NCBI GenBank assembly: GCA_902802795.1
Contig: CADCNI010000025.1
Coordinates: 1-58,371, forward strand
DNA: 58,371 nt
Direction: 5' to 3'
From: an uncultured Ruminococcus sp.
GTDB lineage: Bacteria > Bacillota > Clostridia > Oscillospirales > Acutalibacteraceae
Position numbers and translations under genes: made by a program. This document shows positions 1-58,371 of the stretch, one piece after another. Every line of letters begins with the position of its first letter. The first letter of the stretch is position 1. The notes below the pieces were generated by a model, which worked only from the letters and a program-made list of their open reading frames with translations, was not told the DNA's origin and did no database searches.

Positions 1-49
1 TCGGCTCTCTGATATTTTTGATTTCTTCTTTTAGCGTTTTTATATCCAT
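1..49 (-). CDS. Possible 5' end of a gene running off the left edge
   Basis: On the minus strand an ATG at 49 opens a frame (MDIKTLKEEIKNIREP) that stays open to the window edge. A purine-rich AGAGGAAG lies about 12 bases upstream. Only 16 residues are visible, so no family can be assigned. It is divergent from the M56 remnant, and its presence shows that the remnant's N-terminal part is missing rather than merely outside the window. Confidence 0.3.
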   Translation of the reverse strand, partial: MDIKTLKEEIKNIREP

Positions 50-83
50 GCCTCTATTTTACATCTTCCTCTAATAAAAGTAA

Positions 84-1057
84 ATGCTTTTACCCTGCCT
101 CCTCGGCATGGGGAAACCCGTGATTTATGTGCCGTCTACCATGACCGAACCGACCCTCACCTATGTGATTGCCCACGAAACGGCGCATATCCGGCGGCAT
201 GACCATTGGTGGAAACCGCTTGGATATCTCCTTCTGACCTCTACTGGTTTCATCCGCTGTGCTGGCTGGCCTATGGTTTGTTTTGTAGAGATATAGAAAA
301 AGCCTGTGATGAAAAGGTCATCCGCGACATGGACAGGGACGACGTGGCGGCCTATTCACAGGCGCTTTTGGAAAGCAGCGTTCCGAGAAAAAGAGTCGCC
401 GCCTGTCCGCTCGCCTTTGGTGAAATCGGCGTAAAGCAGAGAGTAAGGGGCATATTGCAGTATCAAAAGCCTCCATTGCGTCGCATTGTGGCAGCGGGAC
501 TGGCTGCGGTTCTTCTCGCGGTATGCCTGATGACTGACCCTTTCCCATATAAACGGCATTCCGTTCCTGTCAAATGGTTTGATGCACAGGACGAGGATGA
601 AATGTTCTGGAAAGAAAGTCAAGAAATCACCCTTGACGAGTTTCCCGGCGTTATCTTTCGTTGGCGGTGTGACACAATGGAAGCCGTCACGAATGAGGGC
701 GTTACTACACTTTACACAGGAATGCCGATCTGGAGCGTCTATTTCTATGACTTGACCGGCGACGGAAAGCCGGAGCTTTGTTCGACACTCAGCATCGGCT
801 CCGGCATCATTGATGACCGGATCATCGTGCATGATTACGCCAAAGGCTTCAACTACCAATTGTCCGACCGCATGGCATACGATTACAGGCTGTATTTGCA
901 AAACGACCGTCTGTATATCGAAAAACGCAGCTATGGTGACAATGCATTGGTAGCCAGCGGAGAGCTGATTTTTGAAAACAACTCCCTTCACACGATTCCC
1001 GACATCATCAGCGGCTCCGATATCCGCCGCTATGACGCGCCGGAACAATTTGGATAA
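84..1057 (+). pseudogene. M56 (BlaR1-like) metallopeptidase remnant, 5'-truncated and frameshifted
   Basis: BlaR1/M56 proteins are membrane zinc peptidases that sense antibiotics or cell-wall stress and usually pair with a BlaI/MecI repressor. The frame from 84 carries the zinc-peptidase motif HETAHIRRHDHWWKP. The reading then continues in another frame with the family's next conserved block, YWFHPLCWLAYGLFCRDIEKACDEKVIRDMD. The two frames join at about 235-245, where one base appears to be missing. The usual N-terminal transmembrane helices are absent, because a gene on the opposite strand occupies 1-49. Downstream are the ACPLAFGE and VKQRVRGIL blocks, one membrane helix at about 485-540 and a C-terminal extracellular domain ending at 1057. 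No blaI gene is visible. I read this as a broken sensor; a sequencing error could explain the frameshift but not the 5' loss. Confidence 0.75.
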
Positions 1058-1076
1058 ACACTTCGCGCAAACAACA

Positions 1077-1122
1077 AAAGCGGCAGGTGATCGACCCATC
1101 GTCGAAAGCCTGCCGTTTTTTG
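1077..1122. terminator. Bidirectional rho-independent terminator
   Basis: CGGCAGG (1081-1087) pairs with CCTGCCG (1109-1115). AAAAG precedes the stem and T6 follows it. It lies between the convergent M56 remnant and the gene ending at 1137, so it can serve both strands. Confidence 0.8.
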
Positions 1123-1136
1123 ATTATTGTTATGTG

Positions 1137-1685
1137 TTATCCTATCGCGTAGCGTTCCTCCTGCACGAGTTTCCGGTAATCCGGCGAAATATACACCTTT
1201 CGCGTGAAAATTTCGTCCCTGCGGAGGGGATTGACTCCTTCGCAGCACACCTCTGTGCAGGGCGCCGCCTTTTTGACCGCGCGAGCCACGGCGTTGTATG
1301 CTTTCGTAAGTGCATCGGGACGCGCCAGCCATTCCCCGTCATCGCCATAGCGTCCGCTGGTGACATAGACGCGGCTGCGGATGATCTGGCGGGGTGACAC
1401 AAGTACATTGGAAAATCCCGCCTCGATCAGACAAAGCTCGCTCTCCCGCGTCATAATTTCACTGCCGGATGCATTCCGTTCCACCCGGCATTCACCCGCC
1501 TTGGGGAGATGGAAATAATACCGTAAGACCTCCGGTTTCACCACGTCAAGCGTGCTGCCGTGAACCAAACGCCAGCAGCCGTTCTCCCGGAAATGCGCGT
1601 AGATCACACAGCCTGCGTCAAGCGCCGCCTGCGCAACGGCCAGAAAATCCTGATACCCCATATAATAATTAATCTGCTTTCCCAT
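1137..1685 (-). CDS. Hypothetical protein (182 aa)
   Basis: I do not recognise a named family. The likely start is the ATG at 1685 (MGKQINYYMGYQDF); an upstream GTG at 1748 in the same frame adds 21 residues without an appropriately placed ribosome site. The protein has no signal peptide or membrane segment, so it is probably cytoplasmic. Visible blocks are the N-terminal YYMGYQDFLAVAQAALDAGC, a central LIEAGFSNV, and a C-terminal RKVYISPDYRKLVQEERY. The gene lies 70 bases downstream of the Rpn nuclease gene on the same strand and may be read with it. Composition matches its neighbours, with nothing suggesting recent transfer. Confidence 0.6.
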   Translation of the reverse strand: MGKQINYYMGYQDFLAVAQAALDAGCVIYAHFRENGCWRLVHGSTLDVVKPEVLRYYFHLPKAGECRVERNASGSEIMTRESELCLIEAGFSNVLVSPRQIIRSRVYVTSGRYGDDGEWLARPDALTKAYNAVARAVKKAAPCTEVCCEGVNPLRRDEIFTRKVYISPDYRKLVQEERYAIG

Positions 1686-1754
1686 GCCTCTTGCCCCCAC
1701 TGCTGCACCAACGTGACAGAATAGCCTTTGGAGCTGCCTCCTTTTCACAGAGAC

Positions 1755-2675
1755 TCAGACCGATGCCGGATTCAGACTCAGCGCAATCCGGTTAATTTCC
1801 TCTAATGACAAACCTGTTGCGGCCGCGATGTTTTCCCGCGTTCCCAGTCCCATCGCCAAAAGGTTCTTTGCTGTCTCGATTTTGCCCTCAATCTTGCCCT
1901 CAATCTTGCCCTCAATCTTGCCCTCAATCTTACCTCGTGCTTTTCCTTGGGCTTCTCCCTCCGCCAAAAGTCTGCGGCGCTCTGCTATTTCATAGCGTTT
2001 TCTCAAATACTCCTCGTCAAACAGTTCCGACATCATCGTGGCTGCCTCCTTTTCATGATTTTGCAAAAATGCGGCGAGATAACCCCGTTCCCGACAGATA
2101 CGGATGGTTTCCCGGACACACTCCAAATTGTTGTTATGAATTTTCCGCTGCTCGTCAAATACGCGGCAAAATCCGACATACTGCCCGCAAATCGACTCGT
2201 CAATCTGATGAAACACCTTTACCTTGACGTCAACGGGAGACGTCCCTTCAAAGAAGGTATCGTTTAACGACACCTCTTCCGGCACCTCTTTTTCGCCGCT
2301 GTACACCACATACAGATCCGGCTTCGGCAGGCGAACCTTCACAGGGCTGTGTTCGCTTTGTTCGGTTTCCTCTAAATAACGCCGATAAGTCTCGGACAAA
2401 TAAAACATCATTCTCAGCGCAATATTCGGACACCATGTGCTCTGCGCCTCCACCAGCACGATGAACTTATCCTTTACCACAAATCCCAGATCGTTGTAAA
2501 GGGTGTTGACCATCACAGCTTCCAGCGTTTTAATGCTGATATCGTCCACCGTCACATCGGTATCTTCGGGATATAATTCCCTGTAAAGCTGATAAACATA
2601 TTTCTTGTCGTTGAACAAAGTGACAAACACACTGTCCTTTGATCTGCGTTTCACGGTTTCGTCCGCCATGGGCAT
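1755..2675 (-). CDS. Rpn family recombination-promoting nuclease / putative transposase (306 aa)
   Basis: Rpn proteins carry a PD-(D/E)XK nuclease fold (PDDEXK_2) and are multi-copy, fast-evolving nucleases linked to recombination; they are often annotated as transposases. The start is the ATG at 2675 (MPMADETVKRR), with AGGAAG-type ribosome sites just upstream; frames extending beyond it have none. The N-terminal SKDSVFVTLFNDKKYVYQLYRELYP, followed by DKFIVLVEAQST (probable acidic catalytic strand) and ALRMMFYLSETYRRYL, are typical of the family. The middle holds the KPDLYVVYSGE block. The C-terminus carries a tandem GKIE repeat and then a small helical domain, TAKNLLAMGLGTRENIAAATGLSLEEI, seen in many homologues. 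It is divergent from mnmA and each gene has its own promoter. Confidence 0.85.
   Translation of the reverse strand: MPMADETVKRRSKDSVFVTLFNDKKYVYQLYRELYPEDTDVTVDDISIKTLEAVMVNTLYNDLGFVVKDKFIVLVEAQSTWCPNIALRMMFYLSETYRRYLEETEQSEHSPVKVRLPKPDLYVVYSGEKEVPEEVSLNDTFFEGTSPVDVKVKVFHQIDESICGQYVGFCRVFDEQRKIHNNNLECVRETIRICRERGYLAAFLQNHEKEAATMMSELFDEEYLRKRYEIAERRRLLAEGEAQGKARGKIEGKIEGKIEGKIEGKIETAKNLLAMGLGTRENIAAATGLSLEEINRIALSLNPASV
1881..1934. repeat. 12-bp tandem repeat inside the Rpn gene
   Basis: The unit CTCAATCTTGCC (plus strand) is repeated four to five times and encodes (GKIE)n. All units are in frame, so copy-number change by slippage would lengthen or shorten the linker in four-residue steps without breaking the gene. 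Confidence 0.9.
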
Positions 2676-2706
2676 CCTCTTCCTTCCTGCATCTTTCTCC
2701 AATGGT

Positions 2707-2735
2707 ATTATACCACAAACGACGCCATATTGCAA
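2707..2735 (-). promoter_or_regulatory. Sigma-A promoter of the Rpn nuclease gene
   Basis: Read on the minus strand: -35 TTGCAA (2730-2735), 17-base spacer, -10 TATAAT (2707-2712), with TGG before the -10. It lies about 30 bases upstream of the start at 2675. Confidence 0.75.
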
Positions 2736-2838
2736 CTGTCTGCCTTGCATAATCAGCCATTTCCGACCGGTTTTGATGGATATGCAAGAAAATCGCCTGC
2801 GTTCCCCTGTGAAGTCTGTGAATTTCCTGTCATACGCA

Positions 2839-2867
2839 TTGCAATTGTAAACGGAGTCTGCTATAAT
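2839..2867 (+). promoter_or_regulatory. Sigma-A promoter of mnmA
   Basis: -35 TTGCAA (2839-2844), 17-base spacer, -10 TATAAT (2862-2867), followed 37 bases later by the mnmA start codon at 2905. Confidence 0.75.
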
Positions 2868-2904
2868 AATAAGACAAAGAAATAAGGACGGTAACAACAT
2901 CAAT

Positions 2905-3978
2905 ATGAGCAAGGCTATGATTGCAATGAGCGGGGGCGTAGACAGTTCGGTGGCGGCGCTGCTCGCCATGCGCGAGGGATACGACGTCATCGGCGCCACC
3001 ATGAAATTATGCGACAAACCCGAAACCGATTCACGCGGCAAGACCTGCGGCACTTCCGACGATGTGGCAGACGCGGCGAGCGTGTGTGCGCGTCTCGGCA
3101 TACCGCATCATATCTTCGACATGCGCAGTGAATTTGACGCGGAGGTCATGCGCCGCTTTGCCGAAATCTATCGCCACGGCGAAACCCCCAATCCCTGCAT
3201 CATCTGCAACCGCCGCGTCAAATTCGGCGGACTGCTTGATCGCGCCCTGGCCATGGACTGCGACAAAATCGTAACCGGGCATTACGCCGCCATTGCCTAC
3301 GACGCGCCGTCCGGACGCTGGCTGCTGCAAAAGGCGGCCGATCACACCAAAGACCAGACCTATTTTCTTTACACGCTCACGCAGCGGCAGCTCTCCCACA
3401 TTCTCTTTCCCGTCGGCATCCTCGCCAAATCCGAAGTGCGTGCCATCGCGGAGGAAAGCGGCTTTATCAACTCCCGCAAGCACGACAGCCAGGATATCTG
3501 CTTCCTGCCGGACGGCGATTATGTCGGCTTCATCGAGCGCTACTGCGGCGAAAAATGTCCCGAGGGTGACTTTATCGACTTGCAGGGCCATGTCATCGGC
3601 CGTCACAAAGGCACTATCCGCTATACCATCGGGCAGCGCAAGGGACTGGGCATGGGCTTCAACAAGCCGATGTATGTCTGCGCCAAAGATGTGGCCGCCC
3701 GCACCGTCACGCTCGGAGACAACGCCGATCTGTTCAGCCGCTCCGTCACCGCGCACGACGTCAATCTCATCGCCTTTGACCGCCTGGAACGTCCTCTTCG
3801 CGTGACTGCCAAGGTACGCTACAGCCTGCGGGAGGAACCCGCCACTCTCGAACAGACCGCGGACGACGAACTGCATCTGGAATTTGACAATCCCCAGCGC
3901 GCCGTGGCTCCCGGACAGGCAGTGGTTTGCTACGACGGCAGCACTGTTCTCTGCGGCGGCACCATTTGCGGCGGATGA
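2905..3978 (+). CDS. mnmA: tRNA-specific 2-thiouridylase MnmA (357 aa)
   Basis: MnmA adenylates and thiolates the wobble uridine of tRNAs for Lys, Glu and Gln (s2U34), using ATP and a persulfide from a cysteine desulfurase. The PP-loop SGGVDSS lies at residues 9-15. The two catalytic cysteines sit in NPCIICNRRVKF (about residue 100) and DSQDICFLPDGDY (about residue 200). GHYA, KDQTYFLY and the YTIGQRKGLG block are also present, followed by a complete C-terminal beta-barrel domain. Length is normal for the family. The gene is alone in its transcription unit, with a strong promoter upstream and a nested MITE starting 8 bases after the stop codon. No desulfurase gene is adjacent. Confidence 0.97.
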   Translation: MSKAMIAMSGGVDSSVAALLAMREGYDVIGATMKLCDKPETDSRGKTCGTSDDVADAASVCARLGIPHHIFDMRSEFDAEVMRRFAEIYRHGETPNPCIICNRRVKFGGLLDRALAMDCDKIVTGHYAAIAYDAPSGRWLLQKAADHTKDQTYFLYTLTQRQLSHILFPVGILAKSEVRAIAEESGFINSRKHDSQDICFLPDGDYVGFIERYCGEKCPEGDFIDLQGHVIGRHKGTIRYTIGQRKGLGMGFNKPMYVCAKDVAARTVTLGDNADLFSRSVTAHDVNLIAFDRLERPLRVTAKVRYSLREEPATLEQTADDELHLEFDNPQRAVAPGQAVVCYDGSTVLCGGTICGG

Positions 3979-3989
3979 CGCGATAATAA

Positions 3990-4274
3990 GAGCCTGTTTA
4001 GAATCTCTCCACGCACGTCCTGCTTGCATCTTTTCCGCCATATTTTGCCAAAATCCTCGTTAATACACAAAGTATTGCCTGCGGAGTACGCACACGCGGA
4101 GATTCTATAGCAATCCAAACAAACAAAAAGACAAGTTCGGCGCGCTGGTGAGCACATGGCTGCGTTGTCGTCCTAGGTGGGCACCAGCCCACCGTCGTCC
4201 TCCGCCTTGCCCTGCACTCACCATCATCGCCTCCTTTTGTCTCCCTGATTATTTGGATTGCTATAAACAGGCTC
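3990..4274. mobile_element. MITE family B, copy 1 (interrupted by a family A MITE)
   Basis: The element has 18-bp terminal inverted repeats, GAGCCTGTTTAGAATCTC, with the right repeat split by the family A insertion. It is flanked by TAA at 3987-3989 and 4275-4277, a 3-bp target duplication of the TNA type made by some IS5-family transposases. No reading frame lies within it. The left half is the reverse complement of the right half of copy 2 (53204-53373), so the two copies are in opposite orientation. Copy 1 lacks about 34 internal bases that copy 2 has. Confidence 0.85.
4108..4263. mobile_element. MITE family A, copy 1 (156 bp), nested in family B
   Basis: Terminal inverted repeats TAGCAATCCAAA / TTTGGATTGCTA are flanked by a duplicated TA (4106-4107 and 4264-4265), as made by IS630/Tc1-mariner transposases. 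Removing the element and one TA restores the uninterrupted terminal repeat of family B. The middle holds a strong hairpin, GGTGGGC-ACCA-GCCCACC. There is no coding capacity. Two more copies lie at 27728-27849 and 51115-51262. Confidence 0.9.
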
Positions 4275-4391
4275 TAAGGAACCGCCATAACGGAAAAAAT
4301 TTCATTCCACAGGCATTTATTCTTCACGGATGGGGTATATAATGAATGGTGGTTTATTTATACTTTTACACACTTTTTGGGGGAAGGATCG

Positions 4392-5777
4392 TTGAAACAT
4401 AAAAAAAATACGCAGATAGCCGCGTTTCTGATGGCTCTGCTGGTGGGTCTGTTCTCCGTTGTCTCCTGCGGGAAAAAGAATAACGAGGAAAAGGAAACCG
4501 TGACGCTCACGATTATGTCGTGGAACGACGACTTCCGTCACATGATGGAGACCTACTTCATTCCCCGTCACGCTCGGCTGATGGAAAATGTAGAAATCCG
4601 CTGGGTCAACGATGAAATCGTGGGCTATCGCGACAACGTACTGTCCCGCCTCAACGCGGGCGAACACATCGACCTCTTTTTAGGCGATCACGAGATGGCG
4701 CCGTGGTTCACAGGCAATCCCAACGTGGCGAGTCTGCGGCAGCTCGGCATCGACGAGAGCGAACTGACTGCGCAGTATCATTACACCCGCGTTCTCGGCA
4801 CCGATGAAAACGGGGTGCAGAAAGGCTCCGCAATGACAGCGGAACCGGGCGTGCTTCTCTACCGTGCCGATTACGCGGAACAATATCTCGGCATCACCCA
4901 TCAGGAGGAAATGCAGGAAAGGCTTTCCTCGTGGGAATCTTTCATCGCCACCGCCGCCACCCTCAGAGAAAACTCCGGCGGCAAGGTGAAGATGCTCGCC
5001 AACTCCACGGAGTTATGGCATTCGGTGGACACGGCCATGAGCGGCCTTTGGATGACGGACGGCCGCCTGTCGGTCTCCGACGAAACCGCCGCCCATTGGC
5101 TGGACATCGTCAAGGAACTGACCGCCGCGGACGCCTTTCTCGGCGTGAAATCCTTTGACGACGATTGGTACAACGCGATTGACAGCGGCGTTTTCTGCTT
5201 TTATTCCGCCCCTTGGCTCAACAAAAGCAGTGCCTCTGATAACGCCGATATCACCACGATCTTTTCTTCCGCCAAACACAGCGGCATCTCTTTCGGAAAA
5301 TTTAAAACCTCCGCGGCTCCTAACGGATACGTCTTTGGAGGCGACTGGCTATATTCCTCCGCCAATTCTTCCCACAAGGAGATTGTTGCGGAAATCATCC
5401 GCGCCTTTACCTGCGACAAAGAATTTATGCGACTCATCGCCCTGGGGAATATGCAGTATGTCAACAACACCGATGTCAACACAGAACTGGCGACATGCAA
5501 CATCGCCAATCCTCTTCTGGATGGCCTGGACGCGTTCTCAGTCTATCAGTCCGCCGCCGGAAGTCTGGAATTTGCCGCCCCCTCCATCTATGACGCTGCC
5601 GTCAGCAAACTTTTGCTCAATCAGACAAAGGACTATGCCATAGGGAATGCCACTCTGGAACAAACGGTCTACCATTTTCGATACAACGTATGGAAAAAAT
5701 TTCCGGAGATCGCCGATGAGCCCCACAAGCCTGCTTCGGAACAGCCAACAGATTCAACTTTGCCGCCCAATGAATGA
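4392..5777 (+). CDS. Extracellular solute-binding lipoprotein, family 1 (461 aa)
   Basis: Proteins of this family capture sugars or oligosaccharides outside the cell for an ABC importer. The TTG at 4392 is the best start, as GGGGGAAGG (4379-4387) sits just upstream. The N-terminus is a lipoprotein signal: KHKK, a hydrophobic run, then VVSC with the lipidated cysteine at residue 26. The mature part opens with TVTLTIMSWNDDF and continues through blocks typical of sugar-binding proteins (INAGEHIDLFLGDHEMAPWF-like region, ADYAEQYLGI, YVFGGDWLYSSANS). No permease or ATPase gene is near, so it is an orphan binding protein whose partner must lie elsewhere, unless it serves as a sensor. The next gene is a membrane pseudokinase with its own promoter. 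The substrate cannot be read from sequence. Confidence 0.85.
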   Translation: MKHKKNTQIAAFLMALLVGLFSVVSCGKKNNEEKETVTLTIMSWNDDFRHMMETYFIPRHARLMENVEIRWVNDEIVGYRDNVLSRLNAGEHIDLFLGDHEMAPWFTGNPNVASLRQLGIDESELTAQYHYTRVLGTDENGVQKGSAMTAEPGVLLYRADYAEQYLGITHQEEMQERLSSWESFIATAATLRENSGGKVKMLANSTELWHSVDTAMSGLWMTDGRLSVSDETAAHWLDIVKELTAADAFLGVKSFDDDWYNAIDSGVFCFYSAPWLNKSSASDNADITTIFSSAKHSGISFGKFKTSAAPNGYVFGGDWLYSSANSSHKEIVAEIIRAFTCDKEFMRLIALGNMQYVNNTDVNTELATCNIANPLLDGLDAFSVYQSAAGSLEFAAPSIYDAAVSKLLLNQTKDYAIGNATLEQTVYHFRYNVWKKFPEIADEPHKPASEQPTDSTLPPNE

Positions 5778-5848
5778 AGTATTGATGAAATTATGGTAAA
5801 AAAATCTTATCAATTTTCATATCGGAGGTTACAGACCATTAATAATCT

Positions 5849-5877
5849 TTGACAATTCAGGAATATTATGCTAGAAT
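5849..5877 (+). promoter_or_regulatory. Sigma-A promoter of the pseudokinase gene
   Basis: -35 TTGACA (5849-5854), 17-base spacer, -10 TAGAAT (5872-5877). A leader of about 100 bases precedes the start at 5985, which has AAGGAGAG at 5971-5978. Confidence 0.8.
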
Positions 5878-5984
5878 GTTCTTGTATCGAAAGAGGCGCG
5901 ATGTTTTTTCGAGCCTTCTATGTAACAATGAAAAATCACGACACACGCAATAACAATTCCCCTCACATCAAAGGAGAGATATAT

Positions 5985-7712
5985 ATGGATTACAAAGGAT
6001 TGTGCCTGGGCTGCATGAGTAACAAAGGCAGTTCTGTAGAGTGCCCCAAATGCGGCTATGTAGACGGCACGCCGCAGGTTCTGCCCTATCTGGAACCCGG
6101 CACGCTGCTGAAGGAAAAGTACATTGTGGGCAAGCGCCTGCACTCCAACGGCGAGGGCGTCACCTACATCGGCTTTGACATCACCACCAACAAAAAAATC
6201 ACTGTGCGCGAATATTTACCCAAGACCCTCTGTTCTCGCGTGAAAGATAACGACAGCATCATCATTGCCCCCGGCAATAAGCTGGTTTATCAGGATTATT
6301 TGCAGGATTTCAGGGAGATCGGCCGCGCCGTCACCAAGCTGTCCTCCCTGCCCTCCATCGTCCCCGTCATCGATATGTTCGAGGCCAACAACACCGCGTA
6401 CATTGTGAGCGAATACGTGGACGGCAAGCCCTTGGAAGAGATTGTGAAGCGTGCCCGCCGTTTCACATGGGAAGAAGCGCGCCCCCTCTTTATGCCTTTG
6501 ATTTCCACCGTTAATTCGGCGCATTCCATCGGACTGGTGCACTTCGGTATCTCGCCCGACAATATTCTCATGACCCGCAGCGGCACCCTGAAGCTGATCG
6601 GCTTCGGCAGTCCCGACGCGCATCTCGCGGAAACCGAACTCGCGCCGGAATTCTACGACGGATTCAGCGCACTCGAACAGTATTCGCTGGAAGGCAAAAA
6701 GGGCAAGTGGACCGACGTTTATGGCATCAGCGCCGTCATCTTCTACACCCTCACGGGCAAGCGTCCCCCCGACGCGGTTTCCCGTTCCTACGAGCCGCGC
6801 CTGAATATGTCGGCCGAAGTGGCGCAGAGCATTCCCACTCATGTAGTGACGGCACTCGCAGGCGGCCTGCAGGTCAAGATTGACGCCCGTACCCACTCCA
6901 TGGACGAACTGAAAGAGCAATTGAACAACCCCATCTCTCACAGAATCGAGCCGCAGCCGGTTCAGAAATCTGCTTATTCCGACGGCTATGTGGATGAACC
7001 CAACTATGATGAGGAAATCCCCTCCCGTATCGCTCCTGTCAGGGAACCACGTCGGGTCGAATCCCCGAGACAGGCGGTTCGCAGTGAACCGCTCCCTGAA
7101 GAAAAGGAAGACATTTCTCCCTATAAATATGGCATTATGTCGGGACTCATCGGCTTTGTGGTATTGGGTGTGATTGCGCTCATATGCATCAACTTCATTG
7201 TAATGCCAATGATTAACCGCAACAGAGAAGCCGAAGATGACAATACCGCTTCGCTCTATGTGTCGTCTGACAGCAGTGAAGACAATGAACCCAAGACGCT
7301 CTATCAGGTACCCCACCTCGTAAACCGCGAATGGAGCAAGGTCAACGGCAACAGTAAATACAGCAACTTCGATATTCGACTGGTAGAAGAAAAATACGAC
7401 GAAACCATCGCCGAAGGCCGCATCATTTCTCAGACCGTGGAGGCAAATTCCGCCGTTCCTCAGAATACTCCGATTGGCGTCACCGTCAGCCTCGGTTCCA
7501 AAATGCGCACCGTACCCAACATCATCGGCATGACCGTATCCGAAGCATCCGCCGCTTTGGAGAAACAGGGACTTGCACTGGGCGAACAGGCAGAAGAGTA
7601 CAGCGACACCTATGAAATGGGTAAGATCATTCGTCTTAACGGCATCGAAGTCGGCAAGAAAATTCAGGCAGGCAGCATGATCAATGTAGTTGTCAGTCTG
7701 GGCGAGGAATAA
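5985..7712 (+). CDS. Membrane pseudokinase with zinc ribbon and two PASTA domains (575 aa)
   Basis: The architecture is a Cys4 zinc ribbon (C7, C10, C20, C23), a protein-kinase-like domain (about 45-350), an acidic/proline linker, one transmembrane helix (about 381-408) and two extracellular PASTA domains (about 436-505 and 506-575). PASTA domains bind muropeptides or lipid II in PknB/PrkC-type kinases. Three catalytic positions are changed: the beta-3 lysine is Arg75 (ITVREYLP), HRD is HFG (186-188, general-base Asp lost) and DFG is GFG (206-208, metal-binding Asp lost). The glycine loop is also poor (SNGEGVTY). Asn193 and the fold are kept. I infer a catalytically dead scaffold or cell-wall sensor. 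The start is the ATG at 5985 after AAGGAGAG. No phosphatase or true kinase gene is adjacent. Confidence 0.88.
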   Translation: MDYKGLCLGCMSNKGSSVECPKCGYVDGTPQVLPYLEPGTLLKEKYIVGKRLHSNGEGVTYIGFDITTNKKITVREYLPKTLCSRVKDNDSIIIAPGNKLVYQDYLQDFREIGRAVTKLSSLPSIVPVIDMFEANNTAYIVSEYVDGKPLEEIVKRARRFTWEEARPLFMPLISTVNSAHSIGLVHFGISPDNILMTRSGTLKLIGFGSPDAHLAETELAPEFYDGFSALEQYSLEGKKGKWTDVYGISAVIFYTLTGKRPPDAVSRSYEPRLNMSAEVAQSIPTHVVTALAGGLQVKIDARTHSMDELKEQLNNPISHRIEPQPVQKSAYSDGYVDEPNYDEEIPSRIAPVREPRRVESPRQAVRSEPLPEEKEDISPYKYGIMSGLIGFVVLGVIALICINFIVMPMINRNREAEDDNTASLYVSSDSSEDNEPKTLYQVPHLVNREWSKVNGNSKYSNFDIRLVEEKYDETIAEGRIISQTVEANSAVPQNTPIGVTVSLGSKMRTVPNIIGMTVSEASAALEKQGLALGEQAEEYSDTYEMGKIIRLNGIEVGKKIQAGSMINVVVSLGEE

Positions 7713-7740
7713 TTATTTACCCAAAATACCGCAGAAAACC

Positions 7741-7786
7741 AAAAAGAGGTCATCCTCACTGATGAAGTAAGGATGACCTCTTTTTT
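7741..7786. terminator. Bidirectional rho-independent terminator
   Basis: AAAAAGAGGTCATCCT pairs with AGGATGACCTCTTTTTT around an 11-13 base loop. It separates the convergent pseudokinase and degV genes and has a T run in both directions. Confidence 0.9.
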
Positions 7787-7788
7787 AA

Positions 7789-8637
7789 TTATGCTTCAAT
7801 ATACAAAATACCCAGCGTATTGGGGCCGCAATGACTGTAAACAGTGCAACCCGCCTGCGTTTCCAGCACTTCTTCAAACATACCGGTCTTGCGCACCTGT
7901 TTGAGTGCCGCTTCCACGGGCTTTCTGTCCTCAAAGGTGTGCGTGATAAAGACTCTGCGGCGTACCACATGCGGTGTGGACTCCAGCCTGTCCTGGATAT
8001 ACTGCGGCACCACCTTGTCGATATTGCCACGGTACTTCTTGCCGACGCCCATCTTTCCGTCCACGACTTCGATGCAGGGTTTCAGCTTCAGAAGATTGGC
8101 GCCCAGTGCCGCGACGCCGGAACATCTTCCGCCTTTCCACAGGAATTCGAGCGTGTCAATCACAAAGCTCGTGCGCACCTTCGGCACCAGCGCTTTCACC
8201 TGTTCCGCAGTCTCCGCCGCGCTCATCCCGCTTTCGATCAGATCCGCTGCCGCCAACACCAGCAGCAAAATGCCAGTGGAGAGATTGGCCGACTCTACAA
8301 TATGCACGTTGTTCATCCCCTCTGCCCCAAGACAGGCATTGGAATAAGCCGAGGAAAAATCATCACTGATGGTAAAAAACAGGATATCATATCCTTCGTC
8401 GGTCCACTTCTGAAACAGCTCGGTGTATTCTTCGGGCGGTGCAGCGGCCGTCTTGCTGAGCTGCCCGGTCGTTCGGTAGTAGTTAAGAATATCCACGGTG
8501 GTGATATCCACGCCATCCTTAAAACTGTTTTCTCCGAGATTGACCACAAAGGGATGAATTTCTATGCCGTATTTTTCCACTAATGCAGGCGAAATGTCGC
8601 AGGTGGAGTCGGCAATTATTTTTATTTTATCAGACAA
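7789..8637 (-). CDS. DegV family fatty-acid-binding protein (282 aa)
   Basis: DegV/FakB proteins bind a fatty acid and, in the FakAB system, present it to the kinase FakA for phosphorylation. The N-terminal IKIIADSTCDISPAL motif is diagnostic, with the ligand-contacting STCD serine and threonine. It is followed by FKDGVDIT, the TAAAPPEEY loop (usually TSQPS or similar) and ISDDFSSAYSNACLG. The C-terminal CG/HCGPNTLGILY block is complete. Length is normal. A GTG at 8646 is possible, but the TTG at 8637 is better placed behind AAAGGTG. No fakA-like gene (DAK domain) is adjacent. Confidence 0.92.
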   Translation of the reverse strand: MSDKIKIIADSTCDISPALVEKYGIEIHPFVVNLGENSFKDGVDITTVDILNYYRTTGQLSKTAAAPPEEYTELFQKWTDEGYDILFFTISDDFSSAYSNACLGAEGMNNVHIVESANLSTGILLLVLAAADLIESGMSAAETAEQVKALVPKVRTSFVIDTLEFLWKGGRCSGVAALGANLLKLKPCIEVVDGKMGVGKKYRGNIDKVVPQYIQDRLESTPHVVRRRVFITHTFEDRKPVEAALKQVRKTGMFEEVLETQAGCTVYSHCGPNTLGILYIEA

Positions 8638-8715
8638 ACCAATCACCTTTCATGCTTGCTGCGTCCCCAAGTGACACAGTAAAAATCATTTATGCTTTTT
8701 CAACAAACAATATTC

Positions 8716-10191
8716 TCAGATAAAGAGCGCACCGTAAACAACGGACAACACGCAATAAGCAAAACAAATCAACACAATGAAAATATAGAGAATCTGTGCC
8801 ACAAAATTCAGCTTTTTCTTCATACTCAGCGCCTTCAATCCGCCGCCCAGCATGGTCATTCCCAGCGCAAGCGCAATGGGAACCACATGAAACGCCATTG
8901 ACTCACTCTCAGGACGGCCGAAATTAACAAGCACATAGTACACCAGCGCACAGCCAACCAGCGCGATGAATGTCCAGACATTAACCTTTTTCTTCGCGTC
9001 CAGTCTTGTAAAAATATTGGAAATGACCATGATGGCGGCAATAAATGCCACAGCGGCGGCCGTCCCCACAAATCCGGCAAAGGCCGGCGTCAGTTGCTCC
9101 GCAGGAATATTGACTGGATTCGCGCCAAACAGAGAGGATTTGATCCAATAGGCCCACGCATTCTTATCACTCTCGCTGACCTGCATCGCAAACAGTTCCT
9201 CAATAGAGAAGGACAAAAAGCGTTCATGCAAATCAATAGAATCGCGGTGCTGGCTCACATCTCTGAATAGCTGGAACAGACCGGTGTTTTTCCCCTCCAT
9301 GTAATTTCTGACAGGATAGGCAAAACTCAGAATCGCCCAGATGACCAGACCGGCCACCGACTGCAGGGTGGTGGAGATAATATTCAGCGCACTCCTGCGT
9401 TTAATGGCTCTCACCAGATTAATGATCATCAGCGTAGCGATAACGGGAACGAACAGCAGCGCCGAAAGATCGCACATAACCGCCAAACCAAAGGCTATGC
9501 TCATCAGAAGAAAATTGTAACCGTCGGTATAATTATTCCATCTGGATAAAAACAGCATGGTCATCACCAGCAGCATAAACGTCGTCATCGCAGGATTAAT
9601 CTCTCCGCCCAGAATGATAAGACCGGGATGAAACGCGATAATGGCGGTAGTGAGATAGACAGCGGTATCATTTGCTTCCATCTCACAAAGGATGTAGTAT
9701 ATCGCAATGGCGCTCACGATCCCCAGGTATTCGGTAATCACTCGGATGATCTCCACTCCGTAAGGCTGGAACACACTGATCATGCCCATAAAATTATAGA
9801 CAGCAGCGGCCGCCACATAATAAAGCGGCTGATACGCTTCCGGAAGCGTGAGATCCGTATGTACGGTGGTAAAAAGCGCAAAACTCTCCCCTTCATACTC
9901 TGCTTGTGCCGTAAGAATCACATAGCACAACCGGATAGCAATGGACATAAACAGGATCAGATAAACCGTACGCTTTTCGCTGTTGGTCTTTTTCCACACG
10001 GCATACACCATCGCAGACGCCAGACCGACAATCACCGCTGCACAGAATCCTTTAAGCACAAGCTCCCCGAACAGGTAATGGACGATGCTGAAGAGAACAT
10101 ATCCCCCTGCGGTAAACATAGCCATCCAAAGATATGACCAGTTGTCAATGCGGTTGTCCTCGTGCAGCTGTTTTGAATTTGCGGCAGACAT
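8716..10191 (-). CDS. Polytopic GT-C-like glycosyltransferase, family 39 type (491 aa)
   Basis: About eleven to twelve hydrophobic helices fill the protein. The YQPLYYVAAAAVYNFMG segment after the first extracytoplasmic loop is like the xQPPLYY motif of GT39/ArnT/PMT enzymes, which move a sugar from a polyprenyl-phosphate carrier outside the membrane. The usual acidic catalytic pair of the first loop is not obvious (TDLTLPEAY may supply it), so function is inferred from topology and that motif only. The start ATG at 10191 has AAGGAGGG 8 bases upstream and its own promoter. The gene is transcribed alone and is divergent from the carbohydrate-binding lipoprotein. Confidence 0.65.
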   Translation of the reverse strand: MSAANSKQLHEDNRIDNWSYLWMAMFTAGGYVLFSIVHYLFGELVLKGFCAAVIVGLASAMVYAVWKKTNSEKRTVYLILFMSIAIRLCYVILTAQAEYEGESFALFTTVHTDLTLPEAYQPLYYVAAAAVYNFMGMISVFQPYGVEIIRVITEYLGIVSAIAIYYILCEMEANDTAVYLTTAIIAFHPGLIILGGEINPAMTTFMLLVMTMLFLSRWNNYTDGYNFLLMSIAFGLAVMCDLSALLFVPVIATLMIINLVRAIKRRSALNIISTTLQSVAGLVIWAILSFAYPVRNYMEGKNTGLFQLFRDVSQHRDSIDLHERFLSFSIEELFAMQVSESDKNAWAYWIKSSLFGANPVNIPAEQLTPAFAGFVGTAAAVAFIAAIMVISNIFTRLDAKKKVNVWTFIALVGCALVYYVLVNFGRPESESMAFHVVPIALALGMTMLGGGLKALSMKKKLNFVAQILYIFIVLICFAYCVLSVVYGALFI

Positions 10192-10226
10192 AACGTCACC
10201 CTCCTTGAAAGAAATTTATTACATAT

Positions 10227-10255
10227 ATTTTACTCTATTCGTAATAAAATTTCAA
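10227..10255 (-). promoter_or_regulatory. Sigma-A promoter of the GT-C-like gene
   Basis: On the minus strand: -35 TTGAAA (10250-10255), 17-base spacer, -10 TAAAAT (10227-10232), about 35 bases upstream of the start codon at 10191. Confidence 0.7.
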
Positions 10256-10426
10256 TATCTTTTTTCATTTGCGAAAGACATCTTTATCATTCTTTTCTTC
10301 ATCGTTTCTTCACAGTTCATTTTAAGTAAAGCTAAGGTTCGTTTTTTATACTGTTGTCAGAAAGAGCGAAAGACAATAAACAAAAATATCAAACAAAAAA
10401 ATAACCGCTCTTAGGAGGCAATTATT

Positions 10427-11704
10427 ATGAAACAGGATTTTTTGTACAAGTATATCGCAGGTCTGATGGCCGTCAACATTATCGCAGCTTCGCTCGCAAG
10501 CTGTTCGACCGCTTCCTCCACTTCTTCTACAGAAGTCGCAGCCAATACCACAGCAGCCGTCAGCACAATGGACAAGACCGATGACGCTGAAGCCACTGTC
10601 ACGACACTGAACACCGCCGACGGCGGCAAACTCAGCGCCGATGAACTCTTTACCGAACGGGATCTCACGCAGACTGCCGATTTAAGCGAAGCCACCAATT
10701 ATACCGTATCGGACAGCAAGACCATTACCATCACAAAAGCCGGCGTGTATCACATCAGCGGCAGCGCTTCCGACGCCACTATCGTAGTGAACGCCAGTTC
10801 CGACGACAAGGTGCAGATTGTTCTGGACGGCGTGAATATCACCAACACAGACTTTCCCTGCATCTATGTCAAGCAGGCAGACAAAGTATTTGTCACCCTC
10901 GTCGGTGAAAATACCCTCTCTGTCACGGGCAGCTTTACAACGGACGGCGATACCAATACCGACGGCGTAATCTTCTCCAAGGACGACCTCGTACTGAACG
11001 GTACAGGCTCCCTTACCGTCAACTCCACTGACAACGGCATCGTGTGCAAGGATGACATCAAAGTGACAGGCGGCAACTACACCATCACCGCTTCTTCCAA
11101 GGCGTTTGAAGCCAACGATTCCATCCGCGTCGCGGACGGCACCTTTACCCTAGAAGCAGGCGCCGACGGTCTGCACGCGGAAAATGACGACGACGATACC
11201 CTCGGCTATATCTATATCGGTGGCGGCAGTTTCACGATTCAGGCAGGCGACGACGGCATCCACGCCAATTCGCTGGTGCAAATCGACGGCGGCAGCTTCA
11301 CAATCTCCGCGGCGGAATGCATCGAAGGCACCTATATTCAGATCAATGACGGCACCTTTGCACTTTCGAGCTGGGACGACGCCATCAACGCGGCAAAGAA
11401 GTCAAGCGCTTACACGACTCCCACTGTGGAAATCAACGGCGGCGACATCACCATTACCATGAGCGCGGGCGATACCGACGGCATCGACTCCAACGGCGAC
11501 ATCATCGTTAACGGCGGCACCATCAACATCACCGGCAATTCCTCCTTTGACTACGACGGCAGCGCCCAATACAATGGCGGCACCATTATCGTCAACGGCG
11601 AGCAGCTCTCTGCCATTCCCAACCAGATGATGGGCGGCGGCATGGGTGGCCGCGGTCAGATGGGCGGCATGAACGGATTTGAAGGACGCGGGCGCAGAGG
11701 ATAA
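10427..11704 (+). CDS. Cthe_2159-type carbohydrate-binding lipoprotein (425 aa)
   Basis: Secreted proteins of this family (DUF4353, Cthe_2159) form a right-handed beta-helix and bind polysaccharides such as cellulose or pectin. A lipoprotein signal ends in SLASC. An acidic serine/threonine-rich linker follows, then repeated beta-helix rungs such as GVYHISGSASDATIVVNA, VQIVLDGVNITN, GSLTVNSTDNGIVCKDDIKVTGGNYTI and INGGDITITMSAGDTDGIDSNGDI. Many D-G-I-D/H turns could bind calcium. The C-terminus is a glycine/methionine/arginine-rich tail (GGGMGGRGQMGGM type). The start ATG at 10427 has AGGAGG 9 bases upstream. It probably sits on the cell surface and binds plant or host glycans, or the cell's own matrix. 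No transport gene accompanies it. Confidence 0.88.
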   Translation: MKQDFLYKYIAGLMAVNIIAASLASCSTASSTSSTEVAANTTAAVSTMDKTDDAEATVTTLNTADGGKLSADELFTERDLTQTADLSEATNYTVSDSKTITITKAGVYHISGSASDATIVVNASSDDKVQIVLDGVNITNTDFPCIYVKQADKVFVTLVGENTLSVTGSFTTDGDTNTDGVIFSKDDLVLNGTGSLTVNSTDNGIVCKDDIKVTGGNYTITASSKAFEANDSIRVADGTFTLEAGADGLHAENDDDDTLGYIYIGGGSFTIQAGDDGIHANSLVQIDGGSFTISAAECIEGTYIQINDGTFALSSWDDAINAAKKSSAYTTPTVEINGGDITITMSAGDTDGIDSNGDIIVNGGTINITGNSSFDYDGSAQYNGGTIIVNGEQLSAIPNQMMGGGMGGRGQMGGMNGFEGRGRRG

Positions 11705-12290
11705 CGACACGGCGCTATGTTTCTCTGAAAAAACACAAAAATCCCCATTGCATAACCAGAGTTTATTTCGCCGACCGCCGCAAAGCGGCATCAAAGAATG
11801 GATTCACAAAGAAATATAACCACCGGACATCAACATGCTCTCAAAAAAATTTATCTACCCCTTTGCGGTTTCGCAAAGGGGCATTTTGCTGTTGGAATGA
11901 AAACTTTTGTATGAAATCTTAAATTGCTACAATTTTGTAACTAAAAGAACCCATTTTTTTGTTTCTCTGTCGGACACTGCGTGATATAATGAAAGAAATG
12001 CCAATTACGGACAGATGAAACAAAGAAATGGCCACCCAGTTCTGACAAAAAAGCAGCGAATTGTCGTTCATATCGAGACGCAATGATGTATTCTATCAAA
12101 TTTGTGCATAGCGCACAAATTCATCGCAAAATATTCGGAATATTTTTTTATTGATTTTAGACATTTTTTATGATAATTTATTGGACTTCGTATGGTATAA
12201 TATTCTTATCATAAGCTGTGATAATCTCATCACTCCGAATGGGCAAATGCATCCCATTATCATCATTTTATAAAAAAGGAGAATGAATTC
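11705..12290 (+). promoter_or_regulatory. 586-bp intergenic region with hairpins and an extended -10 promoter
   Basis: No gene is seen here. It holds a GC-rich terminator-like stem (11858-11881, listed separately), a 9-bp inverted repeat AATTTGTGC-ATAGC-GCACAAATT near 12100-12122, and a short AATATTC-GGAATATT hairpin followed by seven T (about 12131-12147). An extended -10, TGGTATAAT, lies at 12193-12201. No good -35 lies 17 bases upstream, so the promoter of the HD-GYP gene probably relies on the TG extension. The ribosome site AAAAAGGAG precedes the ATG at 12291. Confidence 0.6.
11858..11881 (+). terminator. Probable terminator hairpin
   Basis: CCCCTTTGCG and CGCAAAGGGG form a perfect 10-bp stem around GTTT. 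The following CATTTTGCTG is a weak T tract, so termination efficiency is uncertain. It lies 154 bases after the lipoprotein stop codon. Confidence 0.6.
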
Positions 12291-15200
12291 ATGCCAAGCA
12301 AAACCATTAAAACCTGTATCTGCATTTGTACGCTAGTTGTGGCAACACTGTTTGTTCACATCTCAGGTCCAACCGTTTGGGCTGCTACCCTCGACGGATC
12401 GCAGCAGACGCTTACCGTTGACCCTACGGGTCAAAAAGACGGGTATTCTGCCGTTCTTTATGACAACACCAACGGGCCTCCCACATCCGAAGCCAATGCG
12501 CTTGCCCAGACATCTGACGGCTTTCTCTGGATCGGCAGTTACAGCGGTCTGATCCGCTACGACGGCAACACGTTCGAGCGCATTGACTCTACCACCGGCA
12601 TTGCCAGCGTAGTGAGTCTCTTTGTAGACAGCAAGGACCGTTTGTGGGTGGGTACCAACGACAACGGTGTGGCCGTGATGGAAAAGGATTCCTTCCGATT
12701 CTATACCAAGGCCGACGGCCTGCATTCTTCCTCTATCCGCTCCATTGTGGAAGCCCCTGACGGCAACATTTACATTGCCTCCACGCAAGGTGTGGCCATT
12801 GTCGACACAGATATGAATCTGTTTGTGGTAGATAACAGTCAGATCAACGACGAATATATCCGCCAGCTCAAACTGGGCAGCGATGATATCATCTACGGCG
12901 TCACAAACAGCGGAGCCGTTTTCACTATGAAAGACGGAAAGCTGACCGGTTTTTACAATGGCAATCAAACAGGCATTCAGAATATCCGTACTGTTTTGCC
13001 GGACTCCAACCAACCGGGATACTTCTACATCGGCACGGCACAGTCGGAAGTGTATTATGGCAAGCTGCAAAACGGTCTGACGAACTCCAAAGTGTATGAT
13101 ATTTCCCCCCTCGACTATGTGAACAGTCTGAATCAGGTAGACGACAGGGTTTGGATCAGCGCGGATAACGGCATCGGCATCATTAAAAATGGTCTCTTAA
13201 CCAAACTGGATAATCTGCCGATGGACAGCTCCGTGGAGGAAGTGATGGCGGATTATCAGGGCAATCTCTGGGTGGCTTCTTCCAAACAGGGTGTAATGAA
13301 GATCGTCCCCAATCAATTCACAGATATTTTTCAGCGCAGCCAACTGCCTTCTCAGGTCATCAACTCGACCTGCCAATATAACGACATGCTTTTGATCGGC
13401 ACCAAAAACGACGGCCTGACTGTACTTAAGGATAACCGCATCGTGGAACACCTTCCGATTCAGCAGGCGACCACCGCATCGGGGCATTCCATCGAAGCTA
13501 CGGATCTGATTGAAATGCTGTCAGGATGCCGCATCCGCTCTATCATCCGGGACAGCAAAAACCGTGTCTGGTTCAGCACTTACGGCGAAAACGCGCTGCT
13601 TCGCTATGACAACGGTGTGGTCACGCGTTTCGGCGTGGAAGAGGGACTGCCCTCCGACCGCGTGAGAACTGTTTTCGAGAGGAAAGACGGCAGTTTCATG
13701 GTCGCCTGTTCAGGAGGCCTGGCGCTGATTAAAAACGACAAGGTTACAATGGTTTTCGATGAATCCAGCGGTATCAATAATACCAAAATTCTCACCGCTA
13801 TCGAAACCCAATACAATAATATGATTATCGGCACGGACGGCGATGGCATTTATTTCCTCAAGGAAGACGGAAAAGTGTTCCACGTCGGGATGGAATCCGG
13901 ACTTTCCTCCGAAGTCGTGATGCGATTAAAGGTAGATCCTATCAAAGACGTTATTTGGGTCGTCACCAGTAATTCCATCGCTTACATGAACGAGCTCGGA
14001 CAAGTGACCACTGTTAAGAAATTCCCCTATTCCAACAACTTTGACCTCTACGAAAACAGCAAGGGAGAAATGTGGATTCTCAGCAGCAACGGCATCTATG
14101 TGGTTTCAGCTGACGAACTGATCGCCAACGAAGAAATCAATCCGCTCTATTACGGCAGGGATAACGGTCTTTCGTGCATTGCCACCGCCAATTCCTATAG
14201 TGAACTCACGGATAGCGGTGATCTGTATATTGCCGGTACCACCGGCGTCGCCAAAGTCAACATCGAGCATCCGTATCAAAACGTCAGCGATATCAAAATG
14301 ACGGTGCCGTATGTCGATGTTGACGGTAGCAAAATCTATCCTGACGCGGACGGAACCATTACCGTTCCCTCCAGCGCTAAGAAAATACAGATCTACAGCT
14401 ATATCTTCAATTATTCCCTGATGAATCCCAACGTGACCTATCACCTTGACGGATTTGAAACCCATACTACCACCATCAAACGCAGTGAATTGGTTCCCAT
14501 CGACTACACCAATCTCGACGGCGGTGAATATCACTTCGTTATGGAGATGCAGAACGAACAGGGAAATGACAACAAGGTGCTGGACGTTAAAATTATCAAG
14601 GAAAAAGCGCTTCACGAGCTTTTGTGGTTCCAGATCGTGTGTCTGGCAATGGGCGCTCTGCTGATCACCGGCCTTGTCACACTTTACATCCGCCATAAAA
14701 TCAAGGTGTTTCTCAAAAAGGAAAAAGAACAGAAGCAGCTCATTCGTGAAATCGTGGAAGCCTTTGCCAAGGTCATTGATATGAAGGACGCTTATACCAA
14801 CGGCCATTCCTCCCGTGTGGCACAGTACACCGTCATGCTGGCGAGAGAATTGGGCTATGACGAGGAAACCATCGAGCAGTATTACAACATTGCGCTGCTG
14901 CACGACATCGGCAAAGTCGGCATTCCGCCGGAAGTGCTTAACAAACCCGGCAAACTGACCGACGAGGAATTTGCCATCATCAAATCACATGCCAAACTCG
15001 GCTACGAAACTCTTAAGGGCATCAGCATTATGCCTGAACTCGCCATTGGCGCGGGAGCGCATCATGAACGACCCGACGGCAAGGGATATCCCAACGGACT
15101 CAAAGGCGACGAAATCCCGCGTGTTGCACAGATTATCGCTATTGCCGATACCTTTGACGCGATGTATTCCACCCGTCCCTACCGAAAACGCATGAATTTT

Positions 15201-15596
15201 GATAAAGCGGTTTCCATCATCAAGAGTGTCCGCGGCACACAGTTGACCGCCGACGTGGTGGACGCCTTCCTTCGACTGGTAGATAAGGGCGAATTCCGTG
15301 CGCCGGATGATACAGGCGGCGGCACCACCGAAGATATAGATAACATTCACAAGAAGTTTGATGCGGAAGAAAAAAAGAATGCGCCTGCAACAACAGCGCA
15401 AAAATCTCCCCAAACGGCACAGGAGTCTCCCCACCCCCCAAAAGCGGCGCAGGAAACACAAAGAATGACATTCACTACTCCCAAAATGAAATCCCCCTCA
15501 GGGCAAGACACATGGACGAACGTCTATTCCGACAACAGCCTCGCGAGGAACTTTACCTTCCGTCGGGAATACCAGGACAATGACAAACGCGAATGA
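12291..15596 (+). CDS. Secreted beta-propeller sensor fused to a membrane HD-GYP phosphodiesterase (1101 aa)
   Basis: HD-GYP enzymes hydrolyse cyclic di-GMP. The order is signal peptide (1-31), two-component-type propeller repeats (about 45-690; units such as DGFLWIGSYSGLIRYDG and DRLWVGTNDNGV), a Y_Y_Y beta-sandwich (about 700-770), one membrane helix (about 778-802), a short charged linker, the HD-GYP domain (about 815-1000) and a low-complexity Lys/Pro/Ala tail of about 100 residues. Catalytic motifs are intact: NGHSSRV, LLHDIGKVGIP, GAHHERPDGKGYP and ADTFDAM. The propeller-YYY input module is best known from Bacteroidetes hybrid histidine kinases that sense oligosaccharides. Here it presumably controls a cytoplasmic phosphodiesterase directly across the membrane. 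Start: ATG at 12291 after AAAAGGAG. The tail's role is unknown. Confidence 0.92.
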   Translation: MPSKTIKTCICICTLVVATLFVHISGPTVWAATLDGSQQTLTVDPTGQKDGYSAVLYDNTNGPPTSEANALAQTSDGFLWIGSYSGLIRYDGNTFERIDSTTGIASVVSLFVDSKDRLWVGTNDNGVAVMEKDSFRFYTKADGLHSSSIRSIVEAPDGNIYIASTQGVAIVDTDMNLFVVDNSQINDEYIRQLKLGSDDIIYGVTNSGAVFTMKDGKLTGFYNGNQTGIQNIRTVLPDSNQPGYFYIGTAQSEVYYGKLQNGLTNSKVYDISPLDYVNSLNQVDDRVWISADNGIGIIKNGLLTKLDNLPMDSSVEEVMADYQGNLWVASSKQGVMKIVPNQFTDIFQRSQLPSQVINSTCQYNDMLLIGTKNDGLTVLKDNRIVEHLPIQQATTASGHSIEATDLIEMLSGCRIRSIIRDSKNRVWFSTYGENALLRYDNGVVTRFGVEEGLPSDRVRTVFERKDGSFMVACSGGLALIKNDKVTMVFDESSGINNTKILTAIETQYNNMIIGTDGDGIYFLKEDGKVFHVGMESGLSSEVVMRLKVDPIKDVIWVVTSNSIAYMNELGQVTTVKKFPYSNNFDLYENSKGEMWILSSNGIYVVSADELIANEEINPLYYGRDNGLSCIATANSYSELTDSGDLYIAGTTGVAKVNIEHPYQNVSDIKMTVPYVDVDGSKIYPDADGTITVPSSAKKIQIYSYIFNYSLMNPNVTYHLDGFETHTTTIKRSELVPIDYTNLDGGEYHFVMEMQNEQGNDNKVLDVKIIKEKALHELLWFQIVCLAMGALLITGLVTLYIRHKIKVFLKKEKEQKQLIREIVEAFAKVIDMKDAYTNGHSSRVAQYTVMLARELGYDEETIEQYYNIALLHDIGKVGIPPEVLNKPGKLTDEEFAIIKSHAKLGYETLKGISIMPELAIGAGAHHERPDGKGYPNGLKGDEIPRVAQIIAIADTFDAMYSTRPYRKRMNFDKAVSIIKSVRGTQLTADVVDAFLRLVDKGEFRAPDDTGGGTTEDIDNIHKKFDAEEKKNAPATTAQKSPQTAQESPHPPKAAQETQRMTFTTPKMKSPSGQDTWTNVYSDNSLARNFTFRREYQDNDKRE

Positions 15597-15653
15597 TGAA
15601 AACCGCTTTTTCGGACGGCATCATTGATGCCATTCGCATGAGCATACAAAAAG

Positions 15654-15692
15654 CCGCCTTGTTTTGATTTTTTTTCAAACAGGGCGGTTTTT
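15654..15692 (+). terminator. Rho-independent terminator of the HD-GYP gene
   Basis: CCGCCTTGTTTTG (15654-15666) pairs with CAAACAGGGCGG (15676-15687) with one bulge, followed by TTTTT. Confidence 0.85.
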
Positions 15693-15810
15693 GTGGTTTC
15701 ATAAAGTGGCGTATCGGTTTATCTGAACCTCTACACTAATACTTTTACGCAAAATCGGAGCTGCCTCACTGGGGGATTTTTATTTCCCTTGTGCGACAGC
15801 CCTTTGTTTA

Positions 15811-15966
15811 TACTAATTTTCGGTTGAAAGTAGACAATTATTTGCGAGGATATTTTGTGTCCTGCAAGGAAGAGGACGACGGCAGGCTGGCGCCTGCCTA
15901 GGATGATGACGCAGCAGGGCGCAAAATGGGCCGCAAATAATGTCTGATTTTAGCCGAAAATTAGTA
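15811..15966. mobile_element. MITE family C (156 bp)
   Basis: Terminal inverted repeats begin TACTAATTTTCGG and end CCGAAAATTAGTA, extending imperfectly to about 30 bases (TAGACAaTTATTTGCG and its complement). TTA flanks both sides (15808-15810, 15967-15969), a 3-bp target duplication. The centre carries GAGGACGACGG-CAGGC-TGGC-GCCTG-CC, the same core as family A with a changed but still paired stem. No frame is encoded. It lies just after the stop codon of rex, between rex and the HD-GYP terminator. Confidence 0.8.
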
Positions 15967-15971
15967 TTACT

Positions 15972-16628
15972 TTATTCTTCAACTTTATCCGTGCTGCGGC
16001 TGTCATTCATACGATAGCAGAGCGTCATCAGACTATCGCTGAGATGCACATTTTCCACAATCGCGTCGGAATATTTCATGGCGAGGTCAAAGTGGCTGAA
16101 ATTCCAGAAAGCGCGCACGCCGCTGCGGTAGAGAATCTCGCCCGGCTGCTCCACGCTTTCCTTGGGCAGGCAGAGAAACGCCGCATCCATCCGATTGACC
16201 CGGCAGTATTCTTCCAGCTCCGCCACATCCCGCACGGTCATGCCCCTGATTTCGGTGCCGATGAGGGAAGGATTGCTGTCGAACGCCGCCATGAGCGTAA
16301 AGCCATGGTTTTCAAACGAAATATGGTTGATGACCGCGCGTCCGAGGTTGCCCACGCCGAGCAGCACTGCCTTATAGTCATGCTCCAGTCCGAGGATGAC
16401 GCGAATCTCTTCAAACAGCTTGGGCACGTCATAGCCGTACCCCTGCTGTCCGAAGCCGCCGAAGCAGTTGAGATCCTGCCGCACCTGCGACGCGGTAGAA
16501 CCCATTTTGGTCGCCAGATCATGCGACGAAACGCGCAGCACCCCGCTGTTTTTCAGTTCGAGCAAAAAGCGGTAATACCGGGGAAGGCGGCGAATGACCG
16601 ACATTGAAATTTTTTTGTTCTTTTCCAT
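15972..16628 (-). CDS. rex: Redox-sensing transcriptional repressor Rex (218 aa)
   Basis: Rex is a dimeric repressor that leaves DNA when NADH rises and so links fermentation genes to the NADH/NAD+ ratio. The N-terminal winged helix (MSVIRRLPRYYRFLLEL, then VSSHDLATKMGSTASQVRQDLNCFGGFGQQGYGY) is diagnostic. The Rossmann motif GVGNLGRA lies at about residues 91-98, followed by FDSNPSLIGTEIRGM. The C-terminal swap helix is present. The gene starts 3 bases after the aconitase stop codon, so the two are one operon. The operon promoter carries a Rex-like operator (18625-18642), which implies autoregulation. Length is normal. Confidence 0.96.
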   Translation of the reverse strand: MEKNKKISMSVIRRLPRYYRFLLELKNSGVLRVSSHDLATKMGSTASQVRQDLNCFGGFGQQGYGYDVPKLFEEIRVILGLEHDYKAVLLGVGNLGRAVINHISFENHGFTLMAAFDSNPSLIGTEIRGMTVRDVAELEEYCRVNRMDAAFLCLPKESVEQPGEILYRSGVRAFWNFSHFDLAMKYSDAIVENVHLSDSLMTLCYRMNDSRSTDKVEE

Positions 16629-16631
16629 AAT

Positions 16632-18563
16632 TTATTTTACGCTCTCTCTGGTGTAGTCGAGCAGACCGCCGGCGAGAATGATATCGCGCTGGCGCTCAGA
16701 GATCTGACAATTGACTTGGAAGCTTGTGCCCTTGGTCTTGTTGTGAACCGTGATTTCGGATTTGCCGACCAACTCCCGGATGTCGGGGATTTCCAGCTCG
16801 TCCATCTGGTCAATGGCGTCATAATCCGCCTCGTTGACAAAGGTGAGCGGCACGATGCCCGCGTTGACGAGGTTGGCAAGGTGGATTCTCGCGAAAGACT
16901 TCACGATAACCGCCTTGATGCCGAGGTAAAGCGGCACGAGCGCGGCGTGTTCGCGGGAGGAACCCTGCCCGTAGTTGCTGCCGCCGACAATGATGCCTTT
17001 GCCCTCGGCGCGGCAGCGGGCGGCAAAATCCTGATCGCACACGGCGAAGCAGAAATTGGAGAGGTAGGGAATATTGGAACGGTAGGGCAAAATCTTCGCG
17101 CCGGCCGGCATGATGTGGTCGGTCGTGATGTTGTCGCCCACCTTCAGCAAGGTCTTGGCGGCAATGCTCTCCGGCAGAGGTTCGCTCGTTGGGAAAGGCT
17201 TGATGTTGGGGCCTCGCAGGATCTCCACGCTGTCCATCTCCTCCACAGGGGCGGGAGGAACAATCATGTTGTCATTGATCAGGAACTGCTCCGGCATGGG
17301 GATTTCCACCGCGTCGCCCAGTTCACGCGCGTCGGTGAATACGCCCGCAATGGCGGAAACGGCTGCCGTTTCGGGGGATACGAGATAAATCTGACCGTCG
17401 GCGGTACCGGAACGCCCCTCAAAATTGCGGTTGAAGGTGCGCAGGGAAATACCCTTGGAATTGGGGGACTGTCCCATGCCGATGCAGGGACCGCAGGCAC
17501 ATTCGAGGATTCTCGCACCCGCCGCGATGATGTCCGCCAGCGCGCCGTTCTGCGCCAGCATATTGTAAACCTGCTTGGAACCGGGGGCGATACCGAGGCT
17601 CACGTCGGGGTGAACCGTCTTGCCCTTGAGAATATGCGCCACGCGCATGAGGTCGAGATAGCTGGAGTTGGTGCAGGAACCGATCAATACCTGGTCGATC
17701 TTCTGCCCCTTCAGTTCGTCAATGGTCTTGACGTTGTCGGGCATATGGGGCGCCGCCGCCATAGGTCCGAGTTCGCTAAGGTTGATTTCGAGAATTTCGT
17801 CATAATGCGCGTGGTCGTCGGCTTTCAGCTCCGTCCAGTCGCCCTCTCTGCCCTGCGCTTTGAGGAACGCCTTGGTGATTTCGTCAGAGGGGAACACCGA
17901 GGTGGTCGCGCCGAGTTCCGCGCCCATGTTGGTGATGGTGGCGCGTTCGGGGACAGACAAGGTCTTGACGCCCTCGCCGCCGTACTCGATGATCTTGCCC
18001 ACGCCGCCCTTGACGGACATTCTGCGCAGCACTTCGAGAATGATATCCTTCGCGGCGACCCACGGAGAGAGCTTGCCGGTCAGGTTGATGCGCACCATTT
18101 TGGGCATGGTGATGTAATAGGTGCCGCCGCCCATGGCCACGGCGACGTCAAGACCGCCCGCGCCCATCGCCAGCATACCGATGCCGCCGCCCGTCGGGGT
18201 GTGGCTGTCGGAGCCGATGAGCGTCTTGCCGGGAATGCCGAACCGCTCGAGATGCACCTGATGACAGATGCCGTTACCGGGACGGGAGAAATAAATGCCG
18301 TGCTTTTTGGCAACGCTCTGAATGAAGCGGTGGTCGTCCGCGTTTTCAAAGCCGGTCTGGAGGGTATTGTGGTCAATATATGCCACCGAGCGCTCGGTTT
18401 TGACGCGGGGAACGCCCATGGCCTCAAATTCGAGATACGCCATGGTACCCGTCGCGTCCTGAGTAAGCGTCTGGTCGATGCGCAGACCGATATCGGTTCC
18501 CTGCACCATTTCGCCCTCTACGAGATGCGCCTTGATAATTTTTTCCGCGATTGTGTAACCCAT
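16632..18563 (-). CDS. Aconitate hydratase (643 aa)
   Basis: Aconitase interconverts citrate and isocitrate through cis-aconitate with a [4Fe-4S] cluster. The cluster ligands are in GSCTNSS (about residue 296) and CACGPCIGMGQSP (about 355-360). The DSHTPTGGG block near the N-terminus and the C-terminal swivel domain with GGSNYGQGSSREHAA are both present. About 640 residues is the usual size of the compact clostridial/delta-proteobacterial form. The start ATG at 18563 has GGGAG 8 bases upstream. Co-transcription with rex suggests that the oxidative citrate branch, which supplies glutamate in anaerobes, is controlled by redox state. No citrate synthase or isocitrate dehydrogenase gene is adjacent. 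Confidence 0.96.
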   Translation of the reverse strand: MGYTIAEKIIKAHLVEGEMVQGTDIGLRIDQTLTQDATGTMAYLEFEAMGVPRVKTERSVAYIDHNTLQTGFENADDHRFIQSVAKKHGIYFSRPGNGICHQVHLERFGIPGKTLIGSDSHTPTGGGIGMLAMGAGGLDVAVAMGGGTYYITMPKMVRINLTGKLSPWVAAKDIILEVLRRMSVKGGVGKIIEYGGEGVKTLSVPERATITNMGAELGATTSVFPSDEITKAFLKAQGREGDWTELKADDHAHYDEILEINLSELGPMAAAPHMPDNVKTIDELKGQKIDQVLIGSCTNSSYLDLMRVAHILKGKTVHPDVSLGIAPGSKQVYNMLAQNGALADIIAAGARILECACGPCIGMGQSPNSKGISLRTFNRNFEGRSGTADGQIYLVSPETAAVSAIAGVFTDARELGDAVEIPMPEQFLINDNMIVPPAPVEEMDSVEILRGPNIKPFPTSEPLPESIAAKTLLKVGDNITTDHIMPAGAKILPYRSNIPYLSNFCFAVCDQDFAARCRAEGKGIIVGGSNYGQGSSREHAALVPLYLGIKAVIVKSFARIHLANLVNAGIVPLTFVNEADYDAIDQMDELEIPDIRELVGKSEITVHNKTKGTSFQVNCQISERQRDIILAGGLLDYTRESVK

Positions 18564-18602
18564 TCAAAAAACTCCCTTGCGTTAAAGTTTTGTATAAGGT
18601 AT

Positions 18603-18642
18603 ATTATCTACCATTTCGGGGAATTTGTCAATGTTTTAACAT
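18603..18642 (-). promoter_or_regulatory. Promoter of aconitase-rex with an overlapping Rex-like operator
   Basis: On the minus strand: -35 TTGACA (18626-18631), 17-base spacer, -10 GATAAT (18603-18608). The 18-mer ATGTTAAAACATTGACAA (18625-18642) overlaps the -35 and matches the clostridial Rex box TTGTTAANNNNTTAACAA at 12 of 14 defined positions. A further TTGTTAA half site lies at 18667-18673. Confidence 0.75.
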
Positions 18643-18683
18643 GAAAAATCATGAAAATCAAATATTTTAACAAATACAGTTAT

Positions 18684-18923
18684 TTATGGTAATTCCTGTC
18701 CGTTGAATGCGATACTTCGCGGGTAGGGGGTTTTCTCATCGGTCAATCCCAGAATGTAATCTGTGGAGGTATCGTAAATCACCGCCAGCTTCATTAAAAA
18801 AGACAGCGGAATCTGGCGCTGTCCGTTTTCATACTGGGAGTAGGTATTCTGCTTGATAAAGAGCAGATCAGCGATATATTTCTGTGTATAATCGTGGTCT
18901 TCCCGGATATCCCTCAATCGCAT
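18684..18923 (-). CDS. XRE-family HTH transcriptional regulator (79 aa)
   Basis: A Cro/CI-type helix-turn-helix fills residues 1-60: LRDIREDHDYTQKYIADLL, then KQNTYSQYENGQRQIP and FLMKLAVIYDTSTDYILGLTD. I chose the ATG at 18923 (MRLRDIRED) because homologues begin there. A GTG two codons earlier sits better behind AAAAGG, and an ATG at 18968 would add 15 residues with a poor ribosome site. The gene is divergent from the DUF5067 lipoprotein-like gene, whose promoter holds a near-perfect 19-bp palindrome that is a good candidate for this regulator's operator. Confidence 0.85.
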   Translation of the reverse strand: MRLRDIREDHDYTQKYIADLLFIKQNTYSQYENGQRQIPLSFLMKLAVIYDTSTDYILGLTDEKTPYPRSIAFNGQELP

Positions 18924-19031
18924 TGTCACATCGAACCTTTTATTACAAAAATTTGCACGTTTAAACATTTCCCTGAAATCTGAAGGATAAACAAACGTAC
19001 AAATTTATGTTACTTGATTGTTCGACAGAAC

Positions 19032-19060
19032 TTGACAAATATCTCAATTTGTGATATTAT
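19032..19060 (+). promoter_or_regulatory. Promoter of the DUF5067 gene with a palindromic operator in the spacer
   Basis: -35 TTGACA (19032-19037), 17-base spacer, -10 TATTAT (19055-19060). The palindrome ATATCtCAAtTTGtGATAT (19039-19057, lower case unpaired) fills the spacer and reaches the -10. A protein bound there would block RNA polymerase. Confidence 0.75.
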
Positions 19061-19112
19061 CAAGGTGGGATGCGAATAAACATCTCAAAAATTAAAAATG
19101 GAGGTAAAACTC

Positions 19113-19811
19113 ATGGCACAATTTAACTGTCCCAACTGCGGACAACCCATTCAAGACGGTATTTCCGTTTGTCCGAACTGCAACGCCAATTTTGCAGCAA
19201 AGCAAGCGGCAGCCGCCCCCACTACGGCACCGACATATCAACCGACAGGATATCCTATCCCTGTTCAGCAGCCAAAGAAAAAGATCAAATGGTGGATGAT
19301 TGCCATTGCAGTTGTTGTACTGCTCCTCATGATGAGAGCCTGTTTTGGCGGTGATTCTTCAAAAAACGATTCAGCCGTCAGTAAGGTCAGCAACTCAGAA
19401 AAAACCGATACAAGTGAAATGGAATCCAGTAAAAACAATTTGGAGAACAAGGGTATATTGGGTGATTATGAGGTAGAAATCCTTTCCGCCAAAATAGCAA
19501 AAGACTATGAGGGAAATTCCGCTATTGTCATCAACTATCAGTTTACCAACAACAGTGATGATGCTGCCAATTTCATGTTTGCACTTTCCGACAAGGCGTT
19601 TCAGAACGGGATAGAACTCGAATCAGCTATCATTATGGATTCAAAAACATATGACTCCGACGAAAAAATGAAAGATATCAAGCCCGGCAAAACCATCAAG
19701 GTGCAGAGCGCGTTTGTTCTGAATGATAAGAAGAACACGGTGGAGATCGAAGTAAGCGAATTGATTTCATTCAGCGACAAAAAGGTTGTTAAAACTTTTG
19801 AACTCCAATAA
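19113..19811 (+). CDS. Zinc-ribbon membrane protein with DUF5067 domain (232 aa)
   Basis: The order is a Cys4 zinc ribbon (CPNCGQ...CPNCNA, residues 5-26), a proline/alanine linker, a membrane helix (about 57-72, WWMIAIAVVVLLLMM), a serine/lysine-rich stretch, and a DUF5067-like immunoglobulin-type domain (about 113-232: LGDYEVEILSAKIAKDYEGNSAIVINYQFTNNSDD). DUF5067 domains occur in secreted or membrane-anchored Firmicutes proteins of unknown function. The start is the ATG at 19113 after GGAGG; an earlier ATG at 19098 has none. It is divergent from a small XRE regulator that probably controls it. Confidence 0.8.
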   Translation: MAQFNCPNCGQPIQDGISVCPNCNANFAAKQAAAAPTTAPTYQPTGYPIPVQQPKKKIKWWMIAIAVVVLLLMMRACFGGDSSKNDSAVSKVSNSEKTDTSEMESSKNNLENKGILGDYEVEILSAKIAKDYEGNSAIVINYQFTNNSDDAANFMFALSDKAFQNGIELESAIIMDSKTYDSDEKMKDIKPGKTIKVQSAFVLNDKKNTVEIEVSELISFSDKKVVKTFELQ

Positions 19812-19840
19812 ATGCTTCTATCCCGCGTACCCCCCCAAAA

Positions 19841-19890
19841 AAAATCCCCGCACAGCCGTCGCCAAAAGTGACGCGCCGTGCGGGGATTTT
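19841..19890. terminator. Bidirectional rho-independent terminator
   Basis: AAAATCCCCGCAC and GTGCGGGGATTTT form the base of a long imperfect stem with an inner GTCGC/GTGAC part. It lies between the convergent DUF5067 and fba genes. Confidence 0.85.
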
Positions 19891-19933
19891 GTCTGTTGCC
19901 ATGCGAAATCATTGCGAATTACGCATTGAAAAA

Positions 19934-20803
19934 TTACTCCGCCTTGCCGATGCAGCCGAAGATTTCCATCTTGGTCTTGACCATGTCGCGGATAGCCTGT
20001 GCGCCGGGAGCGAGCAGCTTGCGGGGGTCGAAGCCCTTGCCCTGCTGGTCCTTGCCCGCCTCGATGTAGGCTCTGGTGGCCTCCTGGAACGCGAGCTGGC
20101 ACTCGGTGTTGACGTTGATCTTGGCAACGCCGAGGGAGATGGCCTTCTTGATCTGGTCGGCGGGGATGCCTGTGCCGCCGTGGAGTACCAGCGGAACGTC
20201 ACCGACGGTCTTCTTGACAGCTTCGAGCGTCTCAAAGCTCAGACCCGGCCAGTTTTCGGGATACTTGCCGTGGATGTTGCCGATACCTGCGGCGAGCATG
20301 GTCACGCCGAGATCAGCAATCTGCTTGCACTCTGCGGGATCGGCGCATTCGCCCATACCCACAACGCCGTCCTCTTCGCCGCCGATGGAACCGACTTCGG
20401 CTTCGAGAGAAAGGTCAAGCACTTCGCAGGCGTTGACAAGAATCTTGGTCTTTTCGAGGTTCTCCTCAATCGGATAATGGGAACCGTCGAACATGATGGA
20501 CGAGAAGCCGGCGTTGATGCAGGCCTTTGCGCCCTCGAATGTGCCGTGGTCAAGGTGCAGCGCGACGGGAACGGTGATGTTCAGCTCCTCGATCATGCCC
20601 TTTACCATACCAACAACAGTCTTGTAACCGCACATATACTTGCCTGCGCCCTCAGAGACACCGAGGATGACCGGAGCTTTCAGCTCCTGCGCGGTCAGAA
20701 GTATGGACTTCGTCCATTCGAGATTGTTGATGTTGAACTGACCAACGGCATATTTGCCTTCCATTGCTTTGATTAGCATGTCCTTTGCGTTTACCAGAGG
20801 CAT
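19934..20803 (-). CDS. fba: Class II fructose-1,6-bisphosphate aldolase (289 aa)
   Basis: This zinc enzyme splits fructose-1,6-bisphosphate into dihydroxyacetone phosphate and glyceraldehyde-3-phosphate. The N-terminal NAKDMLIKAMEGKYAVGQFNINN, then LHLDHGTFEGAKACINAGFSSIMFDGSHYP with a zinc ligand and catalytic aspartate, GNIHGKYP, LVLHGGTGIP and the KINVNTE phosphate-binding block are all present. Length is typical for the short (type B) class II enzymes of Firmicutes. The start is the ATG at 20803 (MPLVNAKDM) after GGAGAG; an in-frame GTG at 20812 is less likely. It is transcribed alone from a strong promoter. Confidence 0.96.
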   Translation of the reverse strand: MPLVNAKDMLIKAMEGKYAVGQFNINNLEWTKSILLTAQELKAPVILGVSEGAGKYMCGYKTVVGMVKGMIEELNITVPVALHLDHGTFEGAKACINAGFSSIMFDGSHYPIEENLEKTKILVNACEVLDLSLEAEVGSIGGEEDGVVGMGECADPAECKQIADLGVTMLAAGIGNIHGKYPENWPGLSFETLEAVKKTVGDVPLVLHGGTGIPADQIKKAISLGVAKINVNTECQLAFQEATRAYIEAGKDQQGKGFDPRKLLAPGAQAIRDMVKTKMEIFGCIGKAE

Positions 20804-20866
20804 TACAGTCACTCTCCAAAACTATATTTTTTTTACTCTGCGGTTGTTCCGCCTGAGTCTGCTTTT

Positions 20867-20895
20867 ATTATACATCATATCTTCCGTAATTTCAA
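20867..20895 (-). promoter_or_regulatory. Sigma-A promoter of fba
   Basis: On the minus strand: -35 TTGAAA (20890-20895), 17-base spacer, -10 TATAAT (20867-20872), followed by a leader of about 60 bases. Confidence 0.75.
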
Positions 20896-20929
20896 ACCTT
20901 TTTGTTAAATTAATGACATTTTTTTCAAA

Positions 20930-21016
20930 TTATTTATAATTTCCCCTCATCGTCAACACAGGGACATACATCTGCTCCAGTGCATAATCGGTAATTTTCA
21001 CTTCATATTCTTTCAT
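20930..21016 (-). pseudogene. Truncated RelE/ParE-type toxin (28 codons)
   Basis: The ATG at 21016 overlaps the antitoxin stop codon in an ATGA arrangement, which is classic for relBE operons. The peptide MKEYEVKITDYALEQMYVPV resembles the first beta-strand and helix of RelE/ParE toxins, then ends at a TAA after 28 residues. A normal toxin is about 85-105 residues. No continuation is seen in another frame, as AT-rich DNA and the fba promoter follow. Confidence 0.65.
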
Positions 21017-21318
21017 CCTCCGATACGTTCCTCCAGTATCCGGAATGCCTCGTCTAAATTTTTACCCTGACCCATCTTTGCCTGTGCCAGACCTTTTGCT
21101 ATCATGTCGTCAAATTCCTCGGTTGTCATACTCTCCCTTGTCGGAAGATGGGAAGGTATGGTTAAAGCAAAGGGCAATCCGTTATTCATGATAATCTGTC
21201 TGTAGAGCGCATTAATAACCACCGATACAGGCAGTCCCAATTGTGCCATAACCTGTTCAGCACGTTCTTTTACTTCCGGCTCTACTCTTGCCATCACATT
21301 TGCACTTTTTATTGCCAT
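21013..21318 (-). CDS. RelB/DinJ family antitoxin (101 aa)
   Basis: The N-terminal ribbon-helix-helix (SANVMARVEPEVKERAEQVMAQLGLPVSVVINALYRQIIMNNGLPFAL) is the DinJ signature, which binds DNA and autoregulates. The C-terminal region that would wrap the toxin is present (TTEEFDDMIAKGLAQAKMGQGKNLDEAFRILEER). AAAGGCGG precedes the ATG at 21318. The promoter at 21342-21370 is its own. The toxin gene downstream is reduced to 28 codons, so this is an orphan antitoxin that may still repress or neutralise toxins encoded elsewhere. Confidence 0.9.
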   Translation of the reverse strand: MAIKSANVMARVEPEVKERAEQVMAQLGLPVSVVINALYRQIIMNNGLPFALTIPSHLPTRESMTTEEFDDMIAKGLAQAKMGQGKNLDEAFRILEERIGG

Positions 21319-21341
21319 CCAAGCACCGCCTTTCTGTCAAC

Positions 21342-21370
21342 AGTATATCATATTGTCATGCTAATCGCAA
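21342..21370 (-). promoter_or_regulatory. Sigma-A promoter of the antitoxin gene
   Basis: On the minus strand: -35 TTGCGA (21365-21370), 17-base spacer, -10 TATACT (21342-21347). Confidence 0.65.
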
Positions 21371-21462
21371 TACTTTTTTCATATTTTCAAAGTGCAAAAA
21401 ATGGCACCTTTTCGCTTTTCCGTCATACTATGGTAAGGAAAACCGAAAGGAGAGATTGTGAA

Positions 21463-21912
21463 ATGTACGAACCCAACTACAACCAAAGCAGCAGCGGCAG
21501 CCCTATCCAGTCTGGCGTGTCCCCCTTCAAGCCGGAATATGACGAATACATCAGCGAAAATCCCGGACGCGGCTCGCTCAAGATACAGATCAGCGCCGCC
21601 TTTGAAGCCTTCCCTGTGGCAGGCGTGGAGGTGGATGTGGCGGTGTATTCCGACGGTGTGCGGTACTCGCTCTATCACGACGTCACCGATTCCTCCGGCA
21701 TTGTGGACAATATGATTCTCCCCGCCAAGTCAAAGGATCTCATGCTCGCGCCCGAACGATCCGACGCGGACGAAGCCCATTATCTCATATCGCTCTATCA
21801 CCCCGATTTTCAGACGGTCCTTGACAAGCGCATCACGGTCTACGACCGCATCGAAACCATTCTGCCCGTGACGCTCACCCCCATCGCCAAGCAGAGATCG
21901 GAGGGGATGTAA
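21463..21912 (+). CDS. Hypothetical protein with a beta-sandwich-like domain (149 aa), partner of the SpoIID-like protein
   Basis: The ATG at 21463 follows AAAGGAGAG. After a serine/asparagine-rich N-terminus the protein has a domain of alternating strands (GSLKIQISAAFEAFPVAGVEVDVAVYSDGVRYSLYHDVTDSSGIVDNMILP). It looks like a carboxypeptidase-regulatory or CNA-B-type fold, with the final strand RIETILPVTLTPI. There is no signal peptide. It is followed directly, with zero spacing, by the peptidoglycan-binding gene, so the two are one operon. I do not know a function; the partner suggests a sporulation or cell-wall role. Confidence 0.7.
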   Translation: MYEPNYNQSSSGSPIQSGVSPFKPEYDEYISENPGRGSLKIQISAAFEAFPVAGVEVDVAVYSDGVRYSLYHDVTDSSGIVDNMILPAKSKDLMLAPERSDADEAHYLISLYHPDFQTVLDKRITVYDRIETILPVTLTPIAKQRSEGM

Positions 21913-23256
21913 ATGGCGCCTGTTCCGGTGATTCCCCAGACCATCACGGTGCATCTCGGCCGCCCCAATGACGAGGCGGAAAACATCACCGTGAGTTTTA
22001 CCGAATACATCAAAAACGTCGCGTCCAGCGAGATTTACCCCAACTGGCCGGAAGCCGCCCTTCGCGCCAACATACTCGCGCAGATCACCTTCGCGCTCAA
22101 CCGAGTCTACACCGAATACTACCCCAGCCGCGGCTACGACTTCGACATCACCAACAACACCCAGTACGACCAAGCCTTTGTCCCCAATGGGCAGATTTTC
22201 GACAACATCAGCCAGATCGTGGACGAAATCTTCAACAATTACATCGTGCGCTACGGCAGCATTGTCCCGCTGTACGCGCAGTTCTGCGACGGCGTCTATA
22301 CCCAGTGCAGCGGACTGTCCCAATGGGGCAGCGTCCGTCTCGCCAATCAGGGTTTTACCGCCTTTGAAATCCTGCAATACTATTTTGGGGACAACATTCA
22401 GCTGGTTCGCGACGCGCCTGTCGCCAACAACACGCCTTCCTATCCCGGCACGCCGCTGCGGCGCGGTTCCTTCGGGGACGATGTGCTGACCATCAAGCGG
22501 GAGCTGAACACCATCCGCCGCAATTACCCCGCCCTTCCTCCCATTACCCAGCTCACCGGCGTGTATGATTTTGAAACCGAGCAGGCGGTGACCGCTTTTC
22601 AGGAGATTTTCAACCTTGAACCCGACGGCGTTGTCGGCAAGGCGACATGGTATAAAATCAAGCAGGTATTCTCCGCCGTCAAGCGCCTTTCGGATGTGGC
22701 GGGCGAAGGGCTGCAAATCTCCGAGGTGGAGCGCCGCTACACCCGCGCTTTGCAGCTGGGCGACAGCGGCGTGGATGTGGAGGCGGTGCAGTATTATCTC
22801 GCCTTTCTCGGCTACTTCTTCCCCTCCCTTCCCCCCATTCCCATCACAGGCTATTTCGGGGAACAGACCCGCGACGCGGTCTATACCTTCCAGTCGCTCT
22901 ACGGACTGACAGTGGACGGCATTGTCGGACAAAGTACCTTCCGCACGCTCGAAGCCGCCTACCGGTCGGCCGTCAGCGAACTGCCCCCCGATTACCAGAG
23001 CGCCATCGGCGAACCTTACCCCGGCCGCTTTCTGGTGCAGGGAGACACCGGCGAGAGCGTGCGCATTATCCAGCGCTATCTCAACGTCATCTCCCGCAAC
23101 GACCCGCAAATCCCCAACGTGAACGTCACAGGCGTATTTGACGACGCGACACGCAGCGCCGTGCTCGCTCTCCAGAGGCAGCTCGGCATCGAGCAGAACG
23201 GCGCCATCGGCCCTGTGGAATGGAGCGAAATCATCACACGCGGCAACAATCTGTAA
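21913..23256 (+). CDS. SpoIID-like protein with three peptidoglycan-binding domains (447 aa)
   Basis: The N-terminal half (about 1-170) is like the SpoIID/LytB-related domain of clostridial spore-cortex proteins: TITVHLGRPNDEAENITVSFTEYIKNVASSEIYPNWPEAALRANILAQ, then FALNRVYTEYYPSRGYDFDITNNTQYDQAF. Three PG_binding_1 domains follow at about 185-260, 280-350 and 365-440. Each has a GxxGxxVxxxQ...L core, for example LQLGDSGVDVEAVQYYLAFLGYF and DGIVGQSTFRTLEAAY. No signal peptide is visible, as usual for proteins loaded onto the forespore from the mother cell. SpoIID itself is a lytic transglycosylase, but whether this one is active is unclear. Confidence 0.85.
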   Translation: MAPVPVIPQTITVHLGRPNDEAENITVSFTEYIKNVASSEIYPNWPEAALRANILAQITFALNRVYTEYYPSRGYDFDITNNTQYDQAFVPNGQIFDNISQIVDEIFNNYIVRYGSIVPLYAQFCDGVYTQCSGLSQWGSVRLANQGFTAFEILQYYFGDNIQLVRDAPVANNTPSYPGTPLRRGSFGDDVLTIKRELNTIRRNYPALPPITQLTGVYDFETEQAVTAFQEIFNLEPDGVVGKATWYKIKQVFSAVKRLSDVAGEGLQISEVERRYTRALQLGDSGVDVEAVQYYLAFLGYFFPSLPPIPITGYFGEQTRDAVYTFQSLYGLTVDGIVGQSTFRTLEAAYRSAVSELPPDYQSAIGEPYPGRFLVQGDTGESVRIIQRYLNVISRNDPQIPNVNVTGVFDDATRSAVLALQRQLGIEQNGAIGPVEWSEIITRGNNL

Positions 23257-23265
23257 TTTTTTTGA

Positions 23266-23312
23266 TAAAAAGTCCCCCGGAGAGGTAACGCAAGTTGACC
23301 TGTTCCGGGGGA
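23266..23312 (-). terminator. Rho-independent terminator of the LRR gene
   Basis: TCCCCCGGA (23273-23281) pairs with TCCGGGGGA (23304-23312). The T run is on the minus strand (AAAAA at 23267-23271 on the plus strand). It lies just after the SpoIID-like stop codon, so it may also stall the convergent transcript. Confidence 0.8.
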
Positions 23313-23326
23313 TAACGGTATGTTGA

Positions 23327-24928
23327 CTATTTATACAGATTGTTTTTGGAAGAAAAAACAAATTCCTCCAAAACCGGATCATAATCTGTCACAGAAGTCC
23401 ATTTCTCAAACGCCTGATAAAGCGTTTTACGGTATGGATTTTCGCACCATTTAGTGTTGCGCATGATGCCGTCTTTCATGGTCGCATTAAACTCGGCATC
23501 GCAGTCAGGATTGGAACGGAAAAAGCTGTCGCGTGATTTTTCGGGTACGGAGACGTCAAACACCGCCAGACTGAGCTGGGGATGATTTTCCAGAGGTGAA
23601 ATATCCCTCACCCAAAGCCCCGAACCAATCTTTCCGTAAAGATTGACATATTTGAGTTTACTAAGATTGGTAAGACAGGCAATATTCGTGACATATGTGT
23701 TGTCAGCTTCCAGATATTCCAGATTGGTTAACTGTTGCAGTCCGGTTAACCGTCTGAGCGGATTATGCGTCAATGTCAGCGCACGAAGCTGCTTAAGATT
23801 CCCTATATTACCCAGATCCTCCAATCTGTTTTCGCTCAGATCCAGCGCCACCAATTCGGTGCAGTATTGAAACACCTGCTCAAAATCTTTGGAACTATAA
23901 TGCTCCTGGAAATCTGTGGTGGACAGCACCTTCGCGTCGGTACGAACCGGATGTCCCCCAAAATACACATACCATATGAATTTCAGTTGAGAAAACTGCT
24001 GTTGCAAATCTTCCATCTGTTGATTGGTCAGGCCACACCCGCATAAATCAACGGCTTTCAAATCATAAAAATTCGCCATAACGCTGCTGTTTAATGCTTC
24101 CCTGACCTGATCCAAGGTCAATTTTTTTCCTCTGAGATCAAGCGTTTGCACGGTAGAGTTGGTTTTAATCCCAAGCACACGAAAGGCCCATTTGATACGA
24201 CAGTAGGGGAATTTTTCTTTAAGCACTTCTATTGCTTCCGTATCCGTAAACGACGTAGCGTCAATCTCTTCCAAATGAGGGAAATAACGCACCCGTTCCA
24301 ATTCCTGATCGGAAATGTCCTTTGAAATTTTGACGGTTTTGACATCGTTGCTGTAATCCTTCTCATTAAATGTGAGAAGGCGCAGGATATCACATTCAGG
24401 AAGCCGTTTTTTCAGATAATCATAGTCCTCATCCGATACATCACAATAAGTCACATCCAGTTTTTTGAGGTATCTCAACGCAGAGAGCTGAAGCAACTCC
24501 TCATGCGTGATGTCAGTTATGGTAAGTTCCTCCGTGTCATAGTCAAATTCCTGATCTGCCAAAAGCACACGACCGATAATCTGCGCTTCAGGATGAGCAT
24601 CATAAAATGCCACGCATTGTTCGGCTGGAATGACCTTGTCCTTGATAACGACCTTTCTCAAGACATGGCAGTTATCTAATATCGAAAAATCCTTGAAGGA
24701 AGTGTGGGTGAGATCAATTCTTTCCAGATAGGTCAGTTTTCCCAAAGCAGAAAAATCTTCCATATCGCTTCCGCTCAGGTTCAGAACTACGGTTTCTTTG
24801 GAATAGACGGCTCCCTCTAGAAAAATATTTTTGGTGTAAAACAGAGATACTGCCCCTATCACAAGTGCTAACGTAATCCCTGCAACAATCAAACCGATTT
24901 TAAAATAATGCTCTTTTTGTTCTTTCAA
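23327..24928 (-). CDS. Membrane-anchored leucine-rich-repeat protein (533 aa)
   Basis: After a short charged N-terminus there is one hydrophobic helix (about 9-30, IGLIVAGITLALVIGAVSLFY), likely an uncleaved signal anchor. The rest is a series of leucine-rich repeats of the bacterial LxxLxxLxLxxN type, such as LTYLERIDLTHTSFKDFSIL, LRYLKKLDVTYCDVSDEDYDYL, LVALDLSENRLEDLGNIGNLKQLRALTLTHNPL and LEYLEADNTYVTNI. It should present a ligand-binding solenoid outside the cell. The TTG at 24928 stands 9 bases behind AAGGAG; the ATG three codons earlier abuts that site. The promoter is at 24986-25014. Its ligand is unknown. Confidence 0.82.
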   Translation of the reverse strand: MKEQKEHYFKIGLIVAGITLALVIGAVSLFYTKNIFLEGAVYSKETVVLNLSGSDMEDFSALGKLTYLERIDLTHTSFKDFSILDNCHVLRKVVIKDKVIPAEQCVAFYDAHPEAQIIGRVLLADQEFDYDTEELTITDITHEELLQLSALRYLKKLDVTYCDVSDEDYDYLKKRLPECDILRLLTFNEKDYSNDVKTVKISKDISDQELERVRYFPHLEEIDATSFTDTEAIEVLKEKFPYCRIKWAFRVLGIKTNSTVQTLDLRGKKLTLDQVREALNSSVMANFYDLKAVDLCGCGLTNQQMEDLQQQFSQLKFIWYVYFGGHPVRTDAKVLSTTDFQEHYSSKDFEQVFQYCTELVALDLSENRLEDLGNIGNLKQLRALTLTHNPLRRLTGLQQLTNLEYLEADNTYVTNIACLTNLSKLKYVNLYGKIGSGLWVRDISPLENHPQLSLAVFDVSVPEKSRDSFFRSNPDCDAEFNATMKDGIMRNTKWCENPYRKTLYQAFEKWTSVTDYDPVLEEFVFSSKNNLYK

Positions 24929-24985
24929 AAGTTCCATCTCCTTATCTACCACATACATAACACAAACTATCATTGCGTTAAATGA

Positions 24986-25014
24986 ATTATAGCACACATT
25001 GACAAAAACAGCAA
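24986..25014 (-). promoter_or_regulatory. Sigma-A promoter of the LRR gene
   Basis: On the minus strand: -35 TTGCTG (25009-25014), 17-base spacer, -10 TATAAT (24986-24991). Confidence 0.65.
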
Positions 25015-25185
25015 CTAAAAAATGATATATTCATCTAAAATTTTTTATCGTCGAATTTTCCCGGATTTAAGGATTTTTTAAGATTTCAAGGCGTATAATC
25101 AAGCCAAGCTCAAAGAAAGCATGCTCTATTGCGTTTTCCCCGTTTTTGGGGTACAATCTTTTCAGACAGGAGATGTTCTCAAACC

Positions 25186-27549
25186 ATGTTCTTCCACATT
25201 CTCAAACGCGACTTGCAGCGCAAAAGGATCATGAATTTTATCATTCTGCTGTTCGTCATTTTAGCGGTTACCTTTATCGCGTCAAGCGCAAGCAATCTGG
25301 CGGCGGTGGTAGGTTCGCTGGACGATTATTTTGACCAAGCCGATGTGGGCGATTACACGGTATTGGAGCGCGGCGAAAACGGCAAAAGTGCCGCCGAAAT
25401 CGCGCGCGGGCTGGACTGTGCCACAAAAATCAGGGTCGAAACCATCCTTTACAATACCGACGGTATCAAGTTTAACGGCGAAACCATCAGCTCGTCGGGA
25501 ATCGACCTGCTCAGCTCGATTGACAACCGGATTGAGAATTATTACGACGGCGATAACAACGAACTGACCGAAATTCCCATAGGCGGCGCTTATATCAGAA
25601 AGTCGTATCTTGACAGTCTGGGTATGGCGATTGGTGACAAATTCAGTATCAAAATCGGCAGCACGCAGCAGGAATTTACCGTCAAAGGATACCTGAAAGA
25701 TGCGGCTGTCGGCGGCAGCATGATTAACGCGCCGCGATTTGTTATCAACCATACGGATTTTGACAAATACATGGCCGACGAAGCCATTGACGCCTACAAA
25801 GGAACCATCACCTTTCTCTACACCGACGATATTCTCGCTGTGGAACAGGCGATGAATAACTGTCAGAACCTTCTTTTTGCCGCCTCCAAAGGCCTGCTGC
25901 AATTGGCTTACATGATGGAAATGATCGTGGTGGGCCTGCTGATGATTCTGAGCCTTTGCCTGATTCTCATCGCGCTGGTGATCCTGCGCTTCACCATCAC
26001 TTTCACGCTGAGCGAGGAATTCCGCGAAATCGGCATTATGAAGGCCATCGGCATTCCGAACGGCAGAATCCGCAGCCTCTATCTGGTCAAGTATTTTGCC
26101 ATCTCCCTTATAGGCGCGGCGATCGGCATTGTCCTTTCGGCGCCGTTCGGAAAGCTTCTGCTCCGTCAGGCCTCCGAGAATCTGATGATTTCCGCCGGAA
26201 ATTCGCTGATTCTGGAAATCTTCTGCGCGGTCGGCGTAATCGCTGTCATCATGCTGTTCTGCTGGCGCAGTACGCGCATGGTCAAGACCTATACCCCCGT
26301 GGATGCGATTCGCAGCGGTTCCACCGGCGAACGCTATAAAAAGAAGGGCTTTTTGAAACTTTCTCAATCCCACATGAAACCCGTGCCGTTTATGTCAGTC
26401 AACGACATTCTGAGCGGATTCGGCAAATACACCATAATGCTGATTACCTTTACCATCGGCATGGTGCTGATTTCCATTGTACTCAATTCCATCTCTACCC
26501 TGAGAAGCCCGAAACTGCTGAGCTGGTTCGGCATGGCGGAATGTGATGTGCTGCTGACCGACAACGAGAAATTCAGCGGCTACTTCACCGAGAACGGCAG
26601 AGAAAAGCTGGAAGCCGACATCAAGGATATACAGAAACAGATGGAAAAACAAGGCTATGATGTGGAAGTATTTGGCGAGGTAGGCTATAAATTCACAGTC
26701 ACAAAAGGGACGCTTTCCGCCAAATCCACCACATTTGAAGGGATCCATACCACCACCGATATGTACCATTTCTACATTGAGGGCACCCCGCCTCAGAATA
26801 CGCGCGAAATTGCCATAACCCATGTGATTGCCGACAAAATCGGAGCGTCGGTAGGCGATACCGTTACCGTCACCTCTCCCGAGGGCGACAAGGATTACAT
26901 CATTTCCGCCCTGTTCCAGACGATGACCAGCACAGGCGAAGGCATTCTGTTCCATGAGGACGAGCACTACGACTTTACCTATATTTACGGCGTTTATCCC
27001 TTTCAAATCAGATTCAACGACAATCCTTCCCCGTCGGAACGCAGCGAACGCATGGAAACCATCAAGAAACTCTATCCCGACTGTACGGTGCAGACTGCCG
27101 GCGAATATGCCGATGAAGGCACAGGCGGCGCGGGCGGCTATCTCAACGACACCAAGTGGCTGATCGTGCTGGTGGTCATTCTCATCAATATTCTGGTGGC
27201 GGTGCTGATGGAAAAATCCTTCCTCACCAAAGAGCGCGGCGAAATTGCCATGCTCAAGGCGATTGGCTTCAGAAATTCCTCCATTATCGGCTGGCAGGTG
27301 CTGCGAATCACCATCGTTATGCTGCTGGCCGCGCTGACTTCGGGCGTGATTTCCACCCCAATGAGCGAACTCACCAGCGGCACGATTTTCCGGGCGATGG
27401 GCGCGAAAACCATCATCTTCGACGTGAATATTCCGGAAGCCTATCTTCTTTACCCCGCCGTTATTATTGCCGTGACCGTTTTCTTCGTCTTTCTCACGGC
27501 GCTGTCTGTCCACAAGGTCAATTCCAATGAAATCAATTCTGTAGAGTAA
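25186..27549 (+). CDS. FtsX/MacB-type ABC transporter permease (787 aa)
   Basis: Two FtsX units are present. Each has a membrane helix, an extracellular MacB-like domain and three further helices. The first unit covers about 1-400 (helix near 16-38, three helices at about 240-370, with REIGIMKAIGIPNGRIRSLYL coupling to the ATPase). The second covers about 400-787 (helix near 420-445, extracellular part to 655, helices to the end, with RGEIAMLKAIGFRNSSIIGWQV). Such permeases move lipoproteins, peptides or antibiotics, or act as mechanical transducers. The start ATG at 25186 has AGGAG 13 bases upstream. The matching ATPase gene follows only after 474 bases that include a MITE; a two-component system lies beyond. 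Confidence 0.9.
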   Translation: MFFHILKRDLQRKRIMNFIILLFVILAVTFIASSASNLAAVVGSLDDYFDQADVGDYTVLERGENGKSAAEIARGLDCATKIRVETILYNTDGIKFNGETISSSGIDLLSSIDNRIENYYDGDNNELTEIPIGGAYIRKSYLDSLGMAIGDKFSIKIGSTQQEFTVKGYLKDAAVGGSMINAPRFVINHTDFDKYMADEAIDAYKGTITFLYTDDILAVEQAMNNCQNLLFAASKGLLQLAYMMEMIVVGLLMILSLCLILIALVILRFTITFTLSEEFREIGIMKAIGIPNGRIRSLYLVKYFAISLIGAAIGIVLSAPFGKLLLRQASENLMISAGNSLILEIFCAVGVIAVIMLFCWRSTRMVKTYTPVDAIRSGSTGERYKKKGFLKLSQSHMKPVPFMSVNDILSGFGKYTIMLITFTIGMVLISIVLNSISTLRSPKLLSWFGMAECDVLLTDNEKFSGYFTENGREKLEADIKDIQKQMEKQGYDVEVFGEVGYKFTVTKGTLSAKSTTFEGIHTTTDMYHFYIEGTPPQNTREIAITHVIADKIGASVGDTVTVTSPEGDKDYIISALFQTMTSTGEGILFHEDEHYDFTYIYGVYPFQIRFNDNPSPSERSERMETIKKLYPDCTVQTAGEYADEGTGGAGGYLNDTKWLIVLVVILINILVAVLMEKSFLTKERGEIAMLKAIGFRNSSIIGWQVLRITIVMLLAALTSGVISTPMSELTSGTIFRAMGAKTIIFDVNIPEAYLLYPAVIIAVTVFFVFLTALSVHKVNSNEINSVE

Positions 27550-27725
27550 GAGATAGGCGATTGTAAAAGTAAATGAAAAAGAAGAAAAAGCGAAGCGCAT
27601 AACTAGCGAGCGTATGCGAGCGCGGGGTGCAGGGGACTGGTTCCCTGCCGGGTCAAGGGCAGCGCCCTTGCGGGGGGTGGGGCAGCGCCCCACGAGTGAG
27701 GCGTAGCCGAACGAGCGGAACGAGC
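27550..27725. repeat. GC-rich hairpin cluster after the permease gene
   Basis: No gene is visible. Three perfect or near-perfect hairpins follow one another: CAGGG...CCCTG near 27630-27648, AAGGGC-AGC-GCCCTT (27655-27669) and GTGGGGC-AGC-GCCCCAC (27677-27693). Before them is a GCGAGCG-TATG-CGAGCGC element (27605-27622) that recurs in variant form at about 28793-28812 and 57983-58002. The segment is more GC-rich than its surroundings and looks like imported or REP-like sequence. Confidence 0.6.
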
Positions 27726-27727
27726 TA

Positions 27728-27849
27728 TAGCAATCCAAATAATCAGGGAGACAAAAGGAGGCGATGATGGTGAGTGCAGGGCAAGGCGGAGGACGACGGT
27801 GGGCTGGCGCCCACCTAGGACCTTGTCTTTTTGTTTGTTTGGATTGCTA
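27728..27849. mobile_element. MITE family A, copy 2 (122 bp)
   Basis: Termini TAGCAATCCAAA / TTTGGATTGCTA are flanked by TA (27726-27727, 27850-27851). It runs in the opposite orientation to copies 1 and 3. About 34 bases after the core hairpin are missing compared with copy 1. It sits between the permease and ATPase genes. Confidence 0.9.
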
Positions 27850-28023
27850 TAAGACCCAAGACGGGGATGGGCGAATACGGCAACAGCCCAATCTTACGAT
27901 TTGCCTTGTCCCAAACGGAGAAAAAACGTCCCTCTTTCCCGTTGACCATATCCCCATATTTGCGCTATTTTTCAACTTTTACAATCGGCTATAGAGTAGT
28001 ATGCCTAAAGGAGATAATAACCT

Positions 28024-28791
28024 ATGAGTACCATTCTGAATGTCAAAAATCTTTGCAAGACCTATATCATCAACAAGCGTCAGAACAATGTATTGAAAAA
28101 CGTCAATTTCACCGTGGACGAGGGCGAAATGGTTGCCGTCATGGGCCCCTCCGGTTCCGGCAAGTCCACCCTGCTCTACACCATTTCCGGCATGGACGAT
28201 ATGACAGCCGGTCAGGTGGAATTCTTCGGGCGGGACATCTCCCGCCTCAAAGCAAAGGAACTCGCCGCCGTGAGACTCGACGAAATGGGCTTCATCTTCC
28301 AGCAGATGTATATGCTGCGCAATCTGAATATTCTGGACAACATCATCCTTCCCGCCCGTCAGTCCAAGACAAACAAGCTCTCCGTCAAGGAAAAGACCGA
28401 GCGCGGCAGGGAACTCATGCGCAAGCTGGGCATTATCGAAATCGCGGACAATGACATCAATGAGGTGTCGGGCGGACAGCTCCAGCGCGCCTGCATCTGC
28501 CGCAGCATGATTAACAGCCCCAAAATGATCTTTGCCGACGAACCGACCGGCGCGCTCAACCGCACCAGTTCCGATGAGGTCATGGAGGAGCTGCGCAAAA
28601 TCAACGACGACGGCACCACCATCATGCTCGTCACCCACGACGCGAAAGTCGCCGCCAAATGCTCCCGCGTCATGTTTATAGTTGACGGAAACATCAAAGG
28701 GGAGTATCATTTAGGCAGGTACGAAACGCCATCCGACCTGCGCGACCGCGAACGCAGCCTGAACAACTGGCTTCTGGAGCAAGGATGGTAA
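28024..28791 (+). CDS. ABC transporter ATP-binding protein, MacB/LolD type (255 aa)
   Basis: This is the energy-coupling subunit for the FtsX-like permease upstream. Walker A is GPSGSGKST (about residues 41-49), the Q loop is in FIFQQMYML, the signature is VSGGQLQRA and Walker B is MIFADEPTGALN, followed by the H-loop histidine in MLVTHD. The start ATG at 28024 has AAAGGAG 9-12 bases upstream. The intervening MITE and hairpins make it uncertain that it is still co-transcribed with the permease. The response regulator gene begins 190 bases downstream. Confidence 0.95.
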   Translation: MSTILNVKNLCKTYIINKRQNNVLKNVNFTVDEGEMVAVMGPSGSGKSTLLYTISGMDDMTAGQVEFFGRDISRLKAKELAAVRLDEMGFIFQQMYMLRNLNILDNIILPARQSKTNKLSVKEKTERGRELMRKLGIIEIADNDINEVSGGQLQRACICRSMINSPKMIFADEPTGALNRTSSDEVMEELRKINDDGTTIMLVTHDAKVAAKCSRVMFIVDGNIKGEYHLGRYETPSDLRDRERSLNNWLLEQGW

Positions 28792-28981
28792 AAGCGCTCG
28801 CATTCGCTCGCTTTCATGAGCAAAGCTCATGAGTGAATAGTGAATAGAGAATAAAGAATAATGAAGGAAGTGCTGCGCGCTTGGAATATAGTAATGAAAA
28901 GATTTCCAACGCGCAAGCGTTTTCTTCCAAATTCACATTTCACATTTCACACTACTTCTGAAAAAAGGGGGTATTGCCAAC
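28792..28981. repeat. 190-bp intergenic region with small inverted and direct repeats
   Basis: It holds GCGAGCGAATGCGAGCGC-like sequence (28794-28812, minus sense), CATGAG-CAAAG-CTCATG (28814-28831), a GAATAGTGAATAGAGAATAAAGAATAATGAA run, and a TTCACATTTCACATTTCACAC direct repeat near 28932-28951. The last resembles the repeats at 46436-46520 and 46595-46612. No gene is seen. Confidence 0.55.
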
Positions 28982-29650
28982 ATGGTTGATATTCTGGTAG
29001 TAGAGGACAATCTGGAATTAGGCGGGCTGTTGTGCGAATTTCTGCGCAATGAAGGATATTCCGTGAAGCACTGCACCGACGGAGAAAGCGCGCTCACATC
29101 CTTTGCCGCGAGCGGCGCGAAGCTGGTGGTGCTTGACGTCATGCTGTCCGACATAGACGGCTTCGCCGTCTGCCGAAGCCTCCGGGAGACGGACAACACC
29201 CCGATTTTCATTGTCAGCGCCAGAACCGACAAGGACGATCAGCTCAGCGGACTTCTTCTCGGCGCGGATGACTACATCGAAAAGCCCTTTGATATCGACA
29301 TCCTTCTCGCCAAAATCAAAGGCATCTTCGCACGCCGCTATTCCTCCTCCGTGCTTTTCGACGGTTTCCTCAAAATAGACAGGGACAAGCGCGTTGTTTT
29401 CAAAGACGGCGCGCCGCTTGAAATGACACAGAAGGAATTTGACCTGCTCTGCCTGCTGATGGAAAACGCCGGAAAGACGCTGAGCAAGGATTTCCTTTTC
29501 AACCGAATCTGGGGCATCGACAGCTTTTCCGAGCAGCAGACCCTCACGGTACATATCAAATGGCTGCGGCAGAAAATCGAATCCGACCCCAAAAAGCCGC
29601 AGCATATTGTTACTGTATGGGGCGTGGGATACCGATATGAGAGGGGATGA
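28982..29650 (+). CDS. OmpR/PhoB-family response regulator (222 aa)
   Basis: The receiver domain (1-120) has the acidic pair in VVEDN, the phospho-acceptor aspartate in LVVLDVMLSDIDG (about residue 51), the threonine/serine switch in IFIVSARTDKDD and the lysine in DDYIEKPFD. A winged-helix DNA-binding domain follows (about 130-222; MTQKEFDLLCLLMENAGKTLSKDFLF...VDPKKPQHIVTVWGVGYRY type). The start ATG at 28982 follows AAAAGGGGG. Only 9 bases separate it from the kinase gene. With the ABC genes upstream it fits a peptide- or antibiotic-responsive resistance module. Confidence 0.95.
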   Translation: MVDILVVEDNLELGGLLCEFLRNEGYSVKHCTDGESALTSFAASGAKLVVLDVMLSDIDGFAVCRSLRETDNTPIFIVSARTDKDDQLSGLLLGADDYIEKPFDIDILLAKIKGIFARRYSSSVLFDGFLKIDRDKRVVFKDGAPLEMTQKEFDLLCLLMENAGKTLSKDFLFNRIWGIDSFSEQQTLTVHIKWLRQKIESDPKKPQHIVTVWGVGYRYERG

Positions 29651-29659
29651 TAACAAGAC

Positions 29660-30904
29660 ATGAAGAGCTTCCGGAATTTATTTGCGGCCGTTGTTGCCGT
29701 CATGGCCGTCATTTTCATTGGCGCCAATCTTTTCATCATTGTTTCCGATAAGGACGACGAAACAGGTCGTCCTTATCGTGTTGAGGTGGGACGCATTGTC
29801 TACGAGATCGAGAAAAGCGGCTTTGTCTCCCCTTTCGATCTTGCGGGTTATGAATATGTCACAGGCGTAACAACGCTGAATGACGGCAACGCCGCCTCTT
29901 TTTACGACGGTGACAGCGATTCTGTCATCCGCGTTATCGACGGAACAACCTACCGCTTTGATTACCGGTTTGTTCCTCAGCAAGCCCACTCCCTGCTTAT
30001 TGTCAATCTCTGCCTTTTCGTGGCTGCACTGGGGGTGACAGGTTTGCTGCTTCTGGTTGGGGAAAAAATCATAAAACCGTTCGACAAGCTCCGCGACATC
30101 CCCTATGAGCTGGCCAAGGGCAACCTGACGCTTCCGCTCAAGGAAAGCAAAGACCGCTATTTCGGGCGCTTTATCTGGGGGCTCGACCTGCTGCGTGAAA
30201 CGCTGGAGCAGCAAAAGACCGCCGAGCTTGCTCTGCAAAAGGAAAAGAAAACGCTGGTGCTTTCGCTCTCGCACGACATCAAAACCCCTCTCGGCATCAT
30301 CGAACTCTACGCCAAGGGGCTGGAAAAAGGATTATACCGTGAAGAAGAAAAGACAGTGCAAGCGGCACACAGCATTATCGCCAAATGCGACGAAATCAAA
30401 GCCTATGTGAATGAAATCATCACCGCGTCCCATGAGGATTTTCTTCCTCTGGACGTCACCAACGGGGAATTCTATCTTTCCTCCCTGGTCAATCCGATCA
30501 AAGAACTGTACACCGAAAAACTGGCGCTGCTGCAAACCGATTTTCATGTAGACGATTACGCAGACTGTCTGATGCAGGGCGATCCCGACCGCGCTGTGGA
30601 GGTGCTGCAAAATCTCATGGAAAACGCCATTAAATACGGGGACGGCAAGCGCATTGCCCTGACCTTTGCCGAAGAGGATGACTGCACCCTGCTTTCCGTC
30701 AGCAACACCGGCTGCACACTGGGGCAAAGTGAACTGCCTCATATCTTCGACAGCTTCTGGCGCGGCTCTAATGTCGGCTCCCATTCGGGCAGCGGATTAG
30801 GGCTTTACATCTGCCGGCAGCTCATGCATAAAATGCACGGCGACATCTTTGCCGACATTCGCGACGGAACTATGACCGTCACCATCGTTTTCCCCCAGAT
30901 CTGA
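29660..30904 (+). CDS. Sensor histidine kinase (414 aa)
   Basis: This inner-membrane kinase has two membrane helices (about 8-28 and 112-136) around a small extracytoplasmic loop of about 80 residues. A HAMP-like segment, a HisKA domain with the phospho-accepting histidine in SLSHDIKTPLGII (about residue 212) and an HATPase domain (N box LQNLMENAIKYG, F/G region, GSGLGLYICRQLMHKM) follow. All catalytic motifs are intact. It partners the response regulator 9 bases upstream. The short sensing loop leaves the signal unknown; the neighbouring FtsX-like permease could take part in sensing. Confidence 0.94.
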   Translation: MKSFRNLFAAVVAVMAVIFIGANLFIIVSDKDDETGRPYRVEVGRIVYEIEKSGFVSPFDLAGYEYVTGVTTLNDGNAASFYDGDSDSVIRVIDGTTYRFDYRFVPQQAHSLLIVNLCLFVAALGVTGLLLLVGEKIIKPFDKLRDIPYELAKGNLTLPLKESKDRYFGRFIWGLDLLRETLEQQKTAELALQKEKKTLVLSLSHDIKTPLGIIELYAKGLEKGLYREEEKTVQAAHSIIAKCDEIKAYVNEIITASHEDFLPLDVTNGEFYLSSLVNPIKELYTEKLALLQTDFHVDDYADCLMQGDPDRAVEVLQNLMENAIKYGDGKRIALTFAEEDDCTLLSVSNTGCTLGQSELPHIFDSFWRGSNVGSHSGSGLGLYICRQLMHKMHGDIFADIRDGTMTVTIVFPQI

Positions 30905-30920
30905 CCAGACTTGTCAACAA

Positions 30921-30965
30921 AAAATCCCGTGAACTTTCCGAAGAAAGATGCACGGGATTTTTTTC
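30921..30965. terminator. Bidirectional rho-independent terminator
   Basis: AAAATCCCGTG (30921-30931) pairs with CACGGGATTTT (30951-30961), with a T run on both strands. It separates the kinase gene from the end of the polysaccharide operon. Confidence 0.9.
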
Positions 30966-30980
30966 GAATGAATGAGACAA

Positions 30981-32129
30981 TCAGACATCCAGCCAGCTCT
31001 TATAAGGAGCAAGCATTTCCGGTTCAAGGGCGTTGCTCATAAACACCAGCAGGAACCCGAAAATGACAAGGAACAGACTCAGCCGGATAGTCTTGTCTCT
31101 CTGCGCGTCAATCAGATTACTCAATCCCACCGTACTCACGGCGAGAAAGAAGAATCCGATTCTCTGGAATTCACTGATAATCAGACTCATGCCCATAAAG
31201 AAGACCGCCACTTCCAGCATATTGACTGTGGTCACACACAGTTCGGGATTCAGCGTCTCGTCCAGGTGGGTTTCATTAACGCTGAGCAAACCGGTCTTAT
31301 GTCCCTTGGTCACGATGAAATCGTACTTGCTGAGCGCCATAGCGAGCAGGAACAGAATCAACGTCACAAGGATAAAGAGGTTGCTCTTAAATCCGGTCTT
31401 ACTGGCATAGTTCTGGTAGTAAATATCGCTTCCCAGGCTGTAGAAGAAGCTGTTGAGCAGTCCTCTGGAAAGATAGGTCACAAAGAAAAGTCCGGCAAAG
31501 AACATCACAAACTGCTTCATGGAAATCTTGATCTTTGACAGGGGATACGCCACAATAAAGATCAACGCGGTGGAGTGGAACAGCGTCGCCAGCGCGACGA
31601 AGATCAGAAACTTGATCGGCTTTTTGTCCACAACCGCATCAAACGCCAGCAACAGAAATGCCATGGCGAAGCTGTGACGGATAAGGTAGAAATTTGCTCC
31701 ATAAAGTCGCAGCCCCATGTAAAGGAAGAAACTAAATGCACAAGCAAATTTGCTGATACCACGCTTGTAAGTCACATAGGCCATAGACGCCAGTGTGGGG
31801 ATAGACGTCACAAATATCCACCAATTGTAATCTTTGGAAATAAGGGTAAAGAGCTTGGTAAAAAGCTGCAAAAAGTTGCCTCTGATAATATTATATCTGA
31901 CAAAGACGCCGGGGATGGTCAGCTTCTGCACTTCCTTGAACATCGGCAGATACACGCGTTCCACATCGTACATACCCAGTTCCCGGCTCCTGAATCCCAT
32001 CACCAAAAACATTAAGACAGCACAGATGATACAAGTCACCAACTTAGCCTGTTTCTGATCGAGCCACTTATTGCCCAGCAGAAACGGCGTGAACAAGATG
32101 GCAAACACCAATACAAAATAAATGGTCAA
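30981..32129 (-). CDS. EpsG-family polysaccharide polymerase-like membrane protein (382 aa)
   Basis: About ten to eleven membrane helices are present. Blocks typical of EpsG/Wzy-like proteins are FRSRELGMYDVERVYLPMFKEVQ, the NWWIFVTSIPTL segment and the RHSFAMAFLLLAF ... HSTALIFIVAYPLSK pair, where the arginine and histidines are conserved. It probably joins repeat units outside the membrane in a Wzx/Wzy pathway. The start is a TTG at 32129 behind AGGAAGG. It is the last gene of the operon and lies 25 bases after the flippase stop codon. Confidence 0.85.
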   Translation of the reverse strand: MTIYFVLVFAILFTPFLLGNKWLDQKQAKLVTCIICAVLMFLVMGFRSRELGMYDVERVYLPMFKEVQKLTIPGVFVRYNIIRGNFLQLFTKLFTLISKDYNWWIFVTSIPTLASMAYVTYKRGISKFACAFSFFLYMGLRLYGANFYLIRHSFAMAFLLLAFDAVVDKKPIKFLIFVALATLFHSTALIFIVAYPLSKIKISMKQFVMFFAGLFFVTYLSRGLLNSFFYSLGSDIYYQNYASKTGFKSNLFILVTLILFLLAMALSKYDFIVTKGHKTGLLSVNETHLDETLNPELCVTTVNMLEVAVFFMGMSLIISEFQRIGFFFLAVSTVGLSNLIDAQRDKTIRLSLFLVIFGFLLVFMSNALEPEMLAPYKSWLDV

Positions 32130-32154
32130 TTTTTCACGCTTCCTTCCTGTATAT

Positions 32155-33666
32155 TCAACGCTTGCTTTCGCCCGGCAATTTGCCTTTGATTTTTCCGGTC
32201 AGCGCGACGGCATTCTCACAGAAGAACGTATCACGCAGCAGGAAAATGCTGCCAAAATAGACCACCACTGCGACAGGAATGCCCACGCAGATAATGAGCC
32301 AATGGGAAGGCAGCAGCATGCCGGAAAGCAGACAACTCAATCCCATCAGCAGTGTAGCAATAAAATATTTGACACTGCACTGGGGAATCATACGGAATAA
32401 ATCGTAACCGTCCTTTTTGAGAATGACACACCCCATCAGGAAAGTAACGCCCTCCGCAAGCAGGCTGCCCCATGCCGCGCCATTGTAGTCAATCAGTACG
32501 ATGAGCAGACAACTGATCAGGACATTGGAAATCGCGGCAAAAAGCGTAAGATGCAGCACCGTTTTTTCCTTGCCGTTGGGAATCATGATGTCTTTCTGCA
32601 CAATGCTGGACAGCAGCACAAAGGCAAGCACAAAGCAAAGAATCCGCAGCGTCCCCACCGCGTTGTCAAACGCCTTTCCAGCGATCATCCAGATGACCTG
32701 CGGCGCAAACATGAAAAGGCCGCATACAATGGGATAGATCAGAATGGTTTTGAGCTTGATAGCCTTGGCCAGCAGCGAACGGTACATACCGGGATTTCCC
32801 TTATTGAGGTAATCCGTCATACGGGGGAGATAGACCGGACTCATCGCCATAAAGAAGGTGACCAGTATGGTATTGATCTTGACGGCGACATTGTAATAGC
32901 CTACCGCGTCATCCGTTGACAGCATGCCCAATATAAAGGTATCGAGCGAATTGTAGGCATTCATGGCAAACCGTGTGCCAAAGAAGATAATCACCGGCAC
33001 CAGATGCAGCATGAGGCGGTAATGTCCCACCGGAATAAAGTCCACATACTTTCTCGCGCGGACAAAATTGAAGATATTCGCGCCGGAGTTGGACACGGTG
33101 GTGATGATGATGTAGATAATCAGATCGTTCCGATTGTGAACCAGCAGAAACAGTCCCGCAACCGAAACGCACTGCACAATGATCTGTCTGACGGTAATAT
33201 ACAGATAATCCTCATACACACTGTACACCCAGTCGAGGCTCAGTGCCGACAGACCGATATTGATGCTGTAAATCAACAGATAGGTGCGGTACAGCGTAAA
33301 TTTGGGAACCGTCAGTATTAAGCCAAAGAGCAGCAGATAGCAGATCGCCGTCGCAATCAGATTGAGCACAAACAGTTCCTGCGCAAATCGGGTAAATTCT
33401 TTCCTGTCATTTCTGACCTTGGTTCCTTCGCGTATGGCATAGGTGTTGATGCCCATGGAAGCAATCAGCGTCAGAATGCTGACCACCGATTTTACCCATT
33501 CATACTGCCCGATGCCGTCCGAACTGAAAATACGCGTGATATACGGATAGGTCAGCAGCGGCACCAGAATGGTCAGCGTCATGCGAAGCGTATTGAGCGC
33601 CGTATTGATCTTGATGGATTTCTTTTTCAGCGCCTGGTTGTTAGCGGTTTGGTTTGCCTGACTCAT
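32155..33666 (-). CDS. Wzx-type polysaccharide flippase (503 aa)
   Basis: A MOP-superfamily exporter with about fourteen helices. The N-terminal LNTLRMTLTILVPLLTYPYITRIFSSDGIGQYEWVKSVVSILTLIASMGINTYAIREGTKVRND region is the standard signature of oligosaccharide-lipid flippases. It should move undecaprenyl-diphosphate-linked repeat units to the outer face, where the EpsG-like protein next to it could polymerise them. Its ATG overlaps the stop codon of the upstream glycosyltransferase (ATGA), so translation is coupled. Confidence 0.93.
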   Translation of the reverse strand: MSQANQTANNQALKKKSIKINTALNTLRMTLTILVPLLTYPYITRIFSSDGIGQYEWVKSVVSILTLIASMGINTYAIREGTKVRNDRKEFTRFAQELFVLNLIATAICYLLLFGLILTVPKFTLYRTYLLIYSINIGLSALSLDWVYSVYEDYLYITVRQIIVQCVSVAGLFLLVHNRNDLIIYIIITTVSNSGANIFNFVRARKYVDFIPVGHYRLMLHLVPVIIFFGTRFAMNAYNSLDTFILGMLSTDDAVGYYNVAVKINTILVTFFMAMSPVYLPRMTDYLNKGNPGMYRSLLAKAIKLKTILIYPIVCGLFMFAPQVIWMIAGKAFDNAVGTLRILCFVLAFVLLSSIVQKDIMIPNGKEKTVLHLTLFAAISNVLISCLLIVLIDYNGAAWGSLLAEGVTFLMGCVILKKDGYDLFRMIPQCSVKYFIATLLMGLSCLLSGMLLPSHWLIICVGIPVAVVVYFGSIFLLRDTFFCENAVALTGKIKGKLPGESKR

Positions 33667-34673
33667 GCCGTTCCCTCGCTCTCCTGGGGTTTGGACTGCG
33701 GAATGCGGATCCGCTTATTTTTATAGCCTACGATACGCGCGGCAACAGGCCCCGACGGATTAAGCCGCATCAGGACATTAAAAATCAGCCTGTCCTTAAG
33801 TCCCAGACTTCTCTTGTAGATGCCGTCGTAAATCAGACCGATGTTATACCGCGAAATCTCACCCTGTAAGCGATAGCGCAGCACATGGGAATATTTAAAC
33901 ATGACGATAAGGTTGAGTTTTTTCCTCTGCTCCGGCGTCACATCAAACGGAATGTGGGAAAAGGTAGTCATTCCCAGTGCGATGTTGGTCATTTCCCACG
34001 ACTGGTTGCTGGTATCCGAAATGGTAAACAGCTTTTGCTCCACCACCCGGAACGCCCCTCGCTTATCCTCCAGCATGCACAGAATGCTCACCACCTGCGG
34101 CACACGGGTATAGCCGTAGGTGTTTTGCCGGAACAGATATTCCCGCGCAATGTCCAGATTATAAACCTTTCCCGACATACAGATCAGATCGCCCTGAAGG
34201 TTGACCACTTCGTGTTCGCCGTTCGACATGTCCCAAAAAAGGTCGATAAATTCCCCTAAATCATGTACATCTTTGTAATCCTGAATAAAATAGCTCAGAT
34301 CATACAGGGAAAAATGCAGCGCGGCTATGCTGTCATCCAGATAACGGTAAATGCGCTCCACCGCGTTTTCAAGGGGAAAATCGTCATCCCCCATCAGCCA
34401 GCCCCATCTGGTCTGCGCCATCGTAAACACGCCGTTGATATTCACCGTGGAACCCACGTTGTCGCTGCGCACCTGCAGCCGGAGACGATCTCCGAAAAAA
34501 GCAGTATATTCCGCAATGGCATCCGCCACGTCATAATTGGAATGATTATCGGAGATGACGATGTCAAATTCCTGGCAGGTCTGGCGTCTGAGACAACCGA
34601 GCAGCTTTAGCAGACAGTCTTTTCGGTTGTAGGTGGGAATCATCACTGTGATTCTTTCGCCGTTCTTCACCAT
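33663..34673 (-). CDS. Glycosyltransferase family 2 (336 aa)
   Basis: The GT-A fold begins with ITVMIPTYNRKDCLLKLLGCLRRQTCQEFDIVISDNHS. Nucleotide-sugar and metal-binding acidic residues are in WGWLMGDDDFPLENA. A C-terminal helical part ends with KRIRIPQSK. I chose the ATG at 34673 (MVKNGER), 6 bases behind AGGAGG; an ATG two codons earlier touches that site. Acceptor and donor cannot be read from sequence. Confidence 0.9.
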   Translation of the reverse strand: MVKNGERITVMIPTYNRKDCLLKLLGCLRRQTCQEFDIVISDNHSNYDVADAIAEYTAFFGDRLRLQVRSDNVGSTVNINGVFTMAQTRWGWLMGDDDFPLENAVERIYRYLDDSIAALHFSLYDLSYFIQDYKDVHDLGEFIDLFWDMSNGEHEVVNLQGDLICMSGKVYNLDIAREYLFRQNTYGYTRVPQVVSILCMLEDKRGAFRVVEQKLFTISDTSNQSWEMTNIALGMTTFSHIPFDVTPEQRKKLNLIVMFKYSHVLRYRLQGEISRYNIGLIYDGIYKRSLGLKDRLIFNVLMRLNPSGPVAARIVGYKNKRIRIPQSKPQESEGTA

Positions 34674-34692
34674 ATCCATCCTCCTGATTCTT

Positions 34693-35748
34693 TTATGATT
34701 TTCCGCTGAGTACGGGAACAAATCGGTTGATAACCCACGTCATCAGCGTGCAGCAGAGCGTTACCACTGCCAGAACGATCATGACCATAAGAATCCTGAT
34801 CGGCCCATGCAGTGTCTCTATTGCCATCATTTTGCCGACCACACCGGTTGTCATGGCGATCATCAGATGATTCAGGCACATATACAGCAAACTGTTGTGT
34901 CCGATATAGCGCAAAGCACGCAGCTTCGTCAGGGATGGCGACAGCAGCAGAATGCCGGCCGTTCCCAGCAGCGCACCCAGCAGGAACAACGGATACAGTC
35001 CGTAGCTGCCTCTCGCCATCACGACCCGTTCATGGCTATGGTCAAACAGGAACCGGAGATTCAGCCGCGAAATCGCAAACACCGCGGCAAACAGCAAGGC
35101 GGCGGCTCCCGCCATCACGCCGCGTCCGCGCGCCGTTTTACCGCCTTCAATGAGTTTCCCCAGCAGCGGCTTGCACCGAGCGCCCACGGTGATAAAGAAC
35201 ACCGCCGTCAGCGCGATATCCAGCGAAAACGGCCAGCCGACCTGCCACAGCGGTGTGCGCAGCATGACATGGCTCATAGCGCCGCCCAAAGCGCCGCATG
35301 CCGTTCCCAGCAGAAGAACGGTATATCCGACACGTTCGCCCCATTTCTTTTTTGCAACGCAGATCAGATAAAACACGCATTCCGCCACAAACAGCGTGGG
35401 CAAAAACCACAGTCCCGCTTCCCCGTAGGAACGGTTATTGGCGTAGGCAATGCGCATGAGCTGCTTTCCGTTGATTCCCTGCGCATAAATCAGCGCCCAA
35501 AGTATATACGGAATCAGCATCCGTCTGGCCTTGCGGCCCGCAAAATCACGAAAGCCGCGCAGGGAAGCATTCTCAGTATTCATCAGAAGTCCCGACAGAA
35601 AGAAAAAGAGAGGCATATGAAACGAGGCGGCAAACTGCTGCCACACCTCGCTGGTCAAACCTTTCATATGACCCAGGATTACCAACAAAATCCCCAGTCC
35701 TTTGGCAACGTCGATTTCCTCGATTCTTTTTGATTGCAAAGCCCTCAT
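34693..35748 (-). CDS. Membrane acyltransferase, family 3 (351 aa)
   Basis: Acyltransferase-3 proteins have about ten helices and acetylate or otherwise acylate sugars at the membrane. The RIEEIDVAKGLGILLVILGHM motif with its conserved histidine, SFHMPLFFFLSGLLM, and the RKARRMLIPYILWALIY block are all characteristic. AGGTGG precedes the ATG at 35748, which overlaps the region just after the previous gene's stop. It is one of two such enzymes in the operon, so the glycan probably carries two different acyl groups or sites. Confidence 0.93.
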   Translation of the reverse strand: MRALQSKRIEEIDVAKGLGILLVILGHMKGLTSEVWQQFAASFHMPLFFFLSGLLMNTENASLRGFRDFAGRKARRMLIPYILWALIYAQGINGKQLMRIAYANNRSYGEAGLWFLPTLFVAECVFYLICVAKKKWGERVGYTVLLLGTACGALGGAMSHVMLRTPLWQVGWPFSLDIALTAVFFITVGARCKPLLGKLIEGGKTARGRGVMAGAAALLFAAVFAISRLNLRFLFDHSHERVVMARGSYGLYPLFLLGALLGTAGILLLSPSLTKLRALRYIGHNSLLYMCLNHLMIAMTTGVVGKMMAIETLHGPIRILMVMIVLAVVTLCCTLMTWVINRFVPVLSGKS

Positions 35749-35751
35749 ATC

Positions 35752-36594
35752 TCAGCACCACCTTTTTTGAATGACTGCTTTTCTGCCGTCAAAAAAGCCC
35801 CGTCGGATGTTCGACAGCTTTTCCTTTTTGTTGTCCTCGTACAGCAGCACCATCAGGTATTGCTTGGCCACCTGCGCATAGGATTTGGCAATCCGCGCGG
35901 CGCCGCCCCGCTTGCGTGCCAGCACCATCGTATTTCTCGCAATATAGTATTTTCGGAAGGCACCGTGATTTTTGACCCTCACCGGCCAGAAAAGAAACCG
36001 TCTCACTGTGATATTGCCGATTTCATGCAGAAGAGCGACCCGATTGACACGGTAAATGCGATATCCCTTTTTGCGGATTCTGTAGCAGAAGTCAAAATCC
36101 ACGCCGTCGATGAACATGCTCTCGTCAAAGCCGCTGACCGCTGCCCATGCGGCCAGATTGACCAGTGACGCAGAGGTAATGCATTCCGTCATCTCGGTGA
36201 CGGGTTTGTCCCCGCCCTTGGTGCCGAGGTCGTGGTTTCTGTCTTTGATGACAGGGCAGAGCAGCCCCGCGTCCTCCGTGAGATGCTCCTCATAGGCGGC
36301 GATCATATCGTCGGGACAAACCGAGTCCTGGTCTAAGGTCACCACATAACCATAGCCGTCGTCGGCCGCACGTTGGCAAATCTGATTGAGCGCCTTGGCA
36401 ATGCCGACATTGCTTTCATTGGCAATGAGGATCGTCTGGGGATACTCCGCCAGCAGCCGGGTGATCTCTTCCCGATTGTCGCTGCCGTTATCCACGCAGA
36501 TGACGGAAGCGGCCTGCGGACAGACGGCTTCCAGATTTTCACGCAGTCTGTCCGTATCGGGACGATACAGAACAATGCCTGCCGGAATATTCAT
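35752..36594 (-). CDS. Glycosyltransferase family 2, rhamnosyltransferase-like (280 aa)
   Basis: The N-terminal AGIVLYRPDTDRLRENLEAV, then VICVDNGSDNREEI, SNVGIAKALNQICQRA and VVTLDQDSVCPDDMI match the RfbN/RgpF-type rhamnosyltransferase subgroup, where DQD replaces the usual DxD. The acceptor is unknown. A short MDWxxFDFCYRIRKKGYR-type block (DGVDFDFCYRIRKKGYRIY) is the family's second acidic motif. Confidence 0.88.
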   Translation of the reverse strand: MNIPAGIVLYRPDTDRLRENLEAVCPQAASVICVDNGSDNREEITRLLAEYPQTILIANESNVGIAKALNQICQRAADDGYGYVVTLDQDSVCPDDMIAAYEEHLTEDAGLLCPVIKDRNHDLGTKGGDKPVTEMTECITSASLVNLAAWAAVSGFDESMFIDGVDFDFCYRIRKKGYRIYRVNRVALLHEIGNITVRRFLFWPVRVKNHGAFRKYYIARNTMVLARKRGGAARIAKSYAQVAKQYLMVLLYEDNKKEKLSNIRRGFFDGRKAVIQKRWC

Positions 36595-36624
36595 GTATAT
36601 TACAACCTTTGTTTTTTAATAGTA

Positions 36625-37542
36625 TCAATAACAGCGGCACAGCACGGCCACCCAGTTGATGATATCCGCCGAGCGGATGCCGCAGCGGATCCGCTTGTCT
36701 CCCGCCAGTGCCAGCGTTTTGCCGATGGAATCGCGATACCCCGCGATCTTTTGCGAAAGCTCGTACACATCCGGCGGCATGTCGTCGGCATACACTTTGA
36801 GCAGTTCCCTCGCCTGATTGTATCGCCTGTCGCGAAACCGACCGAATACATTGGTCACCGACTCCACACGCGTCCAGAACCCCTTCCCGTGTTCGGTCAC
36901 CGTGCCGATATGTCTCCGGAAAGAAATGCGACTTTCGGGATCAAAAACCACCTGACCGCCGCAGGCAAGACAGATGTAATAAACCGCCGCGTCGTGGCTG
37001 AAAAGATTGCCCATTTCCGGCGTAATGCGGAAACGGCGGCATTGGTGAAACAGCCCCCTGTCAAACACCATTGTGCAGCCGGCAATCCGCTGCCGCGAAA
37101 GCGCCGCCCCATAAGTGGTCCTCAGACCGGGAAAAGGATTATTATACATAAACTGCAAATTCTCATCCACCACACGAAGACCCGAAGCATACAGCTTCAC
37201 GCTGCTCCCCGTCTGTTCCAGCAGTTCGACCGCACGCGACAGTTTATCGGCATCCCACACGTCATCCTGGTCGGAAAAAGCATAGTAATCATATGTATCG
37301 TCCGCCGCCAGCAGCATATCGTAAAAGCTGCGCCGGAATCCGATGTTCTCTCCAAAAACACAGCGGACATTGGCATTGAATGCCTGTATGTCCTTCATGA
37401 TGCCCGATGTGCCGTCCTGCGAGCCGTCGTCGCGAATCAGCAGCGTTACCTCCACACCCGTCTGCGCCAGAATGCTTTCCGCCTGCGCACGGAGATAGCG
37501 CTCTCCGTTGTAGGCGGATAAAATCACAAAAACCTTTTTCAT
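36625..37542 (-). CDS. Glycosyltransferase family 2, RgpB/WbbL-like (305 aa)
   Basis: The GT-A start KVFVILSAYNGERYLRAQAESILAQTG is followed by IRDDGSQDGT and YYAFSDQDDVWDADKL, which carries the acidic motif of this rhamnosyl/galactosyltransferase subgroup. The C-terminus is shorter than in some relatives. The gene overlaps the GT8 gene by four bases (ATGA), which shows translational coupling. Confidence 0.9.
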   Translation of the reverse strand: MKKVFVILSAYNGERYLRAQAESILAQTGVEVTLLIRDDGSQDGTSGIMKDIQAFNANVRCVFGENIGFRRSFYDMLLAADDTYDYYAFSDQDDVWDADKLSRAVELLEQTGSSVKLYASGLRVVDENLQFMYNNPFPGLRTTYGAALSRQRIAGCTMVFDRGLFHQCRRFRITPEMGNLFSHDAAVYYICLACGGQVVFDPESRISFRRHIGTVTEHGKGFWTRVESVTNVFGRFRDRRYNQARELLKVYADDMPPDVYELSQKIAGYRDSIGKTLALAGDKRIRCGIRSADIINWVAVLCRCY

Positions 37543-38552
37543 TGGCGCTCCTTCTTGATGTTCTTGCGGAAAACCATCGGGCGGATTTTATTATACAACA
37601 CCGATACCAGCAAAATCATGAGCGGTCGGGGCAGCACATGACAGATATTGGCAAATATGCGGGTACTTTTTTTACGTGTGCTTTCTTTGAGCGGCGCATC
37701 CTTCCAAGGGGTCAGCGCTTTATAATGGAGATAGGCATCCTTGTGAGGATGATCGCTGTCCGCCACCCACGGACGGCGGTTGACGTAAAAGTTGCCTGTG
37801 TAGTGGGTGATAACGGGATGCAGCCGCGCATCATAAAATTCCTCCTTGCCGTAGGAAAAATGCAGGGGATGACGCAGGTGCATCAGTTCTTTGTATTCAA
37901 ACAGATAAACCAGAGAATTGACGTTGTACTTCTGGGGCAGAATCTTGACCTTCCCGCAGAAGGCGGAATTCAGGATGGTCTGGTCATTGAAAACAAAGTA
38001 ACCGTTATTTTCATACACCATCTTCAAAAAGAGCCCGGTGACGTTGTCCTCTCTCCATTTTTTCAGATTAAAGAGAAGCATGCCCGCGTTGCAGTAAACG
38101 CCGTCGCCCGTCATATCCACAATGTCACGGTATTCCCGGCTGAGGCAATCGTCTACGCCAGCCATGTAATATCCCGTCAGATCTGTGTTCCACAGGTCGT
38201 CCAGCTTATCTTCGATAACGGTGTCCGAATCAAGATACAGCACCTTGTCTATCGTTTCCGGCACATATTCCGTCAAAAAAAGACGGTTGTAACCGAAACC
38301 CAGCCATCCCTTTTTGCTGGTTTTCAGGGTGATATTGAGTTTTTTGGACCAGTTGGGCATCTTCATAAACGTAATCGTCCGCCCATATGTTTCCGCCAAC
38401 TGCTGCAGCTTTTCCTTGTTTGTCTGAGACATACCTTTTTCGATATACAAAACATGAATCTCTTCAAAATGTCGGTTGTTTTCAAACAGCGACGCGATGG
38501 AAACACCTGTCACATCCGCAAAGGCATCACTGCTGTGATAGATTACATACAT
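37539..38552 (-). CDS. Glycosyltransferase family 8 (337 aa)
   Basis: GT8 enzymes transfer glucose or galactose with retention. The opening MYVIYHSSDAFADVTGVSIASLFENN, the GYNRLFLTEYVP loop and the DSD metal motif in VLYLDSDTVIEDKLDDLW are diagnostic. ITHYTGN near residue 250 and the KPW-like RPWVADSDHPHKDAYLHY complete the domain. Four bases overlap with the following GT2 gene. Confidence 0.93.
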   Translation of the reverse strand: MYVIYHSSDAFADVTGVSIASLFENNRHFEEIHVLYIEKGMSQTNKEKLQQLAETYGRTITFMKMPNWSKKLNITLKTSKKGWLGFGYNRLFLTEYVPETIDKVLYLDSDTVIEDKLDDLWNTDLTGYYMAGVDDCLSREYRDIVDMTGDGVYCNAGMLLFNLKKWREDNVTGLFLKMVYENNGYFVFNDQTILNSAFCGKVKILPQKYNVNSLVYLFEYKELMHLRHPLHFSYGKEEFYDARLHPVITHYTGNFYVNRRPWVADSDHPHKDAYLHYKALTPWKDAPLKESTRKKSTRIFANICHVLPRPLMILLVSVLYNKIRPMVFRKNIKKERQ

Positions 38553-38620
38553 TGACTCTCACCTGCTGACTGTAATTAATTGGTATCGTATCATACAAAA
38601 CGGCTCTCGACGGGATGGTG

Positions 38621-39658
38621 TCAGTTCTTCGCGATCACACACATGGCTTTTTGAGCATCCTCAGGAGTATAGCGATGCCTCAGTGTGTCAGGCATTTCTT
38701 TCAGAATCCGGTTGATCTCCACAAAGGACAGCCGGTATTGACTGCGGTAGCACAGCGCGTATTTGTAAGCCGTGCGGTAAAGTGCGGGCAGCAGCCGTGT
38801 CACGGAATACCCCCACAGGGCGGTAGACAAATGCCGATCGACGATCTCGCACACTTCCAGCACTTCTTCAAAGTTATAGTGCCCGCCGCGTGACGCGTTG
38901 AGATACGACGCAATCAGCTCGGTTTGCAGATTACCCGCGCCCTGTCCCATGCCGATGGCGCAGGCATCCGCAATCAGCGGTCGGTCGGTTTCTATCCCGA
39001 TAAAGGAAAGTACGTTGGCATAGGCGAGATTCATATTATTGTGCGCGTGGAAACCGATGTGGATGGAGGGATTCAGTTTTTGATCGTATTTGCGGAAGAA
39101 CCTCATCACATCCTGGGTCTGCATATAGCCGTAGCTGTCCACAAAATAAAGCGCATAGGCTCCCATTTTGTTGGCCTGGTCGATGATGAGATCAAGTTCT
39201 TCCTCCGTGTAGCGCATGGTGAGCATCGGCTGCACAAAGACCTTGTAGCCCTTGGCCGCCAATCCCGCGCAGAAATCCAGCGATTTCTGCAATTCGGAAT
39301 AACGGATGATCACGCGCAGACCGTCCACCAGATCAGGGTTCCAGTCGGGAATATCCTCCATCGGCGTATCGGGACCGCGAAAGAGTCCCACATACAGACG
39401 GCTGCGGTCGCGGTTCTTGGGAATAACGGCGGAAACCGCCTCCACATTCTGATAAATGGCGTAGCCGCGCCTGTCGTCCTCGGTGATGTCGATGGAACCC
39501 AGTTCTATAATATCCAGCCCCGCACGGTTGAGGTGGTAAGCCACCTGCTCCCGTTCCTCAGCCGTAAATCTGTCGTCCGCGATTTTGTTTTTTAATGCGT
39601 CCTCCAACCCCAGACCGCCGTCGCGCAGAGTGCAGTCCAACAGCTTGATTTGCCCCAT
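38621..39658 (-). CDS. DRE-TIM aldolase of the 4-hydroxy-2-oxovalerate aldolase/HMGL type (345 aa)
   Basis: The N-terminal KLLDCTLRDGG holds the D-R-D signature of the DRE-TIM metallolyase family, which condenses or cleaves 2-oxo acids with a divalent metal. A VDSYGYM block and the metal-binding HIGFHAHNNMNLAYAN (HxH) are intact. Isopropylmalate- or citramalate-synthase regulatory domains are absent, so it is a simple aldolase-like enzyme of about the size of 4-hydroxy-2-oxovalerate aldolase. Inside a polysaccharide operon it is likely to make a small acid for decoration, not to degrade aromatics. No acetaldehyde dehydrogenase partner is present. Confidence 0.85.
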   Translation of the reverse strand: MGQIKLLDCTLRDGGLGLEDALKNKIADDRFTAEEREQVAYHLNRAGLDIIELGSIDITEDDRRGYAIYQNVEAVSAVIPKNRDRSRLYVGLFRGPDTPMEDIPDWNPDLVDGLRVIIRYSELQKSLDFCAGLAAKGYKVFVQPMLTMRYTEEELDLIIDQANKMGAYALYFVDSYGYMQTQDVMRFFRKYDQKLNPSIHIGFHAHNNMNLAYANVLSFIGIETDRPLIADACAIGMGQGAGNLQTELIASYLNASRGGHYNFEEVLEVCEIVDRHLSTALWGYSVTRLLPALYRTAYKYALCYRSQYRLSFVEINRILKEMPDTLRHRYTPEDAQKAMCVIAKN

Positions 39659-39669
39659 ATTATTCCTCC

Positions 39670-40764
39670 CTATCTATGCCGTGCGGCAAAAAGCCGCCCT
39701 GCGCGTACGCACAGTTCTTTCGCCATAAGCGGCACAGCTACGCCGGCGAGCGCATACACCGCAAACATAAGCGGCTTGTAAACCACGCTCTGCGTGAAAT
39801 AAAGCACAAAGGCGTAAATGCCCGTCAGCCAATGTCCCGTTACGATTTTATTTTGCAGCACCGTCACAACAAAAAACACATAGTAATGCCACTTCAAGAC
39901 GGTCAGTGTGCGCTCCCCGACATATACAACCGGCTTGGTGATCGCTTTGGACAGCGCATCCGCCGTTTCCAGCGTCATATAAATGCCCAGCAGATGCAAC
40001 AGGGGAACGAGCAGGGGATTTCCCAGCCGCATCTGGATCATGTTGAAATCCACATAGCACGCTGCGGCCGCCAGCACGCCGAAGCACGCGGCAGGCAGCG
40101 TATAGCGGCAAACCTCCCGGTTAAAGCGTGACAGCCGTTCATACAGCCGATACTTCCGGCAAAGCACGCCGAGATCAAAGACAAACAACCCCAGCGACAC
40201 CAGAATATACGCCCGCAGCAATCCACCGCGTGAGGGAAGCAGATAAGCGACCGCATACAGCACCAGCACGGTGATATGAATGACCGATTCCGGTAAACGC
40301 AGCGCTGTTTTGAGTTTTGTAAGCAGGCAGAATCCCACGCTCACAAACATGAGAATCGGCAAAAACCACATCGGCGCCACGACGTCTTCCATCTTGACGC
40401 ACAACAGAATTTTCACCATATATTTCAGAAAACCGACTGCCGACGTAAATCGGTCAGCCGGATCATACAGTCCGATACGGCAGAAAAACGGATGAAAGAC
40501 CAATGCAATGAGATTACAGATCACAAACGGCAGGTAAAGCCCTTTGATCTTTTTACCGACGTAACCCACCACGTCATCCGCCGCGCTCTCTTTGAAGCAA
40601 TAGCCCGACAGGAAGAAAAAGAGCGGCATGTGAAACAGATAAATCCACTGTCTGATGAGAAGCGACGGGACGCAGTGCCCCACCACGACCAGACAAATGC
40701 CGAGTGCCTTGGCAGCGGTGACGTAATCCAGACGTCGCGCGCTCTTTTGTTTTAACTCCGGCAT
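39670..40764 (-). CDS. Membrane acyltransferase, family 3 (364 aa)
   Basis: RLDYVTAAKALGICLVVVGHCVPS with the catalytic histidine, IYLFHMPLFFFLSGYCFKES and the KIKGLYLPFVICNLIALVFH block identify it. About ten helices follow. It lies between the aldolase and the dehydrogenase, with a 13-base overlap to the dehydrogenase gene, so the three are translated together. That placement suggests it transfers the acid made by its neighbours, though most members use acetyl-CoA. Confidence 0.92.
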   Translation of the reverse strand: MPELKQKSARRLDYVTAAKALGICLVVVGHCVPSLLIRQWIYLFHMPLFFFLSGYCFKESAADDVVGYVGKKIKGLYLPFVICNLIALVFHPFFCRIGLYDPADRFTSAVGFLKYMVKILLCVKMEDVVAPMWFLPILMFVSVGFCLLTKLKTALRLPESVIHITVLVLYAVAYLLPSRGGLLRAYILVSLGLFVFDLGVLCRKYRLYERLSRFNREVCRYTLPAACFGVLAAAACYVDFNMIQMRLGNPLLVPLLHLLGIYMTLETADALSKAITKPVVYVGERTLTVLKWHYYVFFVVTVLQNKIVTGHWLTGIYAFVLYFTQSVVYKPLMFAVYALAGVAVPLMAKELCVRAGRLFAARHR

Positions 40765-41813
40765 AGCAGCGGTTCCTCTCCGATTTCTCCGAGCAGGCGG
40801 TTGAGCGAAGCAACCACTCTTTCGGGCAGCTCCACACCGTTGGCCAGCGCGTCCTGACGGTAGATCTCATTGATATCGCCCGGCGCCATCACCGCATTTT
40901 CAGAGGCGGCAGTGTTTGCCGGCGCGGCCGCCGATTGTCGCACCCGTTTCAGGTACGCGTCGGCTTCGTCGTAAAAGGACTCCCCGTACACCGCTTTGGG
41001 GTCAATGACCACCATCATATGCCCCACATTCATGCAGGCGTTGTCATCCGAATAAAACCGTCCCACGCCGTCAAGATACGCCGCGTGCGACAGCAAACCC
41101 GCCGTCATGTCAATCGCCATCGAAAGACCGTACCCCTTGGGTCCCGCCATGGGGAGAATGAGTCCCTTGACAGCTTCTTTCGGATCGTTGGTGGGCTGAC
41201 CGCTGCCGTCGGTGGCCCAGCCGAAAGGAATGGTGGCATCCCCGTTGTGAAGTGCCTGATTGATCTTGGACTTGGCAACGGCACTGGTCGCCATATCAAA
41301 CAAAAAAGGCTTTTCGTGACGGGCAGGAATGCCGACCGCCAGCGGATTGGTACCCAGCAGCTTTTCCCTGCCGCCCCATGGTGCCATCTGCGCCGGAGAA
41401 TTACAGGAAACATAGGAAATCATGCCCTGCTCCGCCGCGTATTTGACATAGCAGTAGGCGGCGCTGAAGGTATTAGCATGATGACAGAACACGGCATACA
41501 TGCCGTGTTCCCTTGCTTTCTCCACCGCCAGCCCCATCGCTTGCCATGCCGAAAGCATCCCGATCATATTGTGGGCATGGCATACCGCAAAGGCCGGCTT
41601 TTCGGTCTCCACCGTCAGCAACGCGCCGATATCGTACCCGTCGCGGCATTTTTTCAGATGCGCCTCCGTCATTGCCACGCCATGCGTGCCGATGCCTGCC
41701 AGCTCCGCTTCCATCAGACAGTGCGTCACCACGGCGGCATTTTCCTCCGCAAGCCCTGCCGCCGCAAACAGCTTTTGGAGTGCCGTTCTCAATTCGGATT
41801 CAGCAATCCTCAA
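40752..41813 (-). CDS. Malate/L-lactate dehydrogenase family (Ldh_2) oxidoreductase (353 aa)
   Basis: These NAD(P)H enzymes, unrelated to classical LDH, reduce 2-oxo acids to 2-hydroxy acids. Blocks seen are LMEAELAGIGTHGVAM, CHHANTFSAAYCYVKYA (catalytic His region), PWGGREKLLGTNPLAVGIPA, LFDMATSAVAKSKI and GPKGYGLSMAIDMTAGLLS. Length is normal. The start is a TTG at 41813, 8 bases behind GAGGG; a nearby ATG is in another frame and closes at once. Upstream lies rfbG (10 bases away). Beside the aldolase it may reduce a 2-oxo acid to a hydroxy acid for attachment to the glycan. Confidence 0.9.
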   Translation of the reverse strand: MRIAESELRTALQKLFAAAGLAEENAAVVTHCLMEAELAGIGTHGVAMTEAHLKKCRDGYDIGALLTVETEKPAFAVCHAHNMIGMLSAWQAMGLAVEKAREHGMYAVFCHHANTFSAAYCYVKYAAEQGMISYVSCNSPAQMAPWGGREKLLGTNPLAVGIPARHEKPFLFDMATSAVAKSKINQALHNGDATIPFGWATDGSGQPTNDPKEAVKGLILPMAGPKGYGLSMAIDMTAGLLSHAAYLDGVGRFYSDDNACMNVGHMMVVIDPKAVYGESFYDEADAYLKRVRQSAAAPANTAASENAVMAPGDINEIYRQDALANGVELPERVVASLNRLLGEIGEEPLLCRS

Positions 41814-41823
41814 AGCGCATCCC

Positions 41824-42879
41824 TCAATCTTTCAGAAATTCTTCGATCTGACGATCCATGCAGGCTCTCACGTCACCGCCGTTCAGCCAGCACTTGCTCC
41901 ATTCCACCACCTTGGCAATAGCGGTATCCAGATTCCAGCGCGGCTGCCAGTCAAAAGTGGCCTTGAGCTTGGAGCAGTCAAGTTTGAGGAAATTCGCTTC
42001 GTGCAGACCGTCATCGGAAGAACGGTCTATCCATTCCAGACCGTCCCCCCAGTGCTTCACAAAGAGATCCACCAGCGCGCCGGTACGGAAGCAGTCGCGG
42101 TCGTCGGGACCAACATTGTACCAGCCCGCGTATTTTCTGTCTTCATACTGCGCCGCCGCGATCATCAGATAGGCACAGACCGGCTCCAGCACATGCTCAT
42201 AGGGTCTGGTGGAGTAGGGATTTCTCACGATGATAGTCTCTTGCTTCTGCGCGGCGCGGACACAATCGGGAATAATGCGGTCATTGGCAAAATCGCCGCC
42301 GCCGATGACATTGCCCGCTCGTGCGGTGGAAATCGCCACGCGTCCGTCGGCAAAAAAGCTGTTTTTGTAGCTGTGGGTCACCAGCTCGGAGCAGGATTTG
42401 GAATTGGAATAGGGGTCGTACCCATCCAGTTCCTCGCTCTCACGGTAACCCCATGGCCATTCTTTATTGAGATACACTTTGTCTGTCGTCACATTGAGAA
42501 ACGACACGACACAAGTGCTGTTGCGCACACATTCCAGAATATTGACGGTACCCATCACGTTGGTTTCGTAGGTGTAGGCGGGATTTCTGTAGCTGTCGCG
42601 CACAATGGGCTGCGCCGCCAGATGCAGTACAATTTTCGGCTGCGCCTCGTCAAACGCCGCTTTGAGCGCGTCATAATTTCGGATATCCCCGATGACCGAG
42701 TGAACGTCACCGGCAATGCCCGCAATCTCAAACAGGGACGGCTGCGTGGGCGGCTGAAGCGAATAACCCGTCACTTCGGCACCCGCATTGGCCAGAATCT
42801 TGCACAGCCAAGAGCCTTTGAAGCCCGTGTGTCCCGTCACAAACACCTTTTTCCCTTTGTAAAAATTCAAATCCAACAT
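41824..42879 (-). CDS. rfbG: CDP-glucose 4,6-dehydratase (351 aa)
   Basis: This short-chain dehydrogenase-type enzyme converts CDP-glucose to CDP-4-keto-6-deoxyglucose. The NAD-binding VFVTGHTGFKGSWL (GxxGxxG), HLAAQPIVRDSYRNPAYTYETNVMGTVN and the TDKVY / YDPYSNSKS active-site block (with Tyr and Lys) are present. The start ATG at 42879 follows GGGAGG. It is the second gene of the operon, after rfbF. No gene for the next CDP-sugar steps (RfbH, YerE or reductases) is recognisable in the operon, so the final sugar is unclear. Confidence 0.94.
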   Translation of the reverse strand: MLDLNFYKGKKVFVTGHTGFKGSWLCKILANAGAEVTGYSLQPPTQPSLFEIAGIAGDVHSVIGDIRNYDALKAAFDEAQPKIVLHLAAQPIVRDSYRNPAYTYETNVMGTVNILECVRNSTCVVSFLNVTTDKVYLNKEWPWGYRESEELDGYDPYSNSKSCSELVTHSYKNSFFADGRVAISTARAGNVIGGGDFANDRIIPDCVRAAQKQETIIVRNPYSTRPYEHVLEPVCAYLMIAAAQYEDRKYAGWYNVGPDDRDCFRTGALVDLFVKHWGDGLEWIDRSSDDGLHEANFLKLDCSKLKATFDWQPRWNLDTAIAKVVEWSKCWLNGGDVRACMDRQIEEFLKD

Positions 42880-42915
42880 CAGAAAACCTCCCTCACACCT
42901 GTCTGCCGATTCCTG

Positions 42916-43698
42916 TTAATCTTCCCACTTCATCCAAGGCGCACTATTCTGCTTCACAAGATCATCCAATATTTTCTTTTCACGGGAATTATCCATACAT
43001 TGCCAGAATGTCTTATGACGGTAAGCCATCAACTGTCCCTCATGTGCCAACCGTTCCAAAGGAGCTCTCTCAAAAATAGTGTGATTGCCCTCTATATAAT
43101 CAAAAATAGCAGGCTCCATAACCATGTAACCAGCATTAATCGAAATGCCGTCCTGGATGTTTTTTTCACGGAATGACCTGACAGAATTATCCGGTGCGAT
43201 ATCCAGTGCGCCTTTGTCCGGTTGAAGAATGACGGAAGTAAGCGTGCCGATTTTACCGTGCGAGCGATGATATGCCAGCAACTCCTGAATATTGATGTCA
43301 CATACAGCATCCCCGTAGGTCAGCATAAACGTCTCGTTACCGACATATGGCTGAATCCGCTTGATTCTGCCGCCCGTCATCGTATCGAGTCCGGTATCTA
43401 CAATCGTCACTTTCCACGGTTCGCAATGCTGATTGTGAGGAATCTTTTCCTTTTTACTGTGGGTAAAATCAAAGGTAATATCACTGTTATGGAGGAAATA
43501 ATCATCAAACCATTCTTTAATAACATGCTGCTTGTATCCGGCGCAGATGATAAACTCATTAAATCCGTAGTAAGAATATTCCTTCATGATGTGCCAAAGG
43601 ATAGGCTTATCGCCGATTTCAACCATCGGCTTGGGCTTGAACCGGGATTCTTCCGTAATCCTTGTTCCGTATCCGCCTGCCAGTATAACCACTTTCAT
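42916..43698 (-). CDS. rfbF: Glucose-1-phosphate cytidylyltransferase (260 aa)
   Basis: It makes CDP-glucose from CTP and glucose-1-phosphate. The N-terminal KVVILAGGYGTRITEESRFKPKPMVEIGDKPILWHIMKEYSYYGF is the family signature, followed by YGDAVCDINI and a C-terminal FWQCMDNSREKKILDDL. The correct start is the ATG at 43698 after GGAGG; the frame extends further upstream without a ribosome site. First gene of the operon. A leader of about 130 bases with hairpins lies between the promoter and this gene. Confidence 0.95.
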   Translation of the reverse strand: MKVVILAGGYGTRITEESRFKPKPMVEIGDKPILWHIMKEYSYYGFNEFIICAGYKQHVIKEWFDDYFLHNSDITFDFTHSKKEKIPHNQHCEPWKVTIVDTGLDTMTGGRIKRIQPYVGNETFMLTYGDAVCDINIQELLAYHRSHGKIGTLTSVILQPDKGALDIAPDNSVRSFREKNIQDGISINAGYMVMEPAIFDYIEGNHTIFERAPLERLAHEGQLMAYRHKTFWQCMDNSREKKILDDLVKQNSAPWMKWED

Positions 43699-43831
43699 GC
43701 TGTCATCCTCCGTATTCTCTTCAGATTCATGCCGAGATAAGCTGTAAACATCTCTTTTATAAACAAATTGTTTATAAACAAAATGTGCCGGTTTTCCAAC
43801 CGGACTCCCCAATCAGGGATAACAAATTATT
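43699..43831 (-). promoter_or_regulatory. Structured 5' leader of the polysaccharide operon
   Basis: Read on the minus strand, the leader contains CCCTGATTGGGG, a hairpin CCGGTT-GGAA-AACCGG, and the imperfect palindrome TTTATAAACAAtTTGTTTATAAA (about 43757-43779). None matches a riboswitch I know. The palindrome could bind a regulator. Confidence 0.5.
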
Positions 43832-43837
43832 TTTTTC

Positions 43838-43866
43838 ATTATAACATGTTCAAGGGTAAAGGTCAA
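43838..43866 (-). promoter_or_regulatory. Strong sigma-A promoter of the polysaccharide operon
   Basis: On the minus strand: -35 TTGACC (43861-43866), 17-base spacer, -10 TATAAT (43838-43843). No other convincing promoter or terminator was found between here and 30981, so all twelve genes can be one transcript. Confidence 0.8.
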
Positions 43867-44024
43867 GTGATTTGTCTTGGTAAAGCTGTCCTTGCATTTC
43901 CAAAAAAGCAACCGGCTTGTCTTTAAAATTTGTACAGATTGGTTATGAAACGAGAAACTTTTATCCTGTTTTGAGCCATTTTTTCCTTATTTCGCATCTT
44001 TCAAGACACACGACAACAGCCAAT

Positions 44025-44067
44025 AAAAAACGAACCCTATCTTTTATCCGGATAGGGTTCGTTTTTT
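44025..44067. terminator. Bidirectional rho-independent terminator
   Basis: AAAAAACGAACCCTATC pairs with GATAGGGTTCGTTTTTT. It ends the LytTR-DUF3021 transcript on the minus strand and insulates the polysaccharide promoter from it. Confidence 0.9.
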
Positions 44068-44087
44068 ACTGCATCATTTCACACGGC

Positions 44088-44528
44088 TCACTGGTTAAGG
44101 GCTTGCAGGGAGGCAAGTTTGCGGTTGAATTCGCGGGCAATGCGCCGCTCGTTGAGCCACATGACAAAATAAACAAAGACGAAAATGCAGGTGATTTCTC
44201 CCGCGACAATCCCCGCCATCATCGGCGTGAAGCGATTGCCGACGGCAAAATTGACCCCGAACACCATGCCCTCGATGAGCAGCCATTGCAGCCCTATGCG
44301 AAAGAGCATTTGACGCACGGACAGTTCTTTGCGCGACTCCGTCACCAGACCGGTCAGCACCGTCATCAGTCCGAACGCGGGCGGCACAAGGTAGGCGCTG
44401 AAAGGCAGGCGGCTGTCGGGCAGCAGCCAGATGCCCAGCACCCCCTCCGCCACGCACAGACCCGTGGTAATCACGCAGAAGGCGACCAGATAGCGGGTCA
44501 GAACACCGCCGATTCTGTGAAACAACAT
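44088..44528 (-). CDS. DUF3021 family membrane protein (146 aa)
   Basis: Four membrane helices fill the protein (about 8-32, 40-62, 80-100 and 106-132). DUF3021 proteins are nearly always encoded next to a LytTR regulator, as here, and are thought to hold or control it at the membrane. The start is the ATG at 44528 behind AAAGGG; a GTG at 44537 would overlap the LytTR stop. It is the second gene of the pair. Confidence 0.85.
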   Translation of the reverse strand: MLFHRIGGVLTRYLVAFCVITTGLCVAEGVLGIWLLPDSRLPFSAYLVPPAFGLMTVLTGLVTESRKELSVRQMLFRIGLQWLLIEGMVFGVNFAVGNRFTPMMAGIVAGEITCIFVFVYFVMWLNERRIAREFNRKLASLQALNQ

Positions 44529-44533
44529 TCCAA

Positions 44534-44983
44534 TCACCCTTTCTCCCCCATCACCCGCGCAATGACGGCAGGGGCATATTTGCGCGAGATCATCAGCTTC
44601 TCGCCGTTCTTCATATGGGCGGTGTAACGTCCCGCCAGCGCCGGACTGATGCTGCCCAGCTTCATCAGGTTCAGCACCACCGATTTGGAGCAGCGGATGA
44701 AATAAAAGTCCGCATAGGCCTTTTCCGCTTCATAAAGCCGCTGTTTGATTTCGTACACTTTCTTTTCGGTGCAGGCGAAGCATTTTTCATCCACCGCCTC
44801 AAAATAATACACATCCTCCAACGGGATACGCTCCCTCTGTCCGCCGTCGGACAGTCCGGACAGCCCTTCCCCCTTGGCCAGCGCATAGGCGCGGATTTCC
44901 TCGATTTCCGGTGTGACGCGCACACATTCGATGACCACCTGCTCCTCCGAGAAATCATCTATTTTCCTGATGGATACTTTCAT
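44534..44983 (-). CDS. LytTR-domain transcriptional regulator (149 aa)
   Basis: The DNA-binding LytTR domain occupies about 52-149 (RIPLEDVYYFEAVDEKCFACTEKKVYEIKQRLYEAEKAY, then FYFIRCSKSVVLNLMKLGSISPALAGRYTAHMKNGEKLMISRKYAP). The first 45 residues are a short N-terminal extension instead of a receiver, as in other LytTR-DUF3021 pairs. AAAGGAAAG precedes the ATG at 44983. The pair typically autoregulates and often controls a nearby transporter or enzyme; the alpha/beta hydrolase upstream on the same strand is a candidate target. Confidence 0.92.
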   Translation of the reverse strand: MKVSIRKIDDFSEEQVVIECVRVTPEIEEIRAYALAKGEGLSGLSDGGQRERIPLEDVYYFEAVDEKCFACTEKKVYEIKQRLYEAEKAYADFYFIRCSKSVVLNLMKLGSISPALAGRYTAHMKNGEKLMISRKYAPAVIARVMGEKG

Positions 44984-45042
44984 GCCATATTCTTTCCTTT
45001 GCTCTCAGACTGTCATCATGATACCACAGGCGCGGTCAAAAA

Positions 45043-46338
45043 TCAATATTCCTCCGCGATGTCGAGCGGGGATTCTCCTTTGAGATAGTGGTCAAAATAT
45101 TCTGTCACAATACCGTTCACCGTGACAATACACTCCCGCGGATCGCGGCTTCCCACGCCGAACAGGGAAGCCATGACGGGAGAAACAGTCGGCAGGTCGC
45201 AGAAATTCATGTGCGCCGCGTTGCGGAAGGTCACTTCCCGTGCGTCGGTTGCGTTTTTGACCACGTTAAAATTGACATATTCGCGGCTGCCGAACATCTG
45301 TTCCATGCCGCGTAAGGCAATCGAATCGGAATTGATATCGAGCAGCGGCAGCGGATAAGGCGTATTGCCGTAGGTAAAGCCGGTTTCGTCCACCCCCGTC
45401 AATTCTCCGAGCATCATGCCTTCCAGCACGATCACCGCGTCAATATCATCGCGCTGCCGTCCCAAGGCTTCGCAAGCCGCGCCGCCCATCGAATGCCCGA
45501 AAAGTCCGATGTGCTGCGGGTCGATGCGGGCAAACGCCTCCGCCTCATTCCGGGAAGCACAGCGCAGAATCGTATCCAGCACAAAATGCAGATCGTCGGT
45601 GCGGGTTTTCATCCACTCTTTGTAAAACGCCAGCATTTCCTCATTGGTATGGGTCAGCGGTCCGCTCATAACGAGCTGCATGAAGGCGGGATCCACTGAG
45701 GTCGTAACGCCGTCCGCGTCCGTCACAAACATCGCGTGATAGGGATGCGCCACCGCCGCCACGACATAACCGTGGGAAGCCAGTTCGCGGCAGGTGGAAT
45801 CGTTCGCGTCCATCGTAGAAGCCGCGCCGTGAGAATACACTGCCAGCGGATAACGTCCTTCCGCATCCGGATAATAGAACTTCACGGTGATCTTCCGCTT
45901 TTCCCCGTTGTCTGCAAATGTTTCCTCACGGTTCTCATCCGTCCATGTGTACAGCGCTATCTCAACCGGAAGATCGCCTGTCACGGCGATTTCGTCAACC
46001 TGCGGAAACATAATCGCGGGCATCAGGAATGTCAGATAAAGCATCATGCTGCCAACGGCACGCCAGATACGGCGGGATAGTCTAGGGATGTCGCGTTCTC
46101 CCTTCTTGCGCAGGGAAAACAGCGAGACAATCCCCATCACCGTGAGAAGGAAAATGATACCCGCATACCGTGAAAAGCCCTGCAGTACGCCAAACAGCAT
46201 CAACAGGGTGAGAACCGCCGCCAATCCGAAGCGCGCGGCGGTTTTAAGCCGGTAATGGGTCGTTTTGCTCACCAAATCCCACACCAGAAATCCGATTTCC
46301 ATAGCCGCTAAAACCGATAAAATAATATTTGTCCACAT
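45043..46338 (-). CDS. Membrane-anchored alpha/beta hydrolase, PAF-acetylhydrolase-like (431 aa)
   Basis: Three to four helices make up the first 140 residues (for example RLKTAARFGLAAVLTLLMLFGVL and AVGSMMLYLTFLMPAIM). An extracytoplasmic hydrolase domain follows. The nucleophile elbow is GLFGHSMGGAACEAL, an oxyanion block is PLAVYSHGAASTMDANDS, and the probable acid and histidine are in LLDINSDSI and NAAHMNFCD. Substrate is unknown; relatives cleave esters of lipids or polymers. The ATG at 46338 is used here, but a TTG at 46347 sits closer to AAAGGATGG. The promoter is at 46365-46393. Confidence 0.85.
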   Translation of the reverse strand: MWTNIILSVLAAMEIGFLVWDLVSKTTHYRLKTAARFGLAAVLTLLMLFGVLQGFSRYAGIIFLLTVMGIVSLFSLRKKGERDIPRLSRRIWRAVGSMMLYLTFLMPAIMFPQVDEIAVTGDLPVEIALYTWTDENREETFADNGEKRKITVKFYYPDAEGRYPLAVYSHGAASTMDANDSTCRELASHGYVVAAVAHPYHAMFVTDADGVTTSVDPAFMQLVMSGPLTHTNEEMLAFYKEWMKTRTDDLHFVLDTILRCASRNEAEAFARIDPQHIGLFGHSMGGAACEALGRQRDDIDAVIVLEGMMLGELTGVDETGFTYGNTPYPLPLLDINSDSIALRGMEQMFGSREYVNFNVVKNATDAREVTFRNAAHMNFCDLPTVSPVMASLFGVGSRDPRECIVTVNGIVTEYFDHYLKGESPLDIAEEY

Positions 46339-46364
46339 CAGAATCAACCATCCTTTCTGCCCCA

Positions 46365-46393
46365 AGTATAGCACAGCCTTTTTTCGACCGCAA
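46365..46393 (-). promoter_or_regulatory. Promoter of the alpha/beta hydrolase gene
   Basis: On the minus strand: -35 TTGCGG (46388-46393), 17-base spacer, -10 TATACT (46365-46370). Confidence 0.6.
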
Positions 46394-46435
46394 TCCCTCT
46401 GTGGATGAAATGCGTCTGCCGTGGACGAAATACTT

Positions 46436-46520
46436 CATTCAACGTGAAATGTGAAGTGGGGGAGTGGGAAGTGGGGAGTGTGAAGTGGGGCGTGGAAAGT
46501 GTGAAATTGTAATTTTTTCA
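46436..46520. repeat. Degenerate GTGAAGTGGGG-type direct repeats
   Basis: About six degenerate units such as GTGAAATGTGAAGTGGGGGAGTG follow each other. The complementary pattern (TTTCACACTTCAC) recurs at 46595-46610 and 28932-28951, so the region can fold back on itself. No gene is present. Confidence 0.6.
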
Positions 46521-46547
46521 CAATAAGCCTCACGGATGACAAAACAA

Positions 46548-46590
46548 AACGGAGCGAACGCATGAAATCATGCGACCCGCTCCGTTTTAA
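46548..46590. terminator. Bidirectional rho-independent terminator
   Basis: AAAACGGAGCG pairs with CGCTCCGTTTT, with an inner GCATGA/TCATGC pairing. It follows the DUF6985 gene on the minus strand. Confidence 0.8.
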
Positions 46591-46610
46591 TTTTCATTTC
46601 ACACTTCACG

Positions 46611-47108
46611 TTAAAATGCGATGTCTTTGTAGCCGATTTCTTCAACGGATTCATTGAGGAAGGCGACAGCAACGCCGTTGTCGTCGAGGTCTTCGCCGCC
46701 CCATGTTCTGTTGAAAAGCAGATAGACACGCCTGCCGTCCTCCTGCATATAGTCTTGCGGTACAACGATCATCTCCGGCGTGACCGCATGCAGCATCGCT
46801 TCGCGCGTTTCGATCTCCGGCCACCACGCGGCGGATTCCTCCTCGTCATCGGGACCGTAGCTGTCACGCTCTTCTTCATTGTAATAACGGAGCAGTTCGT
46901 CCAGCAGAAGCGGCAGTAAATCCTCCCACTTTGCCGCAAAGCGCCGATACGCTTTCCGCTGCACGTCGGCAATGCCGTCCTCTTCTTCGCCCTGCACCAG
47001 CAGACCGACGGTATATTCTTTATCGCCGAATCTCAGCGGGATGTCACGGTACCAACCATTCCAGTCGTCTTCGCTATAGGTGATTTTGTCCAATGCATCT
47101 GCATTCAT
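46611..47108 (-). CDS. DUF6985-like protein (165 aa)
   Basis: An acidic, soluble protein without signal or membrane segments. The central WEDLLPLLLDELLRYYNEEERDSYGP and the C-terminal WGGEDLDDNGVAVAFLNESVEEIGYKDIAF are typical of the DUF6985 group, whose members occur among polymorphic-toxin immunity proteins and as orphans. No toxin gene is adjacent. It follows ilvN by 21 bases on the same strand, so it may be the last gene of that operon. Confidence 0.65.
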   Translation of the reverse strand: MNADALDKITYSEDDWNGWYRDIPLRFGDKEYTVGLLVQGEEEDGIADVQRKAYRRFAAKWEDLLPLLLDELLRYYNEEERDSYGPDDEEESAAWWPEIETREAMLHAVTPEMIVVPQDYMQEDGRRVYLLFNRTWGGEDLDDNGVAVAFLNESVEEIGYKDIAF

Positions 47109-47129
47109 ATTGCATCTTCCTTGCTACGT

Positions 47130-47621
47130 TTACTTCTTGGTCGTATTCGCGCCGAGTTCAATCGCGCTGATACCCGTGCGCACCAATTCCTTGATACCAA
47201 AGGGCTTGAGAAGCGAAATGAAATTCTCGGTGCGGGCGGTGGTGTCCGTCAGTTCCAGCGTCAGGGAAGTGGCGGTCACGTCGATAATGCGCGCGTGCAT
47301 CAGCTCTGCCAGCGTCATGATTTCCTCGCGCTGTCTGGCGTTGCAGGAAACCTTCACCATGGTGAGTTCCCGCGCGATATACGCGCCCTCCTCCAGCACC
47401 TTGACCTTGATGGTGGGAATCAGCTTGTTGAGCTGTTTTTCCACCTGTTCCACGCCGCTTTCGTCGCAATCCACCGCAATGGTCATGCGGGAAATATCGG
47501 GATTCTCGGTGACGCCCACCGCAAGCGACTCAATGTTGAAACCGCGCCGCGCGATGAGTCCCGCGACCTTCGAGAGAACGCCGTAGTGATTCTGCACTAA
47601 AACCGTAATGGTATATCTCAT
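47130..47621 (-). CDS. ilvN: Acetolactate synthase small (regulatory) subunit (163 aa)
   Basis: IlvN/IlvH binds valine through its ACT domain and controls the large subunit. MRYTITVLVQNHYGVLSKVAGLIARRGFNIESLAVGVTENPDISRMTIAV is the ACT signature, and the C-terminal TGISAIELG domain is complete. The start is the ATG at 47621 behind GGGGGC; the upstream frame belongs to ilvB. It begins 20 bases after the ilvB stop codon. Confidence 0.95.
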   Translation of the reverse strand: MRYTITVLVQNHYGVLSKVAGLIARRGFNIESLAVGVTENPDISRMTIAVDCDESGVEQVEKQLNKLIPTIKVKVLEEGAYIARELTMVKVSCNARQREEIMTLAELMHARIIDVTATSLTLELTDTTARTENFISLLKPFGIKELVRTGISAIELGANTTKK

Positions 47622-47640
47622 AATGTCAGCGCCCCCTTTC

Positions 47641-49278
47641 TCAGTCTTCCTGGCGCGAGGGGATGTCCTCCGCCACTTTGCAAACCAGCACATACGGCTC
47701 ACTGCTGCCCAGCATCCTGCCGATGGCTTCCGTCACCTTGCTGTCGTCGTCAATGCATTCCGCCGGAATGTCGTACGCCTGCGCCAGCTTGACGAAATCG
47801 GGTGAACCGTCCAGCATAACGCCGGAATACCGACCTTCATATAACTTATCCTGCAACTCCCGCACCATGCCGAGGCGGTTGTTCTGCATAATGACCACTT
47901 TCACAGGCACATCGTGCTGCTTGAGCGTAGCAAGCTCGCACATCATCATCTGGAAGGAGCCGTCACCGCACACCGCGAACACCTGCCGCTGCGGCTTGGC
48001 GATTTTCGCGCCCAGCGCCGCGCCGAGGGAATAACCCATCGTTCCCAGACCGCCGGAAGTGAGGAATCGTCCGCCGCGGAACGCGAAATTGTTGGCCGAC
48101 CAGATCTGGTTCTCACCGACATCCGCAACCAGAATCGCCTTGCTGTGTTTGCTGACCTCTTCCGACAGGGTACGCATGAAGTTGCGCGGGTCAACCTGCC
48201 CGGGGATGCTATTGAACACAGGCGTATGTGCCGCCTTGCGCTGCTTCAGATCGTCCACCCATTCGGTGTGCTTCATTTCGACGCTTTTTTCGGTGATGTT
48301 TTTAAGTACCAGACGGATATCGCCCACAATGGGAATATCCGCTTTCATATTCTTGCCGATTTCGGCGGGGTCGATGTCAATGTGTATAATCTGCGCCTTC
48401 TTGGCAATCTGATCCGGCTTGGACATGGCTCTGTCGCCCACGCGAGCGCCGCAGAGAATGACCAGATCGGCGTGATGAATGGCATAGTTGGCGGAATAAA
48501 TGCCGTGCGTTCCCAGCATGCCCATGTAAAGGGGGTGCTCCGTAGGCATCATGCCCACGCCCATGAGGGTGGAAACCACCGGAATATCCAGCTTCTCGGC
48601 AAATTTGAGAAGCTCTCTGCGGGACTGCGCCGAAACCACGCCGCCGCCGGCGCAGATCACGGGACGCTCCGCCCCGGCAATCGCTTCGAGCGCACGTTTC
48701 ATCTGGAGGGGATGTCCCTTGGTACGCGGCTTGTAGCCGATGATATCCACGCTGTCAGGATAGACAAATTCGCCCTCAAATTCACGCTCCAGGGTATCCT
48801 GCGGCAGGTCGATCAGCACAGGGCCGGGTCTGCCCGTCGCGGCGATATGAAACGCCTCTTTGATAATGGTGGGCAGTTCCTGCGTATCGGTGGCAAGATA
48901 GCTGTGCTTGGTAAAGGGTTCGCACGCGCCGGTGATATCCGCCTCCTGAAACACATCGCGCCCCAGCAGATCGGAGCGCACCTGTCCCGTCAGCGCCACC
49001 ATAGGAATGGAATCCATGTAAGCGGTGGCAAGTCCGGTGATCAGATTGGTCGCGCCGGGGCCGGAGGTGGTGCAGCATACACCCACCTTGCCCGAAGCAC
49101 GGGAATAGCCGCTCGCGGCATGACCCGCGTTTTGCTCCTGACGAACAAGAACATGGCGGATGCTGCCGTCTTTGGCCAGCGCGTCATAAAACGGCGCGAT
49201 GGTCGCGCCGGGATATCCGAATACAACAGAAACTCCCTCTTGCTTGAGACATTCGAGAACGATCTGGGCTCCTGTCAT
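47641..49278 (-). CDS. ilvB: Acetolactate synthase large subunit (545 aa)
   Basis: This thiamine-diphosphate enzyme condenses two pyruvates, or pyruvate and 2-oxobutyrate, in branched-chain amino acid synthesis. VVFGYPGATIAPFYDAL, the catalytic glutamate in VRQEQNAGHAASGYSRASG, the FAD-region GVGMMPTEHPLYMGMLG and the ThDP/Mg motif GDGSFQMMMCELATLKQHDVPVKVVIMQNN are present. The start ATG at 49278 has AAAGGAG upstream. A stable hairpin lies in the leader just before the ribosome site. IlvN follows. No ilvC or ilvD is nearby. Confidence 0.97.
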   Translation of the reverse strand: MTGAQIVLECLKQEGVSVVFGYPGATIAPFYDALAKDGSIRHVLVRQEQNAGHAASGYSRASGKVGVCCTTSGPGATNLITGLATAYMDSIPMVALTGQVRSDLLGRDVFQEADITGACEPFTKHSYLATDTQELPTIIKEAFHIAATGRPGPVLIDLPQDTLEREFEGEFVYPDSVDIIGYKPRTKGHPLQMKRALEAIAGAERPVICAGGGVVSAQSRRELLKFAEKLDIPVVSTLMGVGMMPTEHPLYMGMLGTHGIYSANYAIHHADLVILCGARVGDRAMSKPDQIAKKAQIIHIDIDPAEIGKNMKADIPIVGDIRLVLKNITEKSVEMKHTEWVDDLKQRKAAHTPVFNSIPGQVDPRNFMRTLSEEVSKHSKAILVADVGENQIWSANNFAFRGGRFLTSGGLGTMGYSLGAALGAKIAKPQRQVFAVCGDGSFQMMMCELATLKQHDVPVKVVIMQNNRLGMVRELQDKLYEGRYSGVMLDGSPDFVKLAQAYDIPAECIDDDSKVTEAIGRMLGSSEPYVLVCKVAEDIPSRQED

Positions 49279-49299
49279 AAAAAATCAGCTCCTTTAATC

Positions 49300-49324
49300 G
49301 GTGACTCGGTTTTACCGAGTCACC
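49300..49324 (-). promoter_or_regulatory. Hairpin in the ilvB leader
   Basis: GGTGACTCGG (49300-49309) pairs perfectly with CCGAGTCACC (49315-49324) around a 5-base loop. On the minus strand it ends about 6 bases before the AAAGGAG ribosome site. No T run follows, so it is not an ordinary terminator. Confidence 0.7.
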
Positions 49325-49343
49325 ATGTTGTCATTAATATATA

Positions 49344-49372
49344 ATTATACACAGAAAAGGACGGTTTGGCAA
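49344..49372 (-). promoter_or_regulatory. Sigma-A promoter of ilvBN
   Basis: On the minus strand: -35 TTGCCA (49367-49372), 17-base spacer, -10 TATAAT (49344-49349). The leader is about 60 bases and contains the hairpin at 49300-49324. Confidence 0.75.
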
Positions 49373-49428
49373 TAGAATTTTGTGGTATTCACAATATTTT
49401 CATATGTAAAAAGACCTCGGGGCTGCGC

Positions 49429-49884
49429 TTAACGGGCCATTCGCGCCGCAATGACTTTCTGCGCCGCCAGATTTCCCTTTCGCCGTCGCAGGGTATCCAG
49501 CCGCCGCGCACCGATGCGTTTGTCCGCCGCGCGCAGAATATTCGCAAGCCCCCAGTAATCCTCTGCAAAATGCTTGGTCATGATCTCGTCCGCAGGGGTG
49601 TCGATATACGCCCGCAAGAGTTCGGAAATAGCGGACACATCGTTCGCATACGGATATCGCTGCACCCGCGCGTCAGGCGACAGATTTTTCAGTTCTCCCC
49701 TGTCATTGACAAACTGCCTGGGATAATCAAAAATAATCTCCCCGTTGAGGGTGATCCAGTAGCGCGGCAGGTCGGACGTTCCCCGCCGGCTGTCCATAGG
49801 GTAAGCGGCACAGTGAATCTGAAAATCCAGCGTCGGGTCAATGATGGCGTACAATTGGCTTTGCAGCTTGCTCCAGCGTTTCAA
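49429..49884 (-). CDS. Small SF0329-like protein of unknown function (151 aa)
   Basis: MKRWSKLQSQLYAIIDPTLDFQIHCAAYPM and PRYWITLNGEIIFDYP resemble the SF0329 family of uncharacterised cytoplasmic proteins; I am only fairly sure of this. The C-terminus is basic (RRRKGNLAAQKVIAARMAR). No signal or membrane segments are seen. It is transcribed toward the ilv promoter from a separate unit. Confidence 0.65.
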   Translation of the reverse strand: MKRWSKLQSQLYAIIDPTLDFQIHCAAYPMDSRRGTSDLPRYWITLNGEIIFDYPRQFVNDRGELKNLSPDARVQRYPYANDVSAISELLRAYIDTPADEIMTKHFAEDYWGLANILRAADKRIGARRLDTLRRRKGNLAAQKVIAARMAR

Positions 49885-50022
49885 TATGATTACCTCCGCA
49901 TTTTTCTTTTCAGTATAGCATCCCGCAGCGACAATTGCAACCTGCCGGTTTGTTTCCTTTTGAAAAAACGAGGGACGTCATCGAACTGCATCGTTTCATA
50001 GCAGAAAATACGTTAGATGTCA

Positions 50023-51087
50023 TTACGGAAAGTACACCTCTTTGGTTATGTTATTATCAATCTCCTTAACCATCGTTACGACGCTGTTCATCATCCAGAA
50101 TACAAATGGATTCTGAAACATAAGACACGGACATAAAAGCTTGTATTTTATAGGTATTTTCTTATCGGACATAATCATGTGAAAATGCGCCCGGATAAAT
50201 GTTTCAATATCAGACAACGTGCAGGAGAGCATTTTCTTTTCTTCCCTTGATAATCCGGAATAAAAGCACCAGACACGCATACCCGCATAAATACAATCGG
50301 AAATCAAAACAGGATGCTGCGCGTATCGAGACGACACACTGCTCAGGTCTGTGTATTTGCAATAATTCGCTTTCCAATACGCAATCAGATTCTTTGCGGA
50401 ATGATCGTGTGATAAACCGCTGATTCTTTGACGATAATGAATCAAGCAGTCTGAAATTTTAACAACGCGGTTGGCTTTCATCCCCAGTTTATACACTGTT
50501 GAAATATCTTCAAAAATTTTTCCTTTAGGAAAACGGATTTCAAAAAACAACGAGGCGCGATACAGTTTGTTCCAAACCACATTGTCCATTGTAGCAACAA
50601 GATCGAAAAGCGCATCCTTTTCAAATACTTCAGGAGGACATTGCTTCGGATTTTCTGCGAATTTTTCGGTTACCCCAAATGAAGAATATTTACAGACAAC
50701 AATATCTGCCTGATAATCCATGCATACCGATAACATTCTTTCTATTGTATTGCTTTCTATCCAGTCGTCGCTGTCCAGAAATACAATATATTCTCCCTTC
50801 GCCCTGTCCAGCGCGTAATTTCGTGCCTCCGCTAATCCGCTGTTTTTAATATGCAACACCTGGAATCTTTTGTCACGCATCGCGTATTCGTCGCATATCT
50901 CGCCGCATCCATCCGTTGAACCATCGTTGACAACCAATACTTCTACGTTGGAATAAGTCTGTGCATTGATACTTTCCAGACATTCCCTCAGATACGGTTC
51001 AACATTATAAACCGGTACAATCATTGAGATCAGCGGAAGAAGGCACGCTGTATCATCCTTTTTCTCTTTTTTCTGCTCCTTTACCAT
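50023..51087 (-). CDS. Orphan glycosyltransferase family 2 (354 aa)
   Basis: The GT-A domain is complete: ISMIVPVYNVEPYLRECLESINAQTYSNVEVLVVNDGSTDGCGEI, SGLAEARNYALDRAKGEYIVFLDSDDWIES. The C-terminal half is helical, with a late membrane-associating stretch. The start may be the ATG at 51087 or the ATG at 51096; GAGGAA sits just upstream of both. It is not near other glycan genes, is more AT-rich than its neighbours, and lies 28 bases from a MITE, so it may have arrived separately. Confidence 0.88.
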   Translation of the reverse strand: MVKEQKKEKKDDTACLLPLISMIVPVYNVEPYLRECLESINAQTYSNVEVLVVNDGSTDGCGEICDEYAMRDKRFQVLHIKNSGLAEARNYALDRAKGEYIVFLDSDDWIESNTIERMLSVCMDYQADIVVCKYSSFGVTEKFAENPKQCPPEVFEKDALFDLVATMDNVVWNKLYRASLFFEIRFPKGKIFEDISTVYKLGMKANRVVKISDCLIHYRQRISGLSHDHSAKNLIAYWKANYCKYTDLSSVSSRYAQHPVLISDCIYAGMRVWCFYSGLSREEKKMLSCTLSDIETFIRAHFHMIMSDKKIPIKYKLLCPCLMFQNPFVFWMMNSVVTMVKEIDNNITKEVYFP

Positions 51088-51114
51088 GATCATCATTTCC
51101 TCGTAATTATCCTA

Positions 51115-51262
51115 TAGCAATCCAAACAAACAAAAAGACAAGTTCGGCGCGCTGGTAAGCACATGGCTGCGTTGTCGTCCTAGGTGGGCGCCAGCCCACC
51201 GTCGTCCTCCGCCTTGCCCTGCACTCACCATCATCGCCTCCTTTTGTCTCCCTGATTTGCTA
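51115..51262. mobile_element. MITE family A, copy 3 (148 bp)
   Basis: The left terminus TAGCAATCCAAA is flanked by TA (51113-51114). The right terminus has lost 8 bases between short GATT repeats (GATTTGCTA instead of GATTATTTGGATTGCTA) and is followed by TA (51263-51264). Otherwise it is nearly identical to copy 1, in the same orientation. Confidence 0.88.
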
Positions 51263-51546
51263 TAGCGTATTTATTAATTTGACAAGACAACATCAAACTG
51301 ACTTTAACATATATCACAGCATATATTATACATAATGCATGCTGCAAATTCAATCTTTTTCTTCTTGCAAACTCCATCTTTTTCCGAATCCGTTGAGAGA
51401 CAATATCACCTTATTTTTTGTGTACTTTTTCCATGCTCATTTGCAGTAGTAATAAAATAGTAATAAAAGCCGGAAAAAAGGATTAACAATCGCGATTTTT
51501 TATGGTATAATCAAATCACTACAATAAATACGAGGCAGATATTTCT
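51263..51546 (+). promoter_or_regulatory. AT-rich intergenic region with the promoter of the MmcQ/EVE gene
   Basis: No gene is visible. -35 TTAACA (51483-51488), 17-base spacer and an extended -10 TGGTATAAT (TATAAT 51506-51511) lie 36 bases before the start at 51547. The rest is AT-rich without clear structure. Confidence 0.7.
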
Positions 51547-52293
51547 ATGACTCAAAGAGAACAGTTGTTTCAATACGTAAAAAAGAAATACAAGGCGGCG
51601 CCGGAATATTTATGGATGCGATTCCCCGACTATGCTGTATTCCGTCACGCCGACAATGGTAAGTGGTTCGGACTTGTTATGAATGTAAACAAAGAGAAAC
51701 TCGGACTTGAAAGTGACCAAACGGTAGATATCCTCAACGTCAAGCTCCCTGATCCTCTTTTAGCTGAGATGCTGATGCAGCAGACCGGCTACTTCCGTGG
51801 CTACCACATCAGCAGGGGTAACTGGATCTCCATTTTGCTGGACGGCTCCGTTTCATTGGAGGATATCTGCCGATGGCTGGAAGAAAGCTATCTGACAACG
51901 GCATCTAAACAGAATAAGCAAAAGCATCGTCCTCCGAAAGAATGGCTCGTTCCGTCTAATCCAAAGTTCTATGACATTATACAGGCTTTTGAGAACGCGA
52001 ACGAGATTGACTGGAAGCAAGGCGCAGGCATCAAAAAGGGCGATACGGTTTTTATGTATGTGGGTGCGCCTGTTTCCGCCATCCTGTATCAATGCAAGGT
52101 AACGGAGACAGATATTCCGTTTGAGTACGACGACGGAAATGTACATATGAAAGCGCTTATGAAAATCAAGCTCCAAAAGAAATATAAGCCGGACAGATTT
52201 ACATTTCAGAAATTAAAGGATGAGTACGGAATCTATGCTGTCAGAGGTCCGCGAAGTGTGCCGCAATCACTGAGCGAGGACTTGAAAGGGTAA
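51547..52293 (+). CDS. MmcQ/YjbR domain fused to an EVE-like domain (248 aa)
   Basis: Residues 1-115 match the MmcQ/YjbR fold (REQLFQYVKKKYKAAPEYLWMRFPDYAVFRHADNGKWFGLVMNV, then HISRGNWISILLDGSVSLEDICRWLEESY). This double-wing fold is seen in proteins linked to mitomycin and quinolone tolerance. After a basic linker, residues 128-240 form a PUA/EVE-like domain (WLVPSNPKFYDIIQAFENANEIDWKQGAGIKKGDTVFMYVGAPVSAILYQCKV). EVE domains bind modified bases in DNA or RNA, often near restriction systems. The fusion suggests a nucleic-acid-binding sensor. It starts at 51547 and is followed 32 bases later by a nitrilase-family gene in the same direction. Confidence 0.82.
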   Translation: MTQREQLFQYVKKKYKAAPEYLWMRFPDYAVFRHADNGKWFGLVMNVNKEKLGLESDQTVDILNVKLPDPLLAEMLMQQTGYFRGYHISRGNWISILLDGSVSLEDICRWLEESYLTTASKQNKQKHRPPKEWLVPSNPKFYDIIQAFENANEIDWKQGAGIKKGDTVFMYVGAPVSAILYQCKVTETDIPFEYDDGNVHMKALMKIKLQKKYKPDRFTFQKLKDEYGIYAVRGPRSVPQSLSEDLKG

Positions 52294-52325
52294 GTCAAAT
52301 TCATCAACAGAAAAGAGGATTTTAT

Positions 52326-53204
52326 ATGCGCGTTTTTGCTTTGGAACTCAACAATGACGTCAAGGGCATTGAGCAAAGGAAAGATTACATCGAGGAATTA
52401 ATCAAAAAACTTCCGTTGCCGGAGCTGGTGGTGCTGCCGGAGCTGGCGCTTTGCAGCTATATGGCGAGTCAGGAAATCTGGCAGTATGCAGACGACTGTG
52501 GCCGGAACACATCGGAATGGGCCATTGCTATGGCAAAAAAATACAATACATACATAAGCGTCGGCTATCTGGATAAAGAAAACGGCGATTATTACAACCG
52601 ATACATGATTGCCGGATCGGAAGGCGTTTGCGGGTATGTTTCCAAATCAGAAGGAGAAAGCGCGCTATTCAAACAGGGCGACTTCAGCAGCATCATTGCA
52701 ACGCCTTTCGGAAAAATCGGCGTTGCCATTTGTTATGATTCACGGCGCAGGCATTTCTATGAAAACGTGAAAGAAGAGGAATTGTCCATGATTCTCTTTC
52801 CGCACGGAGCACCGGCCGACCCGAAGCAGCCCGAAAAAGAACACCGGGAAAATGATATCCGATGCATGATGTACGTCGAAGCCTTCGGCGTGCCGGTCGT
52901 GTATGTCAATAGCAAAGGAAATCTGGAATATATGCCCGGAATGATGGGCAAAATGATGAAAAAACACGGCTTCCGGATGAACGGCATGAGCAGGATTTAC
53001 GCAAATGACGCGGTTCCGATAGATACCGGTGTTACGGAAGCGATTGCAGCAGAGGTCGCAGTATCTCCTAAACGGCGGATAAAAGAAATCAAATTTCATG
53101 AGGAAGATATTCTCCCCGGAAACTGGCTTTTCAGACATCTGATCCTTGCGCCAGATACAAAAGCCGGTCTTAAGTCTTACGAGGCCAACCGCGGGAATTC
53201 TTAG
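52326..53204 (+). CDS. Carbon-nitrogen hydrolase, nitrilase superfamily (292 aa)
   Basis: The Glu-Lys-Cys triad is recognisable: Glu in VVLPELALCSYM, a lysine in the KSEGESALFKQGD region or KEHREND, and the nucleophile in IGVAICYDSRRRHF. Members hydrolyse amides or nitriles; the substrate cannot be told. Length is normal for the superfamily. The stop codon TAG uses the first base of MITE copy B2 (53204), so the original C-terminus may have been longer. It is probably co-transcribed with the MmcQ/EVE gene. Confidence 0.85.
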   Translation: MRVFALELNNDVKGIEQRKDYIEELIKKLPLPELVVLPELALCSYMASQEIWQYADDCGRNTSEWAIAMAKKYNTYISVGYLDKENGDYYNRYMIAGSEGVCGYVSKSEGESALFKQGDFSSIIATPFGKIGVAICYDSRRRHFYENVKEEELSMILFPHGAPADPKQPEKEHRENDIRCMMYVEAFGVPVVYVNSKGNLEYMPGMMGKMMKKHGFRMNGMSRIYANDAVPIDTGVTEAIAAEVAVSPKRRIKEIKFHEEDILPGNWLFRHLILAPDTKAGLKSYEANRGNS

Positions 53205-53373
53205 AGCCTGTTTAGAATCTCCGCGTGTGCGTACTGCGCAGTCAGCTTTTTCGCCAGATGAAGCCAAAACCGCAGGCAATACTTTGTGTATTAACGAGGA
53301 TAACGAGGATTTTGGCAAAATATGGCGGAAAAGATGTAAGCAGGACGTGCGTGGAGAGATTCTAAACAGGCTC
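53204..53373. mobile_element. MITE family B, copy 2 (170 bp)
   Basis: Perfect 18-bp terminal repeats GAGCCTGTTTAGAATCTC. Flanks are TTA (53201-53203) and TAA (53374-53376), which are not direct repeats of each other, unlike copy 1. It contains a duplicated AACGAGGAT internally and about 34 bases missing from copy 1. Both neighbouring genes end in it: the nitrilase stop uses its first base and the ABC exporter stop lies in its right terminal repeat. Confidence 0.85.
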
Positions 53374-53676
53374 TAAGAGATGCTCCATGAGCCGCGCCTT
53401 GAAAATATTTTCAAATGTGGCTTTGGAAAGCTCGTCCAGCCATCGCAGAATGGCCCTGAGACCGATTTGTGCGAGTACGAGCAGAGCAGTCATCATCGCA
53501 AAGTGCCAGAATCCGGCTTGGTCATGTGAAGTGGCGGCGTCCACGATGCTCCGCAGCAGCAGCGCATACAGAACACCGCTTGCCCCGTGAAGCGCCTGCA
53601 CGACAATCAGGGCAAGGATATACAGTTTCTTTTCTTTTGGAACGGCGTAGAGCCATTGGATTGTATGATTTTTCAT
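53362..53676 (-). pseudogene. Truncated ABC exporter (first ~100 residues)
   Basis: The ATG at 53676 overlaps the peptidase stop codon (ATGA). The frame gives MKNHTIQWLYAVPKEKKLYI followed by two membrane helices (LIVVQALHGASGVLYALLLRSIVDAA, then FAMMTALLVLAQIGLRAILRWLDELS), the start of an ABC_membrane domain. It breaks off at FKARLMEHLL, and the last residues and TAG stop come from the MITE terminal repeat. A complete half-transporter of this type has about 550-600 residues, with the ATPase domain at the C-terminus; all of that is missing. It would have exported a peptide product of the cassette. Confidence 0.85.
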
Positions 53677-54096
53677 CGTTTCAGTTTCCGTTTTATCCGT
53701 TTTATCTTGTCCCTCACATAAAAAACAGGACGCTTGATCCATAACAGGTCGACCCACAAATGCACATATACCTTGTAGGGAATAAAATCTACACTGTGCC
53801 ACTTTCCTCTGCGGCAATATTCCGTGACGATGCCTTTGATCTGTTCCGGTTTCACATATTCCAACTGCCAGCAGTTGTCTCCGCAAATGACATATTCATT
53901 TTCCCGAACCCGTATCACACCAAGTTCCTCCCCACGCACATACATGACAAGGTCATAGCGTTTTGGGGGCTCTTTTAGTTTCTCGATGACAACTGCGTCT
54001 CGCCCCCCCTCTGATCATAGGACGCATACTGATTCCCTTAGGAACGCTGATATATCGACCGTTATGCTCCAATAATTCCAATTGTGCCTTACCCAT
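53673..54096 (-). pseudogene. S24/S26 signal-peptidase-like protein, frameshifted at a G7 tract
   Basis: The ATG at 54096 overlaps the end of the kinase gene. The first part, MGKAQLELLEHNGRYISVPKGISMRPMIRGG, holds the catalytic serine of S24/S26 peptidases in SMRPMI. At a run of seven C on the plus strand (54003-54009) the frame is lost. With six, it reads on as RDAVVIEKLKEPPKRYDLVMYVR and VICGDNCWQLEYVKPEQIKG to 53673, giving 140 residues. The residue before RV in the GVIRV segment is Ile where relatives usually have His or Lys, so activity is doubtful even if the frame is restored. Relatives in such cassettes probably cleave leader peptides. Slippage, pseudogenisation or a sequencing error are all possible. 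Confidence 0.75.
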
Positions 54097-54826
54097 GATA
54101 CATTCCCTCAAAAGCGATCTTTGCCGCCGATAATTCCATGTTGCAACCCAGCCGGTAAAATCTGACCTGTTCGGTCAGTGTATCTATCAGTGTGAGCGTT
54201 TTCATCATCTTCACGCTGTCGGGAGTACGGTACACCTGTTGCACCAGCAGCGGATAAGCCTGTTTTACGGTAATTGGTTCAATGTGGTTTTCCTCGGCTC
54301 TCGTTAAAATACAGATAGCTTTCAGCGGTACGGCAATATTATTACCGCGCCGGTGCTTGCCGTTGTAGGGCGTTCCGTAAACCGTGACACCATTTGTCCC
54401 GACATGAATCAACGGCTTATCATCATTTACCATCACAGCTCTGTCACCGAAATAATCCCGCCACAGCTTTGTATGCGTGGATTTGCCCGTGCCGGACTTT
54501 GCCGTGAAAAGATAGCCAATGCCGTCCACAGCGATGACAGACCCATGAAAAAGTATCGTATCAAACACTATCATCTGTTCCGCAATCTTGCGGTAAACCG
54601 CCAGTTCCTCCAGATAGCTGTCGAAAAAGTGCCGGACGGGAACACCTTCGATTTCGTCCTCACGGGCAGATTTCTCCCGCTCAGAATCAATGTCGCCTTG
54701 TGTAGTGGTCACGAAATAATCAGGTGTTTCGTCCGTCTGATAGTCGGCGCAGTAGGTATGAACCTCATCATACAGCGAATTGATTTCCACCACCTTGCCC
54801 GCCATTTTGTAGCGGTTACTTACCAT
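54089..54826 (-). CDS. HPr kinase-like (HprK-related) kinase (245 aa)
   Basis: The P-loop FTAKSGTGKSTHTKLW (about residues 97-112) follows LFHGSVIAVDGIGYL, the usual lead-in of HprK-type kinases. VMVNDDKPLI is the probable Walker B region, and GTPYNGKHRRGNNIAVPLKAICIL resembles the family's later catalytic loop. True HPr kinase has an extra N-terminal domain and is larger. HprK-related kinases of this short type occur in lasso-peptide and related RiPP clusters, where some phosphorylate the precursor's C-terminal residue. The start overlaps the nucleotidyltransferase stop by 11 bases. Confidence 0.85.
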   Translation of the reverse strand: MVSNRYKMAGKVVEINSLYDEVHTYCADYQTDETPDYFVTTTQGDIDSEREKSAREDEIEGVPVRHFFDSYLEELAVYRKIAEQMIVFDTILFHGSVIAVDGIGYLFTAKSGTGKSTHTKLWRDYFGDRAVMVNDDKPLIHVGTNGVTVYGTPYNGKHRRGNNIAVPLKAICILTRAEENHIEPITVKQAYPLLVQQVYRTPDSVKMMKTLTLIDTLTEQVRFYRLGCNMELSAAKIAFEGMYHG

Positions 54827-55919
54827 ATTTTCTCACAGTCCTTACCATTCTTTTCAGATATTTTCTACGAGTCCCTAAACTGCGCCCCCAACGATAAACG
54901 ATTCCCGCGGGATATAGCAGCGGATATTTGTTGACAAACGCCACGGAACGTCTCATGTAAGCGATATCAGGGAACATCTGCCGCAGAATAAAGCCTGCTT
55001 TTGACTGGTCTTCCAGCTTCTTTTTGACAAAATTCTCCCATTTACCGTATGTTCCCGCTGTAAGATAGTACATCAGCATTTCCTGTTCCTGCTCCGTCAG
55101 ATCGGGAAGTGTATCAGCCGAAAACACCTTTTCCGCAAGCTGTCTGCGCTTCTGCTCAAAATCGGCTATTGCAAGCTGTCTGCATTGTTCCGTGATATAC
55201 GCCCAATCAAGGGTATCACCCTTGACCTTGCCGTACACATAGCAATCCAGCAGGGACCGTACACCCGTACCGCCGCCGTTAAAATGTTTCCATTCGTGGG
55301 CAGTCATATAGACATAAAAATCTTCATCGGAAAAATGATAGCCGTAATGACTGTCCTCATCCCTGCGTAATAACCGCTTGGTATCGGCATAATACCTATA
55401 AAAAGGATCAGAAAAAGTATCACCAAACAAAGCTGTATGCAGCTCGAAATTTAGCATGGGCGGCTTGTGATAGACATCGTGGTAAGACTTACCGACACTC
55501 TCCGCCATATAGCCATACATAAGCATGATATGCATAACCTGCTCCTGCCTGTCGGCATCGAACAGAATATCATTGTCTGCCATTTCACGCATACCGTTTT
55601 CGGGATAGAGCTCTTTCAGCACCGCGCCTTTCAGCGGCATATACCAAATACCCTGCTTTTCAAATTCCGACAGGATAGCTTTGCGCTCCATATCAAGATA
55701 AATATTTTTTCGGACAGCCTTCTTATAGGCCTGATCGAAAGGCTTATCCTCAACGTCTGCCGATTTCAGAGCAATGCAGACGGCAGCCCTCACAGAATGA
55801 GATGCCGCAAGACGATAGAGTTTTTCCAAATCCATAGATTGTACTCTCATCATTTCGGGCGTGAACCCGTTCACGCCGCAAAACAGCAAATAAATCAGGT
55901 CCTTTTGTATGTCGTTCAT
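54816..55919 (-). CDS. NTP_transf_5 family nucleotidyltransferase (367 aa)
   Basis: The motif MPLKGAVLKELYPENGMREMADNDILFD (about residues 93-120) is the nucleotidyltransferase core with the acidic pair of DND. NFELHTALFG and a helical C-terminal half (YVYMTAHEWKHFNGGGTGVRSLLDCYVY) complete the typical family pattern. In Firmicutes lasso-peptide clusters such proteins act as tailoring enzymes on the peptide. Its ATG overlaps the PqqD stop codon (ATGA), so the two are translated together. Confidence 0.88.
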   Translation of the reverse strand: MNDIQKDLIYLLFCGVNGFTPEMMRVQSMDLEKLYRLAASHSVRAAVCIALKSADVEDKPFDQAYKKAVRKNIYLDMERKAILSEFEKQGIWYMPLKGAVLKELYPENGMREMADNDILFDADRQEQVMHIMLMYGYMAESVGKSYHDVYHKPPMLNFELHTALFGDTFSDPFYRYYADTKRLLRRDEDSHYGYHFSDEDFYVYMTAHEWKHFNGGGTGVRSLLDCYVYGKVKGDTLDWAYITEQCRQLAIADFEQKRRQLAEKVFSADTLPDLTEQEQEMLMYYLTAGTYGKWENFVKKKLEDQSKAGFILRQMFPDIAYMRRSVAFVNKYPLLYPAGIVYRWGRSLGTRRKYLKRMVRTVRKYGK

Positions 55920-56185
55920 TCTTCCAACGCTCCAATGGAACGCAGCTTGCCGATGATATCCGCCACATCACGCGTGACAACGGCACGGTCTGCCCCTTCA
56001 TATTCCGCTAGGATTCGGTCAACGACGGCACTTTCCGTGGTATCTGATTTCAGACATTCGATGATGAATGCCGCAGTTTCGTTATTCCTCACAATACCCT
56101 TGAATTTTGTATCGCTGGTGCTTATCATATAATGCTCGCCTTTTGTTTCGTGGGTGAGAAAATGGGGATTCAGTTTCATACGCAT
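55916..56185 (-). CDS. PqqD family peptide-binding protein (89 aa)
   Basis: PqqD domains bind the leader of a ribosomal precursor peptide and bring it to modifying enzymes. The sequence MKLNPHFLTHETKGEHYMISTSDTKFKGIVRNNETAAFIIECLKSDTTESAVVDRILAEYEG has the strand-strand-helix layout and the N-E-T-A-A-F-I block (usually N-xx-g-xx-I-w). Full length. The start is the ATG at 56185 behind AAAGGAAG; the frame extends 6 codons more without a site. It is the first gene of the five-gene cassette. Confidence 0.9.
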   Translation of the reverse strand: MRMKLNPHFLTHETKGEHYMISTSDTKFKGIVRNNETAAFIIECLKSDTTESAVVDRILAEYEGADRAVVTRDVADIIGKLRSIGALEE

Positions 56186-56518
56186 ATTCTTCCTTTCCGA
56201 CAATTATTGAACGACAAACAGCCGAATGTTCTCGGTCGCCTGCCGTTCGTTTTTAGCGTTAATAGTTTTTACGATAAACTTTTTACAATCTTCTACCTAA
56301 AATTTAGCATATCCAAAGTCTTTTGTAAATCTTTTTCCATAAAAGTCACGTTGAGCCAGAATCAGCCGATTGTGAGCAAGGATTCACAGACGCATTTCCC
56401 ATGAAAAATAGATCATCTTTTGATGACATGACCGTCAGAAAATGGGTAGTGCCTTATAGCATCCTACTGGGCGCGTCCTTTTTGTATCAGGAGAGAAGAC
56501 ACGCACTTCCGTTCTTGG
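56186..56518. promoter_or_regulatory. Intergenic region with the cassette promoter
   Basis: On the minus strand: -35 TTTACA (56324-56329), 17-base spacer, -10 TAAATT (56301-56306). Only very short frames occur (15 and 18 codons), none with a ribosome site and leader-like composition, so no precursor peptide gene could be identified. An open frame from 56401 on the plus strand runs into the MATE gene and is not supported. Confidence 0.55.
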
Positions 56519-57895
56519 TTATCCTGTCGTTTGCGCAGACGACATACGCTTTGCGCCGGGGCGAAGAATCAGCAGCGCGACCAGCATCACCGCCGCCGTT
56601 GCCGCCAAACTGATAGGGTACACGGTCATAATGTTGGCAAAGGTGGGATTATGGGGAAACACCACCCAAATCCATGTGATTCTCGTGCCGCAGATACTGA
56701 GCATGGTAAGCAGTGCAGGGGTGACGGAGATACCGAAGCCTCGCATATAGCCCGATATCACTTCATACGTCAGGGTAAAAATATACGCCGAGAAAATGAC
56801 CACCAGCCGGATATAGCCGATTTCGATGACCTGCGGGTCGGCGTTGAAAACGGAAAGAATGCGCCGTCCGAACAGCAGGATCAACGCCACCGTAAAGGCC
56901 AGCGCGACGGTTCCCTCGATCATGCACAGTCCCATCGCTTTCTTGCAGCGGCGAATCCTGCCCGCGCCGGTATTCTGTCCCACAAAGGTGGTACACGCCT
57001 GACTGAAGCTGTTGAGAACATAGTAGGCGAAGATTTCCACATTAAACGCCGCGCTCGACGCTGCCATGACCGTTGTGCCGAGGCTGTTGATGGCAGTCTG
57101 GATAATAATATTGGCAAAGGCAAACACCGCCGACTGCAACCCCGCGGGAATGCCGATGCGCAGAATCCGTCCGAGAATGCGTCCGTCGAGGCGCAGTTTG
57201 TGCCATTGCAGTCTGGCGGGACCGTCCGCCCGCAGCAAAAACACCATAAGGATGACGGAACTGACCAGATTGGAGAGTACCGTGGCCGCCGCCACGCCGT
57301 CCACCGTCCGATGCAGTCCTAACACAAACAGGAGATTGAGCAGCACATTGAGAATGCCCGAGAGAAAGAGTGCAACCAGCGGAATCTTGGGCTGACCCAG
57401 CCCGCGAAATACGGCGGACTCAAAATTGTAGAGCAATATCACGGGAAGCCCCGTCATATACACCCGAAAATATAATAGCGCCAGCGGCAGCACTTCGTCG
57501 GGGACTTTCTGTGTGGACAGAATCGCTTCCGCCCCCAACTCTCCCAACGCCGCGATCACCACGCCGATCAGCACGGCAAACGTCACCGAGGTATGCACCA
57601 CCTTCTCAATGCTCGCGTTGTCCCGCCGCCCCACCGCATGGGCTATGATGACATTGGAGCCGAGAGAGATGCCGATGAAAAGATTGAGAATCAAGCCGAT
57701 CACAGGGGTATTCGCGCCGACCGCCGCCATCGCGAGCGCCCCTTTCTCCCCTGTGAAACGGCCCACGACCGCAATATCCGCCGCATTGAAAAGCTGCTGC
57801 AATATTCCTGTTACCGCCAAAGGAAGAGCAAACCGCAGAATCTTATCCCACAGACTGCCCTCCAGCATATTGATTTCCTTTTGACTGCCAATCAT
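56519..57895 (-). CDS. MATE family efflux transporter (458 aa)
   Basis: Twelve helices in two MatE halves. The opening INMLEGSLWDKILRFALPLAVTGILQQLFNAADIAVVGRFTGEKGALAMAAVGANTPVIGLI is typical, as are GVAAATVLSNLVSSVI and SQACTTFVGQNTGAGR. It would export cationic drugs or metabolites with Na+ or H+. The start is the ATG at 57895, 10 bases behind GGAGG; an ATG at 57904 is almost in contact with that site. No regulator gene is adjacent. Confidence 0.93.
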   Translation of the reverse strand: MIGSQKEINMLEGSLWDKILRFALPLAVTGILQQLFNAADIAVVGRFTGEKGALAMAAVGANTPVIGLILNLFIGISLGSNVIIAHAVGRRDNASIEKVVHTSVTFAVLIGVVIAALGELGAEAILSTQKVPDEVLPLALLYFRVYMTGLPVILLYNFESAVFRGLGQPKIPLVALFLSGILNVLLNLLFVLGLHRTVDGVAAATVLSNLVSSVILMVFLLRADGPARLQWHKLRLDGRILGRILRIGIPAGLQSAVFAFANIIIQTAINSLGTTVMAASSAAFNVEIFAYYVLNSFSQACTTFVGQNTGAGRIRRCKKAMGLCMIEGTVALAFTVALILLFGRRILSVFNADPQVIEIGYIRLVVIFSAYIFTLTYEVISGYMRGFGISVTPALLTMLSICGTRITWIWVVFPHNPTFANIMTVYPISLAATAAVMLVALLILRPGAKRMSSAQTTG

Positions 57896-58073
57896 CTGCG
57901 TCATGCCTCCATTTTGTAATGCATTGATTATAACCCTTTTGGCTGTAAAATCCAACCGTTTTTTTGAACGCTTTGCCGAGTTGAGCGTTCGCATTCGCTC
58001 ACTGAGTTGAATAGTCTCAAGTAAGGAAATAAACTCTTAACTCAGCAACTGCAAGGAGCGCCCAATTCCACTG

Positions 58074-58102
58074 TTGATTTTTCCCTTTGCATATGGTAAA
58101 AT
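58074..58102 (+). promoter_or_regulatory. Promoter of the tagD-like gene
   Basis: -35 TTGATT (58074-58079), 17-base spacer, -10 TAAAAT (58097-58102). Confidence 0.65.
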
Positions 58103-58136
58103 GAAAACAGACTACACCACAAGGGGTTTTGAAGAA

Positions 58137-58371
58137 ATGAAACGTGTCATCACCTACGGCACCTTTGACCTACTGCATTACGGTCACATTAACCTGCTCC
58201 GACGGGCCAAGGAACTGGGCGATTATCTGATCGTCTGCCTTTCCACCGACGAATTCAACTGGAACCAGAAACAGAAGAAGTGCTACTTCACCTATGAACA
58301 GCGCAAGGCGCTGCTCGAAGCCATCCGCTACGTCGATCTGGTCATCCCCGAAGAAAACTGGGAGCAGAAAA
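58137..58371 (+). CDS. tagD: Glycerol-3-phosphate cytidylyltransferase-like protein, partial
   Basis: The gene runs off the right edge; 78 codons are visible. MKRVITYGTFDLLHYGHINLLRRAKELGDYLIVCLSTDEFN carries the HxGH nucleotidyltransferase motif and the subsequent lysine-rich KQKKCYFTYEQRKALLEAIRYVDLVIPEENW block of TagD. TagD makes CDP-glycerol for teichoic acids or other phosphoglycerol polymers. AAGGGG lies about 10 bases before the ATG at 58137. Confidence 0.92.
   Translation, partial: MKRVITYGTFDLLHYGHINLLRRAKELGDYLIVCLSTDEFNWNQKQKKCYFTYEQRKALLEAIRYVDLVIPEENWEQK

Follow-up and report, generated by a model that had tools for sequence, protein, structure and literature searches.

A decayed cassette in an uncultured Ruminococcus is probably a clostridial variant of the linear polyphosphorylated peptide RiPPs

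What kind of peptide pathway is encoded by a compact gene series that combines a leader-binding domain, a nucleotidyltransferase, a kinase, a peptidase and an exporter with no cyclase beside them? Such a series lies on the minus strand, from 53362 to about 56185, of the DNA studied here, a stretch of 58,371 nucleotides from an uncultured Ruminococcus sp. (GCA_902802795.1, contig CADCNI010000025.1), hereafter the window. The first-pass annotation had proposed either a separate RiPP type that uses phosphorylation and an S26-type leader peptidase without a cyclase, or a stripped relic of a lasso-peptide cluster. The first proposal was right in kind, as the gene set matches that of the linear polyphosphorylated peptide (LPP) RiPPs of Bacilli, published in May 2026 (PMC13381572). 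We give a probability of about 0.8 to the reading that this is an LPP RiPP pathway in a clostridial form that has decayed, with the proposed mechanism and surface role taken as a whole. Its observed basis consists of the gene content and its decay, the family of precursors and their co-occurrence with the kinase, their position beside surface-protein genes, and the similarity of the tails.

The series and its overlaps, as first described, are real: PqqD and NTP overlap by 4 bp, NTP and HprK by 11 bp, HprK and S26 by 8 bp, and S26 and ABC by 4 bp. However, only the first three genes are intact, as S26 is in two pieces and the ABC frame covers about 100 codons (Table 1). The PqqD gene starts at 56185 or at 56179, the latter (MKL...) being the start in most aligned relatives. 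Among ten frames between 50 and 58 kb, a Pfam scan showed neither a cyclase nor a B2-like protease nor a radical SAM enzyme near the cassette. The claim that there is no recognisable precursor held for the window, where neither a six-frame regex search nor a precursor model found one, but not for the genome, which carries one on another contig.

Table 1. Features of the window and their supporting evidence
Feature	Coordinates	Strand	Evidence or remark
PqqD-type discrete RRE (LppB-like), intact	55916..56185	-	Pfam PqqD 4.6e-12
NTP_transf_5 nucleotidyltransferase (LppN-like), intact	54816..55919	-	Pfam NTP_transf_5 1.6e-42
HprK-like kinase (LppK-like), intact	54089..54826	-	weak Hpr_kinase_C 0.0064
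S26/SpI-like leader-peptidase gene (LppS-like), broken	53673..54096	-	sequence compared with intact relative
ABC exporter gene (LppD-like), 5' remnant	53379..53676	-	ends at repeat element
MITE-like element, 180 bp, 39-nt inverted ends	53199..53378	.	closes ABC frame
Second copy of MITE-like element, partial	3989..4107	-	genome-wide matching pieces
Polysaccharide-type genes, same contig	32155..42879	-	context, outside cassette

The window copy is probably dead, because both the S26 and the ABC genes are broken. A frame break near 54000 splits the S26 coding sequence, and relative to the nearest intact relative a net 12 nt are missing in frame, a segment that holds the invariant catalytic His. 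The ABC remnant aligns with the N-terminus of an intact 569-aa ABC protein in the related loci L031 and L094, which in L031 carries ABC_membrane and ABC_tran domains (Pfam). In the window it runs into the repeat element, whose 39-nt arms are 82% complementary and which has 39 matching pieces genome-wide, the query itself and overlapping pieces counted. The cluster might still function in this organism if the frame break were a sequencing error and another ABC protein replaced the exporter. The break does sit in a single-base run, a usual site of such errors, the PqqD, NTP and HprK frames are intact, and the genome retains a precursor. However, loss of the catalytic-His segment comes on top of the frame break, and the element terminates the ABC frame. 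Furthermore, a profile search of the genome for S26 relatives matched only the two window pieces, and the surface-protein gene that precedes the one precursor left has a stop after 102 codons and carries a copy of the same element. We therefore regard a functional cluster as very unlikely; the pathway is most likely off in this genome.

LPP clusters comprise an RRE, an HprK-like kinase, an SpI-like peptidase, an NTP transferase and an MsbA-like exporter, and the actions of the kinase and the leader peptidase were demonstrated for a Paenibacillus cluster (PMC13381572). The lpp cluster of Paenibacillus alginolyticus described there shares with the clostridial system the same five enzyme and transport gene types, the absence of a cyclase, a Ser/His/Asp SpI-like peptidase, and polysaccharide genes nearby. 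The NTP transferase of the window is intact; the exporter is truncated there and intact in L031. For the peptidase, two alignments, one with 15 and one with 27 relatives, show invariant Ser, His and Asp residues. The only solved proteins matched by the S26 profile are signal peptidases (best 3.9e-4), and a fold comparison, which re-examined the ranking given by Foldseek itself, pointed to a signal peptidase I/LexA-type fold. The related loci thus encode an SpI-like Ser/His/Asp peptidase, while the window copy does not.

The kinase matched Hpr_kinase_C below the Pfam cut-off, and ScmC (9.2e-6) and hpr-ser (8.1e-4) likewise fell below theirs. Sequence profiles found no solved relative. The kinase and its relatives share a conserved P-loop and the motif N[DG]DKP. 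Judged from these weak matches and motifs, the protein is a predicted HprK-like kinase as found in LPP clusters. The RRE family profile was compared with solved RREs and matched TbiB1 (6.3e-11), TfuB1 (3.5e-7), LppB (9x8z, 8.8e-6) and PbaB1 (9x90, 1.2e-5). The equivalents of LppB N33 and D70 are invariant and near-invariant, respectively, among the RRE relatives. This suggests a discrete, Tyr-binding RRE that is compatible with LPP, yet of a type common to Tyr-type lasso RREs. Because the conserved Asp also occurs in the aligned lasso proteins TbiB1 and TfuB1, and TbiB1 fits the profile better than LppB, the RRE alone cannot tell the two apart.

We surveyed 120 homologous loci with a regex screen; some come from close relatives, so the counts are not independent. 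PqqD or S26 lay near the kinase in 104 loci, a conservation that rules out a chance series of open reading frames. S26 alone was near the kinase in 90 of the 120 loci, ABC in 63 and NTP in 51. Gene order varies, which is among the differences from lpp: PqqD-NTP-HprK is found in the window, L031, L092 and L125, and HprK comes first in L110, L120 and L143. A radical SAM enzyme was rejected as a constant partner, as it occurs in a minority of relatives only. One such cluster (C10) appeared in 4 of 40 loci, and the two of these that were scanned were radical SAM/SPASM-like, below equivalog cut-offs; a loose regex matched in 16 of the 120 loci. At least 590 kinase relatives are present in the genome collection. 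Among 300 host-family genomes, 135 carry a relative at E<=1e-3 and 113 at E<1e-20, making the clostridial variant common.

The related genomes encode a family of small peptides with the leader YxxPEMExxEFExEDVITTS (longer consensus xxEKYxxPEMExxEFExEDVITTS) and a near-invariant Ser. The leader is of the [Y/W]xxPx[hydrophobic] RRE-binding type with fixed Tyr-Ser spacing, although Pro at +3 is present in only 42 of 68 precursors, and the sequence after it is strongly variable. Four precursors were searched against NCBIfam and gave no match. An ELPxxP-stop pattern was matched 6 times, in four of the 40 genomes searched, and never in the reversed control; being rare, it represents just one of several kinds of tail. 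In 47 of the 120 loci a precursor lies no more than 5 kb from the kinase, which contradicts the idea that the PqqD homologues are never near small peptide genes. In the other 73 none was found within that distance, a number to which contig ends and model sensitivity contribute. These 73 loci weigh against the LPP reading, as do the incomplete presence of NTP and ABC, the better RRE match to TbiB1, the rarity of the ELPxxP-stop pattern, and the 79 genomes, out of 135 with the kinase, in which no precursor reached E<=1e-3.

The precursors, too, are like those of lpp, which are short and carry a YxxPx[hydrophobic] leader (PMC13381572). The conserved Ser follows the leader Tyr by 19 residues here and by 18 in LPP, by our count on the printed motif. 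The full LPP consensus, YxxPxVLxHQxIxFETxxS, is not matched by the clostridial precursors; YxxPx[hydrophobic] and the Ser are common to both. The leader ends in EDVITTS here and in FETxxS in LPP, and because this end is not shared we file the clostridial system as a variant of LPP rather than as a member. A word search of the main text of PMC13381572 returned no hits for Clostridia, Ruminococc, surface or dockerin, and clostridial members may stand in its supplement. What is new here is the different leader end, the scattering of precursors through genomes, their adjacency to surface-protein genes, the operon layout and the core-like stalk tails.

The small frames could instead be surface-protein appendages with another job, regulated by the kinase cassette and not RiPP precursors. 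They often stand directly behind surface-protein genes, are short, and vary strongly past the leader, all of which would fit such a role. Against it, they carry the RRE-binding motif at a fixed distance from the Ser, and complete operons place them directly by HprK-PqqD-S26. Moreover, genomes with precursors are nested within those with kinases: the kinase is present in 56 of 57 precursor-positive family genomes versus 79 of 243 others. The appendage role thus has only a slim chance of being correct.

Almost no credence is left for a stripped lasso cluster that lost its cyclase and B2 protease, for although rumen Firmicutes lasso clusters also contain an HprK-like kinase, an NTP transferase and PqqD (PMC7533575), the window PqqD weakly matches lasso_PqqD_Strm (NCBIfam; 8e-9, below cut-off) and TbiB1 is the best RRE match, the regex screen confirmed no lasso C or B2 gene in any of the 120 loci, S26 being the frequent neighbour instead. 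The single cyclase candidate of that screen was TilS and the single B2 candidate an implausible frame, so the suggestion of a lasso relic is not supported, nor do intact loci always contain lasso cyclase and B2 genes. PF13471 (B2) exceeded its cut-off in only 5 of 300 family genomes, the window genome not among them; four of these were part matches in long frames (739-861 aa). That a clear short B2 frame occurs in just one of the 300, a genome that itself has no kinase, is a further difference from lpp. Paeninodin-type lasso peptides share the kinase, NTP transferase, RRE and ABC exporter types; here no macrolactam cyclase or B2 was found, an S26-type peptidase is present instead, and the leader residue is Tyr, not Trp. 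The SynChlorMet cassette has an HprK-like protein in common, yet the match to its ScmC (TIGR04249) reached 25.2 bits against a 125-bit cut-off, and the surroundings of the window cassette showed no radical SAM gene.

The clostridial variant is further distinguished from lpp by where its precursors lie. They are dispersed over the genome, and the gene immediately before a precursor usually encodes a large secreted protein: with signal peptides called by our own heuristic, this was so for 29 of 40 scorable precursors versus 27 of 188 other genes. Some dispersed precursors come after other kinds of genes (e.g., L078, L090 and L235), which counts against the surface role. There are operons in which a surface-protein gene and a precursor are followed by a stalked lipoprotein and then by HprK, PqqD, S26, ABC and NTP; L110 and L143 have the complete set of precursor, kinase, RRE, peptidase, exporter and NTP transferase. 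The lipoprotein is an addition relative to lpp, and its stalk tail is similar to the core of the precursor at the same locus (p = 2e-4 by permutation).

Together with the gene content, these observations suggest a route in which a small precursor would bring its leader to the PqqD-type RRE, which would grip it via the Tyr. By analogy with LppK, the target of the HprK-like kinase would be the near-invariant Ser where leader and core meet, and the S26-type peptidase would remove the leader. The ABC exporter would release a short linear peptide, often acidic; in the part of the loci that have it, the NTP transferase may add a further group. We infer the phosphorylation and cleavage site, the product and the surface role in this family. 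LPP RiPPs have no known biological role according to PMC13381572, and the surface-protein adjacency points to the cell surface, where the peptides of these gut and rumen Clostridia would act; many operons also encode a stalked lipoprotein that ends in a core-like tail. Since precursors trail secreted-protein genes at many sites in the genome and the lipoprotein tails resemble the core, one machine probably serves many pairs of surface protein and peptide. A more specific version is tentative and rather doubtful: each scattered precursor would be the cognate partner of the preceding surface protein, and the stalked lipoprotein would carry the same C-terminal motif in tethered form. The phosphopeptides would then compete with this tail as ligands at the surface, as pins for assembly or as signals. 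If true, bacteria would here be tagging their surface proteins with peptides. Neither the titles and abstract openings we screened nor passages of PMC7533575 connect peptides of this kind with surface proteins. The clostridial variant ties LPP-like peptides to the surface proteins that gut and rumen bacteria make, and so renders the role of LPPs testable, through binding to the neighbouring surface protein or competition with the lipoprotein tail.

In a plasmid collection, the PqqD-S26 stretch had no DNA match, and the kinase had three weak protein matches. The polysaccharide-type genes elsewhere on the contig encode a Polysacc_synt flippase, three GT2 and one GT8 glycosyltransferases, two acyltransferases, and HMGL-like, Ldh_2 and GDP_Man_Dehyd proteins. 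In L031, a sister cassette, GT1, PS_pyruv_trans and Bac_transf genes come after the cassette.

The window cassette is genuine but decayed, and it represents a clostridial variant of the linear polyphosphorylated peptide (LPP) RiPPs of Bacilli, a kind known since May 2026 (PMC13381572). Homology and context establish the RRE and the kinase, the leader peptidase, the exporter and the NTP transferase, and a precursor that matches them. The five genes overlap successively by 4, 11, 8 and 4 bp, as the first-pass annotation had described, but only three are intact, and its S26-like peptidase and ABC exporter are not whole genes. The peptidase gene is split over two frames. Relative to its nearest intact relative, locus L094, a net 12 nt is missing in frame, at the site of an invariant His in alignments of 15 and 27 relatives. 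Across the peptidase and the ABC start, 525 of 721 aligned bases are identical between these loci. A profile search of the window genome found no second relative of the peptidase, and the ABC frame ends about 100 codons in, at a 180-bp inverted-repeat element. This copy is therefore decayed, and the pathway is most likely off in the window organism. The MITE-like element has 39 matching pieces genome-wide, counting the query itself and overlapping pieces, and its family is present in at least two genes of this pathway.

Locations of the cassette, precursor, polysaccharide genes and repeat pieces in the window genome (G000; C5, a contig of it)
Feature	Location	Strand	Remark
PqqD, NTP_transf_5, HprK-like kinase, S26-like peptidase, ABC exporter start	window 53362-56185	(-)	Pfam + NCBIfam
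Ten polysaccharide-type genes: flippase, three GT2, GT8, two acyltransferases, HMGL-like, Ldh_2-like dehydrogenase, GDP-mannose-dehydratase-like	window 32155-42879	(-)	
Single precursor of the genome	G000:C5:53852-53944	(-)	
MITE-like element, 180 bp	window 53199-53378		39-nt inverted ends; at end of ABC frame
Further piece of MITE-like element	window 3989-4107		
Further piece of MITE-like element	G000:C5:54306-54452		

Relatives of the kinase occur in 135 of 300 genomes from the same family at E<=1e-3 and in 113 at E<1e-20. Forty loci from these kinase-positive genomes and 80 named loci, the best 80 of 590 relatives in a genome collection scan, were combined into a 120-locus set, in which L031 and L094 are one contig, other duplicates are possible and contig ends cut many loci. 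Most of these best 80 are MAGs that bear the label Ruminococcus, Oscillospiraceae, Lachnospiraceae or Clostridia, and many come from rumen and gut; isolates of R. flavefaciens, Coprococcus catus, Kandleria vitulina and F. prausnitzii are also included. PqqD lies within 4 kb of the kinase in 99 of the 120 loci and an S26 gene within 5 kb in 90; 85 loci have both and 16 neither. An ABC gene (within 7 kb), NTP (9 kb) and precursor (5 kb) accompany the kinase in 63, 51 and 47 loci, respectively. The F. prausnitzii isolate contig L153 carries the kinase and two precursors, with PqqD or S26 not found within 4-5 kb. Cassette loci L110, L154, L166 and L170 stand under records titled Alistipes senegalensis, Synergistaceae, Atopobiaceae and Candidatus Physcocola, where MAG mis-binning or transfer is possible. 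Loci L036, L056, L062 and L066 (two of the four scanned) have a radical SAM/SPASM-like gene near the kinase cassette, perhaps for additional modification of the same precursors. At L062:7830-8969, an ATP-grasp protein (ATPgrasp_ST) is flanked by the kinase and S26 genes.

Scanning small frames near cassettes yielded the conserved peptide whose existence beside related cassettes the first-pass annotation had proposed checking. That annotation had noted no recognisable precursor; regular-expression and model searches found none in the window either, but the genome has one on another contig, directly preceded by a secreted-protein gene with a stop after 102 codons and a copy of the MITE-like element inside it. 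The consensus, xxEKYxxPEMExxEFExEDVITTS, precedes a core that varies and is often acidic, and most precursors have 30-60 residues. One regular expression, allowing Ser at +17 to +19, parses 68 of 77 unique precursors; among these the first residue of the motif is Tyr in 67 and Trp in 0, Pro is at +3 in 42 and Ser at +19 in 67. Model A1 (13 rows) finds the precursor in 35 of the 40 genomes from which its rows derive (E<=10), and model A5 (45 rows) in 57 of the 300 family genomes (E<=1e-3). The kinase is present in 56 of these 57 versus 79 of the 243 others (Fisher 5e-22, kinship ignored); precursor-positive genomes are nested within kinase-positive ones.

The first-pass annotation had weighed a RiPP system of its own type against a stripped relic of a lasso cluster. 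The former holds in kind. The relic reading is not supported: a regular-expression search of the 120 loci gave one match each for lasso cyclase and B2 protease, the former TilS and the latter an implausible frame. PF13471 (lasso B2) matches 38 of 300 family genomes at E<=1e-3 and five above its cut-off. Of those five, four are part matches inside long frames of 739-861 aa, and the fifth, from a genome that lacks the kinase, is a clear short B2 (9.5e-20).

The clostridial variant differs from Bacilli LPPs in its leader, which ends EDVITTS rather than FETxxS, and in precursors scattered across genomes, mostly behind surface-protein genes, with operons bearing a stalked lipoprotein whose tail resembles the core. 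Polysaccharide genes on the window contig, and others after the sister cassette L031, fit the capsule setting of Bacilli LPPs reported in PMC13381572. By analogy with LppK, the conserved Ser would be phosphorylated; the precursor would be cleaved near it and exported, and the peptide may act at the cell surface. In the literature searched, we found no paper describing this type of leader, a pairing of precursors with surface proteins across genomes, or tails shared in this way.

For the pairing, 47 stretches were taken from genome-wide precursor match lists, leaving out near-kinase matches, although in one (L072) PqqD and NTP adjoin the precursor. They hold 50 unique precursors, of which seven have no gene upstream within their stretch, three have one more than 450 bp away and 40 are scorable. 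By our own signal-peptide heuristic, 29 of the 40 are preceded by a secreted protein of 300 aa or more; among the other genes of these stretches this is true of 27 of 188 (Fisher 8e-13, kinship ignored). The 29 follow 26 distinct genes, some homologous. When near and dispersed precursors of the first set were pooled, the values were 41/64 and 198/1245, with 13 of 77 not scorable. One C-terminal domain is common to 26 of 48 large proteins preceding precursors. Seven scanned proteins before precursors or cassettes had varied domains (transglutaminase-like, CBM26, Big_2, InlB/Listeria repeats, SdrD_B), none in two. Complete operons (L110, L120, L143; two precursors in L120) run surface protein, precursor, stalked lipoprotein or anchored protein, HprK, PqqD, S26, ABC, NTP. 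L125 (surface protein, precursor, stalk, PqqD, NTP, HprK, ABC) has the window gene order without S26.

Stalk tails are similar to the precursor core of their own locus. An automatic comparison of own with other-locus tails for 69 of 77 precursors gave p = 2e-4 for the summed score (the floor of 5000 shuffles) and p = 6e-4 for the seven strong matches. With hand-cut parts from 17 loci holding both, the summed score was 376, whereas shuffled cores scored 233 and permuted loci 292 (p = 2e-4 in both comparisons). The best case is L056, with GWSDWWTPEF in the precursor and GWSDWWTPEY at the secreted-protein end; L047, L093 and L111 are weak. An ELPxxP-stop tail also occurs on a small dockerin protein adjoining a dispersed precursor (G233) and on dockerin-bearing proteins of family genomes G106 and G206, on contigs other than the cassette's. 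The latter proteins (L175, L176) end YELPFVPAD, and the G206 stalk protein on the cassette contig is alike.
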